Shown here one piece after another: positions 1 through 64,000 of a stretch of 64,000 bases of DNA (positions within the stretch are counted from its first letter, which is position 1; each line of letters starts with the position of its first letter). Position numbers and translations under genes: made by a program. This DNA comes from Serpentinicella alkaliphila (lineage in GTDB: Bacteria; Bacillota; Clostridia; Peptostreptococcales; Natronincolaceae), in assembly GCF_018141405.1 (NCBI RefSeq), contig NZ_CP058648.1:387001-451000 (forward strand), read 5' to 3'. The notes beneath the pieces were generated by a model. That model was not told the DNA's origin and searched no databases. It saw only the letters and a program-made list of their open reading frames with translations.

Positions 1-1156
1 AAGACTACAACAAGAAGAAGAAACTGCATTTACTGAAGGAGATGTTATTGTACTTGATGATACAAAGGTGGCTCATGCCCATGGAAAGAAAATCCCTTTC
101 CTTTGTTGGTTATATGATAGCTCCATTAAAATAAATATCTGGTGTATGAATATAGTTGCTACAACTGTTGTATTAAAGAACGGACTTAAATATCCATTGT
201 TTTGGCGTATTTGGCGTAAGGTAGAAAATAGCGATGAAAAACAGACAAAAATAGATCTTTCAAAAGAAATGCTAATGGATATTCGCCGGATTTACACAGG
301 GGTACTATGGGTTGCCATGGACCGCCGGTTTTTATGCAAAGACTTTTTAATTGGCTCACAGATCATCAATATGATTGGGTTACTAAGGCAAAACGTAATA
401 CAAAGACACTTTATCGAAAAGAAATTGAGAATATTACAGGCCGAGAACGCTTTATCCCTGTAAAGCCTTCAATGCTTATTAAAGAAGTTTTTTCAAACTT
501 CTTATTAGTGGTCTAAAGATAAAGTAAGTGCTATATCCATACCTAATATTTATATCAAGTTACCCTACCGTTTAGTTGGAAAGCAGGGTAAAGTAGTAAC
601 TAAGTATCGTTATACGCCTATTGCAGCAGTTGTAGCTACAAGACTCAAAGAAGATACTGAAATGATGAAGGATGAATTTGAGAAAAACAAAGAGGTTGCA
701 GCTACATATCGTGGGGCTTACCTTTTGATTAGTAATAGGGTCGATAATCCTGAAGAAGCTTTAGATGCATATATTAAGCGTTGGAGCATTGAGGTTTTTT
801 TTAGAACTGCAAAACAAGAACTGGGGTTGAATTCTTGCCACTCAACGTCGGAAAGTCATCATTACGCCCATATTGAGCTCATTTTTACAGCAGAAACTTT
901 ACTTGTCTATGCAAGATGGGAACTCAATAATAAAGGCGCTGAAGAAGGCTTCACCCACGGCGAAATGGTCCGAAACTTTTTCAACGCCACATACCGTATC
1001 GTTATAAAAGCACAGCAATGCTTTCAAACTATACAAGTACATTTTGACACAGAAGTTAGGCAATTTGCAAGACTTATTGATAAATTTTGGCCGAAGAATT
1101 TATTGTTAGGTTGGTTTACTGTGCAAAATTCCCAGTATATGGAGTCAACTGCATAA
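1..1156 (+). pseudogene. IS4-like DDE transposase, 5'-truncated by window and frameshifted
   Basis: Remnant of an insertion-sequence transposase. The reading frame is open from base 2 (segment with LDDT, matching a first catalytic Asp) to about base 340, then moves to another frame (FNWLTDHQYDWVTKAK, about 340-510), then returns to the first frame from about 510 to the stop at 1154-1156. The last part carries YIKRWSIEVFFRTAKQELGL, the Y-R-E-K signature around the catalytic Glu of IS4-type DDE transposases. Two frameshifts mean it cannot make an intact enzyme unless the sequence contains errors. The start of the element lies outside the window, so its left end cannot be seen. Family assignment (IS4, possibly IS701-like) is from motif memory only. 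Confidence 0.8.
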
Positions 1157-1157
1157 C

Positions 1158-1544
1158 TCATGTAACTTCCTTATGCTTTTCACTAAGCTTTGACAATTCC
1201 TCTTCTAAAAGAAGCTGATCATCTTTTTGGTTTATATCTGATTCACAACCTTTTTCTTGAAATTTCTCTACTAGAATTACCTTGCTCTTTTCCTTAAGAA
1301 TTTTTTTACATCTATTTACTAGAATAGTTTTGCTCCAGCTATAAAAGGACCCCTCATTCTTTAGATTTGAGATATTTTCATATAAGATAACTATCATATC
1401 TTCAAGTGCATCTAAAGCATCTGCTTCATTTTTCATATATACATATGCCAATTTATAGTATTCCTGTTGTTTTAACATAATTAGTTTAATTAAAGCTTCC
1501 TTATCCCCTAGTTTAGCCCTACTTATAAGTACCTCCGTCTGCAT
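1158..1544 (-). pseudogene. ECF-type RNA polymerase sigma factor, C-terminal part lost at IS junction
   Basis: The 128 residues match the first two thirds of an extracytoplasmic-function sigma factor: region 2 (about residues 10-75, ALIKLIMLKQQEYYKLAYVY then ...SFYSWSKTILVNRCKKIL) and the start of region 4 (ELSKLSEKHKEV). Such proteins usually run to about 160-180 residues, with a region 4 helix-turn-helix for the -35 element. Here the frame stops right after KHKEV, exactly where the transposase element ends on the other strand, so the IS has removed region 4. The start is supported by GTGAGG upstream of the ATG. The truncated product should not recognise promoters normally. Any anti-sigma partner would lie beyond the left edge. 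Confidence 0.75.
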
Positions 1545-1657
1545 TTTTGCACCTCACTTTCATACATAAGAGTATCTATATACTAAAAAAGTTCATTTTA
1601 TAAAATAAATAAAGTAGTACTATTTTAATATAGCACTACTTATATTAGAGAACAGTT

Positions 1658-2476
1658 CTATTCTATTATAAATGATATTATATATTCACAGGACTCCTTA
1701 TCTTTTTTAGGATTATCCTCTTTCCACTTCCCTTTAAAGCCTAATTCCTGCATTGTAAGTTCAAAATGGCACATAGCTATACCAATATCAATTTTTTGTA
1801 CATCATAGCCTAGTCCCTCTCCATACCCTTTATTTCTAGCAAGATAGAAATGAAATTTTTCATTATCCACTAAAACTCTCCAAGGTTGTTTATTTGATGC
1901 AGATGGGGCAAGTCTAAGCATTTCAAGTGCTTGTATATACTTTTTATCCTTTTGATTTACTTCATTATTCCAACTGCCTTCAAAAAATAATTCTTTAAAG
2001 TCCTTACGATTGTTAGAACCCGCTGCAAATCTCATAAATGAATCTACTACGCTTCTTTTGTCTCTAGGGTAACCAATAGGGGTTATTACCGGTAACTCCT
2101 CTTCTTCTTTAAGCTCAATTGTATTTATAAATTCCTGTCTCTTGAAGGTACCTGCTAGCCAACAGGTGCCTAGGCCTAAGGATGTAGCATATAGTATTCC
2201 TTTTTCTAATACATATCCTAATTGCTCTAAGCTTCTAGGTTCTTTTTTTTCAGTAACAGCAGCAATAAAATTTTTAGCAGATTTTATTACCCCATATGTA
2301 CCTAGTTTTTTATTAGAGGAATCTTCAATATTTACTAGATAAAACTTAACTTTTGCACCAAAAGGGCCCGTAGTAGAATTTAAATAATCTAATATTTCTC
2401 GTTTTATAGAGCTCTCTAATGGCCTTTGATCATAGGTACGTGTAGACGTTCTTTTTTTTATGGAATCTATCCACAT
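1658..2476 (-). CDS. Nitroreductase-family FMN protein
   Basis: A 272-residue protein of the nitroreductase superfamily, of the kind with two half-domains. Visible family features are SIKKRTSTRTYDQRPLE at the N-terminus (the R-S/T-R FMN-phosphate contact), the central GLGTCWLAGTF segment, and a C-terminal LAPSASNKQPWRVLVD motif of the flavin pocket. The substrate cannot be predicted. An ATG three codons upstream (2485) sits almost on top of the GGGAG ribosome binding site, so the ATG at 2476 is the better start. It lies 17 bp after a thioesterase gene on the same strand and probably shares its transcript. Confidence 0.8.
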   Translation of the reverse strand: MWIDSIKKRTSTRTYDQRPLESSIKREILDYLNSTTGPFGAKVKFYLVNIEDSSNKKLGTYGVIKSAKNFIAAVTEKKEPRSLEQLGYVLEKGILYATSLGLGTCWLAGTFKRQEFINTIELKEEEELPVITPIGYPRDKRSVVDSFMRFAAGSNNRKDFKELFFEGSWNNEVNQKDKKYIQALEMLRLAPSASNKQPWRVLVDNEKFHFYLARNKGYGEGLGYDVQKIDIGIAMCHFELTMQELGFKGKWKEDNPKKDKESCEYIISFIIE

Positions 2477-2493
2477 TGATATCATACTCCCTT

Positions 2494-2910
2494 CTATTTA
2501 CTTTTCTCAAGTAGATTAAATAAGTCAGGATATTTCTTTTTTAGATTAATCGGTTTTCCATTTAAGGTACTAGAAAAAACATGTTCAGTAAACCCTTCTG
2601 ATATTAAAACATTGTCTGTCTCTCTTTCTATTATATAATTAAATTTTATTCTAACAGGTGTTAGGTTTTCAATAGCTGTCTTTATAATTAACTTATCAGC
2701 ATACTTAGCAGACACCTTATATTTACAGTTTACTTCTATTACAGGTAGCATTACACCCATCTCTTCCATATCCCTATAGCTCATGCTAAACTTCTCTAAA
2801 AAATCAGTTCTCCCAACTTCATACCACACAAAGTAATTGGAATGATAAATTACCCCCATCTGGTCAGTTTCATTATATCTTGGTACAATTATTGTTTCAT
2901 TAATAAACAT
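2494..2910 (-). CDS. YbgC/FadM-type acyl-CoA thioesterase (hotdog fold)
   Basis: A 138-residue single hotdog-domain protein. The segment RYNETDQMGVIYHSNYFVWY is the classic 4-hydroxybenzoyl-CoA thioesterase signature, with the catalytic Asp in TDQMG and the following HSNY. Length is typical (130-150). Members hydrolyse acyl-CoA thioesters in the cytoplasm; the acyl chain preferred here is unknown. GGAGG precedes the ATG. It is followed closely by the nitroreductase gene. Confidence 0.85.
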   Translation of the reverse strand: MFINETIIVPRYNETDQMGVIYHSNYFVWYEVGRTDFLEKFSMSYRDMEEMGVMLPVIEVNCKYKVSAKYADKLIIKTAIENLTPVRIKFNYIIERETDNVLISEGFTEHVFSSTLNGKPINLKKKYPDLFNLLEKSK

Positions 2911-3056
2911 TAATTCTTCCTCCCACCGTTCATAACCTCTTATGATTATTTCTAATTATTACTAATAATTATACCACTATTATTGGATTTTGTATAAATT
3001 GTGTATGATTGAAAAAAATAAGGATACTAATACTAGTTTTAAGTGAGGTTTGTTTT

Positions 3057-3671
3057 ATGAACTTAGATGTGAATATAACTATAGAAGATAGCTTAGTAAC
3101 ACTTAATATAAGAGACCTATCGATTAAAGAGTCTATACATGGAATTATTATGTTTAATAAGAAAGGCAACATACTTAATGTAGGTGAGACTGAACAGAAT
3201 TTTAAGGAATCTATTATAGGTACATTACCTTCCAGAAAGTCGGAAAATACAAGCTTTGTTGAATTCCCCGAAATGCATAAAATGTTTAAAGAACTATTAA
3301 ACATGTCCTACGAGGATACTGTTAGACTTTGTAAAGAAGATCCAATTAATGGCCCAAATATTGTTTGGGAAAGATTAAGAGATAATATCAACTTTGTTTA
3401 TCCCTTTGATCTTGAAAACCCAGACTATAACTATATGGCTCTATTTATTAATTATAACTTAATTATATTAACTGAAGAAAAATATAAAGGTGAAGGATTT
3501 ATTAAATCCTTTTTAAGAGCATTTTTCTTGAAATATTCACTAAATATTCATTTCAAAGAATATGTATCATTAAATCCACAACAAAAAAACTCATTAAAAA
3601 AAGAGCTTGGAGCAGCTCTTAAAAGACAGATTAAAGTTAAAGAATTAATAATTAATGGAGATTATATTTAA
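3057..3671 (+). CDS. Conserved hypothetical protein
   Basis: I do not recognise this family. The open frame begins at 3009, but the ATG at 3057 has a GTGAGG site at a proper distance, which gives a 204-residue soluble protein. It is acidic in the first two thirds (many Glu/Asp; WERLRDNINFVYPF around residue 110) and lysine-rich near the end (NSLKKELGAALKRQIKVKEL). No signal peptide, membrane segment or metal motif is visible. It stands alone on the + strand and its last 20 bases overlap the end of the convergent membrane-protein gene. Confidence 0.6.
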   Translation: MNLDVNITIEDSLVTLNIRDLSIKESIHGIIMFNKKGNILNVGETEQNFKESIIGTLPSRKSENTSFVEFPEMHKMFKELLNMSYEDTVRLCKEDPINGPNIVWERLRDNINFVYPFDLENPDYNYMALFINYNLIILTEEKYKGEGFIKSFLRAFFLKYSLNIHFKEYVSLNPQQKNSLKKELGAALKRQIKVKELIINGDYI

Positions 3672-4251
3672 ATAATTTAATACGTTTTTTATATTTTTCG
3701 TTAAATAATCCTTTATAGATTAATTTAAATATACCTATCATCTTAAAAATATCTCCGATACTTAATGACTTCGGTAAAGGATATGGCCTCTTCAAGTGAA
3801 TAATATCACCTAAGATTAAAAACTTAGTTGATTCACTTGCTGCTACATGAGTTAAACTTTTTGCATTTTGCAATATATTTAAGCTTTCCGCCGAAAGCAT
3901 ATGCTCAATTCCTTTAATATCAACAGGCATTCTTCCACCATTTGACATAATAACAATAAAGTTTAATAAAATACCAATTAGAATAAATGACATTCCTTTT
4001 AGATGATAATTTTTTATTACAGCACAAAAAAGCAGAATATAGACTACAAGTTGCAGCCATATGCCATAATCATTTATTAGTTTCCAATAGGGTGTCAATT
4101 CCTTAGCAACTATAATTGCACCTAAAGACTGTACTAACGCAGCTATTATTATTAGAACCATCCAATTAATTTTTAATCTCAATAAATTATTTAACTTTCC
4201 ACCCCTAAGTTTTCCTATCACAAGTGCACTACTGACAGGCTCAGCTAACAT
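3652..4251 (-). CDS. DUF5317-like membrane protein
   Basis: A protein of about 199 residues with about four hydrophobic segments (MVLIIIAALVQSLGAIIV, WLQLVVYILLFCAVI, SFILIGILLNFIVIM). The start MLAEPVSSALVIGKLRGGK and the later NGGRMPVD motif resemble the DUF5317 family of clostridial membrane proteins; the function is unknown. The frame extends to 4266, but AGAAGGTG lies just before the ATG at 4251, so that start is preferred. It overlaps the 3' end of the HD-GYP gene by a few bases, suggesting translational coupling. Confidence 0.65.
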   Translation of the reverse strand: MLAEPVSSALVIGKLRGGKLNNLLRLKINWMVLIIIAALVQSLGAIIVAKELTPYWKLINDYGIWLQLVVYILLFCAVIKNYHLKGMSFILIGILLNFIVIMSNGGRMPVDIKGIEHMLSAESLNILQNAKSLTHVAASESTKFLILGDIIHLKRPYPLPKSLSIGDIFKMIGIFKLIYKGLFNEKYKKRIKLFKYNLH

Positions 4252-5548
4252 ATGACACCTTCTCACTTTCTAGTATATCTTCTAACCAAATATTTTTTTG
4301 TTTCTTCATATATTTCATAAAACTTTCAACTACCCTAGGGTCAAATTGCTTCCCAGACTCTTTTATAATAATTTTATATGCAATAATTGAATTCATAGCT
4401 TTTCGATATGCCCTATCTGAAGTCATGGCATCATAAGCATCTGCAACAGCTAATATACTTGCTTCTAAAGGTATTTTATTACCTTCTAAATGTAACGGGT
4501 ATCCCTTACCATCATAACGTTCATGATGGTGTTTAATAATTTCAGCTACATCCTTTAAAAAATCAACCTCAAACAATATTTTTGCTCCAATCTCAGGGTG
4601 ATTTTGAACCCTGATATACTCTTCATCAGAAAGATTATCTGGTTTGTTAAGTATTGTGTCGGATATTCCTATTTTGCCTATATCATGTAGAATAGCTGCA
4701 GTATTTATTTTATCTACAACCTCATAAGTAAGCCCCATCTCCTGAGCTATACCTACCGCATATTGTGCTACTCTATATGAATGGCCTTTAGTATATTCAT
4801 CCTTTGCCTCTACAGCATTGGAAAGGGCTTTAATCGTTTCAAAATATACACTCTTCATATCTATATAAAGTTTAAATGAGTATCTTGCTACTAATAAAGG
4901 TCCTAAAAACATAACAACAGCAAACCAACCATAATGCGCATATGCTATTGCAGTTACAACTCCTAAAGGAGATAAAGCAATTATATTAATAATTGGCCAT
5001 ACTTTTTCACGAAGTGCATCTTTATACCTTTTATTTTCAATTATGCACATTAAACCAATAAATATTGAAGGATTTATTGCTGTATAAGTAAGTGTTGATG
5101 CAATAATTCCAATTATACTAAATCCCAATAGTCTAATACCCACGATATTCGTTTCCACTAAGTTATACACCACACTTGATAGAGCTAATGCAATTGCATA
5201 TGCACTAGCATTAAAAAGTCTTTTATGTTTATCACTATTAAAAAAGTGATATGATTTTCCATTGTATCTATCTATATAAATTAACATTGTAATAAAGCTA
5301 ATTACTGCTACAATACTTGGACTAAAAATAAACACTGTTGCTAATCCTATTGCGAAACTAATAGAGAAAGCAGTATTACCTTTAACTCTAATTTGGAGTG
5401 ATTGTGTAATAGCACCTATTAGAATAAAAAAAGAAATTTCTAGTGGGGCACTATATACGCTTTCTTTCAGACCAAATAAAAAACAGGCTACTCCCATTAA
5501 AATAATACTTACTGTATATATCTTTAATCTAATATTTTTATCATACAT
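4241..5548 (-). CDS. Membrane HD-GYP domain protein, putative c-di-GMP phosphodiesterase
   Basis: 435 residues: an N-terminal half with about seven to eight membrane segments (to about residue 230) and a C-terminal HD-GYP domain. Catalytic features are complete: KGHSYRV, the HD pair in ILHDIGKIGI, HPEIGAKIL, HHHERYDGKGYP (the GYP motif) and ADAYDAMTSDRAYR. This domain hydrolyses cyclic di-GMP (some members act on other cyclic dinucleotides). The membrane part is the likely signal input. It is preceded by AAAGGGGA and by an unusual leader holding a tiny hydrophobic ORF, and is coupled to the DUF5317-like gene downstream. Confidence 0.85.
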   Translation of the reverse strand: MYDKNIRLKIYTVSIILMGVACFLFGLKESVYSAPLEISFFILIGAITQSLQIRVKGNTAFSISFAIGLATVFIFSPSIVAVISFITMLIYIDRYNGKSYHFFNSDKHKRLFNASAYAIALALSSVVYNLVETNIVGIRLLGFSIIGIIASTLTYTAINPSIFIGLMCIIENKRYKDALREKVWPIINIIALSPLGVVTAIAYAHYGWFAVVMFLGPLLVARYSFKLYIDMKSVYFETIKALSNAVEAKDEYTKGHSYRVAQYAVGIAQEMGLTYEVVDKINTAAILHDIGKIGISDTILNKPDNLSDEEYIRVQNHPEIGAKILFEVDFLKDVAEIIKHHHERYDGKGYPLHLEGNKIPLEASILAVADAYDAMTSDRAYRKAMNSIIAYKIIIKESGKQFDPRVVESFMKYMKKQKNIWLEDILESEKVSYVS

Positions 5549-5570
5549 ACTAGTTTTCCCCTTTATATTA

Positions 5571-5765
5571 TTTAGGTCGGCAACTTTTATTTTATATTAT
5601 ACCCATGTAAAAGATGCTCCACCAGCTAACACTAGTGATAATAACGCAAGTAAAAGTGCCATTATTCTTTTCATTGATACAGCCCCCTTTTTTCAAAGGC
5701 TCTGTTTTTCGCTATTTATACAGGCTATATCGCTTCGCTTATGAAAAATTCCATGCCGACCTAAA
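5571..5765. repeat. 12-bp inverted repeat enclosing a tiny ORF
   Basis: TTTAGGTCGGCA at 5571-5582 is the exact reverse complement of TGCCGACCTAAA at 5754-5765. The arms sit just after the stop of the gene ending at 5769 and just before the ribosome binding site of the HD-GYP gene. In a minus-strand transcript they would close a loop of about 170 nt that contains the small ORF at 5597-5674. No known riboswitch consensus was recognised. A small mobile element or a long-range RNA stem are both possible. Confidence 0.55.
5597..5674 (-). CDS. Putative 25-residue hydrophobic peptide
   Basis: The ATG at 5672-5674 follows a GGGGG stretch about 8 nt upstream. The predicted product is MKRIMALLLALLSLVLAGGA followed by SFTWV. 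Two basic residues and then about 14 hydrophobic ones give it the form of a single membrane helix or a bare signal peptide. It lies between the unknown gene ending at 5769 and the membrane HD-GYP gene, all on the minus strand. The GGGGG may be partly hidden in a hairpin with an upstream AGCC. It could be a small membrane partner of the HD-GYP protein, a leader peptide, or chance. Confidence 0.4.
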   Translation of the reverse strand: MKRIMALLLALLSLVLAGGASFTWV

Positions 5766-5768
5766 AAT

Positions 5769-6413
5769 TTAACTCAAGTTAGATATTTTAGAAATCCTTC
5801 TGTTAATTGCATCTAAAGTAGCTTTTACTATGGTCTCATATTCATCCTTAACTATTATTGCTGTACCAGTCATTAAGGTTTCTGATCTATTTGATATATA
5901 ACTTACTGCAACTATCATGATTTGTTCTTTTGCTAAGTAAATTTTTTCAACATCTTCTACAATTAAAATGTCCTCTACATTTAGTATCTTATGTATACAG
6001 TCTATAGTTGCTTGGGCTACAAGCCTATAGCTGTTATTTTTAGACCCTAGTCCTTTTGCAATACCTTCTATTTTCTCATTGTCTTTTACTAAAACTACTT
6101 TAATTTCAGTTATATTACCTGTAATAGACAGTTGTACTGATTCTACCTGTAACCTAAATTCATTTGTATAGCTATGTTTATCATCTATTTGTGCAACACT
6201 AATTTTCTTGTAGTCAATATTCATATTAAATTTAGCGTTTAAGGCTGATTGTATATCTCTAGATATTTGTTTGGGTCCCCTGCGATTAGAAGCTAATACA
6301 TGTATTTCTTCAATTTCATCACCATTCATTACTACTTTTGAAGAAACAACGTCAAAAATATTGTTTATTAACTCTTCTAAATTTAATACTTTTACTTCAG
6401 AACCGTTGTTCAT
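5769..6413 (-). CDS. Conserved hypothetical protein with a two-part architecture
   Basis: 214 residues; I cannot name the family. The N-terminal half contains EIHVLASNRRGPKQISRDIQ, which has the feel of a conserved RNA- or nucleotide-binding segment. The C-terminal half has two similar stretches (NSYRLVAQATIDCIHKIL and ETIVKATLDAINRRIS), suggesting a repeated alpha/beta unit. There is no signal peptide or membrane segment. AAGGGG precedes the ATG. The HD-GYP gene follows on the same strand, so a role in the same signalling unit is possible but not shown. Confidence 0.6.
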   Translation of the reverse strand: MNNGSEVKVLNLEELINNIFDVVSSKVVMNGDEIEEIHVLASNRRGPKQISRDIQSALNAKFNMNIDYKKISVAQIDDKHSYTNEFRLQVESVQLSITGNITEIKVVLVKDNEKIEGIAKGLGSKNNSYRLVAQATIDCIHKILNVEDILIVEDVEKIYLAKEQIMIVAVSYISNRSETLMTGTAIIVKDEYETIVKATLDAINRRISKISNLS

Positions 6414-6597
6414 TTAATCAAAACCCCTTTAGTGCAAATTTACCGAGCAATAGAAATCCCCCATAATTTCCCTCAATTTCTCTTTATTCGATATAATCCA
6501 ATAAATTTCCTTCTTAAAATACAGAAAAATATTTTTTTATTTTGACAAAAAAATAAGGGCTTGTATTAGCCCAAAGGTTTTTAATATAGATTTTTTA

Positions 6598-7284
6598 TTA
6601 ATTAATCGAATCCTGAAGTTTCGCTTTATCCTTAATAATCATTTTCTTACCGTTTATATCAATCAGTCCATCTTTTTTAAATTGACTTAGAGCCCTACTT
6701 ACAGTTTCTCTAGCAGTACCAATCATATTTGCTAAGTCTTGGCGTGACAAATCTAATTTTAGCTGTATTCCATTTTGAGTCTCTACTCCATGCTCTTTAG
6801 CCAATTTTAAAATAGTTTGGGCTGTTCTACCGTAGGTATCGCCTAATGCTAGTTCCTTTACTTTTTGTTGAGATTGAAAAAGTTTTTTACTAAATATTTT
6901 AATTATTTGTAAAGCAATATCAGAGTTTTGCCTAATTAAACTTTCTAAATCTTTATTTTTAATCATTCCAATTTCAGAATCCTCTAAGACTTCTGCAGAA
7001 GCTGGATAAGGTATATTATTAAAAAGGGTCACCTCCGCAAATACTCCACCTTCATTAATAATTGTAAATATATGTTCTCTTCCATCGAATGCAGTTTTAT
7101 ATATTTTTACCTTTCCACTCTTAACAAAATAAAAAGCTTCTCCAGGGTCACCTTCCATAAACATAACAGTTCCTTTTTGAAATACATTATATATGGAGAT
7201 TTTACTTATCCTTTCGAGATCTTCTTCATTTAATCCATTGAAAACAGGGATCTTCTTCAAATACTCTACAGTAGTTTTTTTCAT
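6598..7284 (-). CDS. Crp/Fnr-family transcriptional regulator
   Basis: 228 residues: a cyclic-nucleotide-binding-type beta barrel (about 10-130, with FMEGDPGEAFYFVKSGKVKI), a dimer helix, and a C-terminal winged helix-turn-helix (LSRQDLANMIGTARETVSRA, with recognition helix TARETVSRA). There are no cysteines to carry an Fnr-type Fe-S cluster. I also do not see the Cys/His pair expected in heme-binding CooA, so the effector is unknown. It is divergent from the CO dehydrogenase gene and shares a 146-bp intergenic region with it, which makes control of cooS the natural inference. GAGG precedes the ATG. Confidence 0.85.
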   Translation of the reverse strand: MKKTTVEYLKKIPVFNGLNEEDLERISKISIYNVFQKGTVMFMEGDPGEAFYFVKSGKVKIYKTAFDGREHIFTIINEGGVFAEVTLFNNIPYPASAEVLEDSEIGMIKNKDLESLIRQNSDIALQIIKIFSKKLFQSQQKVKELALGDTYGRTAQTILKLAKEHGVETQNGIQLKLDLSRQDLANMIGTARETVSRALSQFKKDGLIDINGKKMIIKDKAKLQDSIN

Positions 7285-7316
7285 AACATACCTCTTTTCT
7301 AAAAGCTAGTCCATTT

Positions 7317-7392
7317 TGATATTATATCATTTTTTAAAATTTATTAAAAATGAAATTTGAATATACTTTACTAAATTTACAAATCCTATAAT
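7317..7392 (+). promoter_or_regulatory. Palindrome and -10 box in the regulator/cooS intergenic region
   Basis: TGATATTATATCA (7317-7329) is a perfect palindrome with 6-bp arms, similar to Crp/Fnr half sites (TGA...TCA) but with a 7-base rather than 6-base core. A TATAAT (7387-7392) lies 38 bp before the cooS start and lacks a good -35 box 17 bp upstream, as expected of an activator-dependent promoter. The assignment as the binding site of the divergent regulator is inference. Confidence 0.4.
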
Positions 7393-7430
7393 TGAATGTA
7401 GCAAAGCTATATAAGAATGGAGGTTATTAA

Positions 7431-9557
7431 ATGTCAGATTATACAAAAGAAGATTTAGCAAATAGCTCTAATACCATTGGCCAAGGTAAAGTAAGCTTAA
7501 AGGCTGATGTAACTGGTATTAGTGGAACCAATGACCCTGCCTACCACGAAGACATTCATAATAAGGTGGAAATCAATTACGAGAATATTAAAAAATCCCC
7601 CGCACCTAGTGACGTTCATAAATGGCAAAGAGAACATATAAAAGTTGACGATCAAAGCCCTGAAGGCTATCCTTTAAACGTTATAGTTGATCCAGCAATG
7701 AGAGAAATGTATCAAGTAGTACATAATTCCACTTTAACAAACGTTTTTGACCGTTTTTCAGAGCAACAACCACAATGTAGATTCTGTGTTGAAGGACTAT
7801 CCTGTCAATTATGTGCTAATGGTCCATGTCGTATACATCCAAAGGCTCCTAGAGGCGTTTGTGGAGTAGATGCACATACAATGGTAGCGAGAAACTTTAC
7901 CTATAGGCATGTGACAATTGGAACATCTGCAAATATTTTTCATGCTCACCAGGCAGCAAGAACTTTAAAAGCCGCAGGAGAGCATCCAAATAGTGGACTT
8001 AAAATTAGAGACCCTGAAAAACTAAAAAAATATGCAGATATGTGTGGATTAAATGCAAATCAACCTATTGATAAATTAGCTATTGATTTTGCTCAATTTG
8101 TAATTGATGACATTCATAGACCTGCCCATGACCCATCAAAGTTAGTTGAATTATTTGCACCTACAAAACGTAAAGAACTTTGGAATAGCTTAGGTTTATT
8201 CCCTGGTGGTGGTTATAGTGAAGTTGCTCAAACTCAAACAAAATGTATGACAAACTTTACTTCAGATCCAATTGATTTTCTATTAAACTCCGTTCGTTTA
8301 GGTGTAGCAAACGAATACCAAGGATTATTTACATTAGATATTTTACAAGAAATATTAATGGGCACACAAAAAATTACTATGCAAAAACAAAATATGGGAC
8401 TTCTGAGTGCAGATATGATTAATATAGTTACTAATGGCCATATGCCTCTACTAGCTCATGTTGCAATTGAAATGGCATCATCCGATGAATGGCAGGAAAA
8501 AGCTAGACAAGTAGGAGCTAATGGTATACAAATCTTTGGCCATGTTTGTGAGGGTCAGCAATTACTTAACTATTCTGGTACTCAAAACATGAGAGCTTAT
8601 GGTGGACAAGAGGGTGAATGGTTATCAGAAGAATACTTACTTGCTACTGGTGTTATCGACTTATTTATGTTTGACTATAACTGTACAGTACCAACACTAC
8701 CTATATATGCGAAAAGATTTGGAACTAAATTAGTAAGTACCCATCCAGTTATTAAGCTACAAGGTACAGAAACCTTAGACTTTGTTCCAGAAAAAATGAA
8801 TGAGCAAGCTGAAAAGGTTTTAAATATGGCTTTAGAGGCATTCAGTAAACGAAGAGATGAAAACCGAAAAGTATACATTCCTAAATATACATCTGAATGT
8901 ATGGTAGGCTTTAGTACAGAATCAGTAAGAGAGGCTTTAGGTGGTACTTTCAACCCTCTAATCGAACAAATTGCTAATGGTAACATTCGTGGTATTGCTA
9001 CAATAGTTGGTTGTACTACAGCTAGATATGGACAAGGTGGAAGTAATATTTTCAAAATTACAAAAGGACTAATAGAAAATAATATATTAGTGCTTTCAGG
9101 TGGCTGTACTTCCTCCGTAATGGAATACACAGGATTAACACACCCGTCTGCAGCTGAAGAAGCTGGTGAAGGATTAAAGGCTGTATGTAAACAACTTGGT
9201 ATTCCACCAGTGCTATCTTATGGTGCATGTGTTGATATAGGTAAAATGACACATACTGCTATGGAGTTAGCTGATGCTTTAAATGTAGATACTAACAAGC
9301 TTCCATTAGTTATTGGGGCACCTGAGTACTTAGAACAAAAAGCTGTAGCAGATGCATGTACAGCAATTGCCCTAGGTTGGTTAGTACACGTTGCTCCAGT
9401 TCCTTCAGTAACAGGAAGTGATGTAGTTGTAAAAACTTTAACTGAAACAACTGAGACTTTAGGTTTAGGAAAATTAATGGTTGAATTAGATGCAGAAAAA
9501 ACTATTAAGATCTATGTAGATCATATAGAGAAAAAACGTAAAGAGTTGGGAATTTAA
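7431..9557 (+). CDS. cooS: Anaerobic Ni-Fe carbon monoxide dehydrogenase catalytic subunit, divergent clade
   Basis: 708 residues, close to the usual 620-680 but with a long N-terminal extension. It catalyses reversible CO oxidation to CO2 at a Ni-Fe-S C-cluster. Cluster cysteines are CRFC at 116-119, then C125, C128 and C133 (CANGPCRI) and GVCG near 147. The CX2C spacing, with Ser in place of the usual seventh-spaced Cys, is the arrangement I associate with a [2Fe-2S] D-cluster. C-cluster ligands appear conserved: GHMP His, C373, DYNC, VGCTT, SGGCTS and GACVD. The segment that is normally GICCTGNE reads GHVCEGQQ here. The conserved Lys in EQKAVADAC is present. No cooF, cooC or hydrogenase gene follows; a DUF1858 protein does. 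Confidence 0.88.
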   Translation: MSDYTKEDLANSSNTIGQGKVSLKADVTGISGTNDPAYHEDIHNKVEINYENIKKSPAPSDVHKWQREHIKVDDQSPEGYPLNVIVDPAMREMYQVVHNSTLTNVFDRFSEQQPQCRFCVEGLSCQLCANGPCRIHPKAPRGVCGVDAHTMVARNFTYRHVTIGTSANIFHAHQAARTLKAAGEHPNSGLKIRDPEKLKKYADMCGLNANQPIDKLAIDFAQFVIDDIHRPAHDPSKLVELFAPTKRKELWNSLGLFPGGGYSEVAQTQTKCMTNFTSDPIDFLLNSVRLGVANEYQGLFTLDILQEILMGTQKITMQKQNMGLLSADMINIVTNGHMPLLAHVAIEMASSDEWQEKARQVGANGIQIFGHVCEGQQLLNYSGTQNMRAYGGQEGEWLSEEYLLATGVIDLFMFDYNCTVPTLPIYAKRFGTKLVSTHPVIKLQGTETLDFVPEKMNEQAEKVLNMALEAFSKRRDENRKVYIPKYTSECMVGFSTESVREALGGTFNPLIEQIANGNIRGIATIVGCTTARYGQGGSNIFKITKGLIENNILVLSGGCTSSVMEYTGLTHPSAAEEAGEGLKAVCKQLGIPPVLSYGACVDIGKMTHTAMELADALNVDTNKLPLVIGAPEYLEQKAVADACTAIALGWLVHVAPVPSVTGSDVVVKTLTETTETLGLGKLMVELDAEKTIKIYVDHIEKKRKELGI

Positions 9558-9661
9558 ATGAAAATGTGATATTTATCATTTGACATTTATTAATTGTAGG
9601 TTATACTAAAATTACCATAAAGTGTTTATGAGTTTTGTATAAAGATAGGAGGCGAATATAT

Positions 9662-9847
9662 ATGCAAATTACTAAGGATACTAAAATTTCAGATATACTT
9701 AGAGTAAATCCTAATGCAGCAGGTATCTTAATGGCTTTTGGTATGGGATGTTTAGGATGCCCAGGGGCTCAAATGGAAACTTTAGAACAAGCTGCAGGTG
9801 TACATGGTATTAACCTTGAAGAATTACTTAAAAAATTAAATGCATAA
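9662..9847 (+). CDS. DUF1858-domain small protein
   Basis: 61 residues. The open frame starts at 9635, but TAGGAGG ends just before the ATG at 9662. The sequence MQITKDTKISDILRVNPNAA and then GMGCLGCPGAQMETLEQAA is typical of DUF1858 proteins, which carry a CxxC and are often found near hybrid-cluster or redox enzymes. Function is unknown; a thiol redox or metal-handling role is likely. It lies 104 bp after cooS and before a shared terminator, so it may be co-transcribed with cooS. Confidence 0.8.
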   Translation: MQITKDTKISDILRVNPNAAGILMAFGMGCLGCPGAQMETLEQAAGVHGINLEELLKKLNA

Positions 9848-9859
9848 TTTATAAAATTA

Positions 9860-9896
9860 AAGGATGCCCATCATTTCGATGGACATCCTTTTTTAT
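9860..9896. terminator. Bidirectional terminator between the DUF1858 gene and the activase gene
   Basis: A hairpin of AAAGGATG-C-CCATC, loop ATTTC, GATGG-A-CATCCTTT, followed by a T run on the + strand and preceded by A-rich sequence that serves the minus strand. It separates convergent genes. Confidence 0.85.
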
Positions 9897-10876
9897 TATG
9901 CTAATTTCTCTTTTTTCTTTACTAAGCTATTCCATTTACCGCATTTGTCTCCCCATCGTGCCATAATCTGTCCATCCTGAACAATTTCTATAACCTCACA
10001 TAGGTTAGCACAATCCTGACACTCTATTCCTTTAACATTATATCCAGAATTAATAATATCAAAGCCTTTAAACTCTGTAAGATGCCCTTTTGCAGCATGC
10101 TCTCTAGCAAGTAAACAGCAACCAATTGCACCCATTACATCATGATGTGGGGGTACTAACACTTCTTGTCCTAGAGCTTCTTCAAAGGATTGCTTAATAC
10201 CAACATTTGCGGCAACCCCACCCTGGAATACTATAGGCCCTACAATTTCTTTACCCTTACCTAAATTATTTAAAAAGTTTCTTACTAATGCATCACATAA
10301 ACCCTTAATTATATCTTCTTGATTATGTCCTAATTGTTGTTTATGAATCATGTCTGATTCAGCAAATACTGCACATCTACCCGCAATTCTCACAGGATTT
10401 TTTGATAATAAAGCCATTTTGCCAAAATCCTGAATTGCAATATCTAATCTTGATGCTTGTCTATCTAAGAAAGACCCTGTTCCTGCAGCACATACAGTGT
10501 TCATTGCAAAATCACTTATTACATTGTTTTTAAGTAAAATTATCTTTGAATCCTGCCCACCTATTTCAAGAATAGTTCTTACGCCGTCTACAAAGTTCAA
10601 AGCTGCTATACCATGGGCTGTAATTTCGTTTTTTACAACATCGGCTCCTACTATCATTGCTGCTAATTGTCTACCACTGCCGGTTGTACCTACACCTTTA
10701 ACCTTGATTTCTTCCTTAATAGCTGTTTTTATTTCCTTCATGCCTCTTTGAATCGCATCTATAGGTTTTCCTTGTGTTTTCGTATATACTTTTCCCATTA
10801 TATTATTATTGTCATCCATTAGTACAACATTTGTACTCACGGATCCAACATCAATTCCTAAGTAGCAGTTTTTCAA
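9896..10876 (-). CDS. Acyl-CoA dehydratase activase-like ATPase (BcrA/BadF/HgdC family)
   Basis: 326 residues of the ASKHA ATPase fold: phosphate-1 motif LGIDVGSVSTNVVLMD, central GGQDSKIILL, and the [4Fe-4S]-binding cysteines in TVCAAGTGSFLDRQ and AGRCAVFAESDMIHKQQLGH. Family members couple ATP hydrolysis to injection of one low-potential electron into a 2-hydroxyacyl-CoA dehydratase or related Fe-S protein. The C-terminal CQDCANLCEV may bind a further metal. It starts at a TTG whose last bases overlap the TGA of the upstream gene (TTGA), so it is translationally coupled to the two dehydratase-like genes. Confidence 0.85.
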   Translation of the reverse strand: MKNCYLGIDVGSVSTNVVLMDDNNNIMGKVYTKTQGKPIDAIQRGMKEIKTAIKEEIKVKGVGTTGSGRQLAAMIVGADVVKNEITAHGIAALNFVDGVRTILEIGGQDSKIILLKNNVISDFAMNTVCAAGTGSFLDRQASRLDIAIQDFGKMALLSKNPVRIAGRCAVFAESDMIHKQQLGHNQEDIIKGLCDALVRNFLNNLGKGKEIVGPIVFQGGVAANVGIKQSFEEALGQEVLVPPHHDVMGAIGCCLLAREHAAKGHLTEFKGFDIINSGYNVKGIECQDCANLCEVIEIVQDGQIMARWGDKCGKWNSLVKKKEKLA

Positions 10877-11964
10877 CTGACCTTCATCTCCTTCCTTTTT
10901 CCAAGTAAATCAACAAAAGCTTCAAGTCTCGTGTTAAATCCAGCCTCACCAGTCATTTCATCGACAATTAGACATAAGTATGGTATATCATATTCTTTTT
11001 CCACCTGAGGCATAATGCTTTGTGCTACTATTTCTGGCATGCAGGTGAATGGATATACCTGAATTAGTCCATCAAAACCTCTCTTAGCATAATGTATGCC
11101 GTAACCAATAGTCTCTCTGGCATGTCCTCCTATCATAGTCTTTAAATATGGTTTAGCCTCTTTTCTAATTTTTGAGTCCATAGTAATATTTAAAGGATTT
11201 AAAAATAGGTGTTCTGTAATCCAATGACTTAGTCTTAGGGACTTCTCAATTTCTACTCCCATTTCCCCTAATTTTTTCTCAATATATACATTCACCGAAG
11301 GCTCAAGAATTGTATAAATTTCTCCAATAAGACCAACTCTTAATACTTCTCTGCCTGGATCTTCTTCAATTCTTAAAATCTTTTCTTTAGTTTCTTTTAT
11401 TAGTCTAGAAACTTCCCTATATCCACGAACACCTCTAATTTTCTTATGTAGCTCATCATAATATAAGTCTGCTTCTCCTATGTTTTTCTGTCTTGGTCTC
11501 TTGTAATACATTAAATCCTCTAAATCATCTATTTGGTAAAGAACTCGAGTAGCCTTTACTAAAGCATTTATTATTTTATACGGGTTTTTAGTTTTAGTTA
11601 ATTTATAGATTGAGTCTAATAAACCTTTAAAGTTTCCTTGCGGAGCATCCAATAATATGATTTCTACATCTTCATGCCCCATCTCTTTTAAAATTTCGTT
11701 TTGAAGTATTGAATAATACCCAAATCTGCAAGGCCCACAGCTACCGATCATCACAATAGTATTTGCCCCTTCATTAATACTCTCAACAAAGTTTCCAATA
11801 TTAATTTTAAGTGGAAGGCATATTGATTCAGGGGAATACTTTGTCCCTATATTTAGAGTTTCCTTACTGCAATCTACTGGAACAATTACATCTAAACCTA
11901 CTTCTTCTAAAAGAACTTTAGTGCCAACATATTGGTTGCCCATGTGCGGAAAGGTCACTTTCAT
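10873..11964 (-). CDS. 2-hydroxyglutaryl-CoA dehydratase-related protein (COG3581-like)
   Basis: About 363 residues of the dehydratase-component superfamily that partners with activases. Conserved cysteine segments are ESICLPLKINIGNF, GSCGPCRFGYYS and PFTCMPEIVAQSIMP; they probably bind an Fe-S cluster. The C-terminus DEMTGEAGFNTRLEAF is nearly repeated in the neighbouring 337-residue protein. The frame opens at 11982, but GGAGG sits before the ATG at 11964, which is taken as start and overlaps the preceding gene by 47 bp. The substrate is unknown; with its two neighbours it forms a conserved clostridial trio of unassigned function. Confidence 0.75.
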   Translation of the reverse strand: MKVTFPHMGNQYVGTKVLLEEVGLDVIVPVDCSKETLNIGTKYSPESICLPLKINIGNFVESINEGANTIVMIGSCGPCRFGYYSILQNEILKEMGHEDVEIILLDAPQGNFKGLLDSIYKLTKTKNPYKIINALVKATRVLYQIDDLEDLMYYKRPRQKNIGEADLYYDELHKKIRGVRGYREVSRLIKETKEKILRIEEDPGREVLRVGLIGEIYTILEPSVNVYIEKKLGEMGVEIEKSLRLSHWITEHLFLNPLNITMDSKIRKEAKPYLKTMIGGHARETIGYGIHYAKRGFDGLIQVYPFTCMPEIVAQSIMPQVEKEYDIPYLCLIVDEMTGEAGFNTRLEAFVDLLGKRKEMKVS

Positions 11965-12931
11965 TTCTTTTCCTCCATTCAATCATATCTAAAAATGCTT
12001 CTAGACGAGTATTGACCCCCGCTTCCCCTGTATGTTCATCTATAGTTATTAATAGATAGGGAATCTCAGCATCTCTTCTTGCCCTTCTTTCGGATAGATC
12101 CTCAATTATCGAATCTATGCCACACCCAAAGGAAGATAGAAATATAATGCCATCAATATCTTTTCTATCAGCTAAATACATGGCAGAGCCCAAAAGTTTT
12201 CTACCAAAACTCCAAAACATCTTTTTTGGTAACTGATCAGCAAACTTATTGATTTCATTCATATCTAACATTTCAGGTACAACAACATCTATCTTATTTT
12301 CCATAAGTTTATTTATTAAGTTCATAGATCCATAATTGTCAAATACATTGTATGAATGCCCTAATACTGCTATTTTCATTTCCCCAGGTATTTTAATCCT
12401 TTTTTGCCTTAAAACTTCATTTATGTGTCCATCAAGAGGTAAATGACCATATCTTACTTTTTCTTTATAGTCCTCGTACGCTTTAAGAGCCTTATCATAG
12501 GCCCTAAAGATTTTAATAGGATTTTTAGTAACATAGCTTCCAAATTTATATATAGTTCTTTTTAAGCCTTTTCGTGATTTATTGAAATTTATTTCTATAT
12601 CAATAAAAGGTGGTAAATTTGGAATTGAATTTCTTACCATCTCAGGTAGCCCACAAAACTTTGGACATATATATTCCTTTTCATAAACACTCATCACCTT
12701 AGGAACAAAAATATAATCGACTTTGTCTTTAAGATTTAACACATGTCCATGAAATATTTTAACAGGCAGACAAGCTTCATCTACTGTATTTTTTGTTCCT
12801 AAGTCAAGAATTTGTTTGTTTGTAGGACTAGATATAATAACTTCTGCTCCTAACTCCTCATAAAAGGTTTTCCAAAGTGGAAAATAGTCATAGAACCATA
12901 GACCTCTTGGTATCCCGATTTTTACTGTCAT
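11918..12931 (-). CDS. 2-hydroxyglutaryl-CoA dehydratase-related protein (COG3580-like, DUF2229)
   Basis: 337 residues, first gene of the three-gene unit. It begins KIGIPRGLWFYDYFPLWKTF, characteristic of DUF2229 proteins. Cysteines likely to bind a cluster are in DEACLPVKIFHGHV, KEYICPKFCGLPEM and SSFGCGIDSI. The end, DEHTGEAGVNTRLEAFLD, mirrors the second protein, so the two may form a heterodimer like HgdAB. A clear GAAGGGAGG ribosome site precedes the ATG. No CoA-transferase or acyl-CoA dehydrogenase lies nearby, so a classic amino-acid fermentation role is not supported by context. Confidence 0.75.
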   Translation of the reverse strand: MTVKIGIPRGLWFYDYFPLWKTFYEELGAEVIISSPTNKQILDLGTKNTVDEACLPVKIFHGHVLNLKDKVDYIFVPKVMSVYEKEYICPKFCGLPEMVRNSIPNLPPFIDIEINFNKSRKGLKRTIYKFGSYVTKNPIKIFRAYDKALKAYEDYKEKVRYGHLPLDGHINEVLRQKRIKIPGEMKIAVLGHSYNVFDNYGSMNLINKLMENKIDVVVPEMLDMNEINKFADQLPKKMFWSFGRKLLGSAMYLADRKDIDGIIFLSSFGCGIDSIIEDLSERRARRDAEIPYLLITIDEHTGEAGVNTRLEAFLDMIEWRKRNESDLSAHGQPICWH

Positions 12932-12989
12932 TAATAAATCCTCCCTTCAGCATTTGTATATTATTGCCTTTTTGTTTTATACATATACT

Positions 12990-14492
12990 TCAAGATATTG
13001 GTAATATTAATCGACCAATAATATATCTCACTGAACGCATTAATGAGAGCTTCTCATAATCCTTATATTTCTGTTTTTCGCTCATTTTCATATATTTATT
13101 AAAAATTTGTTCCATCCTCAAACATAACTGTTCATCATAAAGTAGTACATTCATCTCATAGTCTAAGTAGTAGCCTCTCATATTTAGATTTGCAGAACCT
13201 ACGGATACTACTCTGTTGTCGACTATCATTGATTTAGCATGCATGAATCCATTTTTATACTTATATACTTCAACCCCAGATCTTAATATCTCCTTAAAGA
13301 ATGACTCATTTAGCCAATCTATTAAAAAGGATTCAGTTTTTTCGGGTATTACAATCTTTACATCAACACCTCTTAATGCTGCAGTTTGAAGGGATTCTAA
13401 CATAGCATCATTTAATACAAAATATGGTGTTGCAATATATAACCTCCCCCTAGCTGAATTTATTAGTGTAAAGTACATTTGATGTATTTCATGCCACCCT
13501 GTATCAAATCCTCCAGCTACCATTTGTACAGGTAAGTAATTCTCCACACTAGTCTTTCCATAGTAATAAATATCAGTAATTTTTTTGTCCGTTACATAAT
13601 ACCAGTCTGCTAAAAATATCTTTTGAAGATAATTAACTGAATCCCCTTCCATTTCCACAATAATATCCTGCCATATTCCTATATTTTTATCTCGATTTAA
13701 ATACTCATCTCCAATATTTACACCGCCTGTAAAGGCTACTACTCCATCAACGATAATCATCTTTCTATGAGTACGATGATTTAACTTACCAGTGACCAAT
13801 GACTTAAATACAGTATTGTATGGAACTATTTCTACCCCTACTTCTTTTAATTCATTTATATATTTACGGCTTAATTTAAAGCTTCCTAGGGCATCATAAA
13901 TAACTCTTACTTCTACCCCCTGCTTTGCTCTATCTATTAAAACAGTTTTTAGTTTCTGACCTATATTATCGTCCCTCATAATATAAAACAAAACGTGAAC
14001 ATGCTTTTCCGCTTTACTTATGGCCTCAATTATTTCGTCAAAATAGTGTTCATTATCACTTATTAAAATTCCGTTATTTTTAAAGGTTGGTGACATGCCA
14101 GTGCTTTTCTCAATCAAAGTTGCTATTGATCTATTAAAATCCTCCTTATAAAACTTATCTACTCCCTCTACTTTAGTAAATTCATTTACAGTCCTAATAT
14201 ACTCACTATACTTTTTCTTATATCCATTTAAGTGTCTAGCATTTATTACTATTAAAATTAATGTAAATAAACTTATGACTAATACAATAGAAATCATAGC
14301 CTTAATTGTGATTAGCCAAAATCTACTTTGTATATAGCTAGCAGAGAAAAGTAAAATGCCCAAAAAAACTGTTATAAATAGAGCATATGGATAAAAACCT
14401 ATAAAAACTATTTGTGGAATAACATTGAACAGATTAAAGAAAAAAACGACTAGAAAAACTATAAAAGTTAAAATTATAAATACTTGAATCAC
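12990..14492 (-). CDS. cls: Cardiolipin synthase (phospholipase D family)
   Basis: About 500 residues, the normal length for bacterial ClsA. Two to three N-terminal membrane segments (VFIILTFIVFLVVFFFNLF and onward) anchor it. Two HKD motifs are present: HRTHRKMIIVDGVVAFTGG (middle) and MHAKSMIVDNRVVSVGSAN (C-terminal). The enzyme condenses two phosphatidylglycerol molecules into cardiolipin and glycerol at the membrane. The longest frame begins with a GTG at 14501 that falls inside the GGGGTG ribosome site; the GTG at 14492 is a better-spaced start. It appears monocistronic. Confidence 0.9.
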   Translation of the reverse strand: MIQVFIILTFIVFLVVFFFNLFNVIPQIVFIGFYPYALFITVFLGILLFSASYIQSRFWLITIKAMISIVLVISLFTLILIVINARHLNGYKKKYSEYIRTVNEFTKVEGVDKFYKEDFNRSIATLIEKSTGMSPTFKNNGILISDNEHYFDEIIEAISKAEKHVHVLFYIMRDDNIGQKLKTVLIDRAKQGVEVRVIYDALGSFKLSRKYINELKEVGVEIVPYNTVFKSLVTGKLNHRTHRKMIIVDGVVAFTGGVNIGDEYLNRDKNIGIWQDIIVEMEGDSVNYLQKIFLADWYYVTDKKITDIYYYGKTSVENYLPVQMVAGGFDTGWHEIHQMYFTLINSARGRLYIATPYFVLNDAMLESLQTAALRGVDVKIVIPEKTESFLIDWLNESFFKEILRSGVEVYKYKNGFMHAKSMIVDNRVVSVGSANLNMRGYYLDYEMNVLLYDEQLCLRMEQIFNKYMKMSEKQKYKDYEKLSLMRSVRYIIGRLILPIS

Positions 14493-14557
14493 AAGACGCA
14501 CCCCTAATTTTGTAAGTAAACAATTATAGTATTTTCCTAAAAGTGCTATTTATATGT

Positions 14558-14600
14558 AAAAAACAAAATCCTCACTTTTCAGTGAAGATCCTACTTTTTA
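14558..14600 (-). terminator. Terminator after the ADP-ribosylglycohydrolase gene
   Basis: On the minus strand, TCACT-GAAA-AGTGA with flanking ATC/GAT pairs forms a hairpin followed by TTTTGTTTTTT, 20-60 bp past the stop at 14621. Confidence 0.7.
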
Positions 14601-14620
14601 TTTTCAGTATTTAGTTAGTT

Positions 14621-16156
14621 CTATTTTTCCTTATTTAAACTTTTAACCGCATTTAAGACTTCTTTACCGATCTTAAAGTCAGGAGCCAACTCAACGGCTC
14701 TCCTGGAATATCTCTCTGCTTTATTTAAGTCATCCAAGTTTAAATATGTAATTGCTAGATTACATAAAATACTAGGGTGATTTAAATCGTGCTCTAACGC
14801 CTTTTTAAAGTATTTCAACGCCTCTTCAAATTGTCCTTTTTCTAAAAATCTGTTACCTAACCCTTCATAGGCTTCTATAATATTAGTTTTTAACTTTTCA
14901 TTCTTCTTAAATTCAGGATTTTTTTCTATTAATAATTCAAAATATTTTACTGCTAATTCAAACTGTTCCTGCTTAGTATGTTTTATTGCCATCCATATTA
15001 ATTGATCTAATTCATCTTGGAGGTTTTCTGGAGAATCATTATTAGTCCTTATTTGATCTCGCATTCTTCTATATGGATTGTTTAGTTTATTCTTTATAGA
15101 TAACTCAAATAATCTATCCGAAAGTGTCAGGATTTCTTCAAGATTTCTTAGTTTCTTTACATACACTTTATGAATATTTTTAAAGCCAATATAGGCTCCA
15201 GCTAAAGTAAGTGCCATACTAGTAACCGTATCTGTATCATCTGCACCTATACAATTATTTAATATCTGTTCAAAATCATTAGGCTGCTTTAAAAAAGCAT
15301 ATAGTGCATAAGGAAGCGACTCTAAGACATAAGCACTACTCCCCCATTTCATTTTCACTTTATCCATATCTTCCTGCTGTTTAATTATCTTTGGTAGAAC
15401 AATATTAATTCTAGTATAGAGATTCTCTATTTCATCCTCTGTCCTTGACCTATATACTGAGGTTTCGATGCCCTTAATACTATCACCGACAGCACTAATT
15501 AAGTCATTAATCTGTTCACTTTCTTTTATAGAGAACGGTTCTAAATTCATTAAATAGGCAATAGAATAGCTTAGGGCAATACTTGATGCAATAGCCATTT
15601 GGTCTACATGCGTAATAGTACTCTGAATACCTGCCATAAGCTTAAGTGAATTGTAGTCGCCATAATTGAGAAAGGACACTGGTGCACATCTCATTGCAGC
15701 CCCATTACCGGCCGATTCAACTCCACTCTTATACCACTCTAATTTACGGTCCCTGTAATTAATAATGAATTCATTTATAGTTTTTCCTGTTCTAGTTATA
15801 GGCTGCCTTATAAAGCGGTTAGCTATATCCTCAGGGTTAAATCCTTGATTAATGATTAAAGACTCTGAAAACAAAATAGTCATTTCTGTATCATCTGAAA
15901 CGTCTAGAGAAATTGAATGTTTATCACTTTTAAACAAGTTTAATACGTAGTCAATTTCACTACTATTTTGACCTTCTATAAAATTACCAAAGGCATCTCC
16001 TAGGGCAAGTCCTACAAATGCACCTCGGATTTTATCTAAATAATCTATATTTGATTTTGGAACCAAATTATTTTTTTCAATTAAATTAGAAAATTTAGGC
16101 ATATGGATTTCATTAATCAAAAAACTATATAATTGTTCTAATAATTCCAAATACAT
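14621..16156 (-). CDS. ADP-ribosylglycohydrolase fused to TPR repeats
   Basis: About 511 residues. Residues about 45-355 are an ADP-ribosylglycohydrolase (DraG/ARH) domain with GAFVGLALGDAFGNFIEGQ, the di-metal site SDDTEMT, GNGAAMRCAPVSFL and the second metal motif GADDTDTVTSMALTLAGAYIG. Residues about 385-505 are tetratricopeptide repeats (YEGLGNRFLEKGQFEEALKY, NLAITYLNLDDLNKAERYSR). The enzyme removes ADP-ribose from arginine or other targets; the TPR part probably binds a partner protein. The ATG at 16156 is chosen because the upstream GTG overlaps AGAGG. The fusion is unusual. No ADP-ribosyltransferase gene (DraT) is in the window, though nif genes are. Confidence 0.8.
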   Translation of the reverse strand: MYLELLEQLYSFLINEIHMPKFSNLIEKNNLVPKSNIDYLDKIRGAFVGLALGDAFGNFIEGQNSSEIDYVLNLFKSDKHSISLDVSDDTEMTILFSESLIINQGFNPEDIANRFIRQPITRTGKTINEFIINYRDRKLEWYKSGVESAGNGAAMRCAPVSFLNYGDYNSLKLMAGIQSTITHVDQMAIASSIALSYSIAYLMNLEPFSIKESEQINDLISAVGDSIKGIETSVYRSRTEDEIENLYTRINIVLPKIIKQQEDMDKVKMKWGSSAYVLESLPYALYAFLKQPNDFEQILNNCIGADDTDTVTSMALTLAGAYIGFKNIHKVYVKKLRNLEEILTLSDRLFELSIKNKLNNPYRRMRDQIRTNNDSPENLQDELDQLIWMAIKHTKQEQFELAVKYFELLIEKNPEFKKNEKLKTNIIEAYEGLGNRFLEKGQFEEALKYFKKALEHDLNHPSILCNLAITYLNLDDLNKAERYSRRAVELAPDFKIGKEVLNAVKSLNKEK

Positions 16157-16303
16157 ATTATGCACCTCTTAAACTAATATAATAATTTAAATTAAGTAAT
16201 TATCCGCACTATCCCTGACTTATTTCATTATGCCCCTTAAGTATATATTATATTAAAATTTACCACATTAAAAGTATCATTCATAACTTGTTATCTAACT
16301 ATA

Positions 16304-16332
16304 TTGACTTTTATAAATTAAGATGATATATT
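16304..16332 (+). promoter_or_regulatory. pyrBI promoter
   Basis: TTGACT (16304-16309), a 17-bp spacer and TATATT (16327-16332). This predicts a transcript start near 16339 and a leader of about 105 nt that contains the PyrR-binding sequence. Confidence 0.65.
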
Positions 16333-16384
16333 TTAATAAATTTAATCGATTACCTATGTAATTCTTTAAATTTACCTTTAAATT

Positions 16385-16436
16385 AGTCCAGAGAGGCTAA
16401 TAAGGGAGTGTACGCTCCCAATACTAAATAGGGAGG
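16385..16436 (+). promoter_or_regulatory. PyrR-binding leader element with hairpin near the pyrB ribosome site
   Basis: AGTCCAGAGAGGCT (16385-16398) matches the PyrR-binding RNA consensus ARUCCNGNGAGGYU known from Bacillus pyr leaders. It is followed by a hairpin GGGAG-TGTACG-CTCCC (16404-16419) and the ribosome site GGGAGG (16431-16436). CTCCC can pair either with the first GGGAG or with the ribosome site. No T run follows, so control is more likely at translation than by attenuation. This mechanism is inference; the motif match is direct. Confidence 0.8.
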
Positions 16437-16443
16437 TTTTTTT

Positions 16444-17370
16444 ATGAACTTAACAGGAAGACATCTTATTGACCCTAATGATTTTACTATTGAAGAATTA
16501 CAAAAAGTTATAGACTTAGGGTTAGATATCTATAACAATCCTTCTAATTACTCAGATATCTGCAGGGGAAAAATTTTGGGTACATTATTTTACGAACCAA
16601 GTACACGAACTCGTTTAAGCTTTGAATCCGCAATGCTTAGAATGGGTGGTAGTGTGCTTGGTTTTTCTGATTCAAACACTAGCTCTGTTAGCAAGGGCGA
16701 AACTATTGCAGATACAATTAGAGTACTAGATGGGTATGCTGATGTATTAGTTATGAGACATCCTAGAGAGGGTGCCCCTAAACTGGCTTCTGAGTTTTCC
16801 TCAGTCCCTGTAATTAATGGGGGAGATGGTGGTCATCAGCATCCAACTCAAACATTGACTGACTTAGTTACTATACAGCATTATAGAGGAAAAATATCCA
16901 ATCTTAAGGTTGCATTCTGTGGGGACCTATTATTTGGAAGAACTGTGCACTCATTGCTTAAAACTTTAAGTCGTTTTCCACATATAAGCTTTGTTCTTAT
17001 ATCTCCTGAGCAGCTTAAAATACCTTCTCATCTTAGAGATGAAATTATTTCAAACACCAATGTTGAAATTATAGAAACTCAATCACTTGAAGATCATATT
17101 AATGAAGTTGACATCTTATATATGACTAGAATCCAAAAGGAAAGATTCTTTAATGAAGAAGAATACGTTAAACTAAAGGATAGCTATGTATTGTGTAAGG
17201 ATAAATTAAAAAATGCAAAAGAGGATTTATTAATATTACATCCCCTTCCTCGAGTTAATGAAATTAATTATGATGTAGATAGTGATCCTAGGGCTAAATA
17301 TTTCGAGCAAGCAAAATTAGGGGTCTACGCTAGAATGGCACTTATGGCATTAGTTTTGGGGGTGATTTAG
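16444..17370 (+). CDS. pyrB: Aspartate carbamoyltransferase catalytic subunit
   Basis: 308 residues, exactly the family length. It joins carbamoyl phosphate and aspartate in the second step of pyrimidine synthesis. Motifs visible: [20 protein letters not shown] (carbamoyl phosphate loop), [11 protein letters not shown] (the lysine loop from the neighbouring subunit), HPTQTLTDL, and [10 protein letters not shown]. The product is cytoplasmic and should form dodecamers with PyrI encoded 2 bp downstream. Controlled by the upstream PyrR site. Confidence 0.97.
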
Positions 17371-17372
17371 TA

Positions 17373-17801
17373 ATGTTAAAGGTTACTAGTATAGAAAGAG
17401 GTATTGTTATAGACCACATTTCATCTGGAAAAGGGCTTAAGATTTTTCAAAAGCTTAGTTTAGACAAATTGAATACCCCTGTAGTTCTATTAATGAATGT
17501 ACAAAGCAAAGAACTAGGAAAAAAAGATATTATAAAAATCCAAGACTTTATCGACCTTGACCTTAGAATATTAGGTCTTATTGATCCAAACATTACTATT
17601 AATATCATTGAAAAAGATCAAATAGTAGAGAAAAAGAAAGTTGAACTCCCACAAAAAGTAAAGGGCCTATTTCAGTGTAAAAATCCTAGATGTATTACAT
17701 CAATAGATACTTACGTTGAACCAGAGTTTACTTTAGCAAAAAATTCAAGAAGAAAATATAAATGTAGTTATTGTGAGGAGTTAACAGAATATAAACTATA
17801 G
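17373..17801 (+). CDS. pyrI: Aspartate carbamoyltransferase regulatory subunit
   Basis: 142 residues, somewhat shorter than the E. coli subunit (153). N-terminal nucleotide-binding part (ERGIVIDHISSGKGLKIFQK) and C-terminal zinc domain with four cysteines (FQCKNPRCITS...YKCSYCEEL). It carries feedback regulation by nucleotides and docks onto PyrB. The ATG follows GGGGGTGATTTAGTA at the end of pyrB, so the two are translated together. Confidence 0.95.
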   Translation: MLKVTSIERGIVIDHISSGKGLKIFQKLSLDKLNTPVVLLMNVQSKELGKKDIIKIQDFIDLDLRILGLIDPNITINIIEKDQIVEKKKVELPQKVKGLFQCKNPRCITSIDTYVEPEFTLAKNSRRKYKCSYCEELTEYKL

Positions 17802-17802
17802 T

Positions 17803-17840
17803 AATATAGCGGAGATCATCAATATCTCCGCTATTTTTAT
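17803..17840. terminator. Terminator between convergent pyrI and proB
   Basis: ATAGCGGAGAT, short loop, ATCTCCGCTAT and TTTTTATT. The hairpin serves pyrI and, with A-rich sequence on the other side, probably proA/proB as well. Confidence 0.9.
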
Positions 17841-18631
17841 TCCTTTGGTAGGAAAACAGTTGCTCTCTCATTACCATTTATTAAATTTGCTAAAATATTT
17901 TCTTTTTTACCATTCGCTAAGATCATCGGTATACCATAGCTATTTACGGTTTTTGCTGCTTCGATTTTAGTGGCAATACCGCCTGTTCCAAAACCATTTG
18001 TCTCACCAATTTCAATATTCTTTAGTAACTCTACTGGATCAGTTACTATCTCCAAAAACTTTGCGTCTGCATAAACCTTTGGATTTTTATTATATACTCC
18101 ATCTATATCACTAAATAAAATAAGTAAATCAGCATTCCATAAATTTGCAGTTAATGCCGCTAATGTGTCATTATCTCCAATTTTTATTTCCTCAACGCAC
18201 ACGGTGTCGTTTTCGTTAATTATTGGAATAACTCCTTCATCCACTAAAGTAAATAAAGTGTTTCTAATATTTAATGTTCTACTCCCATAAGAAAAATCAT
18301 CTCTTGTTAAAAGTAATTGCCCTATATGGATATCATGCTTTTCAAATTCTCTTCTATAGGCGTCCATAAGCTCTACCTGCCCAATTGCACATAAAGCCTG
18401 CTTATAATGAATATCTTCTTTTCTTAGCCAACGGCCAATAGTTGATACCCCTGCTATTCTAGCACCAGAAGAAACTATTACGATTTGCTTACCAAGCTTC
18501 ATAAGATCATTAACTTGTGAACTTAATCTATCTAAAAACTCTTTATTTATTGTACCATCATCGTTAGATAAAGTATTGCTACCTATTTTTATTACAATTT
18601 TTCTGCTCTTCTTTAATAACTCTGCTATCAT
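17837..18631 (-). CDS. proB: Glutamate 5-kinase
   Basis: About 264 residues: the amino-acid-kinase domain alone, without the C-terminal PUA domain of the 370-residue E. coli form, as in many clostridia. Motifs: IVIKIGSNTLSNDDG, IVSSGARIAGVS, NENDTVCVEEIKIGDNDTLA and FGTGGIATKIEAAK. It phosphorylates glutamate in the first step of proline synthesis. The ATG at 18631 is spaced correctly from AGAGG; the upstream TTG is not. It is the second gene after proA under the proline T-box. Confidence 0.95.
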   Translation of the reverse strand: MIAELLKKSRKIVIKIGSNTLSNDDGTINKEFLDRLSSQVNDLMKLGKQIVIVSSGARIAGVSTIGRWLRKEDIHYKQALCAIGQVELMDAYRREFEKHDIHIGQLLLTRDDFSYGSRTLNIRNTLFTLVDEGVIPIINENDTVCVEEIKIGDNDTLAALTANLWNADLLILFSDIDGVYNKNPKVYADAKFLEIVTDPVELLKNIEIGETNGFGTGGIATKIEAAKTVNSYGIPMILANGKKENILANLINGNERATVFLPKE

Positions 18632-18640
18632 ACTCAACCT

Positions 18641-19882
18641 CTATTCTCTTATTTGTCCATTACCCATAATAGTATACTTAACAGTAACCAATTCGTTTAA
18701 TCCCATAGGCCCTCTTGCATGCATTTTTTGTGTGCTTATTCCCATTTCTGCACCAAAACCGAATTGAGATCCATCTGTAAATCTAGTAGATGCATTCACA
18801 TATACTGCCGCCGCATCAACCTCTCTTAGAAATCTATTTGCATTATTTAAATTCTCTGTAACAATTGCTTCCGAATGCTTAGTACCATATTTATTTACAT
18901 GCTCGATCGCCTCATCGATACTATCTACAATTCTTACAGCAACTATAAAATCTAAATATTCTATAGACCAATCCTCTTCTGTAGCCTCATTCATATTCAC
19001 TATGGATCGACTTTTCTCACAACCCCTTAGTTCCACCCTATCTGCAATTCTATTATTAAGTTTTGGCAATATCTCATTAGCAATATTTTTGTGAATTAAA
19101 ATTGTTTCACAGGCATTGCATACTCCTGCCCTTTGAGTTTTAGCATTTTCTATAATATTTAATGCCTTCCCAATATCTCCAGATTCGTCAACGAATACAT
19201 GGCAATTCCCAACCCCTGTTTCGATTGTAGGAACTGTTGCATGTTTAACTACAAACTGGATAAGCTCATCTCCACCTCTAGGAATTATTAAATCGATATA
19301 TTGATTTAATATTAACATTTCTTTAACCACAGCTCTATCTACATCATCAATAAATCCTATTACATCTTCTGTAATTGAGCTATTTCTTAAGCCTTCCTTA
19401 ACAGCCATTACTAAAGCTCTATTTGAATGAATCGCTGTTGAACTTCCTCTAAGTAAAATACAGTTTCCACTTTTTAAAGTTAATGCAAATGCATCTATAG
19501 TTACATTAGGTCTTGATTCGTAAATTATACCAATTACCCCAATTGGTACTGTCATTTTGCTAATAGTTAATCCGTTCTCTAAAGTCCAAACATCGTTACT
19601 TTTCCAAACTGGATCCTTAAGATCAATTATTGTATTAATCCCTTCAATCATATCTTCTATTCTTTTTTTGTCTAGACTCAGCCTGTCAATTAGACTTTCT
19701 TTCATCCCCGTTGCTCGAGCATTTTCTATATCTTTTTTATTCTCTTGTAAAATAAATTCAGTATTTTTTTGTAAACTTAAAGCTACTTGTGCTAATGCTT
19801 TATTTTTTTCCCTAGTATCTGCAATAACTAAAACTTGAGTTGCTTTTTTTAATTTCTTACAGGTCTCTATTAACTGTGACAT
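18641..19882 (-). CDS. proA: Gamma-glutamyl phosphate reductase
   Basis: About 413 residues, normal for ProA. It reduces gamma-glutamyl phosphate with NADPH to glutamate semialdehyde. Aldehyde-dehydrogenase fold with the catalytic cysteine in AGVCNACETILIHK, plus YESRPNVTIDAFAL and the C-terminal GFGAEMGISTQKMHARGPMG signature. The frame runs up to 19939 into the T-box terminator, but GGAGTGAAGAAA precedes the ATG at 19882, so that is the start. It is separated from proB by 9 bp. Confidence 0.96.
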   Translation of the reverse strand: MSQLIETCKKLKKATQVLVIADTREKNKALAQVALSLQKNTEFILQENKKDIENARATGMKESLIDRLSLDKKRIEDMIEGINTIIDLKDPVWKSNDVWTLENGLTISKMTVPIGVIGIIYESRPNVTIDAFALTLKSGNCILLRGSSTAIHSNRALVMAVKEGLRNSSITEDVIGFIDDVDRAVVKEMLILNQYIDLIIPRGGDELIQFVVKHATVPTIETGVGNCHVFVDESGDIGKALNIIENAKTQRAGVCNACETILIHKNIANEILPKLNNRIADRVELRGCEKSRSIVNMNEATEEDWSIEYLDFIVAVRIVDSIDEAIEHVNKYGTKHSEAIVTENLNNANRFLREVDAAAVYVNASTRFTDGSQFGFGAEMGISTQKMHARGPMGLNELVTVKYTIMGNGQIRE

Positions 19883-19930
19883 TTTCTTCACTCCTTTTTC
19901 CAATTTATTATTTGTTTTAAAGACACAAAA

Positions 19931-20140
19931 AACTCTCATCCCTGAAAAAACAGGGACGAGAGTTATATTACCCGCGGTACCACCCTGAGTAGCTAAAATA
20001 GCTCACTCTATGTAATCGTAACGTGATTACCCTCGTAATGACTTATATCATCATATGCTCAAGAGTGGGTTCAAAAAGTTAAGTTTATAGGACTTTCACC
20101 AATATCCTACTCTCTGTAAAACATCACTTTTTTAATATTC
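19931..20140 (-). promoter_or_regulatory. T-box riboswitch for proline, upstream of proAB
   Basis: On the minus strand the invariant T-box sequence AGGGTGGTACCGCGGG (19971-19986) is followed by a strong terminator hairpin (ACTCTC-TCCCTG pairing, 19931-19964) and a T run. The upstream stem I region has AGAGAG pairing with CTCTT, and the specifier segment GAACCCACTC (20063-20072 on the plus strand) reads CCC or CCA, both proline codons. Uncharged tRNA-Pro should block termination and turn on proA and proB. Confidence 0.95.
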
Positions 20141-20217
20141 TCCGTCAAAGCATTTATCAATTATCAAATTATATTTGTTATATTATATATAAAATCAGTT
20201 TTTATGTCAATTTAATT

Positions 20218-21564
20218 TTAATTAGCCTTAATCGGTGTATATTCATAATTATATTGTATAGGCAATGCAATTTTAACGCTAAATTCATTTTCTAAATCTT
20301 GAATTTTTATTGAACCTTCATATTTCTTTACGACCTGCTTAATATTGAACAAACCATAACCATGATTAGTTGAATCTTCTTTAGTAGTATATCTTTCCTT
20401 ATTCTCATTACAAACAAATACATCTGCCAGTTTACTATTAACTATTTTTATAATAAAATTTGTTTCCTTTATATAGATATTTGCAAAAATATATCTTTCG
20501 TTTTCTTCTTTTTTCAAACAGGCTTCAATAGCATTATCTAATAAATTTCCTAATACTACAGTTAAATCAATTAAATCGTAGGGTAGTTCTTTAGGTATGT
20601 TTACATCTATTTCCATATCTATATTATCACGTAATGCCCTTTCCATTTTCACATTTATAAGGGCGGCTATAATAGGGTGATTTATATCAATTATTCTACT
20701 ATTCCATGAAACACGCTCAGCTAAGGATTTTAAATATTCCTTAGCTTCAGCTATTTTATCTAAATAGATAAGTCCGTAAATTGTACTAATATAATTATTA
20801 AAATCATGTTTTTGAGCCTTCATTGTGTCGAACATCTCTTCTATACTTTTAGTGTAAACTAACTGATTTTTATATTCCTTTTCTTTCATTTCCCAAAGCA
20901 TTTCTTTTTGTGATTGGATAAGGATTTTTCTTATACTCCAAAAGACCAATGCACTAAATACTATCACCCCAATAATTACTCCTGTAAACTTAATGAAAGA
21001 AGTAAAACTAAACGAACCAGTCTTGACTAAAACAGAGAAAGCCACAAATATTATTAAAATATTAAAAAATAATAGAGATAAAAATAGGTAAAATTGTTTT
21101 TTTTCTACATGTCGCAAAATATCTAATTTGCTAATAAGATATTTTACTACTATTAAAAATAATGATTTGGATATTACTATGCCTATAATTCTATATACAT
21201 TTGACTCTGTTAATATACTCGGTGATATTCTAAATATTGCTACAATTAATCCTATGGAAATTATCTCCATAACAAAGTTTAACATTAATCCAACAATAAT
21301 AAAAAAGTATAGTTTTAATATGTTTTTTTTAAAATACAAATAAAAAATGATTCCTGCTGTTACGTACATGATAACAAACCCTAAAAAGTTGGCATATCCT
21401 AAAAAAACGTTCACAGCTGTATTAAATACAGCTTGAAGTAATACAATGTATACTGCACTTAATAGTTTGTTTATTCTAACATTAAAGATTATAACTAGAA
21501 AGTAGAAAATTAATGCTACATCAATAATACTTATTAAAAGTGAAAAAAAGATAGAATTAGGCAC
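20218..21564 (-). CDS. agrC: AgrC-like sensor histidine kinase
   Basis: 448 residues: about six N-terminal membrane segments (residues 1-215) and a cytoplasmic GHKL kinase. The H-box KAQKHDFNNYISTIYGL is of the AgrC/HPK10 type. The ATPase part has DLTVVLGNLLDNAIEACLKK (N-box) and a glycine-rich GYGLFNIKQVVKKYEGSI. It should detect the cyclic peptide made by AgrBD and phosphorylate the response regulator whose gene precedes it by 11 bp. It starts with a GTG after GGGGTGG. Confidence 0.85.
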   Translation of the reverse strand: MPNSIFFSLLISIIDVALIFYFLVIIFNVRINKLLSAVYIVLLQAVFNTAVNVFLGYANFLGFVIMYVTAGIIFYLYFKKNILKLYFFIIVGLMLNFVMEIISIGLIVAIFRISPSILTESNVYRIIGIVISKSLFLIVVKYLISKLDILRHVEKKQFYLFLSLLFFNILIIFVAFSVLVKTGSFSFTSFIKFTGVIIGVIVFSALVFWSIRKILIQSQKEMLWEMKEKEYKNQLVYTKSIEEMFDTMKAQKHDFNNYISTIYGLIYLDKIAEAKEYLKSLAERVSWNSRIIDINHPIIAALINVKMERALRDNIDMEIDVNIPKELPYDLIDLTVVLGNLLDNAIEACLKKEENERYIFANIYIKETNFIIKIVNSKLADVFVCNENKERYTTKEDSTNHGYGLFNIKQVVKKYEGSIKIQDLENEFSVKIALPIQYNYEYTPIKAN

Positions 21565-21575
21565 TGAACCACCCC

Positions 21576-22298
21576 TTAGATTAATTGCTTTTCAAGTTGC
21601 ATTACTACACTCTTTTTATATCTTCTACTTACTGGGACAGTCTTTTCAATATCTCTAAAAAAAATCTCATCTTTTCTAAACAAAAAAAGTTTATTCATGT
21701 TTACCAAATAACCTTGATGACATTGTAAAAAACACACATCCTCTAACTGACATTCTAAATCTCGAATTGTTCCATTAAACATAAAATTTCCTTTATGAGA
21801 ATAAATCTTTATCTTCCTTTGCTGTTTTTCAAAGAAAAAAATTTCATCGTATTTTAGACGAATAATTTCATCTTTATTTCTAACAACAAAATAGTCATTT
21901 TTACCTTTGTATGCCCTACTTTCATCTACTCTTCTTAAAGCCTTATCCAGCGTAATATTAAACTCATCCTCATATATAGGTTTTATTACATAGTCTAGAG
22001 ACTTGACTGAAAATGCGTCCAAAGCATACCCTTTATAGCCTGTTAAAAATATAATAACTATCTCATCATTTATTTTTCTAATCTCTCTAGCAACTTCAAT
22101 GCCATTCATACCCTTCATTTCTATATCTAGAAAAATAATATCAATTTTCTTACACCTTATTATTTCTAAAAGTTTTTCGCCTTCATATGTCTTAATTATT
22201 TCTTTATCATATCTTTTAATTGGACTCTTTAATATATACTTGTAAATTAAATCTACTTGTACATGATCATCATCACATATAGCTATAGTAAGATACAT
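21576..22298 (-). CDS. agrA: AgrA-like LytTR response regulator
   Basis: About 240 residues. Receiver domain (AICDDDHVQVD, phospho-acceptor Asp in IDIIFLDIEMKGMNGIE, Lys in DYVIKPIYEDE) followed by a LytTR DNA-binding domain (about 145-240: DEIFFFEKQQRKIKIYSHKG, FLQCHQGYLVNMNKLF, VPVSRRYKKSVV). Homologues bind paired sites upstream of agr promoters. The ATG at 22298 is preferred because the upstream GTG lies within the GGAGTG ribosome site. Separated from agrD by a terminator-like hairpin, so agrA and agrC may be transcribed apart from agrBD or by read-through. Confidence 0.9.
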   Translation of the reverse strand: MYLTIAICDDDHVQVDLIYKYILKSPIKRYDKEIIKTYEGEKLLEIIRCKKIDIIFLDIEMKGMNGIEVAREIRKINDEIVIIFLTGYKGYALDAFSVKSLDYVIKPIYEDEFNITLDKALRRVDESRAYKGKNDYFVVRNKDEIIRLKYDEIFFFEKQQRKIKIYSHKGNFMFNGTIRDLECQLEDVCFLQCHQGYLVNMNKLFLFRKDEIFFRDIEKTVPVSRRYKKSVVMQLEKQLI

Positions 22299-22473
22299 TC
22301 TAATCACTCCATTAGCAATAGTCCTTGAAGTACTTCGAAAAGCAATTTATACATATTTTACACCTTATGTTATATTTATACATTTTATCTTAATAATAAT
22401 CTTTTTTGCATTTGTATTCAAGTCTTTTTAAAAAATAAGCCAATACTACTGACCAACATCAATTAAAGATAAA

Positions 22474-22516
22474 AATAATAAAAGAAGTAGATTTAAATAA
22501 AATCCACTTCTTTTAT
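22474..22516 (-). terminator. Hairpin between agrD and agrA
   Basis: AATAATAAAAGAAGT and its complement ACTTCTTTTATTATT form a long, AT-rich hairpin just after the agrD stop. It looks like a partial terminator that could set a high agrBD to agrAC ratio. Confidence 0.7.
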
Positions 22517-22532
22517 TATTGAATGATTACTA

Positions 22533-22664
22533 CTAAAATTTTCTTAATTTTTCTGGGAACTTTGGTTGATGATAGAATCCCCAACAGTTGATACCCGCTC
22601 CTAAATTTGCTACAACTAAAGCTAAAGCGGCGAAACTTCCTAATAAGTATTTCTTATTTTTCAT
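22533..22664 (-). CDS. agrD: AgrD-type cyclic lactone autoinducer precursor
   Basis: 43 residues, too short for most gene callers. N-terminal amphipathic/hydrophobic leader (MKNKKYLLGSFAALALVVAN), a central cysteine segment GINCWGFYH and a charged tail HQPKFPEKLRKF, the exact plan of AgrD peptides. The mature signal is probably a thiolactone ring from Cys27 to an aromatic residue a few positions on (CWGFY is the simplest candidate). Its ATG overlaps the 3' end of agrB by 11 bp, so the two are coupled. Confidence 0.92.
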   Translation of the reverse strand: MKNKKYLLGSFAALALVVANLGAGINCWGFYHQPKFPEKLRKF

Positions 22665-23271
22665 TTAACTCCACCTCCTTTATATTAGTTTTTGTAACCC
22701 ATTTATATAAGTTTGTTGCAAAGGGAGTTATGCTAAATGTTTCACTTAATATAGCGAGTATTGCAATGCTGCAGTATTTATTTAAACTTGGGTTCGCAAA
22801 AAAGGCTGTTGTAATTAAAATGAGTAAAATTATAAATACCATTCTGCTTCTTTTTGTATATATAATAATTTCATCTTTATTCAAAGGTTTATTCGGTGTG
22901 TCTACTGGTGCATAAATATATATAAGAATTCCGCAAATATATAATATGGCAAAAAGAATAAACCCGTTAGTCAGCAGCGGTGCCAAATATATAGATCCAA
23001 AATTAAAAACTATTGTAACTAATAAACAAGTAAAGTAGTTATCTGCATGAACCCCACCAGCGTTAACTCTTAATGATGCAAAAACACTTAAAAACAATAT
23101 GGTCTCTGGGACTACTTTTAGAATAAAAGCTATGAGGAGTATTACTATCCCCTTTACTATAGTTGCTACTAACAACTGTAGCCCATATCGGTATATATCT
23201 TCATTGTCATTATCTATAATTTGATTATCATTAAATTTTTTTAAAGTTTCATTAACGATAAATTCAATCAT
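22654..23271 (-). CDS. agrB: AgrB-type autoinducer processing membrane protease
   Basis: 205 residues with four to six membrane segments. The catalytic pair is visible: His in RVNAGGVHADNYFTC and Cys seven residues on in the same stretch. AgrB cleaves the C-terminal tail of AgrD and closes the thiolactone ring at the cytoplasmic face of the membrane. CAGGGGGATTAAA precedes the ATG. First gene of the agr cluster, with a promoter about 20-50 bp upstream. Confidence 0.95.
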   Translation of the reverse strand: MIEFIVNETLKKFNDNQIIDNDNEDIYRYGLQLLVATIVKGIVILLIAFILKVVPETILFLSVFASLRVNAGGVHADNYFTCLLVTIVFNFGSIYLAPLLTNGFILFAILYICGILIYIYAPVDTPNKPLNKDEIIIYTKRSRMVFIILLILITTAFFANPSLNKYCSIAILAILSETFSITPFATNLYKWVTKTNIKEVELNEK

Positions 23272-23295
23272 TTTAATCCCCCTGTTTTTTATTTA

Positions 23296-23323
23296 AATAT
23301 AACATCTATTACATTTTTTTCAA
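23296..23323 (-). promoter_or_regulatory. Probable agrBD promoter
   Basis: On the minus strand TTGAAA (23318-23323), a 16-bp spacer and TATATT (23296-23301), just upstream of agrB. Possible AgrA sites further upstream (around 23335-23370) could not be assigned with confidence. Confidence 0.5.
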
Positions 23324-23528
23324 TATGTTGTGCATAAGTGGTCATTTTTTTGTCCTATTTGGCATGTTTTTAGATAAAAAATAAAGTTTTGTCGATTAAT
23401 GCATTAAATTATCTTTAGTATGTTATTTACAATAATGCATTTTTTGTTTTAACCTAATAATCCTGGGTATACTTACACATGTAAATAAATATAATAAATA
23501 TATCTATAGACAGAAGGGAGCAATCAAT

Positions 23529-23687
23529 ATGAAATATGAATGTACACCATGTGGATACATCTATGATCCAGCAGTAGGTGATCCAGACTCAGGTATTCAA
23601 CCAGGAACTAAATTTGAAGATATTCCAGATGATTGGGTTTGTCCAGTATGTGGAGTTACAAAGGATATGTTTGAGCCAGTTCAATAA
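23529..23687 (+). CDS. Rubredoxin
   Basis: 52 residues, the classic clostridial size. Both metal-binding knuckles are present: [15 protein letters not shown] and [11 protein letters not shown], which bind one Fe through four cysteines. It is a cytoplasmic electron carrier, often serving oxygen- or superoxide-detoxifying enzymes in anaerobes. AGAAGGGAG precedes the ATG. It is monocistronic, flanked by the divergent agr cluster and its own terminator. Confidence 0.97.
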
Positions 23688-23693
23688 TTAGAA

Positions 23694-23722
23694 AGGAAGA
23701 GAATGTTCTCTTCTTTTTTATT
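23694..23722 (+). terminator. Rubredoxin terminator
   Basis: GAAGAGAA-TG-TTCTCTTC hairpin (23696-23713) followed by a T run. Confidence 0.85.
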
Positions 23723-23856
23723 TTTTTGGATTTTCTTTGTTTTATTTTTTAATAATATTTACAATATTATTATTTTTGTATAGAATATACTGAATATGGT
23801 TTAATGTATCAGTACTTAAAAAGCTTTGTATTTTTTAATCTGTTAGGAGGCATTGC

Positions 23857-24798
23857 ATGACTAAACAACTGAAAGCTAATTTATCACTCTTATTTATTAC
23901 AATAATTTGGGGTTCATCATTTATATTAACTAAAAATTCATTGAATCACCTACCCACATATAATTTTTTAGCTATTCGCTTTATTATATCTAGTTTCATA
24001 TCCATAATAATATTTAGAAAAAAACTTATATCGGTTGATGCGCCCACTATTAAATACGGTATATTAACAGGTTTAGTTTTGTTTGCCGGATATGCATTTC
24101 AAACTGTGGGATTAAATTACACAACTGCATCAAAATCTGGATTTATTACTGGGTTTAGTGTGGTTATCGTACCAGTTTTTTCTGCATTTCTTCTAAAATC
24201 AAAACCTACTAAACCTGCTATAATTGGAGTAATCTTTGCAATTATTGGTTTAGGCTTCTTAACCTTAGATTCAAATATTAGTCTTAATATAGGAGACCTT
24301 TACACATTAATTTGTGCTTTAGCATTTGCCTTACACATTATTTCAATTAGTAAATTTACGGTGAAATGTGACTCAATAAATTTGGCTGTAATTCAAATAT
24401 TCGTTGTTGGTATTTTAAGTCTATTATTTAGTTTTGTGCTTGAAAAACCCACAATTCCAACGGGCATAAATATTTGGATAAATATTGTAATATTAGCAGT
24501 TCTAGCTACTACAATTGCCTTTTTAATACAAACTACTATGCAAAAGTATACAACAGCCACTCATACAGCTCTAATTTTAAGTGCCGAACCAGTTTTTTCT
24601 GCTTTCTTTGCCTTCTTAATAGCCGGCGAGATGCTACCTTCTGGAGGCATTTTGGGTAGTGCACTAATTCTTTCAGGTATGTTAATATCAGAGTTAGATT
24701 GGAACAATATATTACACTATTTAAAAAATAGGGAGTTATTTATTTCAATAGCTAATAATTTAAAAAATCAAGCTATTACGACAAAGAGTGGAAGATAG
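23857..24798 (+). CDS. EamA/DMT-family transporter
   Basis: 313 residues with ten predicted membrane segments in two EamA repeats. Family marks: LLFITIIWGSSFILTKNSL at the N-terminus, GLNYTTASKSGFITGFSVV at the end of the first repeat, and ATHTALILSAEPVFSAFFA in the second. These are drug/metabolite exporters or amino-acid and nucleotide-derivative transporters; the substrate cannot be told. TAGGAGG precedes the ATG. Stand-alone gene ending in a shared terminator. Confidence 0.88.
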   Translation: MTKQLKANLSLLFITIIWGSSFILTKNSLNHLPTYNFLAIRFIISSFISIIIFRKKLISVDAPTIKYGILTGLVLFAGYAFQTVGLNYTTASKSGFITGFSVVIVPVFSAFLLKSKPTKPAIIGVIFAIIGLGFLTLDSNISLNIGDLYTLICALAFALHIISISKFTVKCDSINLAVIQIFVVGILSLLFSFVLEKPTIPTGINIWINIVILAVLATTIAFLIQTTMQKYTTATHTALILSAEPVFSAFFAFLIAGEMLPSGGILGSALILSGMLISELDWNNILHYLKNRELFISIANNLKNQAITTKSGR

Positions 24799-24818
24799 TC
24801 ATCTTCCACTCTTTTTTA
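24783..24818. terminator. Terminator between the DMT transporter and engB
   Basis: AAAGAGTGGAAGAT, loop AGTC, ATCTTCCACTCTTT and a further T run on the + strand; it overlaps the end of convergent engB. Confidence 0.9.
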
Positions 24819-25442
24819 TATTTCTCCCTGTTCTTCAATTGTTATGTTTAATTGATTTTCTATGAATAGACTTTCAAGAGCCCCCCACAGTTTATCAATT
24901 CCAAGTTTTTTTAATGAAGATATAGGTACAATTTGGGCATTAGTAGGCATTCCTAATGTTTCCCTAATAACTTTCATACTCTTTTGCTGTTGGTTCTTTG
25001 ATATTTTATCTGACTTTGTAGCGATTACAATACTACCATATCCATATTGTCTAAGCCAATTATACATAAGCACATCATCTTCTGATGGGGTATGTCTAAT
25101 ATCCACTAGTAACAATACCTCTTGAAGTGCATTGCGAGTAGAAAGATATGTTTCTATCATTTTTCCCCAGGCTGCCCTATCAGACCTTGCAACCTTCGCG
25201 TAACCATAACCCGGTAAATCCACTAGATAAAATTCTTTATTAATTATATAAAAGTTTATTGTTCTTGTTTTACCAGGATTTGCACTAACTCTGGCTAGAT
25301 TTTTCCTATTTAAAATAGTATTTATTGTTGATGACTTCCCTACATTAGATCTACCAATCATCGCTATCTCAGGTAAATCATCTGCAGGATACTGAGATGG
25401 CATAACAGCTGTTATTGCTATATCTGACGTTTTAACCTTCAT
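24816..25442 (-). CDS. engB: Ribosome biogenesis GTPase YsxC/EngB
   Basis: 208 residues, normal length. GTPase motifs: G1 [11 protein letters not shown]2 region [10 protein letters not shown]3 [13 protein letters not shown]4 IATKSDK. It is needed for assembly of the 50S ribosomal subunit in Bacillus. The start overlaps the end of lon by 11 bp, the usual lon-ysxC pairing in Firmicutes. Confidence 0.96.
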
Positions 25443-27783
25443 TATTTTCTCCCCTTATTAATGCGTGCTCTAATACTTGATCCATATGATCAACAAACAC
25501 CATTTCAATCTTTTTCTTTACATTCTCAGGTATATCATCTATATCTTTCTTATTCTCCATTGGTAGTAGAACCTTCTTAATACCTGCTCTATTAGCTGCC
25601 AAAACTTTCTCTTTAACTCCACCAATAGCTAATACTCTACCTCTCAGTGTAATTTCTCCTGTCATAGCTACATCTTTTCTGGCTGGTGTGTTTGTTAATG
25701 CAGATATTACAGCCGTTGCCATAGTTATACCAGCAGAAGGACCATCCTTTGGTGTTGCACCCTCTGGAACGTGGATGTGTAAATCTATATTCTCATGGAA
25801 TTCAGGGTCAATTTTTAGTTCTTCTGCTCGAGATCTTATATAGCTAATTGCTGCTTGGGCGGATTCCTTCATAATATCACCCAAATGTCCAGTTAAGGAT
25901 AGCTTTCCTTTGCCTTTCATAGGTGTAACCTCGATAGATAAAGTATCTCCTCCAACTGCTGTCCAAGCTAGGCCTCTAACAACTCCAACTTCATCTTTTT
26001 GATTTATCATTTCATATGCAAATACTGGTTTTCCTAAATACTTATCTAAATTATTTGGCATTACCCTAACAGTCTTTACTTTTTCCTCTACAACTCTCTT
26101 AGCAATTTTTCGGCAAACATTTGCTATTTGTCTCTCAAGATTTCTAACCCCTGCTTCTCTTGTATAATAGTTTATAATGTCTCGAGTAGCCTTTTCAGAG
26201 ATTTGTACTTGTTCTTCAGCTAATCCATGATCTTTAATTTGCTTAGGGAATAGATATCTTTCAGCAATCTTTAATTTCTCTTCCTCTGTATATCCTGGTA
26301 TACGTATGACTTCCATACGGTCTAATAGAGGTCTAGGTATAGTATCTAAAGAATTTGCTGTAGTTATAAACATAACTTTAGATAGATTGAATGGAACCTC
26401 TAAAAAATGATCCGTAAAGTCGCTATTTTGTTCAGGGTCTAAAACTTCTAATAAAGCTGCTGCTGGGTCACCTCTAAAGTCGCTTGCTAGCTTATCTATT
26501 TCATCTAATAGAAACACTGGATTTTTAGATCCTACTTGTCTCATAGATGAAATAATTCTCCCAGGTAAAGCTCCTACATAGGTTCTTCTATGTCCTCTTA
26601 TTTCAGCTTCATCTCTTACCCCACCTAAAGACATTCTTACAAATTTTCTATTTAGGGATCTAGCTATAGACTTTGCGATTGAAGTTTTTCCTACTCCAGG
26701 TGGCCCTACTAAACATAATATAGGTCCCTTCATAGATTTAGCCAATTGACGGATAGCTAGATATTCTAATATTCTTTCCTTAACTTTTTCTAACCCATAG
26801 TGGTCCTCATCTAAAATTTCAGCTGAAAGCTTCAAATCCAGTCTATCTTTCGTATCCTTATTCCAAGGTAAATTAAAAATCCAATCTATATAATTTCTAA
26901 GTACTCCTAGTTCTGCTGAGGACGGAGAAAGTTTTAGTAGTCTTTCAACTTCTCTATTTATTTTCTCGTGTATGTCCTTAGGTAATTTTAATTTCTTTAA
27001 TTCATTTTTATACTTATCAACCTCTTCAACTAAACCTTCATCTTCACCTAATTCTTTTTGAATTGCCTTTAATTGTTCCCTTAAGTAGTATTCTTTTTGA
27101 ACTTTATTAATCTGTTTTTTCACTCTATTATTGATATTTTTCTCGATTTCTAGAATTTGAATTTCTTCCAGAATAAATTTGTAAATCAACTCTAATCTAT
27201 CAGCTACTTTAAAAGCCTCTAATATATCTTGCTTCTGTGTTGGTTTCAAAACAAGATTTGATGCAATAGTATCTGCTAATCTTCCCGGAACTTCAATTTC
27301 ATTCATTGCTATGAGGACATCAGGGGAAATTCTATTGCTTACGTCTATGTAGTCTTCAAAACTTTCAAGTACACCTCTCATAAGGGCTTCAATTTCATGA
27401 CTCATTTCTGTCTCTTGAGTATAATCCTGTTCCTCTATATCTACCATAATATAAGGTGTTTCCTGAACGATATTTGTTATTTTAGCTCTAGATATACCTT
27501 CAACTAAAACCCTTATAGTATCCCCTGGTAGTTTTAGCATTTGTTTAATCTTTGAAATTGTACCAACTTGATAAAAGTCCTGAGGCTTAGGAGAATTTAT
27601 TTCTATATCTTTTTGTGATACTAAAAAAATTAATTGATCATTTACCATAGCTTCTTCTAATGCATTTATTGACCTTTCTCTCCCAACATCAAAATGTAAC
27701 ACCATATATGGAAAGATTGTCAAACCCCTTAACGGAATTAAGGGAATTGAACGTACTCTATTATTTTTACGATTCTCTTCCAT
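25432..27783 (-). CDS. lon: ATP-dependent protease La (LonA)
   Basis: About 783 residues. N-terminal substrate-binding domain ([20 protein letters not shown]), coiled linker, AAA+ module with Walker [18 protein letters not shown] and Walker [11 protein letters not shown], and a C-terminal Ser-Lys protease domain ([20 protein letters not shown], with Lys in [16 protein letters not shown]). It degrades misfolded and regulatory proteins. The ATG at 27783 is chosen over an upstream GTG that lies in the GGAGTG ribosome site. It has its own promoter and a terminator separating it from lonB. Confidence 0.97.
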
Positions 27784-27827
27784 CTTACTCACTCCTCATA
27801 TGTATTTAAATACAGTTAGCCGAATAC

Positions 27828-27856
27828 ATTATACCTTTACTTGTGTTTCTTTTCAA
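27828..27856 (-). promoter_or_regulatory. lon promoter
   Basis: On the minus strand TTGAAA (27851-27856), a 17-bp spacer and TATAAT (27828-27833), 45 bp before the lon start. AGTTAGC (27814-27820) and GCTAACT further upstream form an inverted pair around it. No CIRCE element is seen. Confidence 0.75.
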
Positions 27857-27936
27857 TATTTTACCCTTAATTTATACTTTATACCACAGCTAACTCGGAA
27901 AATTTAGTTAGATTTAAACATTTTATCATAATAGGA

Positions 27937-27986
27937 TGAAAATAACGACTTATACTTATATTTTTTTTAAGTACAAGCCGTATTTT
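27937..27986 (-). terminator. Terminator between lonB and lon
   Basis: On the minus strand CGGCTTGTACTT pairs with AAGTATAAGTCG (12 bp, two G-U) around an A-rich loop, followed by TTATTTT. Confidence 0.75.
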
Positions 27987-27993
27987 TTACTAT

Positions 27994-29688
27994 CTATATA
28001 CTATTTTTTCTATCATCCCTACCTAATGCAGCGACTAAATCAATAATTTCTGGATTTTGTTTATGCTTGCTACTTCCCTTTTCTTTACAAATAGCTAAGT
28101 TAATAACCTCTTCGATAGTACTTACAGGTATAACTTCTATATCTAGAAGCTTAAATCTATCTTGATAATTATCTTTAGGTATTAATACTTTTTTACATCC
28201 TGCTTGTTTTGCAGCATTTATTTTAGCTGATATACCTCCAACTGGTTTTACATTTCCTCTTATAGAAACTTCACCTGTCATAGCAATTTCGTTATCAACA
28301 AGCTGGTTAGTTAAAGCGGAATATATAGCCGTAACCATTGTTATACCTGCTGATGGCCCATCAATCGGAATTCCACCTGGAAAGTTTAGATGTATTTCAT
28401 AGTCCTTAGGATCTAAACTATATATTTTTTTTATTACGGTTAATACATTATCTACTGAGTCCGAAGCCGTGCTCTTTCTTTTTAAAGTTCGACCAGGAGT
28501 ATTCGTTTCCTCAGATTGAATAATACCAGTTACTATTACTCTTCCTTTTCGCTTCTTCGGTATTTTAATTGCAGTAACCTCAATATCAATTAACATGCCT
28601 AAATTCGCACCATAAACAGCTAGTCCATTTACACATCCAATAGCGGGCTCCTGTCCAATCTTTTTATCTGGCCTAGGACTATAGTGTCCGCTTTCTATAA
28701 CCCACTCTACGTCTTCAATTTCAATAGTTTTTCGGCCTTGAGTTAAGGCCAATCCAGCTGTTATTTGTATGATATTTACCGCTTCTCTCCCATTTGTTGC
28801 ATACTTTTTAATCTCTTCAATAGACCTCGCATCTATTTCAAATCCACTTCTCTCACAGGCATTTTTTGCTATTATACCAACCTCCTTTGGCAAAAGGGGT
28901 CTAAAATAAATTTCAACGCACCTAGATCTTAAGGCCGGTGGTAAATCTTCAGGGCCTTTTGTTGTAGCCCCAACAAGTCTAAAGTCTGCTGGTAGGCCAT
29001 TTTGAAATATATCATGTATATGTCTAGGTATGTTGGAATCCTCAGAATTATAGTAGGCACTCTCTAAAAATACCTTTCTATCCTCTAATACTTTTAAGAG
29101 TTTATTCATTTGTACTGAGTGAAGCTCTCCAATTTCATCTAAAAAAAGTATTCCACCATGTGCCTTTGTTACAGCCCCTGGCTTAGGTTGAGGAATTCCT
29201 GCCTGTCCTAAAGGTCCTGCTCCTTGATAAATTGGGTCATGAACCGATCCCATCAATGGATCAGCAATCCCTCTATCATCAAATCTTAATGTAGTAGCAT
29301 CCATTTCTATAAATTTTGACTTGTGGTCAAAGGGTGAATGGATACTTTTTTTTGCTTCTTCAAGAATTACTCTTGCTGCAGCCGTCTTACCAACTCCTGG
29401 TGGACCATAGATTATTACATGTTGGGGATTAGGACTACATAAAGCTGCTTTTAAAGCCTTTAATCCATCTTGTTGACCAATAATATCATCAAAAGTACTT
29501 GGTCTTGTATGTTCAGATAATGGCACAGTTAATGCATTTTCCCTTAGTTGTTTTAGTCTCTCTACTTCCTTTCTAGATTCCTTTTCTATAGCCAATTTAC
29601 TTCCCTGTTGAGTTTTAAGTAAACTTAAAAAATAGAGACCTATAACAACAGCAAAGAAAAATTGAATTAAAAATATTATGTTTGGCAA
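27994..29688 (-). CDS. lonB: LonB-type ATP-dependent protease
   Basis: 564 residues. N-terminal membrane segment (IIFLIQFFFAVVIGLYFLSL), then AAA+ ATPase with Walker [17 protein letters not shown] and Walker B GGILFLDEIGEL, and a Lon-type Ser-Lys protease domain ([20 protein letters not shown]; Lys in GGISAKINAAKQAGCKK). It lacks the LonA N-terminal domain, like the sporulation-linked LonB of Bacillus. It starts with TTG after GGAGATAGGAGA. It sits directly upstream of lon, the standard Firmicute order. Confidence 0.93.
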   Translation of the reverse strand: MPNIIFLIQFFFAVVIGLYFLSLLKTQQGSKLAIEKESRKEVERLKQLRENALTVPLSEHTRPSTFDDIIGQQDGLKALKAALCSPNPQHVIIYGPPGVGKTAAARVILEEAKKSIHSPFDHKSKFIEMDATTLRFDDRGIADPLMGSVHDPIYQGAGPLGQAGIPQPKPGAVTKAHGGILFLDEIGELHSVQMNKLLKVLEDRKVFLESAYYNSEDSNIPRHIHDIFQNGLPADFRLVGATTKGPEDLPPALRSRCVEIYFRPLLPKEVGIIAKNACERSGFEIDARSIEEIKKYATNGREAVNIIQITAGLALTQGRKTIEIEDVEWVIESGHYSPRPDKKIGQEPAIGCVNGLAVYGANLGMLIDIEVTAIKIPKKRKGRVIVTGIIQSEETNTPGRTLKRKSTASDSVDNVLTVIKKIYSLDPKDYEIHLNFPGGIPIDGPSAGITMVTAIYSALTNQLVDNEIAMTGEVSIRGNVKPVGGISAKINAAKQAGCKKVLIPKDNYQDRFKLLDIEVIPVSTIEEVINLAICKEKGSSKHKQNPEIIDLVAALGRDDRKNSI

Positions 29689-29798
29689 TCTCCTATCTCC
29701 TCTCCGTTTAACTTAGCTGTAATAGATTTTTCATCTGATAAAATTATTATTTGCACCCAATAATGATTTATCCGACTAAAAAAAGATTGTTATTATAT

Positions 29799-29838
29799 GA
29801 AATAATAGGAATTGTCATTATTTCTAATATGTTATAAT
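29799..29838 (+). promoter_or_regulatory. Inverted repeat and -10 box before the chromate-transporter pair
   Basis: GAAATAAT (29799-29806) and ATTATTTC (29817-29824) form an 8-bp inverted repeat just upstream of TATAAT (29833-29838). The repeat covers the expected -35 area (TTGTCA at 29813, with a short 14-bp spacer), so it may be an operator. Low certainty. Confidence 0.35.
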
Positions 29839-29883
29839 AATAATATTGGCATAACTGAATAATTTCATAGGAGGTTTTTTGAT

Positions 29884-30435
29884 ATGCAGGAGTATTTCAG
29901 GCTTTTTTTTATTTTTTTTAGAATAGGAGCATTTACCTTTGGTGGTGGCTATGCAATGCTAGCTATTATGCAAAGAGAGTTTGTAGATAGAGAAAAACTG
30001 TTGGATGAAATTGATTTTTTAGATATAGCAGCTCTAGCCCAAAGCTTACCTGGCCCAATAGCTGTTAATACCTCAGTCTATGTGGGCTATAAATTAAAAG
30101 GTAGAAAAGGTTCATTAGTTGCACTTGTAGGAACTGTTCTACCCTCTCTACTTTCCATTATTCTCTTAGCAATGTTTTATAATAGAATAAAGGATATAGA
30201 GGCTATTCAACAGTTCTTTATGGGTGTTCGTCCAGGGATTGTATCTTTAATTTTTTTATCTGCTGTTAAATTATCTAAGCCTATTGAAAAAACAAAATTT
30301 AACGTATTAATAATGGTTATTGCATTAGTTGGAATAATTCTTTTAAAAATTCATCCCATATTCGTTATTATTATTTGTGGAACAATAGGATACTTATACA
30401 GTAGAAATAAGGAGAATACCAATGGTCATATTTAG
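29884..30435 (+). CDS. ChrA-type transporter, first half protein
   Basis: 183 residues, one CHR domain with about five to six membrane segments. Family marks are FFRIGAFTFGGGYAMLAIMQ and LAQSLPGPIAVNTSVYVGYK. Short ChrA proteins are encoded in pairs and act as heterodimers with opposite membrane orientation; they export chromate in some bacteria, but the natural substrate is often unclear. AGGAGG precedes the ATG. The gene overlaps its partner by 14 bp. Confidence 0.9.
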   Translation: MQEYFRLFFIFFRIGAFTFGGGYAMLAIMQREFVDREKLLDEIDFLDIAALAQSLPGPIAVNTSVYVGYKLKGRKGSLVALVGTVLPSLLSIILLAMFYNRIKDIEAIQQFFMGVRPGIVSLIFLSAVKLSKPIEKTKFNVLIMVIALVGIILLKIHPIFVIIICGTIGYLYSRNKENTNGHI

Positions 30436-30946
30436 AATAATTATCTCTTTTTTGAAAATAGGTGCATTTAGTTTCGGTGGCGGATATGCAATGTTGCCAG
30501 TAATACAAGAAGAAGTTGTAAATTTAAATCAATGGCTTACAGAAAGTGAGTTCATCGACATTGTAGCCATATCACAAATGTCTCCAGGACCCATTTCTGT
30601 TAATGTTGCCACTTTTGTAGGATATACTCAGTTTGGTATTTTAGGGGCAGTTATAGCTACTACCAGTGTTGTAATCGTTTCTTTTTTCTTAGTAACTTCA
30701 CTAGCAAAACTAATTACTAAACATAAAGATATACCTATAATAGAAGGTATATTTAAGGGTATCCGTCCGTCGGTAATAGGTTTAATCGGTGCCGCATGTG
30801 TTTCCTTATTTAATACTTCTATAATAGATTTAAAAAGTCTTGCAATAGCAGTAATTGTTTTAATAGCACTGTATAAATTCAAACTACACCCAATTGGTGC
30901 AATTATTTTTTCTGGTTTCCTAGGAATTCTTTTTTACTCAATATAG
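30422..30946 (+). CDS. ChrA-type transporter, second half protein
   Basis: 174 residues, second CHR domain: FLKIGAFSFGGGYAMLPVIQ and ISQMSPGPISVNVATFVGYT. The two halves are homologous to each other. The start overlaps the end of the first gene, with AAGGAG before the ATG, so they are translated together. Followed by a strong terminator. Confidence 0.9.
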   Translation: MVIFRIIISFLKIGAFSFGGGYAMLPVIQEEVVNLNQWLTESEFIDIVAISQMSPGPISVNVATFVGYTQFGILGAVIATTSVVIVSFFLVTSLAKLITKHKDIPIIEGIFKGIRPSVIGLIGAACVSLFNTSIIDLKSLAIAVIVLIALYKFKLHPIGAIIFSGFLGILFYSI

Positions 30947-30962
30947 TTAAAATACACATTAT

Positions 30963-31000
30963 AAATGGTGTTGGTGGAATAAAACCAGCACCATTTTTTT
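30963..31000 (+). terminator. Terminator after the ChrA pair
   Basis: AAATGGTG-T-TGGT pairs with ACCA-G-CACCATTT, followed by a T run. Confidence 0.85.
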
Positions 31001-31176
31001 GATTAAATAAATAATCCACTATATTCTTATAACCATAAGTGATTGTAGTGTTTTAAATACCCCACTCTTCTTTATTCATCTTAATTAAAATTTTATTTAA
31101 CTATGTTTAGCCTCTTATAAAATTAGGTAAAAAAGAAATAATAGCAAATTACTAATTTTTCTAGGAGGATGATAAA

Positions 31177-32181
31177 ATGAATTTACAAACAAATTATATG
31201 GGTTTAACTCTTAAAAATCCGATTATTGTAGGGGCCAGTGGATTAACAAGTGATTTAGAATCAATAAAAGAATTAGAAGTAAACGGTGCAGCTGCAATTG
31301 TAATTAAATCATTGTTTCAAGAAGAAATACAATTGGAAAATTTAAAGTTCGATGAATATTTAAATAGATATAATGATCTACACGCAGAAATGCTTAATCA
31401 TTACCCTAATATTAGACATGCTGGTGCAAAGGAACATTTATACTGGGTAAAGCAAGTTAAACAGACGGTAGATATCCCAGTTATTGCTAGCATAAACGCT
31501 ATAGATGAGCATACTTGGATAGATTATGCAAAGGCTCTAGAAGAAACAGGGGTTGATGGTTTAGAACTAAATTTTTACAATATTCCAAAGGATGCTCAAT
31601 TAACTGGAGAAGATATTGAAGAAAAACAAGTACAAATCTTAAAAAAGGTTAAAGAGTCTGTTAAGATCCCTGTTTCTGTAAAGCTAAGTCCTTACTATAC
31701 AAATATTACAGATTTCTTAAAAAGATTAGATGATGCAAAGGTGGACGGTGTAGTATTATTTAATCGTTTATTCCAACCTGATATAGATGTAGAAAACGAA
31801 GTGGAGGTAAAAAGTTTTACTTTATCTAATGAATCTGATAATCGTCTGCCACTAATATGGACAGCTCTTTTAAGTGATCAATTAAAAACAGATATTAGTA
31901 GTAGCACTGGAATCATGACATCAGAGGATGTAGTGAAAATGCTATTGACTGGAGCCGCATCTGTTCAGATAGTTAGTACATTATATAAAAATAAGATTGA
32001 GTACTTAAATACTATTATTAAAGGCATAGAGAATTGGATGAAAAGTAAGAATTACAATTCTATTAAAAGTTTCAAAGGGAAATTGAGTAAAAAGAATATG
32101 AAGGATCCATGGGCATTTGAACGAGTTCAATACATAAAAATGCTATATTCAAAGGAAGAAATATTTGAAATTAATAGATAA
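31177..32181 (+). CDS. Dihydroorotate dehydrogenase-like protein
   Basis: 334 residues, FMN TIM-barrel of the dihydroorotate dehydrogenase family: TNYMGLTLKNPIIVGASGLT at the N-terminus, VDGLELNFYNIP, VKIPVSVKLSPYYTN, and a C-terminal phosphate-binding region ending IWTALLSDQ...STGIMTSEDV. True PyrD enzymes keep a GGI motif and a catalytic Cys or Ser base; here these segments look altered, so it is better called a DHOD-like protein. Similar genes occur in anaerobes away from pyr operons, as here. GGAGGATGATAAA precedes the ATG. Confidence 0.75.
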   Translation: MNLQTNYMGLTLKNPIIVGASGLTSDLESIKELEVNGAAAIVIKSLFQEEIQLENLKFDEYLNRYNDLHAEMLNHYPNIRHAGAKEHLYWVKQVKQTVDIPVIASINAIDEHTWIDYAKALEETGVDGLELNFYNIPKDAQLTGEDIEEKQVQILKKVKESVKIPVSVKLSPYYTNITDFLKRLDDAKVDGVVLFNRLFQPDIDVENEVEVKSFTLSNESDNRLPLIWTALLSDQLKTDISSSTGIMTSEDVVKMLLTGAASVQIVSTLYKNKIEYLNTIIKGIENWMKSKNYNSIKSFKGKLSKKNMKDPWAFERVQYIKMLYSKEEIFEINR

Positions 32182-32186
32182 GGCTA

Positions 32187-32225
32187 AAGATTATAAGGGT
32201 CCAAATCTGGACCCTTATAATCTTT
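32187..32225. terminator. Terminator between the DHOD-like gene and the sulfoxide reductase gene
   Basis: AAAGATTATAAGGGTCC, loop AAATCT, GGACCCTTATAATCTTT: a perfect 17-bp stem with T/A runs on both sides. It overlaps the last codons of the minus-strand gene. Confidence 0.9.
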
Positions 32226-32682
32226 TAGCTATCATTTCTGCAATTAGTTCTAATAATTCCTTATCGTTGTCATCAAAGGCTGCAAGTTCATGACTATCAA
32301 TATCTATTTCTCCCAATACTTCAGAACCTTTCATTATTGGAACAACAATTTCCGAAGCAGTTTCAAAGCTACAAGCTAAATAATTACTCTCTTTAGTTAC
32401 ATCATCTATAATAAAGGTTTCTTTTTTTTCTGCTGCCTGTCCACAAATTCCTTGACCAATTTCTATACTTACATGATCAGTCGGGGCGCCTATGTAGTGC
32501 CCTAATTTTAGTTTGCCGTTTTCTATCATATAAAAGCCTGTCCAATTAAAATACGGAATATTTGTGTCTAATATATGCACTATGCCCTTATATATGTTAT
32601 CCATATTACTTTCTTTTTCGAATAAACTTGTTACTTCATTTTTAAGTCTATCAAATAGAACCTTTTTCTCTAGTTTGTCCAT
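32215..32682 (-). CDS. Free methionine-(R)-sulfoxide reductase (GAF domain)
   Basis: 155 residues, a single GAF domain. The segments IGQGICGQAAEKKETFIIDD and SNYLACSFETASEIVVPI contain the two conserved active-site cysteines of fRMsr (E. coli YebR/MsrC type). It reduces free methionine-R-sulfoxide, an oxidative-damage repair step. GGAGGGG precedes the ATG. Its position between clpX and lonB, on their strand, interrupts the usual tig-clp-lon gene order. Confidence 0.88.
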   Translation of the reverse strand: MDKLEKKVLFDRLKNEVTSLFEKESNMDNIYKGIVHILDTNIPYFNWTGFYMIENGKLKLGHYIGAPTDHVSIEIGQGICGQAAEKKETFIIDDVTKESNYLACSFETASEIVVPIMKGSEVLGEIDIDSHELAAFDDNDKELLELIAEMIAKRL

Positions 32683-32701
32683 TTAAATCCCCTCCTGAAT
32701 T

Positions 32702-32740
32702 AAATAAAAGTGCCTGAGATATTAATCAAAGGCACTTAGT
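32702..32740 (-). terminator. clpX terminator
   Basis: On the minus strand AAGTGCCT and AGGCACTT form a hairpin followed by TTATTTAA, just after the clpX stop and before the sulfoxide reductase ribosome site. Confidence 0.75.
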
Positions 32741-32744
32741 ATTT

Positions 32745-34022
32745 TTATGATGCTGATTCTTCTTCGTCTTTTGTTGTTTTCTTTCTTTTAGATGAAGCCT
32801 TCTTAAGTATAATTGTAGGTTGAACACCATTTTCTACAGTGTCCTTTGTAATGACTACCTTCTCAATATCTTCTCTTGAAGGAACATCATACATAATGTC
32901 CATCATTATATTTTCTAGAATACCTCTTAATCCACGGGCTCCTGCTTTTCTTTCAATAGCTTTTTTTGCTACTAATTCTAAAGCATCCCCTTCAAATTCT
33001 ACTTTTACATCATCAATTTCAAATAACTTTTGATATTGTTTTGTAAGAGCATTTTTAGGTTCCGTCAATATTTTAATTAACGCTTCTTCATCTAATGCAT
33101 CTAATGTTACTATTACTGGTAATCTTCCAACAAACTCAGGAATTAATCCATACTTTAATAAATCCTCAGATTGAAGCTTTTTAAGAAGTTCACCAATGTC
33201 TAGATTTTGCTTACTTTTAATTTCTGCACCAAATCCCATTGATGTTTGGCCAGTTCTTTTTTGAATTATTTTATCAATCCCATCAAATGCCCCACCACAA
33301 ATAAATAAAACATTAGTAGTATCTATTTGAATGAACTCCTGATGTGGATGTTTTCTTCCACCCTGAGGTGGAACACTTGCAACAGTACCTTCTAGAATTT
33401 TAAGTAGAGCCTGTTGAACCCCTTCACCACTAACATCTCGAGTAATTGAAGGATTCTCTGATTTTTTAGCAATTTTATCTACCTCGTCAATATAGATAAT
33501 TCCCTTTTCGGCCTTTTCTATATCATAATCAGCAGATTGAATTAGCTTTAACAAGATATTTTCAACATCTTCCCCAACATATCCAGCTTCTGTTAAAGAA
33601 GTTGCATCTGCAATTGCAAAGGGTACATTAAGAAGTTTAGCTAATGTTTGAGCTAGTAATGTTTTTCCTGAACCAGTAGGTCCAATCATTACTATATTAC
33701 TTTTTTGTAGCTCAACATCGTCCTTACCTTCATAGTTAATTCTTTTATAGTGATTATATACAGCAACAGCTAAAGCTTTTTTAGCTTGATCTTGACCAAT
33801 AATATATTGATCTAAAATATCTTTAATCTCTTTAGGTTTAGGTAAATCCATCAGATCGATATCTACGTTTTCGTCGAATTCCTCTTGAATTATTTCTTGA
33901 CACAATTCAATACATTCATCACAAATGTATACATTGGGACCGGCAATTAGACGTCTTACCTGATCCTGGGACTTACCGCAAAAAGAGCACTTCAATTGTT
34001 TTTTATCTTCATATCTAGACAT
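32745..34022 (-). CDS. clpX: ATP-dependent Clp protease ATP-binding subunit ClpX
   Basis: 425 residues, normal length. N-terminal zinc finger ([14 protein letters not shown]...CDECIELC), Walker [19 protein letters not shown], Walker [13 protein letters not shown], pore loop GYVG in [13 protein letters not shown], and sensor/arginine region [14 protein letters not shown]. It unfolds tagged proteins and feeds them to ClpP, encoded 28 bp upstream. Confidence 0.98.
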
Positions 34023-34050
34023 TTATACACCTCTTTCAATGCAATACAAT

Positions 34051-34635
34051 CTATTTTCTCGCGGTAATCACTTCGTCAATAATTCCATATTCCTTAGCTT
34101 CTTGAGCTTCCATAAAGAAATCTCTATCAGTATCTCTCTTTACTCTTTCTAAAGGCTGCCCAGTTCTTTCAGTTAATATTTCATTTAACTTATCTCTCAT
34201 TTTTAGAATTCGTTCAGCATGAATACGAATATCTTCAGCTTGACCCCTAGTTCCGCCTAAAGGTTGATGTATCATAATTTCAGCATTTGGTAATGCATAT
34301 CTTTTGCCTTTTTCCCCAGCTGCTAATAAAAATGCACCCATACTTGCTGCCATACCTATACAAATAGTCGAGACATTAGGCTTGATATAATTCATAGTAT
34401 CGTATATAGCCATACCTGCTGTGATAGATCCCCCAGGACTATTTATATACAGTTGAATATCCTTATCTGGATCCTCAGCTTCTAGAAATAATAGTTGGGC
34501 AACAATAAGCCCAGCTGTTGTATCATTTACTTCATCATTTAATAGAATAATACGATCCTTTAGAAGCCTTGAGAAAATATCATAGGATCTCTCACCACGA
34601 TTCGTTTGTTCAACAACAATTGGCACTAAAGCCAT
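34051..34635 (-). CDS. clpP: ATP-dependent Clp protease proteolytic subunit
   Basis: 194 residues. The catalytic triad is visible: Ser in [16 protein letters not shown], His in [14 protein letters not shown] and Asp in [15 protein letters not shown]. It forms tetradecameric barrels with ClpX. The ATG at 34635 has GGGAGGAGATAGT in front and gives the standard N-terminus [19 protein letters not shown]; the longer frame to 34650 is rejected. Confidence 0.98.
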
Positions 34636-34658
34636 ACTATCTCCTCCCAATACGTTTA

Positions 34659-35948
34659 TTAAATCACTTTAGCATTATCTACTAAGAAATCAACAGTTTT
34701 CTTCATTACTAAATTATCTCTTATATTGTTGATATCTTGTTCTTTTAATCGTGATTTTAATGCTTCTACTTCTTGCTTATATAGTGTTGCCATTTTTTCA
34801 AATTCTGCATTTAAATCTTCTTCTGTTACTTCGATATTTTCTAATTTACTTATTTTATCTACAACTAGGTCATTTTTTACTCTATTTGCTGCATCTTCTC
34901 TCATTTGACTTCTTAAATCTTCTTCGTTAGTTCCAGTAATTTGATAATATGTTTCTAGTTTCATTCCTTGATAACTTAAAGAAAACGCGAACTCTCTAAT
35001 CATTTGATCGATTTGTTTTTCAATTGCAGCATTTGGTACGTTAAGTTCAACTTTGCTAGCGATTGCGTTTATAACTGCATTTTCAAATTCTTGTTTCTCT
35101 TTATTTTCCGCAGCCTCTACAAGTTTATTCTTAATATCTGCTTTTAATTCCTCTATTGTGTCAAAATCAGAAACGTCTTTAGCAAACTCATCATCAACTG
35201 TAGGTAGCTCTTTTTCTTTTATTTCATGTATTTTAACATGGAATACTGCATCTTTTCCTGCTAAATCTTCAGAATGATATTTTTCTGGGAAAGTTACATT
35301 AACTACAACATCATCACCAATGTTTGCACCAATTAACTGTTCTTCAAATCCTGGAATGAAATGACCTGAACCAATAGTTAAAGTTTGTTTTTCCGCTGTT
35401 CCACCTGGGAATTGTACATCATCAACCATACCTTTAAAATCAATGATAACCATATCACCATTTTTAACCGGTCTATCTTCAACAGAAACCATTCTTGCAC
35501 TATTTTGTACAAGCATATCTAACTCATTTTGTACATCCTCTTCCTGTACATTATACTCTTTTTTCTCTACTTCTATACCTTTATAGTTTTCTATAGTAAA
35601 TTCCGGCATTATTTCTACTTCTGCTGTAAAAACAACATCTTTGCCTTTTTCAATTTCATCTACGATATCTATATGTGGATGATCAATTGGTTCAATACTA
35701 TGTTCAGCTAGAGCAGCTTCATATGCATCTGGGAAACAAATATTAATAGCTTCTTCATAGAATATTTCTACCCCATAACTAGCTTCAATAATCTTTTTTG
35801 GTGCTTTGCCTTTTCTAAAACCTGGCATGTTGAATCTTGCTTTCATTTTGTTGTATGCTATATTAGTTGCTTCCTCAAATTTAGCAGCATCTACAACAAT
35901 TTTTAACGTTATTTTATTATCTTCTTTTTTAATAATTTCTGAACTCAT
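34659..35948 (-). CDS. tig: Trigger factor
   Basis: 429 residues, normal length. N-terminal ribosome-binding domain with the signature [17 protein letters not shown], central FKBP-type prolyl isomerase domain (about 150-245, [15 protein letters not shown]...[20 protein letters not shown]) and a helical C-terminal chaperone domain. It binds nascent chains at the ribosome exit. First gene of the tig-clpP-clpX operon, which starts from the tandem promoters at 36041-36149. Confidence 0.97.
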
Positions 35949-36040
35949 GTAAATGGTCCTCCTCTATTTAATTTTACTTTTGATTTTGTATATTATGTAA
36001 GAATAATCACTCAATTCCTATTCTTGACAACCATAATATA

Positions 36041-36149
36041 ATTATAACAAAAAAATAATTTAAAAACAAAGACATCCATAGATTTTGGATGTCTTAACAT
36101 ATATTGTTCCTTTAAATTTAATAGTATCTAATTTGCAATCTAATGTCAA
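36041..36149 (-). promoter_or_regulatory. Tandem tig promoters separated by a terminator-like hairpin
   Basis: On the minus strand, P1 is TTGACA (36144-36149), 17 bp, TACTAT (36121-36126). About 25 nt downstream of its start is a perfect 9-bp hairpin, AAGACATCC/GGATGTCTT (36069-36095), followed by TTGTTTTT. That T-rich tail is itself the -35 region of P2: TTGTTT (36064-36069), 17 bp, TATAAT (36041-36046). P1 transcripts could therefore end as a short RNA unless read through. The 408-bp gap 35949-36356 holds this, the opuC promoter and no gene that I can see. Confidence 0.65.
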
Positions 36150-36294
36150 TATTATTACCTTATAATTTTAATATTTTACGAATATTTAAGTTGAAAGTTT
36201 ATTTAATGGATTTAACCATAATTTTTTTAAAATTTAATTTACTTGAAACTACTGTAATTCCAACAGCCAACTGTAATAATATACCTGGGTTAAT

Positions 36295-36332
36295 TTGACA
36301 TAAAAAAAGTATTATGTTAACATGGATAACAT
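36295..36332 (+). promoter_or_regulatory. opuC promoter with overlapping inverted repeat
   Basis: TTGACA (36295-36300), a 17-bp spacer and TAACAT (36318-36323). ATGTTA (36314-36319) and TAACAT (36327-36332) form an inverted repeat over the -10 box and start site, a plausible repressor site. Two direct repeats ACTGTAAT lie at 36251 and 36270. Confidence 0.5.
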
Positions 36333-36356
36333 GAGCTTTGAAAGGAAGTGATATTC

Positions 36357-37502
36357 TTGATAGAATTCATTAATGTTTCCAAGTCTTATGATGGAAAAAC
36401 TAACATTATCGAAAGACTAAATCTTAGAATAAATAGTGGAGAACTAGTTGTTTTGATTGGAGAAAGTGGCTCCGGAAAAACAACAACAATGAAAATGATT
36501 AATCGTGTTCATGAGCCGACATCTGGCTCTATTTTAATTAATGGCCATGACATTATGGATGCTAACATCATTGAACTTAGGCGAAATATCGGATATGTTA
36601 TACAAAAAGTAGGTTTATTCCCACATATGACAATAGCAGATAATATTGAGCTTATTCCTTATTTAAAAAAATGGGATAAGGAAAAGAGACGTAAACGTGC
36701 TCATGAATTATTAGAAATGGTAAATCTAGATCCTAACATCTACTTAGATCGTTACCCTAATGAACTAAGTGGTGGTCAACAACAGAGAGTTGGAGTTGCA
36801 AGAGCTCTAGCTGTCAATCCAGATATCATCCTTATGGATGAACCCTTCAGTGCTTTAGATCCTATAACTAGAGAACAACTTCAAGAAGAGCTATTAAAGC
36901 TTCAAGATGAGCTACACAAAACCATTGTTTTTGTAACTCATGATATGGATGAAGCTCTAAAAATAGGTGATAAAATAGCCGTTATGCGAGATGGTAATAT
37001 TGTTCAATTCGATACACCCGAGAACATTCTTAAAAACCCAGTAGATGAGTTTGTTGAAAACTTTGTAGGTAAAGATCGAATATGGAAATCCCCAGAGCTA
37101 CTATATGCAGAAGATATTATGGTTAAACGCCCTGCAACAATATCTTTAGAAAGAACTACAGCTAAGGCCCTTGAAATAATGAAGGAAAAAGGAGTAGAAT
37201 ACCTGCCTGTTGTGGACAAACCTGGCGAAAATCCTAAAAAGGTATTAGGATTTGTAAAACCTAGAGAACTTAGAGCTAAAGAAAATGCTAAAATGAAAGA
37301 AATTATGAATACTAACTTTGTAACTGTTGGTTTAAAAACTAATATGGTAGAAGTTCTTAATATTATGAAGGACAGAAAAGTAAAAAATATACCTGTAATT
37401 GATGAAGCAGGGTATTTAAAGGGTTTAGTAACCCAAACAAGCATTCTGAATCTTTTTACAGATGCCATTTCGGTATTTGACGATTCTGAAGGAGATGATT
37501 AA
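36357..37502 (+). CDS. opuCA: Osmoprotectant ABC transporter ATPase with CBS domains
   Basis: About 381 residues. ABC domain: Walker A LIGESGSGKTTTMKMINR, Q-loop GYVIQKVGLFPHMT, signature NELSGGQQQRVGVARAL, Walker B DIILMDEPFSALDP. The C-terminal third has two CBS motifs (MVKRPATISLERTTAKALEI, MNTNFVTVGLKTNMVEVLNI) that sense ionic strength or nucleotides in OpuA/OpuC systems. It energises uptake of betaine, carnitine, choline or related solutes. The TTG at 36357 lies 8 nt after GGAAG and gives the usual MIEFINVSKSYDGK start; the GTG at 36348 overlaps the ribosome site. Confidence 0.92.
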   Translation: MIEFINVSKSYDGKTNIIERLNLRINSGELVVLIGESGSGKTTTMKMINRVHEPTSGSILINGHDIMDANIIELRRNIGYVIQKVGLFPHMTIADNIELIPYLKKWDKEKRRKRAHELLEMVNLDPNIYLDRYPNELSGGQQQRVGVARALAVNPDIILMDEPFSALDPITREQLQEELLKLQDELHKTIVFVTHDMDEALKIGDKIAVMRDGNIVQFDTPENILKNPVDEFVENFVGKDRIWKSPELLYAEDIMVKRPATISLERTTAKALEIMKEKGVEYLPVVDKPGENPKKVLGFVKPRELRAKENAKMKEIMNTNFVTVGLKTNMVEVLNIMKDRKVKNIPVIDEAGYLKGLVTQTSILNLFTDAISVFDDSEGDD

Positions 37503-37504
37503 AT

Positions 37505-38146
37505 ATGAAAGTAGGATTTTTTGAGTTTTTTATGAACAGAAAAGATCAAGTTTTAAATTTAACTTTAGAACATTTACAAATAACAGGTACTGCAGTAATT
37601 CTGGCTATTCTAGTAGGAGTTCCATTAGGAATACTAATTACTCGCTATAAGCGTCTGGCTAACCCCATCTTAGGAATAGCTAATGTTTTTCAAACACTTC
37701 CAAGTTTAGCATTATTCGGTCTAATAATCCCAATTATGGGTATCGGCAGAGTTCCTGCGATTTTTGTATTATTCTTATATGCACTGCTTCCAATTATAAA
37801 AAACACTTACACTGGAATTAACAACGTTGACCCTGCCATTATAGAAGCCGGTAAGGGTATGGGTATGACTAATTCACAAATATTAAGAATGGTAAAACTT
37901 CCGCTAGCCCTGTCTGTAATTATGGCTGGTATTAGAATTGCAACTGTTATTAATATCGGTACAACTACTATAGCTGCTCTTATTGGAGCCGGGGGGTTAG
38001 GGGACCTAATCTTTAGGGGAATTTCTATGGATAATGCTTACCTAATCTTATCTGGTGCGATTCCGGCTGCACTTTTAGCTCTATTAGTAGATTGGGTTTT
38101 AGGAATAGTAGAACGACTTTTAACACCGAAAGGTTTAAAATTGTAA
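37505..38146 (+). CDS. opuCB: Osmoprotectant ABC transporter permease
   Basis: 213 residues, five to six membrane segments. Family marks: LTLEHLQITGTAVILAILVG, VFQTLPSLALFGLIIPIMGI, the EAA-type loop EAGKGMGMTNSQILRMVKLP and TIAALIGAGGLGDLIFRGIS. It forms the membrane pore with the ATPase encoded 2 bp upstream and the binding lipoprotein downstream. Only one permease gene is present, so it probably works as a homodimer. Confidence 0.92.
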   Translation: MKVGFFEFFMNRKDQVLNLTLEHLQITGTAVILAILVGVPLGILITRYKRLANPILGIANVFQTLPSLALFGLIIPIMGIGRVPAIFVLFLYALLPIIKNTYTGINNVDPAIIEAGKGMGMTNSQILRMVKLPLALSVIMAGIRIATVINIGTTTIAALIGAGGLGDLIFRGISMDNAYLILSGAIPAALLALLVDWVLGIVERLLTPKGLKL

Positions 38147-38189
38147 AATCTTATTTATATATTAAGAGAATTTTAAAGGAGGATATTAT

Positions 38190-39086
38190 ATGAATTTTAC
38201 AAAAGGAAAGAAAATTATTACTGTATCATTAGCACTTGTATTACTAATATTTACTATAGTTGGTTGTAGTCAAAAGGAAGACAAAATAACCATAGGTGCT
38301 AAGAACTTTACAGAGTCAAGACTTTTAGCAACTATGTTTCAAGTTTTAATCGAGGAAAAAACTGATTTGAGTGTAGAAGTAAAAGAGTTTGGTGGGACAC
38401 AATTAGTTTTTAGAGCTTTAAGAGGTGGAGATGTGGATGTATATCCAGAATATACTGGTACTGCATATACTGTAATGTTAGACCTACCAGCTATCTCAGA
38501 TGCTGATGAAACATATAATATTGTTAAGCAAAAATTCCAAGAAGACTATAATCTAGAATGGCTTGGACAATTAGGATTTAACAACACCTATGTTTTAACA
38601 GTAAGAGAAGAGATGGCAAATGAACTTAATTTAGATAGATTTTCTGATTTAATTGATCATGATGAAGATATGATTTTAGGATCTACTTTCGAGTTTTTAG
38701 AAAGATCCGATGGATATCCTGGTTTACAAGAGCATTATGGATTCCAATTTGCTGATACAAAAGGATTTGACCCGGGACTAACATATAGCTCATTAAGAAA
38801 TGGGCACGTCGATGTTATTGATGCATTTTCTACTGATGGAAGGATTAAAGCATTTAATTTATACCCTTTAGAAGATGACAAACAATTTTTCCCACCGTAT
38901 TATGCCGCTCCACTTATAAATGGTGCTAGTCTAGAAAAACATCCTGAATTACGTGAAGTTCTTTCATTATTAGAAGGAAAAATTACCGATGAGGAAATGA
39001 GACAATTAAATTACTCAATAGATGAGCAAGGATTAACTGAAGAACAAGTTGCAAGAGACTTTTTAGAATCTAAAGGGTTAATATAG
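38190..39086 (+). CDS. opuCC: Osmoprotectant-binding lipoprotein
   Basis: 298 residues. Signal peptide with lipobox (LALVLLIFTIVGCSQKED; Cys is the lipidated residue), then an OpuAC/ProX-type binding domain beginning ITIGAKNFTESRLLATMFQ and containing GDVDVYPEYTGTAY, the aromatic quaternary-amine cage region. It captures compatible solutes at the outer membrane face. AAAGGAGG precedes the ATG; a strong terminator follows. Confidence 0.92.
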   Translation: MNFTKGKKIITVSLALVLLIFTIVGCSQKEDKITIGAKNFTESRLLATMFQVLIEEKTDLSVEVKEFGGTQLVFRALRGGDVDVYPEYTGTAYTVMLDLPAISDADETYNIVKQKFQEDYNLEWLGQLGFNNTYVLTVREEMANELNLDRFSDLIDHDEDMILGSTFEFLERSDGYPGLQEHYGFQFADTKGFDPGLTYSSLRNGHVDVIDAFSTDGRIKAFNLYPLEDDKQFFPPYYAAPLINGASLEKHPELREVLSLLEGKITDEEMRQLNYSIDEQGLTEEQVARDFLESKGLI

Positions 39087-39103
39087 TTTAAAAATTTTAT
39101 TTA

Positions 39104-39137
39104 AAATGGGTGTTGGTTTATTTCCAACACCCATTTA
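39104..39137 (+). terminator. opuC operon terminator
   Basis: AAATGGGTGTTGG, loop TTTATTT, CCAACACCCATTT: a perfect 13-bp stem, then AT-rich sequence. Confidence 0.85.
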
Positions 39138-39206
39138 TTATATATTTACAAAGATAAACTACTCTTTTATTATAGTCCTTACTTAAATAATTTTAAAATA
39201 CCTATT

Positions 39207-40412
39207 CTATGCTTCATTAACCTCTTCTAATACTAAGTTATCTGTATTATTTATCTCACCAGCTCTAGTTAAGGCAATTTTTGCTGCAATTGGCCCTATA
39301 ATCTCAAAGACAAAAACCCCTCCTAGAATAACTGTACTTATTGTATTCCCGATTTGTGGAATTTGTTGTTTAGCAATCATAGAAAGACCTATTGCGACCC
39401 CAGCTTGAGGTAATAAACTTAGTCCAATGTTATTAACTATCTTATCTTCATAGCCAACCATCTTAGCACCCATACCTGCACCTAGAATTTTTCCAATTGA
39501 TCTTGATACTACGTAACCCACACCCATTACTCCAATTTTACCTAATATATTTAAATGTAAACTTGCTCCAGCTAAAGTAAAGAAGAATAAGTATATTGGC
39601 GGAGTAAATCTACTAAGCACATTAAATACCCTATTATGACTTCTCATAAGGTTTGTTAGTGTTACACCAATCGTCATACATGTTAAAATCAGAGATAAAT
39701 TAAATGCAATTGCAATTCCACCGCCAGCTATAGTACATGCCAACACTAATCCTAACATTTCCTCATCACTATTTGATTTATTAGCAAGAAAAGTTAATAG
39801 TAACCCTACAATAAAACCTAATAGTATAGAACCTGTTATTTCAACAATTGGATGGCTTATCATTCGTAGAAATGAAACATTCGAACTAGCAAAAGACATC
39901 TTAGCTAATGCCATAGCAAGTCCAAAACTCATAACACATATAGCATCATCAATTGCTACAACAGGAAGTATAGTTTTGGTCAAAGGTCCATTCGTATTAT
40001 ATTGTCTAATAACCATTGTGGTAGCTGCAGGTGCAGTTGCAGCAGCAATACTAGCTAAAATAATACTTAATGCAAAGGATTGATTTAGCAAATAATAAGC
40101 AGTAATGAATACAGCAATAATAGATGCAAAAGACTCCATGCAAGTTAAAATAAAAATTTTTTTACCTATTTTTTTCAATTCTTCTATTACGAACTCACTG
40201 CCAATAGTAAAAGCAATTGTAGCTAAGGCAATTTCATTTACAATGGAAAATACCTTTACATTTTGATCTGTTATAACATTAGTAAATGATGGTCCAACTA
40301 AAAGCCCTCCTAATAAATACCCCGTAACATATGGAAGATGTAGAACTTTCGATAATCTTCCACCCAAAATACCTACTAGCAAGACAATACTTATTTTTAC
40401 TAATACATTCAA
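39207..40412 (-). CDS. CPA2-family cation/proton antiporter
   Basis: 401 residues with about 12-13 membrane segments, no soluble C-terminal domain. The transport-site Asp pair is in LPVVAIDDAICVMSFGLAMA; N-terminal GGRLSKVLHLPYVTGYLLGG and LLVGPSF are typical of Kef/NapA-like proteins. It should exchange Na+ or K+ for H+. It starts at TTG after AGGAGG. The usual KTN/RCK regulatory domain is missing; instead a separate PII-like protein is encoded 24 bp upstream. Second of two such pairs. Confidence 0.85.
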   Translation of the reverse strand: MNVLVKISIVLLVGILGGRLSKVLHLPYVTGYLLGGLLVGPSFTNVITDQNVKVFSIVNEIALATIAFTIGSEFVIEELKKIGKKIFILTCMESFASIIAVFITAYYLLNQSFALSIILASIAAATAPAATTMVIRQYNTNGPLTKTILPVVAIDDAICVMSFGLAMALAKMSFASSNVSFLRMISHPIVEITGSILLGFIVGLLLTFLANKSNSDEEMLGLVLACTIAGGGIAIAFNLSLILTCMTIGVTLTNLMRSHNRVFNVLSRFTPPIYLFFFTLAGASLHLNILGKIGVMGVGYVVSRSIGKILGAGMGAKMVGYEDKIVNNIGLSLLPQAGVAIGLSMIAKQQIPQIGNTISTVILGGVFVFEIIGPIAAKIALTRAGEINNTDNLVLEEVNEA

Positions 40413-40436
40413 TATACTGCGCCTCCTATTTTATCT

Positions 40437-40790
40437 TCACTTCTTAATATAGTTATTTACTCCATATATGTTACCTACAGGCATTGTAAACATTACTCCA
40501 GTTCCAGGGCTATTCATATCCCCAACGACATCATTTACAAGCCTAATTGTTTTATCAACCATTTCTTCACTTTCTAGAATTGTAAAAATAGTTTTGTTAT
40601 ATGGATGATAGTTATCTACAATTCCCCGCAAGGTCCCTATTATAGGTATTTGACTTCTATTTTCAACTAAAGCACTTGCCATCCCTTGGCTGTCTAAAAT
40701 TGTTGCACCCTTTATGCCAATCTTTACAAACTCAGTAAGAATATCATCTAAATACTCAGTTTTATTTAACACTACAAATAATACATACAT
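40437..40790 (-). CDS. PII-like regulatory protein (partner of antiporter)
   Basis: 117 residues of ferredoxin-like fold as in PII proteins: MYVLFVVLNKTEYLDDILTE (strand-helix), GIKGATILDSQGMASAL, and ending GTGVMFTMPVGNIYGVN. The classic GlnB T-loop tyrosine and uridylylation motif are absent. Proteins of this plan bind nucleotides or other small effectors and gate a neighbouring transporter (SbtB-SbtA, for example). Its gene directly precedes one antiporter gene, and a paralogue precedes the other. The regulatory role is inference from fold and context. Confidence 0.65.
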   Translation of the reverse strand: MYVLFVVLNKTEYLDDILTEFVKIGIKGATILDSQGMASALVENRSQIPIIGTLRGIVDNYHPYNKTIFTILESEEMVDKTIRLVNDVVGDMNSPGTGVMFTMPVGNIYGVNNYIKK

Positions 40791-40810
40791 TTAACATGCC
40801 CCCTAACCTT

Positions 40811-41974
40811 TTATATCTCACCTGTATTCCTCAATGCCTGTTTTAATAACAGTGGACCAATAATTTCAAAAACAATAACCCCACTTAAAACAATTCCAGT
40901 AATAATTCCATTAGAGGTTGTAAGTTTTTGTTCCGCAACAATACTCAGTCCAATTGCAACACCTGCTTGGGGAGTTAATGCCATTCCTATATTGTTTCTT
41001 ATTTTACCGGGTAGATTTGTAAAACCAGAAGCGATGTAGGTGCCAAATACTTTGCCAATAAGTCTACCTAGTACATAAGCTACTCCAATAAATCCTACAC
41101 TTGATAAAATATTTATATCTAGCTTTGCTCCCGCTAAAGTAAGAAAAACTACAAATATAGGAAGCTCTACTCTTTCTAATGTAGAAGATATAATGAATTT
41201 ACGATTAATTACATTTGTAACAACCGCACCACAGACAATATTTATTAATAATGCAGAGAGATTTAACTCTATAGCCAAACCGGTATTTAACAATATTATC
41301 CCTAGTAATAATACGAGAAACTTATTATTATTTTGTTTTCGTTTAAGAATAATGGAAATAAGCGTTCCTGAGAATACTCCTATTAAAATAGCAAAACCTA
41401 TTTCTTTACTTAATATTATTACTAAATCCATTCCTCTAATCGTTGCTGTTTCAACTCCTTGTAATATTGCGGTTGCCAAACCGAATAGAATTATACACAA
41501 CAAGTTATCAATAGCTACTAGTGCTAGTACATTTTTAGTAAATAACCCTTTTGCTCCGTATTCTTTAACAATCGAATATACACCTGATGGCGAGACTGTC
41601 ATAGCTAATATTCCAAGTATTATAGCAAAATTAATTGAAATTCCTAAAAGAAACGCACTACCACAAACTAAGGTAAATGTTAATAAAATATCACCTAAGG
41701 AAACTAAGAATAATGTCTTACCTAATCTCTTAAAAACAACACGGTGTAATTCTGTACCAATAGAGAAAGCTAAAATTGCCAATGCTAAGTCATTTATAAA
41801 TGAGAAACTTTTTATCATTTCCTTTGTTATAATATTTAGGAATGAAGGACCAATTATCATTCCAAAAACAATGTAACCTGTAACAGATGGAAGCTTTATT
41901 ATTGCTGCGATTTTACCACCAATTAGTCCAATTAGTAGTGTTACAGCTATATACAATGGTGAATTCACTTGCAT
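40811..41974 (-). CDS. CPA2-family cation/proton antiporter
   Basis: About 387 residues, about 12 membrane segments. Similar to the other antiporter (GGKIAAIIKLPSVTGYIVFG, SLGDILLTFTLVCGSAFLLG), but the transport site reads LALVAIDNLLCIILFGLATA, with Asp-Asn instead of Asp-Asp, which may change its ion stoichiometry. No RCK domain. The start is uncertain: the ATG at 41974 or the GTG at 41968, whose GTGA overlaps the stop of the PII-like gene; the frame also runs to 41983. Tight coupling to the PII-like gene is clear. Confidence 0.82.
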   Translation of the reverse strand: MQVNSPLYIAVTLLIGLIGGKIAAIIKLPSVTGYIVFGMIIGPSFLNIITKEMIKSFSFINDLALAILAFSIGTELHRVVFKRLGKTLFLVSLGDILLTFTLVCGSAFLLGISINFAIILGILAMTVSPSGVYSIVKEYGAKGLFTKNVLALVAIDNLLCIILFGLATAILQGVETATIRGMDLVIILSKEIGFAILIGVFSGTLISIILKRKQNNNKFLVLLLGIILLNTGLAIELNLSALLINIVCGAVVTNVINRKFIISSTLERVELPIFVVFLTLAGAKLDINILSSVGFIGVAYVLGRLIGKVFGTYIASGFTNLPGKIRNNIGMALTPQAGVAIGLSIVAEQKLTTSNGIITGIVLSGVIVFEIIGPLLLKQALRNTGEI

Positions 41975-42318
41975 ACACCACACTTATCACTTGAAATACC
42001 TTTAACAAAGTTTACTGGAACGCTAAATAAAAATGCAGAATCAGGTTCGGTAATATCCCCTAACACTTCTTCAACATTTTTTACTGCTAAATTTCTTTCT
42101 TCTACGCAACTAACTACCATAAAAATAGTTTTACTATGATTTTTATCTTCACTACCAAAATCAATAAACTGTGAAAAAAATGGAATATGGTCAGCAACTA
42201 AATGACCTATACCAGAACTATCAATAACTGTAGCACCAGATATTCCCTTTTCAATAAATCCATCTAAAAGCTCTGTTAATAATTCTGTCTTGTTTAAAAC
42301 GATAACTAATAACTCCAA
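41965..42318 (-). CDS. PII-like regulatory protein (partner of antiporter)
   Basis: 117 residues, clear paralogue of the protein at 40437-40790: MELLVIVLNKTELLTELLDG, GISGATVIDSSGIGHLVADH, DSAFLFSVPVNFVKGISSDK. It ends with KCGVCK, a CxxC-type tail that the paralogue lacks and that could bind metal or sense redox. It starts at TTG after GGAGGAG. First gene of the four-gene PII-antiporter-PII-antiporter unit. Confidence 0.65.
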   Translation of the reverse strand: MELLVIVLNKTELLTELLDGFIEKGISGATVIDSSGIGHLVADHIPFFSQFIDFGSEDKNHSKTIFMVVSCVEERNLAVKNVEEVLGDITEPDSAFLFSVPVNFVKGISSDKCGVCK

Positions 42319-42433
42319 GCCAAATCTCCTCCTTCTTCCCTAAAAATTTTGATATGTTTATCATATAACAAAACAGTTTATTTTACAAATTGACATAATA
42401 TAAAAATCTATTAAATTGTATATTATATCTTAT

Positions 42434-43912
42434 TTATTTAACTATCTTTAAATCTACACCTAAAACTCCTATAACTTTATTATTTATGTCTTTAATAGGT
42501 AGAGAAATTGTTAAACATGGCCTATAAGAAATAGCAGATATATAAATTGAGGAAATATAAAACTTATCTTTAATAGCTTCATTAAACCAATCCCTATTAG
42601 AAGCGTTTGCTATTCCAGCAGGTGGAATCGAAACAATAAACTCACCATTTAAATTGTTTGACCATACTGCTTCAAATTCAGAATTTGTTTTAAATAGCTC
42701 AGTTAATAAAGGTTCATGTTTATTTGGCTCAACTGAAACTATTTCTTCAGTAGATACAATTACCTCAAGTGTTTTTCTTAATATTTTTATTCTATTTTCC
42801 AAATTAATTTTTTCACTATCTGATAAATCAACTAAGGTTATACTATTGGTTGTATTAACTAAATCGTCTGCAACTTTTACTAAAATTTCTCCCATTTTCT
42901 CAGTTGTTTTTAGATTTTTTTCCTGTTTTCCTATGTAGTCAACTACTTTAAAAACCTGGGCATCTGCCTCATTACACATCATTGACATCTCATTAATAAA
43001 ATTTAAAATACTTTCATTAGTTTCTGCTTGTATTTTTCTTGCCTCACTAGCTCGTGATAATTTAGTTTCAACTTTAGCTGTAGATTGTATTATTTCATCT
43101 AAGCTCCCTTTAGCAGAATACATTGCCTTAATCCCTAATTCAACAGATTCAGTCCCACTTATCATCGCTCTGTCAGCTTCCGACACTCCCTTTTCTATTG
43201 TTATTAATAGTTGGTTAGCTAAGTTTGCTGCTACTGCACTGGCCTCTGCTAACTTTTGTATCTCATTGGCAACTACCGCAAAACCCCTACCGTATTCTCC
43301 TGCTCTAGCAGCTTCTATAGTAGCATTTAATGAAAGTAAGTTTGTCTTTGAAGAAATTTCTTGTATATTAGCTAGTAATCCATCTATTTCTCTAGTATTT
43401 TCAGTTAATATCCTTATTCTTTCCCCAACTTCCTGAGAGGATTGCTGAATTTTCATCATAGCTTTATTTACTTCTTCTACGGATTTACCACCTTTTTCAG
43501 CTATAGATTTCGTAACTATACTATCTTCATAAATAGTTTCTGCTAGCTCAGTAATGGTCTCTGATGCCTTTTTTACTTCTTCTATCTTAATAGTTGCCTG
43601 CTCCGCACCAAAGGCAATTTTATTTGTTAGCTCCTTTGTATAATTAGATGCAACCCTCACGTCTTGTGCTAAAGTAGTTGAATCTGATATTACTGAATTA
43701 ACTTGTTTAACCGCAGAAGAAACTTTACTCGATGCAACCTGTGCCTCTCCAGTAAATCGTCTTAAAGTTTCTATTAATTCCATAATATATTTTACTAGTA
43801 ATCTGAGTTGCAGTGGATAATCATCCTCTCTTAAATTAGCATTTAAATTTCCTTCAGCATACTTTTTGACCTGTTCTATTAAAACCTCAATTTTTCTATT
43901 TTTAAACAACAT
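42434..43912 (-). CDS. Soluble methyl-accepting chemotaxis-type protein with C-terminal sensor domain
   Basis: 492 residues with no membrane segment. A methyl-accepting signalling domain occupies about residues 60-330; the hairpin tip reads [20 protein letters not shown] and [20 protein letters not shown]. The C-terminal 100 residues ([52 protein letters not shown]) look like a Cache/PDC sensor, which normally sits outside the cell at the N-terminus. This reversed order is rare and implies sensing of a cytoplasmic ligand. GGGGGAGG precedes the ATG. No other chemotaxis genes are near. Confidence 0.82.
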
Positions 43913-44186
43913 ATTGCCTCCCCCTTTGTATTTTTTTCTACGAACACACCAGATAATACACTAAAACACGAATATTAACCAACGAAAAATATTTGAATAT
44001 TCAGTTATTTATAATAATACGATATATTTCGACTATTTTAAAGAGTTTTTGAATAAAAAAAAAGAACTAAGGTCTAGGGGAGTTAAGATCTTAATTCTAA
44101 AAAAGGAAGTTATAAGTTATCAGTATATGTTTTTTATTTATATATCAAAATTGGTTTAATTTTATAATTGGTATTTATACTTCTTC

Positions 44187-44768
44187 TTATGCAATAATTT
44201 TTTCAATTCTCTCTTCTATTTTAATAAGTCTATTTACCTGCTCCCAATTTGAAACCCTTTGTATTCCATTTAATAACTTATCTCTATTGTAATTACAATC
44301 TAGTAAGTAAACCTTAAATTCAGCTCCAGACAGTTCTACTGCATTTTCATATCTATCTTCTAGAAAAATATTGCAATTTAATTCCTTGGCTTTATCTACT
44401 TTGTAATGACTACCTAACATATATAGCTCACCTTTTGGAAGGTCATTATACTTAAACCACTCTTCTGTTAAAGCCCTTAAGCTATTGTCTCTTGCCGTTA
44501 CATAATAAATATTGTGTTTATTATATAATTCCCAAAGGATATTTCTTGCATTACTTCTCACTTGAGCATTAAAGAGCATTTCTTCTCCATACATTTTGTA
44601 AAACTCATTTACTTCTTCATTGCTAATTCCTAAGACATCACATATTTCATATTTTGTTACATCAGCTTCTTTAATATTTAAATTAAAATACATATTTGCA
44701 TAATCAACCCAATAATATGGCTCAGTAATGGTTCCATCAATGTCGATACAAATGTTTAATTCTTTCAT
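44187..44768 (-). CDS. HAD-family 5'-nucleotidase-like phosphatase
   Basis: 193 residues. The nucleophile motif is ICIDIDGTITEPYYWVDYAN (DxDGT); motif II-like YYVTARDNSLRALTEEWF; motif III/IV FLEDRYENAVELSG. This matches the small deoxy-5'-nucleotidase (NT5C/YorS-like) group, which dephosphorylates nucleoside monophosphates. GGAGGTGCTCAA precedes the ATG. Monocistronic. The 274-bp gap to its left (43913-44186) holds only AT-rich sequence and a short TTAAGATCTTAA palindrome. Confidence 0.8.
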   Translation of the reverse strand: MKELNICIDIDGTITEPYYWVDYANMYFNLNIKEADVTKYEICDVLGISNEEVNEFYKMYGEEMLFNAQVRSNARNILWELYNKHNIYYVTARDNSLRALTEEWFKYNDLPKGELYMLGSHYKVDKAKELNCNIFLEDRYENAVELSGAEFKVYLLDCNYNRDKLLNGIQRVSNWEQVNRLIKIEERIEKIIA

Positions 44769-44951
44769 TTGAGCACCTCCATTTATCTATTTTCTAATTA
44801 GATTATATTTTACAATTATTAATTAGTGATTAACTTAATATTAAATCTAAGTTAAATCAAAATACTTTATACTACCTTCATTTACAAGTAACAATTTATT
44901 TGTCATTTCATAAAATAATAAGAAGAAGAATTTTGGAAGAAGGTGATCCAT

Positions 44952-46280
44952 ATGGAATTTGGCAATACAGGTTCTAATCTTAGAGATCTAATATGCGGGG
45001 CAAATATCGAGATTCCTATAATAGACGGTAACCATGTAAGAGGTATAAATTTTGATAATGCTGCTACAACTCCAGCTTTTCAATCAGTTATTAATGAAGT
45101 AATGAATTTTGCTCCCCTTTACTCATCTATACATAGAGGAATGGGTTATAAATCACAACTTTCTTCAAACCTCTATGAACAGGCTAGGTTTATTATTGCA
45201 AACTTTGTTAGTGCAGACCTATATCACAAAACGGTTATTTTCACTAACAACACAACCCATGCCATTAATAAACTCTCCTATAGCTTACTAAATAATATAA
45301 AAGATGGGATTATTTTGACTACTCAAATGGAACATCACTCAAATGATTTGCCATGGAGAGGAAAATATAAAGTAGATTTTGTTTCAGTGGATGATGAAGG
45401 CAACCTATCCCTAGAGGACTTAGAAAGTAAACTGAGCCAATACGGTGGATTAGTTAAACTTGTAGCTGTTACTGGAGCATCTAATGTTACTGGTATTGTT
45501 AATCCTATTCATACAATAGCTACAATGGCTCATAAATACGGCTCTAAAATTTTAGTAGATGGAGCACAGCTAGTACCCCACTCCAAAGTTGATATGAAAC
45601 CAGTTGATTCGCCTGAACATATAGATTACTTAGTATTTTCATCTCATAAGATGTATGCACCTTTCGGTACTGGTATACTAATTGGTTGGAAGGATACTTT
45701 TGAAGCTGGAGACCCGGATTATGTTGGTGGTGGTACTGTAGAGATCGTAACTCCAGATTATGTTAGATGGGATCATGCCCCGTTTAGAGAAGAAGCAGGC
45801 AGCCCAAATATATTTGGAGTTGTAGCTTTAATTGCGGCTATTAAAACTTTAAACAGCTTAGATATTGAAAGTATCCACTATTATGAACAGCAATTGACTA
45901 GCTATGCACAAAATAATATAAAAAATCTTCCCGATGTAACAATATACGGACATCAACAATTTAAAGAAAATAGAGTAGCTATAGTTCCTTTTAATGTGGA
46001 AGGGATTCATCACGAAACTCTGTCAAAAATTCTTTCATATGAAGTAGGTATAGCGGTAAGAAGTGGCTGTTTTTGTGCTCATCCCTATGTGCAAAAACTT
46101 TTAAAAGTTACTCCAGAAGAAATAGAGGAACATATTAAAAATAGGCATTCATTAATTCCTGGAATGGTACGTCTAAGTTTTGGTCTTTATAATACTATTG
46201 AAGAAATAGATTTTTTCACAGAAATTCTTTATAAAATAATTAAAAATAAAGCACACTATATTCAGAAGTATTCTACTTAA
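44952..46280 (+). CDS. Class V aminotransferase, cysteine desulfurase-like
   Basis: About 442 residues, PLP-dependent fold type I. Substrate-proximal NFDNAATTPAFQSVINEV, PLP-contact TGASNVTGIVNPIHTIA and DGAQLVPHSKVD, Schiff-base Lys in FSSHKMYAPFGTGILIG, and an active-site Cys in VRSGCFCAHPYV that matches group II (SufS-like) desulfurases. It probably releases sulfur from cysteine or a related compound. The ATG at 44952 is chosen because the GTG at 44943 overlaps GAAGGTG. A DsrE-like sulfur-relay protein follows 24 bp later; no scaffold gene (sufU, iscU) is adjacent. Confidence 0.82.
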   Translation: MEFGNTGSNLRDLICGANIEIPIIDGNHVRGINFDNAATTPAFQSVINEVMNFAPLYSSIHRGMGYKSQLSSNLYEQARFIIANFVSADLYHKTVIFTNNTTHAINKLSYSLLNNIKDGIILTTQMEHHSNDLPWRGKYKVDFVSVDDEGNLSLEDLESKLSQYGGLVKLVAVTGASNVTGIVNPIHTIATMAHKYGSKILVDGAQLVPHSKVDMKPVDSPEHIDYLVFSSHKMYAPFGTGILIGWKDTFEAGDPDYVGGGTVEIVTPDYVRWDHAPFREEAGSPNIFGVVALIAAIKTLNSLDIESIHYYEQQLTSYAQNNIKNLPDVTIYGHQQFKENRVAIVPFNVEGIHHETLSKILSYEVGIAVRSGCFCAHPYVQKLLKVTPEEIEEHIKNRHSLIPGMVRLSFGLYNTIEEIDFFTEILYKIIKNKAHYIQKYST

Positions 46281-46304
46281 GCTTAAACAAGGAGGTACAT
46301 AAGA

Positions 46305-46781
46305 TTGAGCAAAAAAATTAACTTAGTAATGTTTAGTGGTGATTATGATAAAGCTATGGCGGCTTTAATAATTGCTAATGCAGCTCGAGAAATGGATATA
46401 GAAGTTTCTATGTTTTTTGCATTCTGGGGGCTATTTTTAGTTAGAGACCCTGAAAAAATGACTTTAGAGGATAAAACAAATTATGAAAAAATGTTTTGTA
46501 TGATGACTCCTAAGGGTGCAGAAGATTTACCTTTATCAAAAATGAATTTTGCTGGCTTTGGAAAAGAAATGCTTTTAGAAATGATTGAAGACAACAAGGC
46601 ACCTCGTTTAATTGATTTTTTAAATGGTGCTAGAAAAAAAGGTGTTAAATTCTCTTGTTGCAAGCTATCCTTAGAAATTATGGGATTGAAAGAATCAGAG
46701 CTTATTCCTGAGATGGAAGTCTCAGATGCAAAACATTATATAAATGATGCTATTGAAAGTAATATGCAGTTATTTATATAG
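46305..46781 (+). CDS. DsrE/DsrF-like sulfur-relay protein
   Basis: 158 residues. INLVMFSGDYDKAMAALIIA at the N-terminus and EVSMFFAFWGLFLVRDPEKM are typical of DsrE/F/H-like (peroxiredoxin-like, COG2210) proteins. The likely persulfide-carrying cysteines are in GVKFSCCKLSLEIMGL. It starts with TTG after AAGGAGG. Together with the preceding desulfurase-like enzyme it suggests a small sulfur-transfer module. Immediately downstream begins the duplicated non-coding element. Confidence 0.82.
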   Translation: MSKKINLVMFSGDYDKAMAALIIANAAREMDIEVSMFFAFWGLFLVRDPEKMTLEDKTNYEKMFCMMTPKGAEDLPLSKMNFAGFGKEMLLEMIEDNKAPRLIDFLNGARKKGVKFSCCKLSLEIMGLKESELIPEMEVSDAKHYINDAIESNMQLFI

Positions 46782-46841
46782 GAAAAGCAATTGCATTTTA
46801 TTACCAGTATTTTAATTTATATTGCTGGACAATATAATAGT

Positions 46842-47259
46842 GTCGGGTAAGTAAGGGTTAAGCCAAGATTCATATTCGCTTCGGAAGAGGTGTCTATGGG
46901 TCGGCCAAAGATTATATATTGGTCAACATAAGGGCTAGTATATAGTCGGAGGGAAGATTCTATAGGGTTAGGAAAGGTTTTATTATAGTCGGCTAACTTA
47001 TACCGTTTGTTTTATCGATTATAATGGGATCCCAACTTATTTTATAGGGTCGAGCTAAAATTCTATTGGGTGTCGCAGGCTTTATTTATTGGGCTTATGG
47101 TTATATATAGCCGTAAGGTTATATATAGCTATTAAGATATCCTCTAGGGTTGAGTGAACCATTCTTATGGGTGTTGAATCTGCTTATTTATGGTCGAAAG
47201 ATCATACTTAGGTGGTTAAATATCTCTAAGGGTGCTAACAAGATTCTTACTTGCTCGGC
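46842..47259 (+). ncRNA. Large structured RNA candidate, copy 1
   Basis: The two ends pair over 14 bp: GTCGGGTAAGTAAG (46842-46855) with CTTACTTGCTCGGC (47246-47259), with three G-U pairs that exist only on the + strand. Internal helices include GGCCAA/TTGGTC (46903, 46919), GGCTA/TAGTC (46933, 46943), GGTTAG/CTAACT (46966, 46993), an 11-bp stem capped by a GTAA tetraloop (47102-47127), GGTC-GAAA-GATC (47192-47203) and CTTAG/CTAAG (47207, 47226). TATAAT (46833-46838) ends 4 nt before the closing helix, with a weak -35; TTAACTATTTTTTG follows the helix like a terminator tail. The family is unknown to me; it does not look like tmRNA, RNase P, 6S or a group II intron. Confidence 0.75.
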
Positions 47260-47364
47260 TTAACTATTTTTTGATAACATTTTGGTTATATATTATTCTA
47301 TTTAAATAAAAAATTACATTATATTACCAGTGTTTTATCTTATCTAATTGGACAATATAATAGT

Positions 47365-47784
47365 GTCGGGTAAGTAAGGGTTAAGCCAAGATTCATATTT
47401 CGCTTTGAAAGAGGTGTCTATGGGTCGGCCAAAGATTATATATTGGTCACGGCGGCTAGTATATAGTCGGAGGGAAGATTCTATAGGGTTAGGAAAGGTT
47501 TTATTATAGTCGGCTAGCTGTTTCAATGATTTTTTCGATTATAATGGGATCCCAACTTATTTTATAGGGTCGAGCTAAGATTCTATTGGGTGTCGCAGGC
47601 TTATTTATTGAGCTAATGGTTATATATGGCCGTAAGGGTATGGTTCTATATAGCTGTTAAGATATCCTCTAGGGTCGAGTGAACCATTCTTACGGGTGTT
47701 GATTCTGCTTATTTATGGTCGGAAGATCATACTTAGGTGGTAAAATATCTTTAAGGGTGCTAACAAGATTCTTACTTGCTCGGC
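47365..47784 (+). ncRNA. Large structured RNA candidate, copy 2
   Basis: Second copy with the same closing helix (47365-47378 with 47771-47784) and TATAAT at 47356-47361. Compared with copy 1 the tetraloop changes from GAAA to GGAA (47721-47724), both GNRA; the helix CTTAG/CTAAG becomes CTTAG/TTAAG (G-C to G-U, 47732-47755); and GGTTAG/CTAACT becomes GGTTAG/CTAGCT (U-A to U-G). These changes keep pairing only if the + strand is the RNA. The GTAA-capped stem is weaker here because of an insertion on its 3' side. The T-rich tail is less marked. It ends 7 nt before the stop codon of convergent modC. Confidence 0.72.
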
Positions 47785-47791
47785 TTATTAT

Positions 47792-48412
47792 TTAATAATA
47801 TGCTATTTTATTTGCCAATACTTCTACATCTCTTTTATCATGGGTTACTAATACTACCGGAATATTCCAATAAGAAAAAAATCTTTTAATCTCTTTTCTT
47901 AAATTTTCTTTAACATTAATATCTAAAGCAGAAAAAGGTTCATCTAATAGTAGTACTTTTGGATTTGTAGCCAAAGCTCTCATTATTGCTACTCTTTGTT
48001 TTTGTCCACCAGATAACTCCATAGGATATTTGTCCTTTTTATTATCCAATCCTGTAATCCTTAATAAATCTATAGCTTTTCTTATCTTTAAATCTCTATC
48101 TTTATCTTTCATTCCAAATATAATATTATCTATGACTTTCATATGTGGGAAAAGACCATAATTTTGTGGTACATAACCTATATGTCTATCCTTAGGTGGT
48201 ATACAAATATTTTTTTCTTTGTCATAAATTATTTTTTTATCTATTTCAATAAAACCATAATCGGGATTAATAAGTCCTGCAACGGATTGTATTGTAATAC
48301 TCTTTCCTGACCCAGAAGGTCCATAAAGACTTATTACTTCTCCATTTCCTACTTCCCATTCTTTATCAATTTTAAAATCATCGAATTTCTTTGTTATTTT
48401 TACTTTAAGCAT
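47792..48412 (-). CDS. modC: Molybdate ABC transporter ATPase, short form
   Basis: About 206 residues. Walker A SLYGPSGSGKSITIQSVAGL, Q-loop GYVPQNYGLFPHMKV, signature MELSGGQKQRVAIMRAL, Walker B PKVLLLDEPFSALD, H-switch VVLVTHDKRDVEVLA. The protein stops at NKIAYY, where related ATPases continue with a strand-turn (IAV...G) and a molybdate-binding TOBE domain, so it lacks the end of the ABC domain as well as TOBE. The stop lies beside copy 2 of the RNA element. Start at ATG 48412 by ribosome-site spacing, or 48418 whose ATGA overlaps the modB stop. Confidence 0.88.
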   Translation of the reverse strand: MLKVKITKKFDDFKIDKEWEVGNGEVISLYGPSGSGKSITIQSVAGLINPDYGFIEIDKKIIYDKEKNICIPPKDRHIGYVPQNYGLFPHMKVIDNIIFGMKDKDRDLKIRKAIDLLRITGLDNKKDKYPMELSGGQKQRVAIMRALATNPKVLLLDEPFSALDINVKENLRKEIKRFFSYWNIPVVLVTHDKRDVEVLANKIAYY

Positions 48413-48414
48413 CC

Positions 48415-49074
48415 TCATCCCTTCCTTTCCATATTAATCTTATTTATAAAAAGTAATGCAATTATTGTTATACTACTTATTAATAAAACTAGAAAGTTTG
48501 CCTGTTCATACTTTCCCCCCTGAACCGCATCATATATTGCAATTGATAATGTCTGAGTTTTACCTGGAATATTTCCTGCGACCATTAATGTTGCTCCAAA
48601 CTCTCCCATCGATCTAGCAAATGCAAGTACTATTCCCCCAACTATTCCTTTCCATGCTAAAGGTAATGTAATTCTGAAAAATATGCTCAATTCTGACTTT
48701 CCTAGAGTCCTTGCCACATCTTCTAAAGTAGTATCTACGCTCTCTATGCTAGATTGGACAGACCGTATCATTAAAGGTAGAGATACAATAATTGAAGCAA
48801 TTACCGCGGCCTTCCACGTAAATATTAAATTAATATTCAACCTTTCAATAAGAATTTTTCCAATAAAACTCTGTCTACCAATAGTAATTAATAAGTAGTA
48901 ACCCAGAACTGTTGGTGGCAAAACCATTGGTAATGTTACCAAGGCAGAAAAGACACTTTTACCATAAAATTTGCACTTGGCCAATACCCAACCAATTAAA
49001 ATCCCTATAATAGCCGTAAATAAAGTTGAATAAGATGCTACTTTTATTGATAAATACATTGGCGACCAATTCAT
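48415..49074 (-). CDS. modB: Molybdate ABC transporter permease
   Basis: 219 residues, five to six membrane segments. Family marks: KVASYSTLFTAIIGILIGWV, LVTLPMVLPPTVLGYYLLI, the EAA loop DVARTLGKSELSIFFRITLP and ARSMGEFGATLMVAGNIPGK. Works with ModA and ModC to import molybdate, needed for FeMo-cofactor. AGGGGGAGG precedes the ATG; 14 bp after modA. Confidence 0.95.
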   Translation of the reverse strand: MNWSPMYLSIKVASYSTLFTAIIGILIGWVLAKCKFYGKSVFSALVTLPMVLPPTVLGYYLLITIGRQSFIGKILIERLNINLIFTWKAAVIASIIVSLPLMIRSVQSSIESVDTTLEDVARTLGKSELSIFFRITLPLAWKGIVGGIVLAFARSMGEFGATLMVAGNIPGKTQTLSIAIYDAVQGGKYEQANFLVLLISSITIIALLFINKINMERKG

Positions 49075-49088
49075 CTGCCTCCCCCTTC

Positions 49089-49868
49089 CTATGGTATGTC
49101 ATACCCGTATTCTTTTAAAACTACTTCTGCTTTAGGACTTTTAACAAAGTCAGTAAACGCTTTTCCTAACTGTTGGTTATTAGAATGACTTACAATACCT
49201 ATAATTTGATTTAGAGGATTATGAAGCTGTTTATCAATTAATAGATAATTCATATCTTCTGTAATTAAAGACAAGGCAGTAATACCTACTTGGGCATTTC
49301 CAGTTTCAACAAATTGCAACGCTTGGGAAACATTTTCACTATATACAACTTTATGTTCTATTAAATCCCATAAACCAAAACTTATAAGGGCCTCCTTTGC
49401 AGCTAATCCATAAGGGGCGTGATTAGGGTTTGCAATTGCTATACTAGTAATTTCATCTAACTTCAAATCCTCAAGAGATTCAACTTTTACATTTAACTTT
49501 TCATTTGTAACTAATACTATTCTACCTATAGCATACAAATCTTTAGTTTCCTCTAATATATCTCCTCTATCTATTAGCTCATCTATAAAATTTTCACTAG
49601 CAGGAGCAAAAACATCAATTGGTGCCCCATTAATAATTTGTTGTGTCAAGTTTCCTGTGGAACCAAACTGAAAAATAACTTTACAACCAAATTCCTGTTC
49701 AAATAATTCTCCTATCTTCTCAAAGGCAAATTTAAAATTAGATGCAGCAGCAACATGTAGTTCTAAATCCTCTTTATGAATATTCTCTACTTTTTTATTA
49801 CTACATCCGGTTAAAACTATGCCTAATACTAACATCCCTATTATTATCTTTAATATTTTTTTATGCAT
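49089..49868 (-). CDS. modA: Molybdate-binding lipoprotein
   Basis: About 259 residues. Signal peptide with lipobox (MLVLGIVLTGCSNKK), then the ModA fold: LHVAAASNFKFAFEKIGELF, FQFGSTGNLTQQIINGAPID (oxyanion contacts), VFAPASENFIDELID and a C-terminal QLGKAFTDFVKSPKAEVVLK. It captures molybdate (possibly tungstate) outside the cell. The ATG at 49868 follows AAAGGAATACTC; the longer frame to 49907 runs into an inverted repeat and is not used. Lies downstream of the nif genes on the same strand. Confidence 0.94.
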   Translation of the reverse strand: MHKKILKIIIGMLVLGIVLTGCSNKKVENIHKEDLELHVAAASNFKFAFEKIGELFEQEFGCKVIFQFGSTGNLTQQIINGAPIDVFAPASENFIDELIDRGDILEETKDLYAIGRIVLVTNEKLNVKVESLEDLKLDEITSIAIANPNHAPYGLAAKEALISFGLWDLIEHKVVYSENVSQALQFVETGNAQVGITALSLITEDMNYLLIDKQLHNPLNQIIGIVSHSNNQQLGKAFTDFVKSPKAEVVLKEYGYDIP

Positions 49869-49888
49869 GAGTATTCCTTTCCCTATGA

Positions 49889-49929
49889 AATAAGATGTCT
49901 TACACATTCTATTTATAAGACATCTTATT
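49889..49929. repeat. 14-bp perfect inverted repeat between the ferredoxin gene and modA
   Basis: AATAAGATGTCTTA (49889-49902) and TAAGACATCTTATT (49916-49929) are exact reverse complements around a 13-nt spacer. On the + strand it is followed by ATAATTTTTTTT and so resembles a terminator, but no + gene precedes it. On the minus strand it lies in the modA leader, where it could be a nif/mod boundary hairpin or a regulator site. Confidence 0.6.
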
Positions 49930-49955
49930 ATAATTTTTTTTACAAGTATTAACTA

Positions 49956-50267
49956 TCATATTAATAATCTTTCAACAACTTTACCTTTCTCTATATGTGA
50001 CTCTACTATTTCTTCTACGTCATCAGGAGTAACTTTTCCGTACCATATACCCTCTGGATATATAATAACTACCGGACCCTTCCCACAAATACCTAGACAA
50101 CCCATTGTAGTTATCATTACATCATCTTCAATTTCTCGCTCCTGAAATTCTGAGATAAATTCATTCACTATTCTTACAGTTCCCTTTGTCATACACATTC
50201 CTTTTTGTTCTCCTGTAAGCCTTGAACTAGCACAGACAAAAATATGAAACTTTGGCTTCAGTATCAT
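49956..50267 (-). CDS. [2Fe-2S] ferredoxin of the clostridial thioredoxin-like type
   Basis: 103 residues. It closely resembles the C. pasteurianum 2Fe-2S ferredoxin as I remember it: FHIFVCASSRLTGEQKGMCM at the start, TTMGCLGICGKGPVVIIYPE, and an end TPDDVEEIVESHIEKGKVVE. Cluster ligands are C12, C25 and the CLGIC pair. The Cp protein interacts with the MoFe protein and is linked to nitrogen fixation; a nitrogenase-specific electron or assembly role is likely here. GGAGGGG precedes the ATG; 15 bp after nifB. Confidence 0.92.
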   Translation of the reverse strand: MILKPKFHIFVCASSRLTGEQKGMCMTKGTVRIVNEFISEFQEREIEDDVMITTMGCLGICGKGPVVIIYPEGIWYGKVTPDDVEEIVESHIEKGKVVERLLI

Positions 50268-50282
50268 AATAGTCCCCTCCTT

Positions 50283-51491
50283 TTAAATAGCTTCCCTAAT
50301 CCCATCCATAGCTTTTTTAATACCGCTTTCAATTAAATCATAGGTCTCAATCACTTTAATACTTTTTTCCTTAAGCTTCTGTTTGGGGCTATTCCCTATT
50401 CTTAAACAAAATACAGTATCGCAATCTTCTATTGTTTTTAAAATTAAATCTATTTTACTTTCACTATGACACTCCTCAGGTCCCCCACAATATTGAGGTA
50501 CTGACCGTTTGCTTAAAAACTCCACTTCTCCATTCTGCTTATATTTATATATAGTAAAATTATCGACTTGCCCAAAATGCTGATCAATTAGTCTTCCTGT
50601 TTTAGTAGCTACAGCAACCACATATTCTTTATTATCAATCTTTTCTTTCTTTTGGCCAGAACAACCAACATTTCTAAAATCAATAGAACAGTCTTGCCCA
50701 AGTATTCCAATTGCATCTGCTCTACACTGCTTACAGTGATACATCTGTTTAATTGAAGAGCTACACTTCATTCTAGTTAGGTTTAGCTCCCTATTACTGG
50801 TTAAGGGCATATTTTCAAACTTACTTCCCTCTGCAGGTATAAGTGGCATTATATTTGTCATAAAGGCCCCTAAACTCTCAACCTTTTTTACAACATCCTC
50901 TATATGACTATCGTTAACCCCTTTAATCATAACGATATTAACCTTGCAGACCATGTCCCTTTCCTTCATAGCTTTTAAACCTTTTAGTTGTTTCTCGATT
51001 AGTAAACTTGCCCCTTCAATACCTTTTAAAACCTTCCCTTCATAAATCACGCTATCATATATTTGGGATCCGATTACAGGATCGATAGCATTTATTGTTA
51101 TAGTAATATGGGAAACCCCTAAAGCCTTTAGTTCATCTGCATATTCTTCTACTAGCAACCCATTTGTTGATAGACAAATAATAATATCTGGACTTTCATT
51201 TTTAATGAGTTCAATAGCCTCTTTAGTCTCTTTAAAATTTGCTAAAGCATCTCCCGGTCCAGCTATTCCTACCACTGTTAAATTAGAAAGTTTACTTTTT
51301 ACCTCTTTAAATTTAACTAAGGATTGTTCGGGAGATAAAACTTCACTAGTTACACCAGGTCTACTCTCATTTAAACAATCGTATTTTCTATTACAATAGT
51401 TACACTTTATATTACATTGTGGTGCCACCGGAATATGCATTCTAGCATTATTAGCTGCATTACTATTAAAACACGGATGTCTTTCATCCAT
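50283..51491 (-). CDS. nifB: FeMo-cofactor biosynthesis radical SAM protein NifB
   Basis: 402 residues. Radical SAM motif IPVAPQCNIKCNYCNRKYDC (CxxxCxxC), the NifB start HPCFNSNAANNARMH, further cysteines QMYHCKQCRADAIGILGQDC, and a C-terminal NifX-like domain (about 290-400: VAVATKTGRLIDQHFGQVDN). It builds the 8Fe NifB-co from two 4Fe clusters with an inserted carbide. In C. pasteurianum nifN and nifB are fused; here they are separate genes 29 bp apart. Confidence 0.96.
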   Translation of the reverse strand: MDERHPCFNSNAANNARMHIPVAPQCNIKCNYCNRKYDCLNESRPGVTSEVLSPEQSLVKFKEVKSKLSNLTVVGIAGPGDALANFKETKEAIELIKNESPDIIICLSTNGLLVEEYADELKALGVSHITITINAIDPVIGSQIYDSVIYEGKVLKGIEGASLLIEKQLKGLKAMKERDMVCKVNIVMIKGVNDSHIEDVVKKVESLGAFMTNIMPLIPAEGSKFENMPLTSNRELNLTRMKCSSSIKQMYHCKQCRADAIGILGQDCSIDFRNVGCSGQKKEKIDNKEYVVAVATKTGRLIDQHFGQVDNFTIYKYKQNGEVEFLSKRSVPQYCGGPEECHSESKIDLILKTIEDCDTVFCLRIGNSPKQKLKEKSIKVIETYDLIESGIKKAMDGIREAI

Positions 51492-51520
51492 AAAGACTCC
51501 CCCTTTCTTTAATCCTAGCC

Positions 51521-52879
51521 TTATCCTAAATAATATTTATCAAATAAATCTTCTCTGTAGGAGCTAAACTTTTGCTCAATTAATGTATTCGTTATATCAT
51601 CTAAAAAACTAATAGAGCCTTCATATCCTATAAAAACCCTCCGTTGTGCCCCTACTCTATCATGGATTGGAAAGCCTATACGCACTAATGGTATTCCTTC
51701 CTTCTCCACCATAAATTTTCCGTCTCCGTTTCCTATAAGAATATTCACATCAAGCTTTTTAACATAGCTATATATAGTTTCAAAATCTGTATCGTTTAAA
51801 ATAATCGGTTTATCCTTTGTGTCAATATTATTTTCTATTTTCAATTTAAAGTTTGAAATTTTAGCTCCAGTAGCTATTAATACAGGTTTAATTCCGTTCT
51901 CACTACATAATTTACTAACTGCATATACCAGTTCTGGATCTCCAAAAATTACAGCCTTGCCTTCACCGTTGTATTTGTGGGAATCTATCATGCCATCAAG
52001 CATTCTTGCCCTTTCCTTTAATAGCTTTTCTGGAACCTTTCTGCCACTTATATTACTAATTAATTCTATAAAAGTATCAGTATTTTCTAATCCAATAGGT
52101 AATGGACATCTATATAGAGGCACTTGATATTTATCTTCTAAATATTTACCTGGTGATGATTTGTCTGAAACGAGCATTCCCATTTCAATGGTTGCCACTG
52201 CCCCTGACATGTTTTTTATATCTTCAATTTTAGTTCCATCAGAAGAAAGCTTATTATATTTACTTGTAAATCCAGAATCCAATGTATCACTTATATCTGG
52301 AAGTAAAGTGTACCCTATATCAAATAGCTCTAAAATCTCTTTTATCCTTCGGATATCGCCGGGTGTTAAATTCCCAGCCACAATATTTACTTTTTCCGTA
52401 GTTGTTGACTTTACAGTTATACTTTCAACAATTCTACGAAGAGTTAAATAGTACCCTTCATGCTCAGAAGGTCCATATCCAGGGGTGGGTACTGTAATAA
52501 TAGATATATCCTTAATATTTTCCTGTTCTTTAAAATCAGTAACAATCGAATTAATATCCTCACCTATAGTCTCAGCCAAGCAAGTAGTTGCTACGCCAAT
52601 TACCTTGGGGTTATATAGTTTAATGACATTTTTAAGACCTTGCTTAAGATTAGTTGCGCCCCCATAAACTATTTCCTTTTCATTTAAGGATGATGATGCA
52701 ATATCGATTGGTTCATTGTAGTGAGTTGCCATATGTCTTCTAATATATGTGCTACACCCTTGAGAGCCATGAAGAATAATTACTGTATTTTCAATACCTT
52801 TAAAGGCTGTAGCAGCCCCCATAGGCATACACATTTTACATGGATTAACAGTTAAATTTACAAAATTTCTAGTCTTCAT
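51521..52879 (-). CDS. nifN: FeMo-cofactor scaffold subunit NifN
   Basis: About 452 residues, nitrogenase component 1 family. VNPCKMCMPMGAATAFKGIE, LHGSQGCSTYIRRHMATHYN and VATTCLAETIGED supply three conserved cysteines for the P-cluster-like [4Fe-4S] site. With NifE it forms the scaffold on which NifB-co matures. The start overlaps the nifE stop; by spacing from GAGGGA the second ATG (52879) is favoured over 52885. Confidence 0.93.
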   Translation of the reverse strand: MKTRNFVNLTVNPCKMCMPMGAATAFKGIENTVIILHGSQGCSTYIRRHMATHYNEPIDIASSSLNEKEIVYGGATNLKQGLKNVIKLYNPKVIGVATTCLAETIGEDINSIVTDFKEQENIKDISIITVPTPGYGPSEHEGYYLTLRRIVESITVKSTTTEKVNIVAGNLTPGDIRRIKEILELFDIGYTLLPDISDTLDSGFTSKYNKLSSDGTKIEDIKNMSGAVATIEMGMLVSDKSSPGKYLEDKYQVPLYRCPLPIGLENTDTFIELISNISGRKVPEKLLKERARMLDGMIDSHKYNGEGKAVIFGDPELVYAVSKLCSENGIKPVLIATGAKISNFKLKIENNIDTKDKPIILNDTDFETIYSYVKKLDVNILIGNGDGKFMVEKEGIPLVRIGFPIHDRVGAQRRVFIGYEGSISFLDDITNTLIEQKFSSYREDLFDKYYLG

Positions 52880-54227
52880 GTACATCCCTCAATTCTTTTC
52901 TAATTGATTTCCATACGGGGCTATTAACGGATGTATGAACCTCTTGAGCAAAATTTATAGATCCTTCAAAACAATTTAATGGATGCTTTCTCTCATGATT
53001 ATGATCACAAAAAGCAATTCCAAGCTTATATGCTAGAGGTCTTTCCTTTACTCCCCCTACCAATATATCTGCGCCCTTTTCTTTCATAAACTTCTCTAAT
53101 TCACTAGGGTTACTATCATCTAAAATAACAGTCCCTTCATCCACTAGAGATTTAATTGTTTCATACTCATTTCGCTTTCCAGTTTGGGTTCCTACCATAA
53201 CAGTTTTCATACCAAGCTCATTAAATTGCTTTATTAAAGAAATTGCTTTAAACCCTCCACCCACATATATAGCAGCCTTCTTATCCTTTAGTAACTCCTT
53301 ATATGTCATTAAGGATTTTTCTGTCTCTAAAGCCTCTTTTTTAATAAGATCCAAAAATTCCTCATTATATTTATCCCCTAAGGCCTCGATTACTTTTTCA
53401 AAGGATGTTACCGTATCCTCAATACCATAAAAGCTTACATCTATAAAAGGAATTCCATATTCCTTCTCCATTTGCTTAGCAAGATACGTCATTGATCCAG
53501 CACATTGAACTATATTTAGTTCAGATTTAGCAGCGTTTTTGATTTCCTCAAAGGTTGAATCCCCTGTTATTTTCGCATTTACCTCGATACCTAATTGTTT
53601 TAAATAACTTGTAACAATCCACATTTCCCCTGCTAAATTAAAATCACCTAAAAAGTTAATACCTTTCTTCTTTTCTACCTTAGGACCCAGTAGTAAGGCA
53701 TGACAGGCCGCCTTATATCCATCTTTCTTATTCCCAGCAAAGCCTGAGGACTGAACAGGTACAACCTTTATATTATGCTTTCTTTCTGCCTCTTTGCACA
53801 CAGCTTCCAAATCATCCCCTATTACCCCTACAACACAGGTAGCATATACAAATATTAGCTTTGGACTATGCTTAGCAGCTATTTCATCTATAGCGGCAGC
53901 CAGCTTTTTCTCTCCACCAAAAATAATATCTTCTTCCCTCAGGTCAGTTGAAAAACTATTTCTATAAACCTCTTCTCTACTACTTAAACTTCCTCTTATA
54001 TCCCAAGTATAGACTGCACATCCAATTGGACCATGTACAATGTGGTAAGCATCGGTTATCGGGTTTAAAACTACCCTAGCACCACAGTATACACAGGCTC
54101 TTTGACTAATTGATCCAGCAATGCTATTTTTTTCGCAGTCTATTATTTTGTTTTTATCAGAGCTATTTTTTTCTAATATAAATTCTTTTCTTTCATCTAA
54201 CGTTTCTAGACAACATCCTCTATTCAT
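52869..54227 (-). CDS. nifE: FeMo-cofactor scaffold subunit NifE
   Basis: 452 residues, component 1 family, NifD-like. Cysteines in SQRACVYCGARVVLNPITD, HGPIGCAVYTWDIRGS and FVYATCVVGVIGDDLEAVCK; cofactor-region IVQCAGSMTYLAKQMEKEYG and C-terminal LNCFEGSINFAQEV. Forms the NifE2N2 scaffold. It overlaps nifN by 11-17 bp; 78 bp after nifK. Confidence 0.94.
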   Translation of the reverse strand: MNRGCCLETLDERKEFILEKNSSDKNKIIDCEKNSIAGSISQRACVYCGARVVLNPITDAYHIVHGPIGCAVYTWDIRGSLSSREEVYRNSFSTDLREEDIIFGGEKKLAAAIDEIAAKHSPKLIFVYATCVVGVIGDDLEAVCKEAERKHNIKVVPVQSSGFAGNKKDGYKAACHALLLGPKVEKKKGINFLGDFNLAGEMWIVTSYLKQLGIEVNAKITGDSTFEEIKNAAKSELNIVQCAGSMTYLAKQMEKEYGIPFIDVSFYGIEDTVTSFEKVIEALGDKYNEEFLDLIKKEALETEKSLMTYKELLKDKKAAIYVGGGFKAISLIKQFNELGMKTVMVGTQTGKRNEYETIKSLVDEGTVILDDSNPSELEKFMKEKGADILVGGVKERPLAYKLGIAFCDHNHERKHPLNCFEGSINFAQEVHTSVNSPVWKSIRKELRDVHED

Positions 54228-54305
54228 AACATATCACCGCTTTCTCAACTAGAGTTTAAAATATGTTTTATGAATGTGACAGAGATACTATCACATTCAT
54301 AAACC

Positions 54306-55670
54306 CTAAAGTACTAATTCAAAATCCTCATCCGAGGAATCAATATCAACCTTGTCTAATAAGGCATTACTAATCATCTCTAAAACTCTCATGGCCCCTT
54401 TATATCCAACTACAGGAAGATAACTATGAACACTTCTATCTAAAACAGGAAACCCTATTCTCACTAGAGGAATATCTTCTGCCTTAGAGATAAATTTACC
54501 GTAGGTGTTACCAATTATGAGGTCTACAGGCTCATTTTTAATCCATTGATGGAATTCAAATAAGTCTCCACCACTTTTTACTCTTCCTTCAACCCCAGCC
54601 TCTTCAAGCATTTCTTTTATCTCTATTTCAAAGCTTTGACCAGGAGTTCCAGTTAATACATGTATTGGCTTCATACCTATTCCTAGCACAAACTCCGTTA
54701 GGGCAATAACAGTATCTGGATCTCCAAAGATAGCAACTCTCTTTCCGTGGTAGTGGTAGTGAGTATCAGTCATAATATCTACAAGTTGACCTCTCTCCTC
54801 TTCTAACTCGTACGGAACATCAACACCCGTTGCCTTTACAAGCTCCATAATAAGTTTATCTGTAGCCTCTATACCAATTGGAGTTTTTAAAATACTTGGT
54901 TTTACCTTACATTTCTTTTCTAACTCGAAGGCTCCAGCTTCAGAAGCAAATCTACCTAAAGCGATAGTTAAATCTGAATTTCCTGAGTCTGTTATTTCCT
55001 CAACCTTCGCACCACCCTTAGGGTACATCTCATACTTTCCTGTCATTGGGGAATCTACCACCCCAGAAGTATCAGGAAACATTGTAATTGGAACTTCTAA
55101 CAATTTTGCAATTCTTTTAATCTCTCTCATATCTCCTGGATTAACAAAGCCAGGAATTATATTTACCTTTCCATTGCTGATGCCTTTTTCACTTTTAGCT
55201 AAATACGTTACCATCGCCTTCACCATATTTGAAAATCCAGTTATATGTGAACCTACATAACTTGGAGTATTAGCATGTAACACAACCTTACCTTCAGGTA
55301 TTTCTGCATCTTGTATAATTGAACCAATATCATCTCCGATTGTTTCAGACAAATAGGTAGTATTAATAGCGATTACTTCCGGCTTATATATTGAAAACAC
55401 GTTATTAATAGCTGTTTTTAAGTTAGAAAGTCCTCCAAATACAGAGGAGCCTTCAGTAAAAGAACTGGTAGATGCCACAATTGGATCTCTAAAATGTCTT
55501 GTTAGGTGCATTCTATGATATGAACAGCAACCCTGAGAGCCGTGGCTATGAGGTAAACAACCATGTATTCCTAGTGCAGCATACATAGCACCTATAGGCT
55601 GACAGGTTTTAGCTGGATTTATTACTAAGCCCCTTTTTTCATATATTTCCTTCGGGGTATGATTTAACAT
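54306..55670 (-). CDS. nifK: Nitrogenase MoFe protein beta subunit, with one P-cluster cysteine replaced
   Basis: 454 residues, the short clostridial form lacking the long N-terminal arm of the Azotobacter protein (523). P-cluster ligands C23 (KTCQPIGAMY) and C48 (HGSQGCCSYHRMH) are present. The third, expected 58 residues later as in TTCMAE, is Tyr106 here (INTTYLSETIGDD; codon TAT at 55353-55355). The serine in NTPSYVGSH is kept. Forms the alpha2beta2 MoFe protein with NifD, whose gene overlaps it by 7 bp. Confidence 0.95.
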   Translation of the reverse strand: MLNHTPKEIYEKRGLVINPAKTCQPIGAMYAALGIHGCLPHSHGSQGCCSYHRMHLTRHFRDPIVASTSSFTEGSSVFGGLSNLKTAINNVFSIYKPEVIAINTTYLSETIGDDIGSIIQDAEIPEGKVVLHANTPSYVGSHITGFSNMVKAMVTYLAKSEKGISNGKVNIIPGFVNPGDMREIKRIAKLLEVPITMFPDTSGVVDSPMTGKYEMYPKGGAKVEEITDSGNSDLTIALGRFASEAGAFELEKKCKVKPSILKTPIGIEATDKLIMELVKATGVDVPYELEEERGQLVDIMTDTHYHYHGKRVAIFGDPDTVIALTEFVLGIGMKPIHVLTGTPGQSFEIEIKEMLEEAGVEGRVKSGGDLFEFHQWIKNEPVDLIIGNTYGKFISKAEDIPLVRIGFPVLDRSVHSYLPVVGYKGAMRVLEMISNALLDKVDIDSSDEDFELVL

Positions 55671-57280
55671 AGTACGTTCACCTCCTCATTTATTTTCCCT
55701 TCTATAATCGGTTCTTTTTTCCATGGTGGGGTTATATAACTCCATGTTGGAGTGTTAATTCCTGCAGAAATGTCTTTAGCGAATATTACTGCCCCTTTAA
55801 ATCCTGCATATGGCCCACTATAGTCATAGCTATGCAACTGTTTAGAGAAAATCCCCATTTTTTGAGAAATAAATTTATCCTTTATACCTGAACAAAATAC
55901 ATCTGGTTTTACTGCCTTTAGTAATGCTTCTGTTTCATGATGGTTTAAATCATCAATAACCATAGTTCCATCCTTCATTTCCTTTATTAAACCCGCATAT
56001 TGACCTAAAGGCATTTTTTCCTTTAACTTTTGCAATCTTTCAGGTGAAAGATATAGTCTATATTGCTTCTCATCCTTCTCTACATGTAAATCAGGAATAT
56101 TTCTTGTATCTGCATCTAATTTAATGTATGGAATGACATCTCTTCCCTCATAGTCATCTCTATGTCCGAATTCATATCCTGCCATAACAGTATCGATTCC
56201 GATTTCTTTTAATAACCCTTGATAATGATGGGCTCTTGAACCTCCAACATATAAAAATGCGGTTTTTCCTTCACACATCTTTTTAAACATTTCAAATGTT
56301 TCCTCTATTTCACTTAACTCCTCTGCAATAACTTCCTCAGTTCTATCAATAAGCTCCTGATCACCAAAATACTCTGCCATGTTTCTTAAAGTTTTAATAG
56401 TTTCATTTACACCGATAAAGTTAACCTTAAGCCAAGGAGTACCATATTTAGTTTCTAGCATTTCTGAAATATAGTTTATAGATCTATGACATTGAACAAC
56501 ATTTAAATTGGCATTATGTGTATTTTTTAATTCTTCATAGGTTCCATCACCCGTCATAATAGATACAATTTCATAGCCTATTTTGTTTAATATTCTAGAG
56601 ATTTCCCAACCATCTCCACCGATATTGTACTCACCTAATATATTTACAGAGTATTTAGGAATCTCTTTTTCTGATTTTTCTACCTTACCGATTACATCTC
56701 TCATTAAAATATTATTTGCAATATGGTGTCCTGCGGATTGACTTACCCCTTTATACCCTTCACAGTCAAAGGCTAGCACCTGTATTCCATACTCCTTTTC
56801 TGCTTCCGCTGCAACGGATTTAATATCATCTCCAATAAGACCTACTGGACAGGTAGCTGATATTGTGATTGCCGCAGGATTGAAAAGTTCTACAGCCTCG
56901 CGAATTGCTTCCTTTAGCTTCTTCTCTCCACCAAATACGATATCACTTTCTTGCATATCCGTTGTGAAGCAGTAATTTATAAAGTTTTTCTCATCACCTT
57001 TTGTTTTAGCTTTATTTCTTCTCGTTCCCCATGCATAATAGGAGCATCCAACAGGTCCATGAACTATGTGTACCATATCTCTAAGTGGACCAATAACTAC
57101 ACCTTTACATCCTGCAAACGCACACCCTCTATTTGTAATAATTCCAGGAATGGTTCTAGTATTAGCTTGTATTTCTTGGGTTTCATCCGATTGCTTTATT
57201 AGCATATGTTTCTGTCTATTCTTTTTAACCTTACTAGGGTAGGTATCAATGACTTTATCTAGACATTTTTTACAACTCAT
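55664..57280 (-). CDS. nifD: Nitrogenase MoFe protein alpha subunit
   Basis: 538 residues, including the insertion of about 50 residues (around residues 380-430, KDEKQYRLYLSPERLQKLKE) that marks the C. pasteurianum type. P-cluster cysteines: C53 (NRGCAFAGCKGVV), C79 (HGPVGCSYYAWGTRR) and the Cys of ATCPVGLIGDD. FeMo-cofactor ligands: Cys in VVQCHRSINYISEM and His in QLHSYDYSGPYAGFKGA. Gln and His of GVSQSAGHHIANN are kept, so a molybdenum enzyme is predicted rather than V- or Fe-only. Site of N2 reduction. Confidence 0.97.
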   Translation of the reverse strand: MSCKKCLDKVIDTYPSKVKKNRQKHMLIKQSDETQEIQANTRTIPGIITNRGCAFAGCKGVVIGPLRDMVHIVHGPVGCSYYAWGTRRNKAKTKGDEKNFINYCFTTDMQESDIVFGGEKKLKEAIREAVELFNPAAITISATCPVGLIGDDIKSVAAEAEKEYGIQVLAFDCEGYKGVSQSAGHHIANNILMRDVIGKVEKSEKEIPKYSVNILGEYNIGGDGWEISRILNKIGYEIVSIMTGDGTYEELKNTHNANLNVVQCHRSINYISEMLETKYGTPWLKVNFIGVNETIKTLRNMAEYFGDQELIDRTEEVIAEELSEIEETFEMFKKMCEGKTAFLYVGGSRAHHYQGLLKEIGIDTVMAGYEFGHRDDYEGRDVIPYIKLDADTRNIPDLHVEKDEKQYRLYLSPERLQKLKEKMPLGQYAGLIKEMKDGTMVIDDLNHHETEALLKAVKPDVFCSGIKDKFISQKMGIFSKQLHSYDYSGPYAGFKGAVIFAKDISAGINTPTWSYITPPWKKEPIIEGKINEEVNVLC

Positions 57281-57295
57281 CCTAATCTCTCCCTT

Positions 57296-57679
57296 CTATA
57301 TAGCTTCCTCTCCTAATTCCCCTGTTCTAATTCTTATAACCTCATCCAAAGGAAGTACAAATATTTTTCCATCACCAAAGTTTCCAGTTTGATTTACGTC
57401 TATAATTGTTTCAACAATTCTACTTACATCCGCATCCTTAACCATTAAGGTTATTAGCCGTTTAGGTAATAACCTATGGTTTTCAGATAATGTTTCACCT
57501 AGAATATGACAAACCTCCACTTCACCCTGTAGGATCTCCTCAGTTAAGGTATCTTCTAGTTTTTTCTTGCCACGACCAAATACCCTGCGACAGGTAATGC
57601 CAGGATAACCTTCTTTTGCAATAGCCTCTTTAGTTCTATTTACCATGTTCATCCTAATAATTGCCATAATTTCCTTCAT
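57296..57679 (-). CDS. nifI2: Nitrogenase regulatory PII-like protein NifI2
   Basis: About 127 residues. MKEIMAIIRMNMVNRTKEAI at the start and FGDGKIFVLPLDEVIRIRTGE at the end are PII-family strands; the central loop (CRRVFGRGKKKLEDTLTEEI) is the long T-loop of the NifI2 class. With NifI1 it binds the MoFe protein and blocks NifH access when ammonium rises, relieved by 2-oxoglutarate and ATP (known from Methanococcus). The ATG at 57679 has GGGGG at good spacing; the longer frame to 57712 overlaps nifI1. Confidence 0.93.
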   Translation of the reverse strand: MKEIMAIIRMNMVNRTKEAIAKEGYPGITCRRVFGRGKKKLEDTLTEEILQGEVEVCHILGETLSENHRLLPKRLITLMVKDADVSRIVETIIDVNQTGNFGDGKIFVLPLDEVIRIRTGELGEEAI

Positions 57680-57692
57680 ATCCTTAACCCCC

Positions 57693-58019
57693 TTATAGCT
57701 TCTTGTCTCCACTACTTACGGTATAAGCTTCTAGTACCTCTGTCACAAATATCTTCCCATCTCCAAAAGCACCCTTTTGACCAGTTTTACCAACTCGTTT
57801 TATAATATCTATAACATCATCCTTATATAAATCTTCAACTACTAGCATTAATAGCTCCTTTGGGATTTCATCGTAGTAGACATCCCCAACTTTTATTCCT
57901 CTTTGCTTTCCACGTCCAACTACATCTATTTTAGTGACAGCAGGAAATCCTCCATCATTTAACTCTTTGAGAATTTCAACTGTTTTTTCAGGTCTAACAA
58001 TCGCTCTAATCATTTTCAT
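57693..58019 (-). CDS. nifI1: Nitrogenase regulatory PII-like protein NifI1
   Basis: 108 residues. MKMIRAIVRPEKTVEILKEL, the T-loop region KIDVVGRGKQRGIKVGDVYY, and GAFGDGKIFVTEVLEAYTV, typical of PII proteins of the NifI1 class (no uridylylation tyrosine motif). Acts with NifI2 in rapid switch-off of nitrogenase. AAAAGGAGG precedes the ATG. The gene lies after a 176-bp spacer that holds a large hairpin following nifH. Confidence 0.94.
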   Translation of the reverse strand: MKMIRAIVRPEKTVEILKELNDGGFPAVTKIDVVGRGKQRGIKVGDVYYDEIPKELLMLVVEDLYKDDVIDIIKRVGKTGQKGAFGDGKIFVTEVLEAYTVSSGDKKL

Positions 58020-58074
58020 TCCGTACTCCTCCTTTTAATAATCGATTAAACCTATTAATTAAACTTTTATTAAA

Positions 58075-58092
58075 TAATCAAATATTTGATTA
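58075..58092. promoter_or_regulatory. 18-bp perfect palindrome upstream of nifI1
   Basis: TAATCAAATATTTGATTA is self-complementary end to end. It lies 56 bp before nifI1, between it and the nifH hairpin. It may be a protein-binding site for an internal promoter or simply an AT-rich hairpin. Confidence 0.4.
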
Positions 58093-58119
58093 GAATGTAA
58101 CTTTATGTTAGTATTAAGG

Positions 58120-58195
58120 GTGAGAATTCAAAGTTCTTTTGTGTTAGTTAGGCGTAGCTTCCACAAAATGTTTTTTAGAATTTTTGAATTCTCAC
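58120..58195 (-). promoter_or_regulatory. Large hairpin directly after the nifH stop codon
   Basis: On the minus strand GTGAGAATTCAAA (58195-58183) pairs with TTTGAATTCTCAC (58132-58120), and inside it TTTTGTG pairs with CACAAAA. It begins at the base after the nifH stop. There is no T run, so it is more likely a 3' stabiliser or processing site that leaves more nifH than nifDK message, as seen in other diazotrophs, than a full terminator. Confidence 0.65.
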
Positions 58196-59044
<849 letters not shown>

Positions 59045-59068
59045 TTAAATTATAGATTTTAAAATAAC

Positions 59069-59146
59069 TGAACTATGTCGATGTTTTTAGTTGTTTATAG
59101 TTCGTATTAATGCGAACTATGTTTAATATTTTTAATTTATAGTTCG
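59069..59146 (-). promoter_or_regulatory. nifH leader: four alternating complementary elements
   Basis: In transcript order: CGAACTAT (59146-59139), ATAGTTCG (59120-59113), CGAACTAT (59104-59097), ATAGTTCA (59077-59070). Each can pair with its neighbour (8, 8 and 7 bp), so the three possible hairpins exclude one another. The central pair is a perfect palindromic site with an 8-bp spacer. It could be a DNA operator for a dimeric repressor or an RNA switch downstream of the start site. Confidence 0.65.
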
Positions 59147-59156
59147 TTATTTTAAT

Positions 59157-59185
59157 AATATAGCACAGACTTATGTTTTGCGCAA
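59157..59185 (-). promoter_or_regulatory. Probable nifH promoter
   Basis: On the minus strand TTGCGC (59180-59185), a 17-bp spacer and TATATT (59157-59162), a SigA-type promoter. The predicted start is near 59150, which places the repeated elements in the leader. No -24/-12 (SigL) motif was seen. Confidence 0.55.
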
Positions 59186-59221
59186 CAATTTTCAGAATAT
59201 TTTTTCAATTTAATTTTCCAT

Positions 59222-59264
59222 AAAAAAACCCATTCTCTCTATAAGCTAGATTTGAGAAAGGGTT
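59222..59264 (-). terminator. nifV terminator
   Basis: On the minus strand AACCC-T-TTCTC pairs with GAGAA-T-GGGTT (one mismatch) and is followed by seven T. It separates nifV from nifH. Confidence 0.8.
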
Positions 59265-59301
59265 CACCTATTAAACTCTATAAAATTATTTTTATAATTT
59301 T

Positions 59302-60417
59302 TTATAATTTTTGATAAATATCTAATAATTCTTCATCACTTAATGCTCGTTTTAGAAAAATAGCCTTGCTTTTTAATAATTCTAGGACTTTTCTCAAACT
59401 AATATCATCTACTACTTCATTCGTTAACTCTTGTAATTTATATTTTATTGCTGAAGTTCCTGTGTGCTTTCCCAGTATTATCCCTCTCTTTAAACCTAAA
59501 TCTTCAAAATTCATAAACTCATAGGTGAGTGGATTTTTTAATATCCCATCCACATGTATACCTGACTCATGCCAAAATATTTTTTCTCCAGTAATAGCTT
59601 TCCAATCTGGAATATATCTATTACTTGCCATTGCAACATATTCGCATAACTCCTTACATCTTCTCATATCATAATCCGTATCAACACCTACTGAGTATTT
59701 CAAAGCCATAATAACTTCTTCCAAAGCTGCATTTCCAGCCCTTTCTCCTAGACCATTAACAGTTACACTTAAATAATCTGCCCCTGCCATGGCCCCTGCT
59801 ATAGCATTAGCTGTAGCCATTCCAAGATCGTTATGTGCATGTACCTCTACTTCTATATTTAAATTTTCTTTGAAGTATTTAACTTTATTAAAAGTATCTA
59901 TCGGGTTTAGTATCCCTAATGTATCACTTATCCTTACCCTATTCGCACCTAATTGTTCCGCTACTTTAAAAAATTCTAATAGAAACAAATCATCTGTCCT
60001 AGAGGCATCTTCTGCATTTATAGAAACATACAAGCCCTCTTTTTTTGAGTACTCTAAAACAGTTATCATCATATGGATTACTTTTTCTCTATTTGACTTT
60101 AGTTTGTGCTTAATGTGTATATCTGAGGTTGGGATTGAAATAGCCACTGCATTCAGACCACAATCAATAGAATGCTGAATATCTTCAATTTTCCCTCTAT
60201 TCCAACCAATTAAGCTAGCTGATAAATTCTTCTTAACTATTTCCTTAATTGTATCTTTCTCTTCATTGCCCATCGCAGGTATTCCAACTTCAATTTGTTC
60301 AATTCCTACTTCATTTAACATCTGTGCAATGTAAATCTTTTCTCCCTTTGAAAATACCACACCTGCAGTTTGCTCTCCATCTCTTAAAGTAGTATCCAGT
60401 AGCTTAGTTTTTTGCAT
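59302..60417 (-). CDS. nifV: Homocitrate synthase
   Basis: About 371 residues, DRE-TIM metallolyase. KLLDTTLRDGEQTAGVVFSK (catalytic Arg-Asp-Gly), metal His pair in VEVHAHNDLGMATANAIAGA, and VNGLGERAGNAALEEVIMAL. It condenses acetyl-CoA and 2-oxoglutarate into homocitrate, the organic ligand of FeMo-cofactor. 2-isopropylmalate synthase lookalikes exist, but the length without a regulatory domain and the nif context favour NifV. The ATG at 60417 follows GGGAGGGAAAGAGA; the longer frame to 60471 runs into a terminator hairpin. Confidence 0.9.
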   Translation of the reverse strand: MQKTKLLDTTLRDGEQTAGVVFSKGEKIYIAQMLNEVGIEQIEVGIPAMGNEEKDTIKEIVKKNLSASLIGWNRGKIEDIQHSIDCGLNAVAISIPTSDIHIKHKLKSNREKVIHMMITVLEYSKKEGLYVSINAEDASRTDDLFLLEFFKVAEQLGANRVRISDTLGILNPIDTFNKVKYFKENLNIEVEVHAHNDLGMATANAIAGAMAGADYLSVTVNGLGERAGNAALEEVIMALKYSVGVDTDYDMRRCKELCEYVAMASNRYIPDWKAITGEKIFWHESGIHVDGILKNPLTYEFMNFEDLGLKRGIILGKHTGTSAIKYKLQELTNEVVDDISLRKVLELLKSKAIFLKRALSDEELLDIYQKL

Positions 60418-60435
60418 TCTCTTTCCCTCCCTATT

Positions 60436-60468
60436 TAAAAAATCAGGTAGATTTTTATCTACCTGATT
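60436..60468 (-). terminator. Terminator between the hydrogenase gene and nifV
   Basis: AATCAGGTAGAT, loop of four, ATCTACCTGATT followed on the minus strand by TTTTAAA. It is a perfect 12-bp stem just upstream of the nifV ribosome site, so it either ends the hydrogenase transcript or works as an attenuator before nifV. Confidence 0.85.
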
Positions 60469-60532
60469 CATTTAGTTGATTTTTAATATAATATCAAATC
60501 TTTTAAAGTTCAGAAAGAGTTTTTTGAATTTT

Positions 60533-62299
60533 CTAAATTTTTACTTCTCCCTTAATAGCATACTTTTCCCTTGAACTATAATGAGTATGTAATAGATCAT
60601 GGGCCTTATGACTATTCGGCTTATCTAAATAATCCTCGTACAGTTTTTTTATTAAAGGGTTTTCATGGGATTTTCTGAATAGTTTTAACTGATCTTCCTC
60701 ATATAAGGCCTTTGCTCTTAGCACCCTTATATCCTTATCCATTTTTTCCTGAGCGCTTATATGTGGTTGACCACCGCCAGTAACACAGCCACCGCTACAT
60801 CCCATTATCTCAATAAAATGGTATTCTTTTTTTCCTGAACGAATCATTTCTAACAGATTTGATGCATTACCAGTACCATGAGCAACTGCTACTTTTACAT
60901 CTTTACCACCTAGATTTATCTCTGCTTCCTTGATACCCTCTATACCTCTAACCTCTGTAAACTCTAATTTCTCAACATCTGTACCTAGTACATCTACTAA
61001 AGTTCTTAAGGCAGCCTCCATTACCCCACCAGTAGAACCAAAAATTACTCCAGCCCCACTATATTCACCTAAATCTATGTCGAAATTCTCATCCTCTAAT
61101 TTTAAGAAGTTTAATCTGGACTGTTTAATCATTTTTGCAAGCTCTCTAGTAGTTAAAACTGCATCTACATCTTTTAAACCATGAATTTGAAGCTCAGGTC
61201 TATTAGATTCTGCCTTCTTAGCAGTACATGGCATAATAGATACTACAAATATTTTACTAGGATCTATATTGTTTTTTTCTGCATAATATGACTTAACTAT
61301 AGCACCCATCATTTGGTGTGGAGACTTACAGGTTGATAGATTTTCAAGAAAGTCAGGATAGTTATACTCACAATATCTTACCCACCCAGGAGAACAGGAA
61401 GTAATCATTGGAAGAGTTCCATTGTTTTCAAGCCTATTTAAAAACTCATGGCCTTCTTCCATAATAGTTAAATCCGCTGCATAATTAGTATCAAACACTT
61501 TATCAAATCCAAGTCTTTTTAAAGCAGCAACCATTTTCCCTGTTACTCTAGTTCCTATAGGTAATCCAAACTCCTCACCTAAAGCTGCTCTAACAGCCGG
61601 GGCCGTTTGAACTACCACGTGTACCTCAGGATCTTCAATAGCTGCCCAAACCCTATCTATATCTTCCTTTTCTGTTAATGCACCGACTGGACAGGCAACA
61701 ATACATTGACCACAGTAAATACATGGGGTTTCATTTAAATTTTTATTAAATGCAGTTGAAACCTCAGTTTTAATCCCTCTATTTGTAAAATCAAGTATAC
61801 CTACCTTTTGAACATCCCTACAAACATTTACACATCTTCCACATAAAATACATTTGCTTTTATCCCTAACAACAGCTTCTGATTTATCATCTATAATACT
61901 TGTAGTCATTCTATTTTCAAATGTCACATCTTTGATGTCTAGTTCTTCCACTAAGTTCTGCAGCTCACACTTTGTATTTCTATTACAAGTTAGACAATCT
62001 CTATTATGACTAGCTAATGCTAACTCCAATACTTCTCTTCTAGTTTGTCTTAAGTTTTGTGTATTTGTTCTAACAACCATTCCCTCTTGAACTGGTAGAA
62101 CACAAGCAGTTTGAAGGGATTTAAAACCCTGAACTTCCACTAGACAGACACGACAGGCCCCTACCTCATTTATTCCCTTTAAATAGCAAAGAGTTGGAAT
62201 ATCTATATTTACAGTTTTTGCGGCTTCTAACACTGTGTAATTCTTCGGCACTTCTGTTTTTACATTATCAATTGTCAATGTTATCATTTCCATTACCAT
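60533..62299 (-). CDS. [FeFe]-hydrogenase catalytic subunit (HndD/HydA type)
   Basis: 588 residues. N-terminal [2Fe-2S] domain (CYLKGINEVGACRVCLVEVQ), His-Cys3 cluster (ASHNRDCLTCNRNTKCELQ), two [4Fe-4S] ferredoxin motifs (CILCGRCVNVCRD, CIYCGQCIVACPVGA), then H-cluster motifs ITSCSPGWVRYC, VSIMPCTAKKAE and EIMGCSGGCVTGGGQPH. A short C-terminal small-subunit-like part follows. Domain order and size match HndD of NAD(P)-linked or electron-bifurcating enzymes, but the usual NuoE/NuoF-like partner genes are not adjacent. Its own promoter precedes it. Placed next to nifV and nif, it may recapture or dispose of H2. Confidence 0.94.
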   Translation of the reverse strand: MVMEMITLTIDNVKTEVPKNYTVLEAAKTVNIDIPTLCYLKGINEVGACRVCLVEVQGFKSLQTACVLPVQEGMVVRTNTQNLRQTRREVLELALASHNRDCLTCNRNTKCELQNLVEELDIKDVTFENRMTTSIIDDKSEAVVRDKSKCILCGRCVNVCRDVQKVGILDFTNRGIKTEVSTAFNKNLNETPCIYCGQCIVACPVGALTEKEDIDRVWAAIEDPEVHVVVQTAPAVRAALGEEFGLPIGTRVTGKMVAALKRLGFDKVFDTNYAADLTIMEEGHEFLNRLENNGTLPMITSCSPGWVRYCEYNYPDFLENLSTCKSPHQMMGAIVKSYYAEKNNIDPSKIFVVSIMPCTAKKAESNRPELQIHGLKDVDAVLTTRELAKMIKQSRLNFLKLEDENFDIDLGEYSGAGVIFGSTGGVMEAALRTLVDVLGTDVEKLEFTEVRGIEGIKEAEINLGGKDVKVAVAHGTGNASNLLEMIRSGKKEYHFIEIMGCSGGCVTGGGQPHISAQEKMDKDIRVLRAKALYEEDQLKLFRKSHENPLIKKLYEDYLDKPNSHKAHDLLHTHYSSREKYAIKGEVKI

Positions 62300-62356
62300 A
62301 TTAAGTCCCCCCTACTAATATATAATATTATTCAAATTGTAGTTATATACAGAAAA

Positions 62357-62413
62357 ACAACTACCGTACCCAATATATACAAACAGTATATATGTAGACC
62401 TAGTAGTTGTCAA
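62357..62413 (-). promoter_or_regulatory. Hydrogenase promoter with flanking inverted repeat
   Basis: On the minus strand TTGACA (62408-62413), a 17-bp spacer and TATACT (62385-62390): a near-consensus promoter. ACAACTAC/GTAGTTGT arms lie at 62403-62410, overlapping the -35, and at 62357-62364 past the start site, a likely operator pair or looping site. Confidence 0.7.
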
Positions 62414-62500
62414 TTATTAGTAAATATAGAAGTAAACATCCATATACTTTATAATTCTTACTTTCTAGTTTTACTATATATATTTTAATACGACTATCTC

Positions 62501-64000
62501 TTATAAGTATATGTCAGAAAATTCTACATTCGTAACATGCACAAGTCGATTATCTAATAAATCTATCATTTGTTTCTCATGTCTTTCCTCTATTACTTGC
62601 TTATTAGGTAGTAGCATGGTAAAGGTACTGCCCACACCCAATTTGCTTTTCACAGCTATACTTCCATCTAATGCTTCTACAAAATTTTTAACTAGAGATA
62701 ACCCAATACCTGCCCCTTCAGCCTGTCTTGATAAGGAATTGTCTACTTGTCCAAAACGCTCGAAGATTAACTCCAACTTACTTTCTGGAATACCTACTCC
62801 CTCATCTTCTATATCAACCTTTATATTGTCTATTGAAGAATGTACACTTACCTTTACTGCCTTTCCCTTAGGTGTAAACTTAATAGCATTAGATAGCAAG
62901 TTTAAGATTATTCGCTCATATTTTTCTTCATCTATTCCTATTATCTCCTGATCAACGGATGTTACAAATGTCAATTCTACTCCCTTTTGGTTGGCAAATT
63001 GATATACGGATTCAGTAATTGCTTTTGTAAGAAATACTATATCTATATTGTTTTTATTAATGTTAATAAGCCCTGCATTCGCTCTAGTAATATCAAGAAG
63101 GTTATTTACAAGTCTTAATTGTCTAAAGGTGTTCTGTCTAATTATTCTTATATATTTCTTAACTTTATCAGACATTTCATCGGCGTAGATAGAGTTAAGG
63201 GCCTGAACTGCTGTATTGATTACATTTATAGGAGTTCTTAATTCGTGAGATACTAAGGAAAGAAATTCATCCTTCATATCCATGGCTTTTTCTAGAGCTT
63301 CTCTTTTCTCACTCTCAGCCTGTATTAACATTTCCTGCTGCCTTCTCAACATTTGCTCTGTTCTTATTCGACTCAAAGCAATTGAAACATGCTCAGAAAC
63401 ATCTTTCAATAAAGCTATTTCGTCTTCATTAAAAATACCTTTTAATCTTGTACCAAAGGATAGAGTTCCTATTACTTTATTTCGACACATCAATGGGTGA
63501 CATACTTGAGCCTTTAATCCAAAGGACCTTGCAATATCTAATCTGCTATCGGTGGATATTTGAATGTTTTCTGCAATTATTCTCTTACCAGTGCTTGCAA
63601 CACAACCACAAATAGCAGTTTCAAAGTCAAGCCATTGCATATCTCTAATAGTCTCTTCAGGTATCCCCGAACATGAATTAATAAAAAGTTTTCCATAAAC
63701 CTCGTCGATTAAATAATTAATGTATACATCACACTTAAGGAATTTCATAACCTTTATACAAAGCTCATCAATTATTTCTTGAGGATTAGTGCTTGCAAGA
63801 AGCTTATCTGTAACTTCATAAAGAATTTCTGCTTTGTCTTTTTCCCATTTCATTTTATTTTCAGCTTTCTTTCGTTCCGTAATATCCTGAATAAGGCAGG
63901 CAAATAGCCCTGATTTAGGTGAAAAAACCTTAAATAGAAAATAACTATCAAGCGGTTCAAAGTGCCTCTCGAAAGAAGTTGGAATACCCGTTGTTGCGAC
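62501..64000 (-). CDS. PAS-GAF sensor histidine kinase (5' end outside window)
   Basis: The frame is open through the right edge, so the start is not in the window; the ATG at 63853 is internal. Seen in order: the end of a PAS domain (SGLFACLIQDITERKKAEN), a GAF domain (about 63800-63360, with ETAICGCVASTGKRIIAENI and GTLSFGTRLKG), a coiled linker, HisKA with FLSLVSHELRTPINVINTAV, and HATPase with LLSNAIKFTPKGKAVKV, VDIEDEGVGIPE and GAGIGLSLVKNFVEALDGS. A soluble sensor kinase; its response regulator is not in the window. Such kinases with PAS domains occur beside [FeFe]-hydrogenase genes, so control of the hydrogenase is possible. Confidence 0.9.
   Translation of the reverse strand, partial: VATTGIPTSFERHFEPLDSYFLFKVFSPKSGLFACLIQDITERKKAENKMKWEKDKAEILYEVTDKLLASTNPQEIIDELCIKVMKFLKCDVYINYLIDEVYGKLFINSCSGIPEETIRDMQWLDFETAICGCVASTGKRIIAENIQISTDSRLDIARSFGLKAQVCHPLMCRNKVIGTLSFGTRLKGIFNEDEIALLKDVSEHVSIALSRIRTEQMLRRQQEMLIQAESEKREALEKAMDMKDEFLSLVSHELRTPINVINTAVQALNSIYADEMSDKVKKYIRIIRQNTFRQLRLVNNLLDITRANAGLININKNNIDIVFLTKAITESVYQFANQKGVELTFVTSVDQEIIGIDEEKYERIILNLLSNAIKFTPKGKAVKVSVHSSIDNIKVDIEDEGVGIPESKLELIFERFGQVDNSLSRQAEGAGIGLSLVKNFVEALDGSIAVKSKLGVGSTFTMLLPNKQVIEERHEKQMIDLLDNRLVHVTNVEFSDIYL

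Follow-up and report, generated by a model that had tools for sequence, protein, structure and literature searches.

By style, the described RNAs nearest to the one reported here are OLE, ROOL, GOLLD, and raiA, earlier families of large structured RNA that turned out to be unusual molecules; by likely setting, the nearest are Bvs196 and CsfG. OLE, ROOL, and GOLLD share with it a large, ornate, structured, and noncoding nature and occur in part in Gram-positive bacteria. The raiA motif RNA (ModT) is likewise a structured RNA of Clostridia, with a length of 205 nt (PMC12286853) compared with 355 to 505 nt in the present family, and the title of a paper cited in the same source reports that disruption of raiA causes sporulation defects. 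Bvs196 (S357), a 294-nt small RNA (sRNA) described in Bacillus, has in common with our RNA a structured character, independent transcription, and a forespore setting under sigma-F/sigma-G (PMC9147052). CsfG, too, is described as a forespore-restricted sRNA controlled by sigma-F/sigma-G, and its conservation is said to extend across endospore formers (PMC9147052, PMC3574147); represented by a 136-nt segment in an Hfq study, it has conserved, CU-rich sequence in its terminal loops and between its helices and lies at ylbG-ylbH (PMC3574147).

The window, by which we mean the whole 64,000-nt stretch of Serpentinicella alkaliphila DNA that was analyzed, carries two tandem copies of an RNA that, by the comparisons made, belongs to none of these. 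In contrast to OLE, ROOL, and GOLLD, it is built as a six-way junction with nine near-equal helices, is preceded by a forespore-type promoter, and has no Rfam match. It differs from CsfG (as described in PMC3574147) in having variable or GNRA loops and purine-rich linkers, and also in its locus, between a DsrE-like gene and an ABC transporter gene, in a family without a recurring neighbor; from Bvs196, it would be set apart by its length and described host and, indirectly, by the lack of matches to a broad model (R3) in genomes that are probably Bacilli (see below). Against Rfam 15, nothing at the RNA locus exceeds the gathering score, including the models for HEARO, raiA, OLE, ROOL, and GOLLD; searching the RNA region with E values up to 10 returns three chance-level matches (E, 5.3 to 8.2), and searching six homologous loci returns tRNAs only. 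Across the whole window, the sole match above threshold is a T-box leader located elsewhere (19949-20157, minus strand). We found no published description of the family in the open literature, a coverage that includes only a minority of subscription papers and bioRxiv preprints. We regard the RNA as new at the level of the family; its broad class, that of large structured RNAs of unknown function, is already known.

A conserved six-way junction

The original prediction had placed two tandem elements of about 420 nt on the plus strand of the window, and both lie at those positions (Table 1), sharing 91% identity across 418 to 420 nt. Copy 1 folds with an energy of -158 kcal/mol (z, -10.8) and copy 2 with one of -153.5 kcal/mol (z, -7.4); in neither case was any of 100 dinucleotide shuffles equally low. 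The fold is a six-way junction that is closed by helix P1 and from which arms P2 through P6 extend; P4, P5, and P6 each consist of two stacked helices. Several details that had been anticipated can be located on this architecture: the closing helix, first given as 14 bp, in fact reaches 18 bp in each copy and contains the G-U pairs that fix the plus strand; the GAAA-to-GGAA loop change between copies is present; and the GTAA-capped stem corresponds to P5b (47098-47131).

Table 1. Positions in the window of the two RNA copies, their structural parts, their promoters, and the adjoining genes
Feature	Position	Strand	Support or remark
RNA copy 1, six-way junction P1-P6	46842-47259	+	Fold energy and covariation in homologues
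RNA copy 2, architecture as copy 1; GGAA loop in P6 (47721-47724)	47365-47784	+	
P1, 5' strand	46842-46859	+	Partner 47242-47259; double changes in 9/17 modeled pairs, 97.9% of cells paired
P1, 3' strand, followed by T-rich tract	47242-47259	+	
P1 of copy 2	47365-47382 with 47767-47784	+	18 bp
P2 hairpin, variable loop	46867-46902	+	Double changes in 9/16 pairs
P3 hairpin, variable loop	46910-46947	+	Double changes in 10/15 pairs
P3 extension, CC/GG	46905-46906 / 46951-46952	+	Pair covaries in 5/93
P4 arm (P4a and P4b), near-invariant GAAA/CCAA internal loop	46956-47051	+	Double changes in 23/31 pairs
P5 arm (P5a and P5b), GTAA (GNRA) tetraloop at 47113-47116	47059-47151	+	
P6 arm (P6a and P6b), GAAA tetraloop at 47196-47199	47160-47234	+	Double changes in 21/31 pairs
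Promoter of copy 1: GTATT (46807-46811), 18-nt spacer, CAATATA (46830-46836)	46807-46836	+	P1 starts 6 nt further
Promoter of copy 2: GTGTT (47330-47334), 18-nt spacer, CAATATA (47353-47359)	47330-47359	+	-35 one base off the strict pattern
Molybdate-type ABC transporter genes, then nifB-like radical SAM/Nitro_FeMo-Co gene, then nitrogenase component 1-type gene	47792-52885	-	

Both the structure and the existence of a conserved, folded RNA family are well shown by comparison of homologues. RNAalifold predicts 148 pairs from 15 sequences, 62 of them with double compensatory changes, and 142 pairs from 42 full-length sequences, 91 of them with double changes. When pairing over those 142 pairs is counted independently of the prediction, 98.4% of cells pair in the 42 sequences, compared with 36.6 to 42.4% in a control in which partners were slid by 1 to 3 columns; double-change cells number 658, against 164 in shuffles. 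For P3-P4, double changes occur in 43 of 48 pairs among 93 sequences, in an alignment that was fitted to the model and, hence, leans towards it. The first 28 column pairs in a structure-blind covariation ranking all belong to the structure, and the same ranking yields no indication of pseudoknots, unpaired columns being without clear covariation outside the secondary-structure model. The homologues keep the proposed helices intact by compensatory change, and every part of the original prediction, a tandem, plus-strand, large structured noncoding RNA of unrecognized family, is supported.

Nearly all conserved bases lie in pairs or in the short junction linkers, which are conserved and purine-rich (GAGCCMA, GGCCAAA, GGMGGGAA, GAGCKAA, GAACGAAC, and CAAGGUA). 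GNRA loops cap P5 and P6, and the GAAA/CCAA internal loop occupies P4, in nearly all sequences, whereas the hairpin loops of P2, P3, and P4 vary in both length and sequence. The base of P2/P3 is ambiguous: the P2-P3 linker GGCC could pair with either the GCC that precedes P2 or the GG that follows P3, and the latter alternative shows some covariation. In three homologues (L093, L094, and L110), the GNRA loop at the tip of P6 is replaced by a longer insertion around UACGGCUGGUUCGU. Mimicry of a Shine-Dalgarno sequence by GGAGGGAA was also considered, a candidate weakened by the natural occurrence of GGCGGGAA.

A repeated wobble module

Nine helices of 13 to 17 bp each (about 15 bp) hold wobble pairs as wobbles while their neighboring pairs covary. 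A U.G pair is followed by a G.U pair exactly 9 bp on in eight of the nine (the spacing in P2 is 8, and the count for P5a includes two pairs omitted by RNAalifold); permutation of pairs within helices produced at most five of nine at this spacing in 20000 trials. Nine base pairs approximate one turn of an A-form helix, which we take as a sign that every helix would offer an identical face to one shared partner. Because the module recurs nine times and most of the hairpin loops are unconstrained, we infer that the helices themselves form the working surface of the RNA; the wobble module could instead serve folding rather than protein binding. The arms also resemble one another: covariance model R2, which represents arms P3-P4, also matches the P5-P6 part of the same RNAs, and R1, an independent model of P6, also matches the P4 part (best E, ~1e-8 to 1e-9). 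These cross-matches suggest that the RNA grew by internal duplication.

The same structural features bear on whether the RNA assembles solely with itself, as a homo-oligomer like ROOL, GOLLD, or OLE in which GNRA loops and A-rich linkers dock into the helices of other copies to build a cage or bundle. The size class, the GNRA loops on nearly all P5 and P6 arms, the strongly conserved purine-rich linkers, and the GAAA/CCAA internal loop would all suit such an assembly, and large ornate RNAs can oligomerize via A-minor contacts and kissing loops (PMC12286853). However, the loops of P2, P3, and P4, which would be the natural kissing loops, are unconserved, no clear covariation occurs outside the secondary structure, and the 205-nt raiA RNA is a monomer (PMC12286853), such that large structured RNAs need not oligomerize. 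We consider a self-assembling RNA of this kind unlikely.

Distribution among spore-forming bacteria

Of 118 relatives, 13 carry the element by blastn, and identity is mostly 67 to 75% over most of its length. R2 matches occur in 35 of the 391 genomes of a class sample (23 of 223 genera) and in 60 of the 398 genomes of a phylum sample (49 of 267 genera), and R1 recovers the same loci. A DNA pattern search matched 28 named contigs, including those of Orenia, Petroclostridium, Tepidibacter, Maledivibacter, Natronincola, Anaerovirgula, and Thermohalobacter, along with a few Bacilli (Ectobacillus and Bacillus sp. EB600). With nhmmer, the RNA is found in nearly all loci, 63 copies aligning over almost the whole profile, one of which is cut by a contig end. 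A broad model, R3, run without a positive control, gave no match in 110 genomes from the order of genome G625 (probably Bacilli). One carrier record (JAJGRE010000001.1; L072/L095) is titled “Calditrichales bacterium MX18-03,” a name that looks wrong, as the genome falls in the window's own class.

Carriage of the RNA is associated with sporulation genes. SpoIVA is present in all 60 carriers of the phylum sample, compared with 275 of 338 noncarriers (Fisher P = 1.3e-5, optimistic owing to relatedness), and a sigma-G-like factor, at a threshold that also admits related factors, is present in 34 of the 35 carriers of the class sample (P = 3e-4, again optimistic owing to relatedness). The sole carrier without a sigma-G-like match is a genome that is 71% complete, and among the sampled genomes, no carrier is clearly devoid of sporulation genes. 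As far as sampled, the family is confined to genomes with sporulation genes, and its homologues are so far limited to spore-forming relatives of Clostridium and Bacillus.

Most carrier genomes contain one copy; those with two or three hold them either in tandem (L062 and L067) or apart (L115, and L052 and L055 of Thermohalobacter). That several genomes hold the RNA in tandem or in more than one copy could be read as the trace of a mobile or selfish element, a highly improbable origin given that the single copy is the usual state, that blastn searches of phage and plasmid collections returned no match to the RNA, and that no protein is associated with it. A match to the DNA pattern on one viral contig (L076, 1600-1634, minus strand), unconfirmed by R2 or R1, is likely due to chance.

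A promoter of probable forespore type

The pattern GNATW-N16..19-YANNNTA precedes 47 of 56 nonredundant copies (shuffle mean, 4.7; maximum, 13) and its strict form, GNATA-N17/18-CATNNTA, precedes 13 of 56 (shuffles, 0.13), comparisons that are somewhat optimistic in that the pattern was picked after viewing the alignment, with letter counts conditioned on it. Nearly always, the spacer is 17 or 18 nt and the element ends 4 to 7 nt before P1; in the window, copy 2 is identical to copy 1 in spacing and in its -10 element. Judged against textbook letters, this element resembles forespore sigma-G/sigma-F promoters. In ten carrier genomes, the regions ahead of SASP genes give only a slight excess in score for a matrix built from promoters of the RNA, both over the regions ahead of other genes (P = 0.013) and over shuffles (P = 0.017); with an excess this small, it is chiefly the consensus that carries the sigma-G assignment. 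A stronger SASP-promoter comparison (P = 5e-7) was set aside, its background being mostly coding DNA. In Clostridioides difficile, the consensus elements of sigma-F and sigma-G resemble those of Bacillus subtilis as well as each other (PMC3789822).

A TATAAT box had been noted before both copies, and it is indeed present, as part of the conserved element; the sigma-A promoter that it implied did not hold up, the family-wide motif being of the forespore sigma type. That the RNA is a vegetative one, transcribed by sigma-A from this box and unconnected with sporulation, would accord with the TATAAT-like strings in many -10 regions of the family. Yet sigma-A -35/-10 pairs occur at chance (38 of 56 copies versus 35 in shuffles, with two mismatches) with no sigma-A -35 enriched, whereas GNATW at 17 to 18 nt is strongly enriched, and every carrier in the phylum sample has SpoIVA; we therefore regard vegetative expression as improbable. 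From its promoter element, the RNA is quite likely to be transcribed in the forespore. The spacer between -35 and -10 is flanked by ACCAG and TGG-type letters that form an imperfect inverted repeat (46804-46828 and 47327-47351), which is found in the window and close relatives and is possibly the site of a regulator.

A forespore-type promoter would equally suit a base-pairing sRNA that acts, like Bvs196, on spore mRNAs. Against this stands the distribution of conserved bases, almost all of which are paired or in short linkers, with the potential seed loops of P2 to P4 being variable, and we assign such a role little probability.

An independent transcription unit

Upstream of the two copies, the DsrE-like gene itself follows a class V aminotransferase gene. 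The gene downstream of copy 2, which converges on the RNA, encodes an ABC transporter and belongs to a molybdate-type operon beside nitrogenase-related genes. This molybdate/nitrogenase-type gene set is not kept around the RNA in other carriers. Clustering of flanking open reading frames (ORFs) at 66 to 67 loci revealed no conserved partner protein, and the two largest ORF clusters are short frames apparently inside the RNA itself. Among neighboring genes, the largest cluster has five members.

As had been predicted, the two copies share no coding frame, their longest open stretches differing in frame and strand. The same applies to the family, in which no reading frame is conserved and the longest open stretches are scattered over all frames of both strands; a protein-coding element was, therefore, rejected. 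Directly after P1, the T fraction is 0.66 to 0.69 over 10 nt, compared with 0.32 to 0.44 further 3' (62 copies), which is consistent with termination at that point. Large size, conservation, and structure are properties that the RNA could share with a cis-regulatory leader or large riboswitch, but only 27 of 53 downstream genes share the strand of the RNA, none recurs, and the next gene in the window converges on the RNA, making a leader extremely improbable. With no shared frame, no conserved neighbor, and a mixed downstream strand, the RNA is a stand-alone unit on the plus strand, neither leader nor coding.

Proposed role and significance

On balance, we favor an architectural RNA that would be expressed in the forespore and act in trans, probably as a multivalent scaffold or sponge. 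Under this proposal, each copy would be a separate transcription unit, at which RNA polymerase carrying sigma-G, or perhaps also sigma-F, as its forespore sigma factor would start at P1 or a few nucleotides before it and finish in the U-rich tract after P1, and the transcript would fold into the six-way junction of P1 and arms P2 to P6. We advance tentatively, as a hypothesis, that the nine module-bearing helices would then bind one helix-binding protein in the forespore, for which the RNA would act as the multivalent scaffold or sponge. Alternatively, packing of helix on helix could yield a compact RNA particle that is kept in the spore. A structural spore RNA in this sense, namely, an abundant, forespore-made particle with nine near-identical helix modules and a role in binding, storing, or packaging some component of the spore, is possible, if rather doubtful.

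It is rare for a new family of large structured RNA to come with dozens of homologues that preserve its helices. This one spans many families of spore-formers and is absent from the copy of Rfam that was searched. Its architecture, in which nine near-equal helices keep their wobbles in a fixed register, is unusual and offers a directly testable design rule. The promoter suggests synthesis of the RNA within the developing spore, a setting in which, to our knowledge, few RNAs of known function exist. It may, thus, be an unrecognized RNA component of bacterial spores; if so, a spore structural RNA would represent a developmental RNA machine of a kind undescribed so far.
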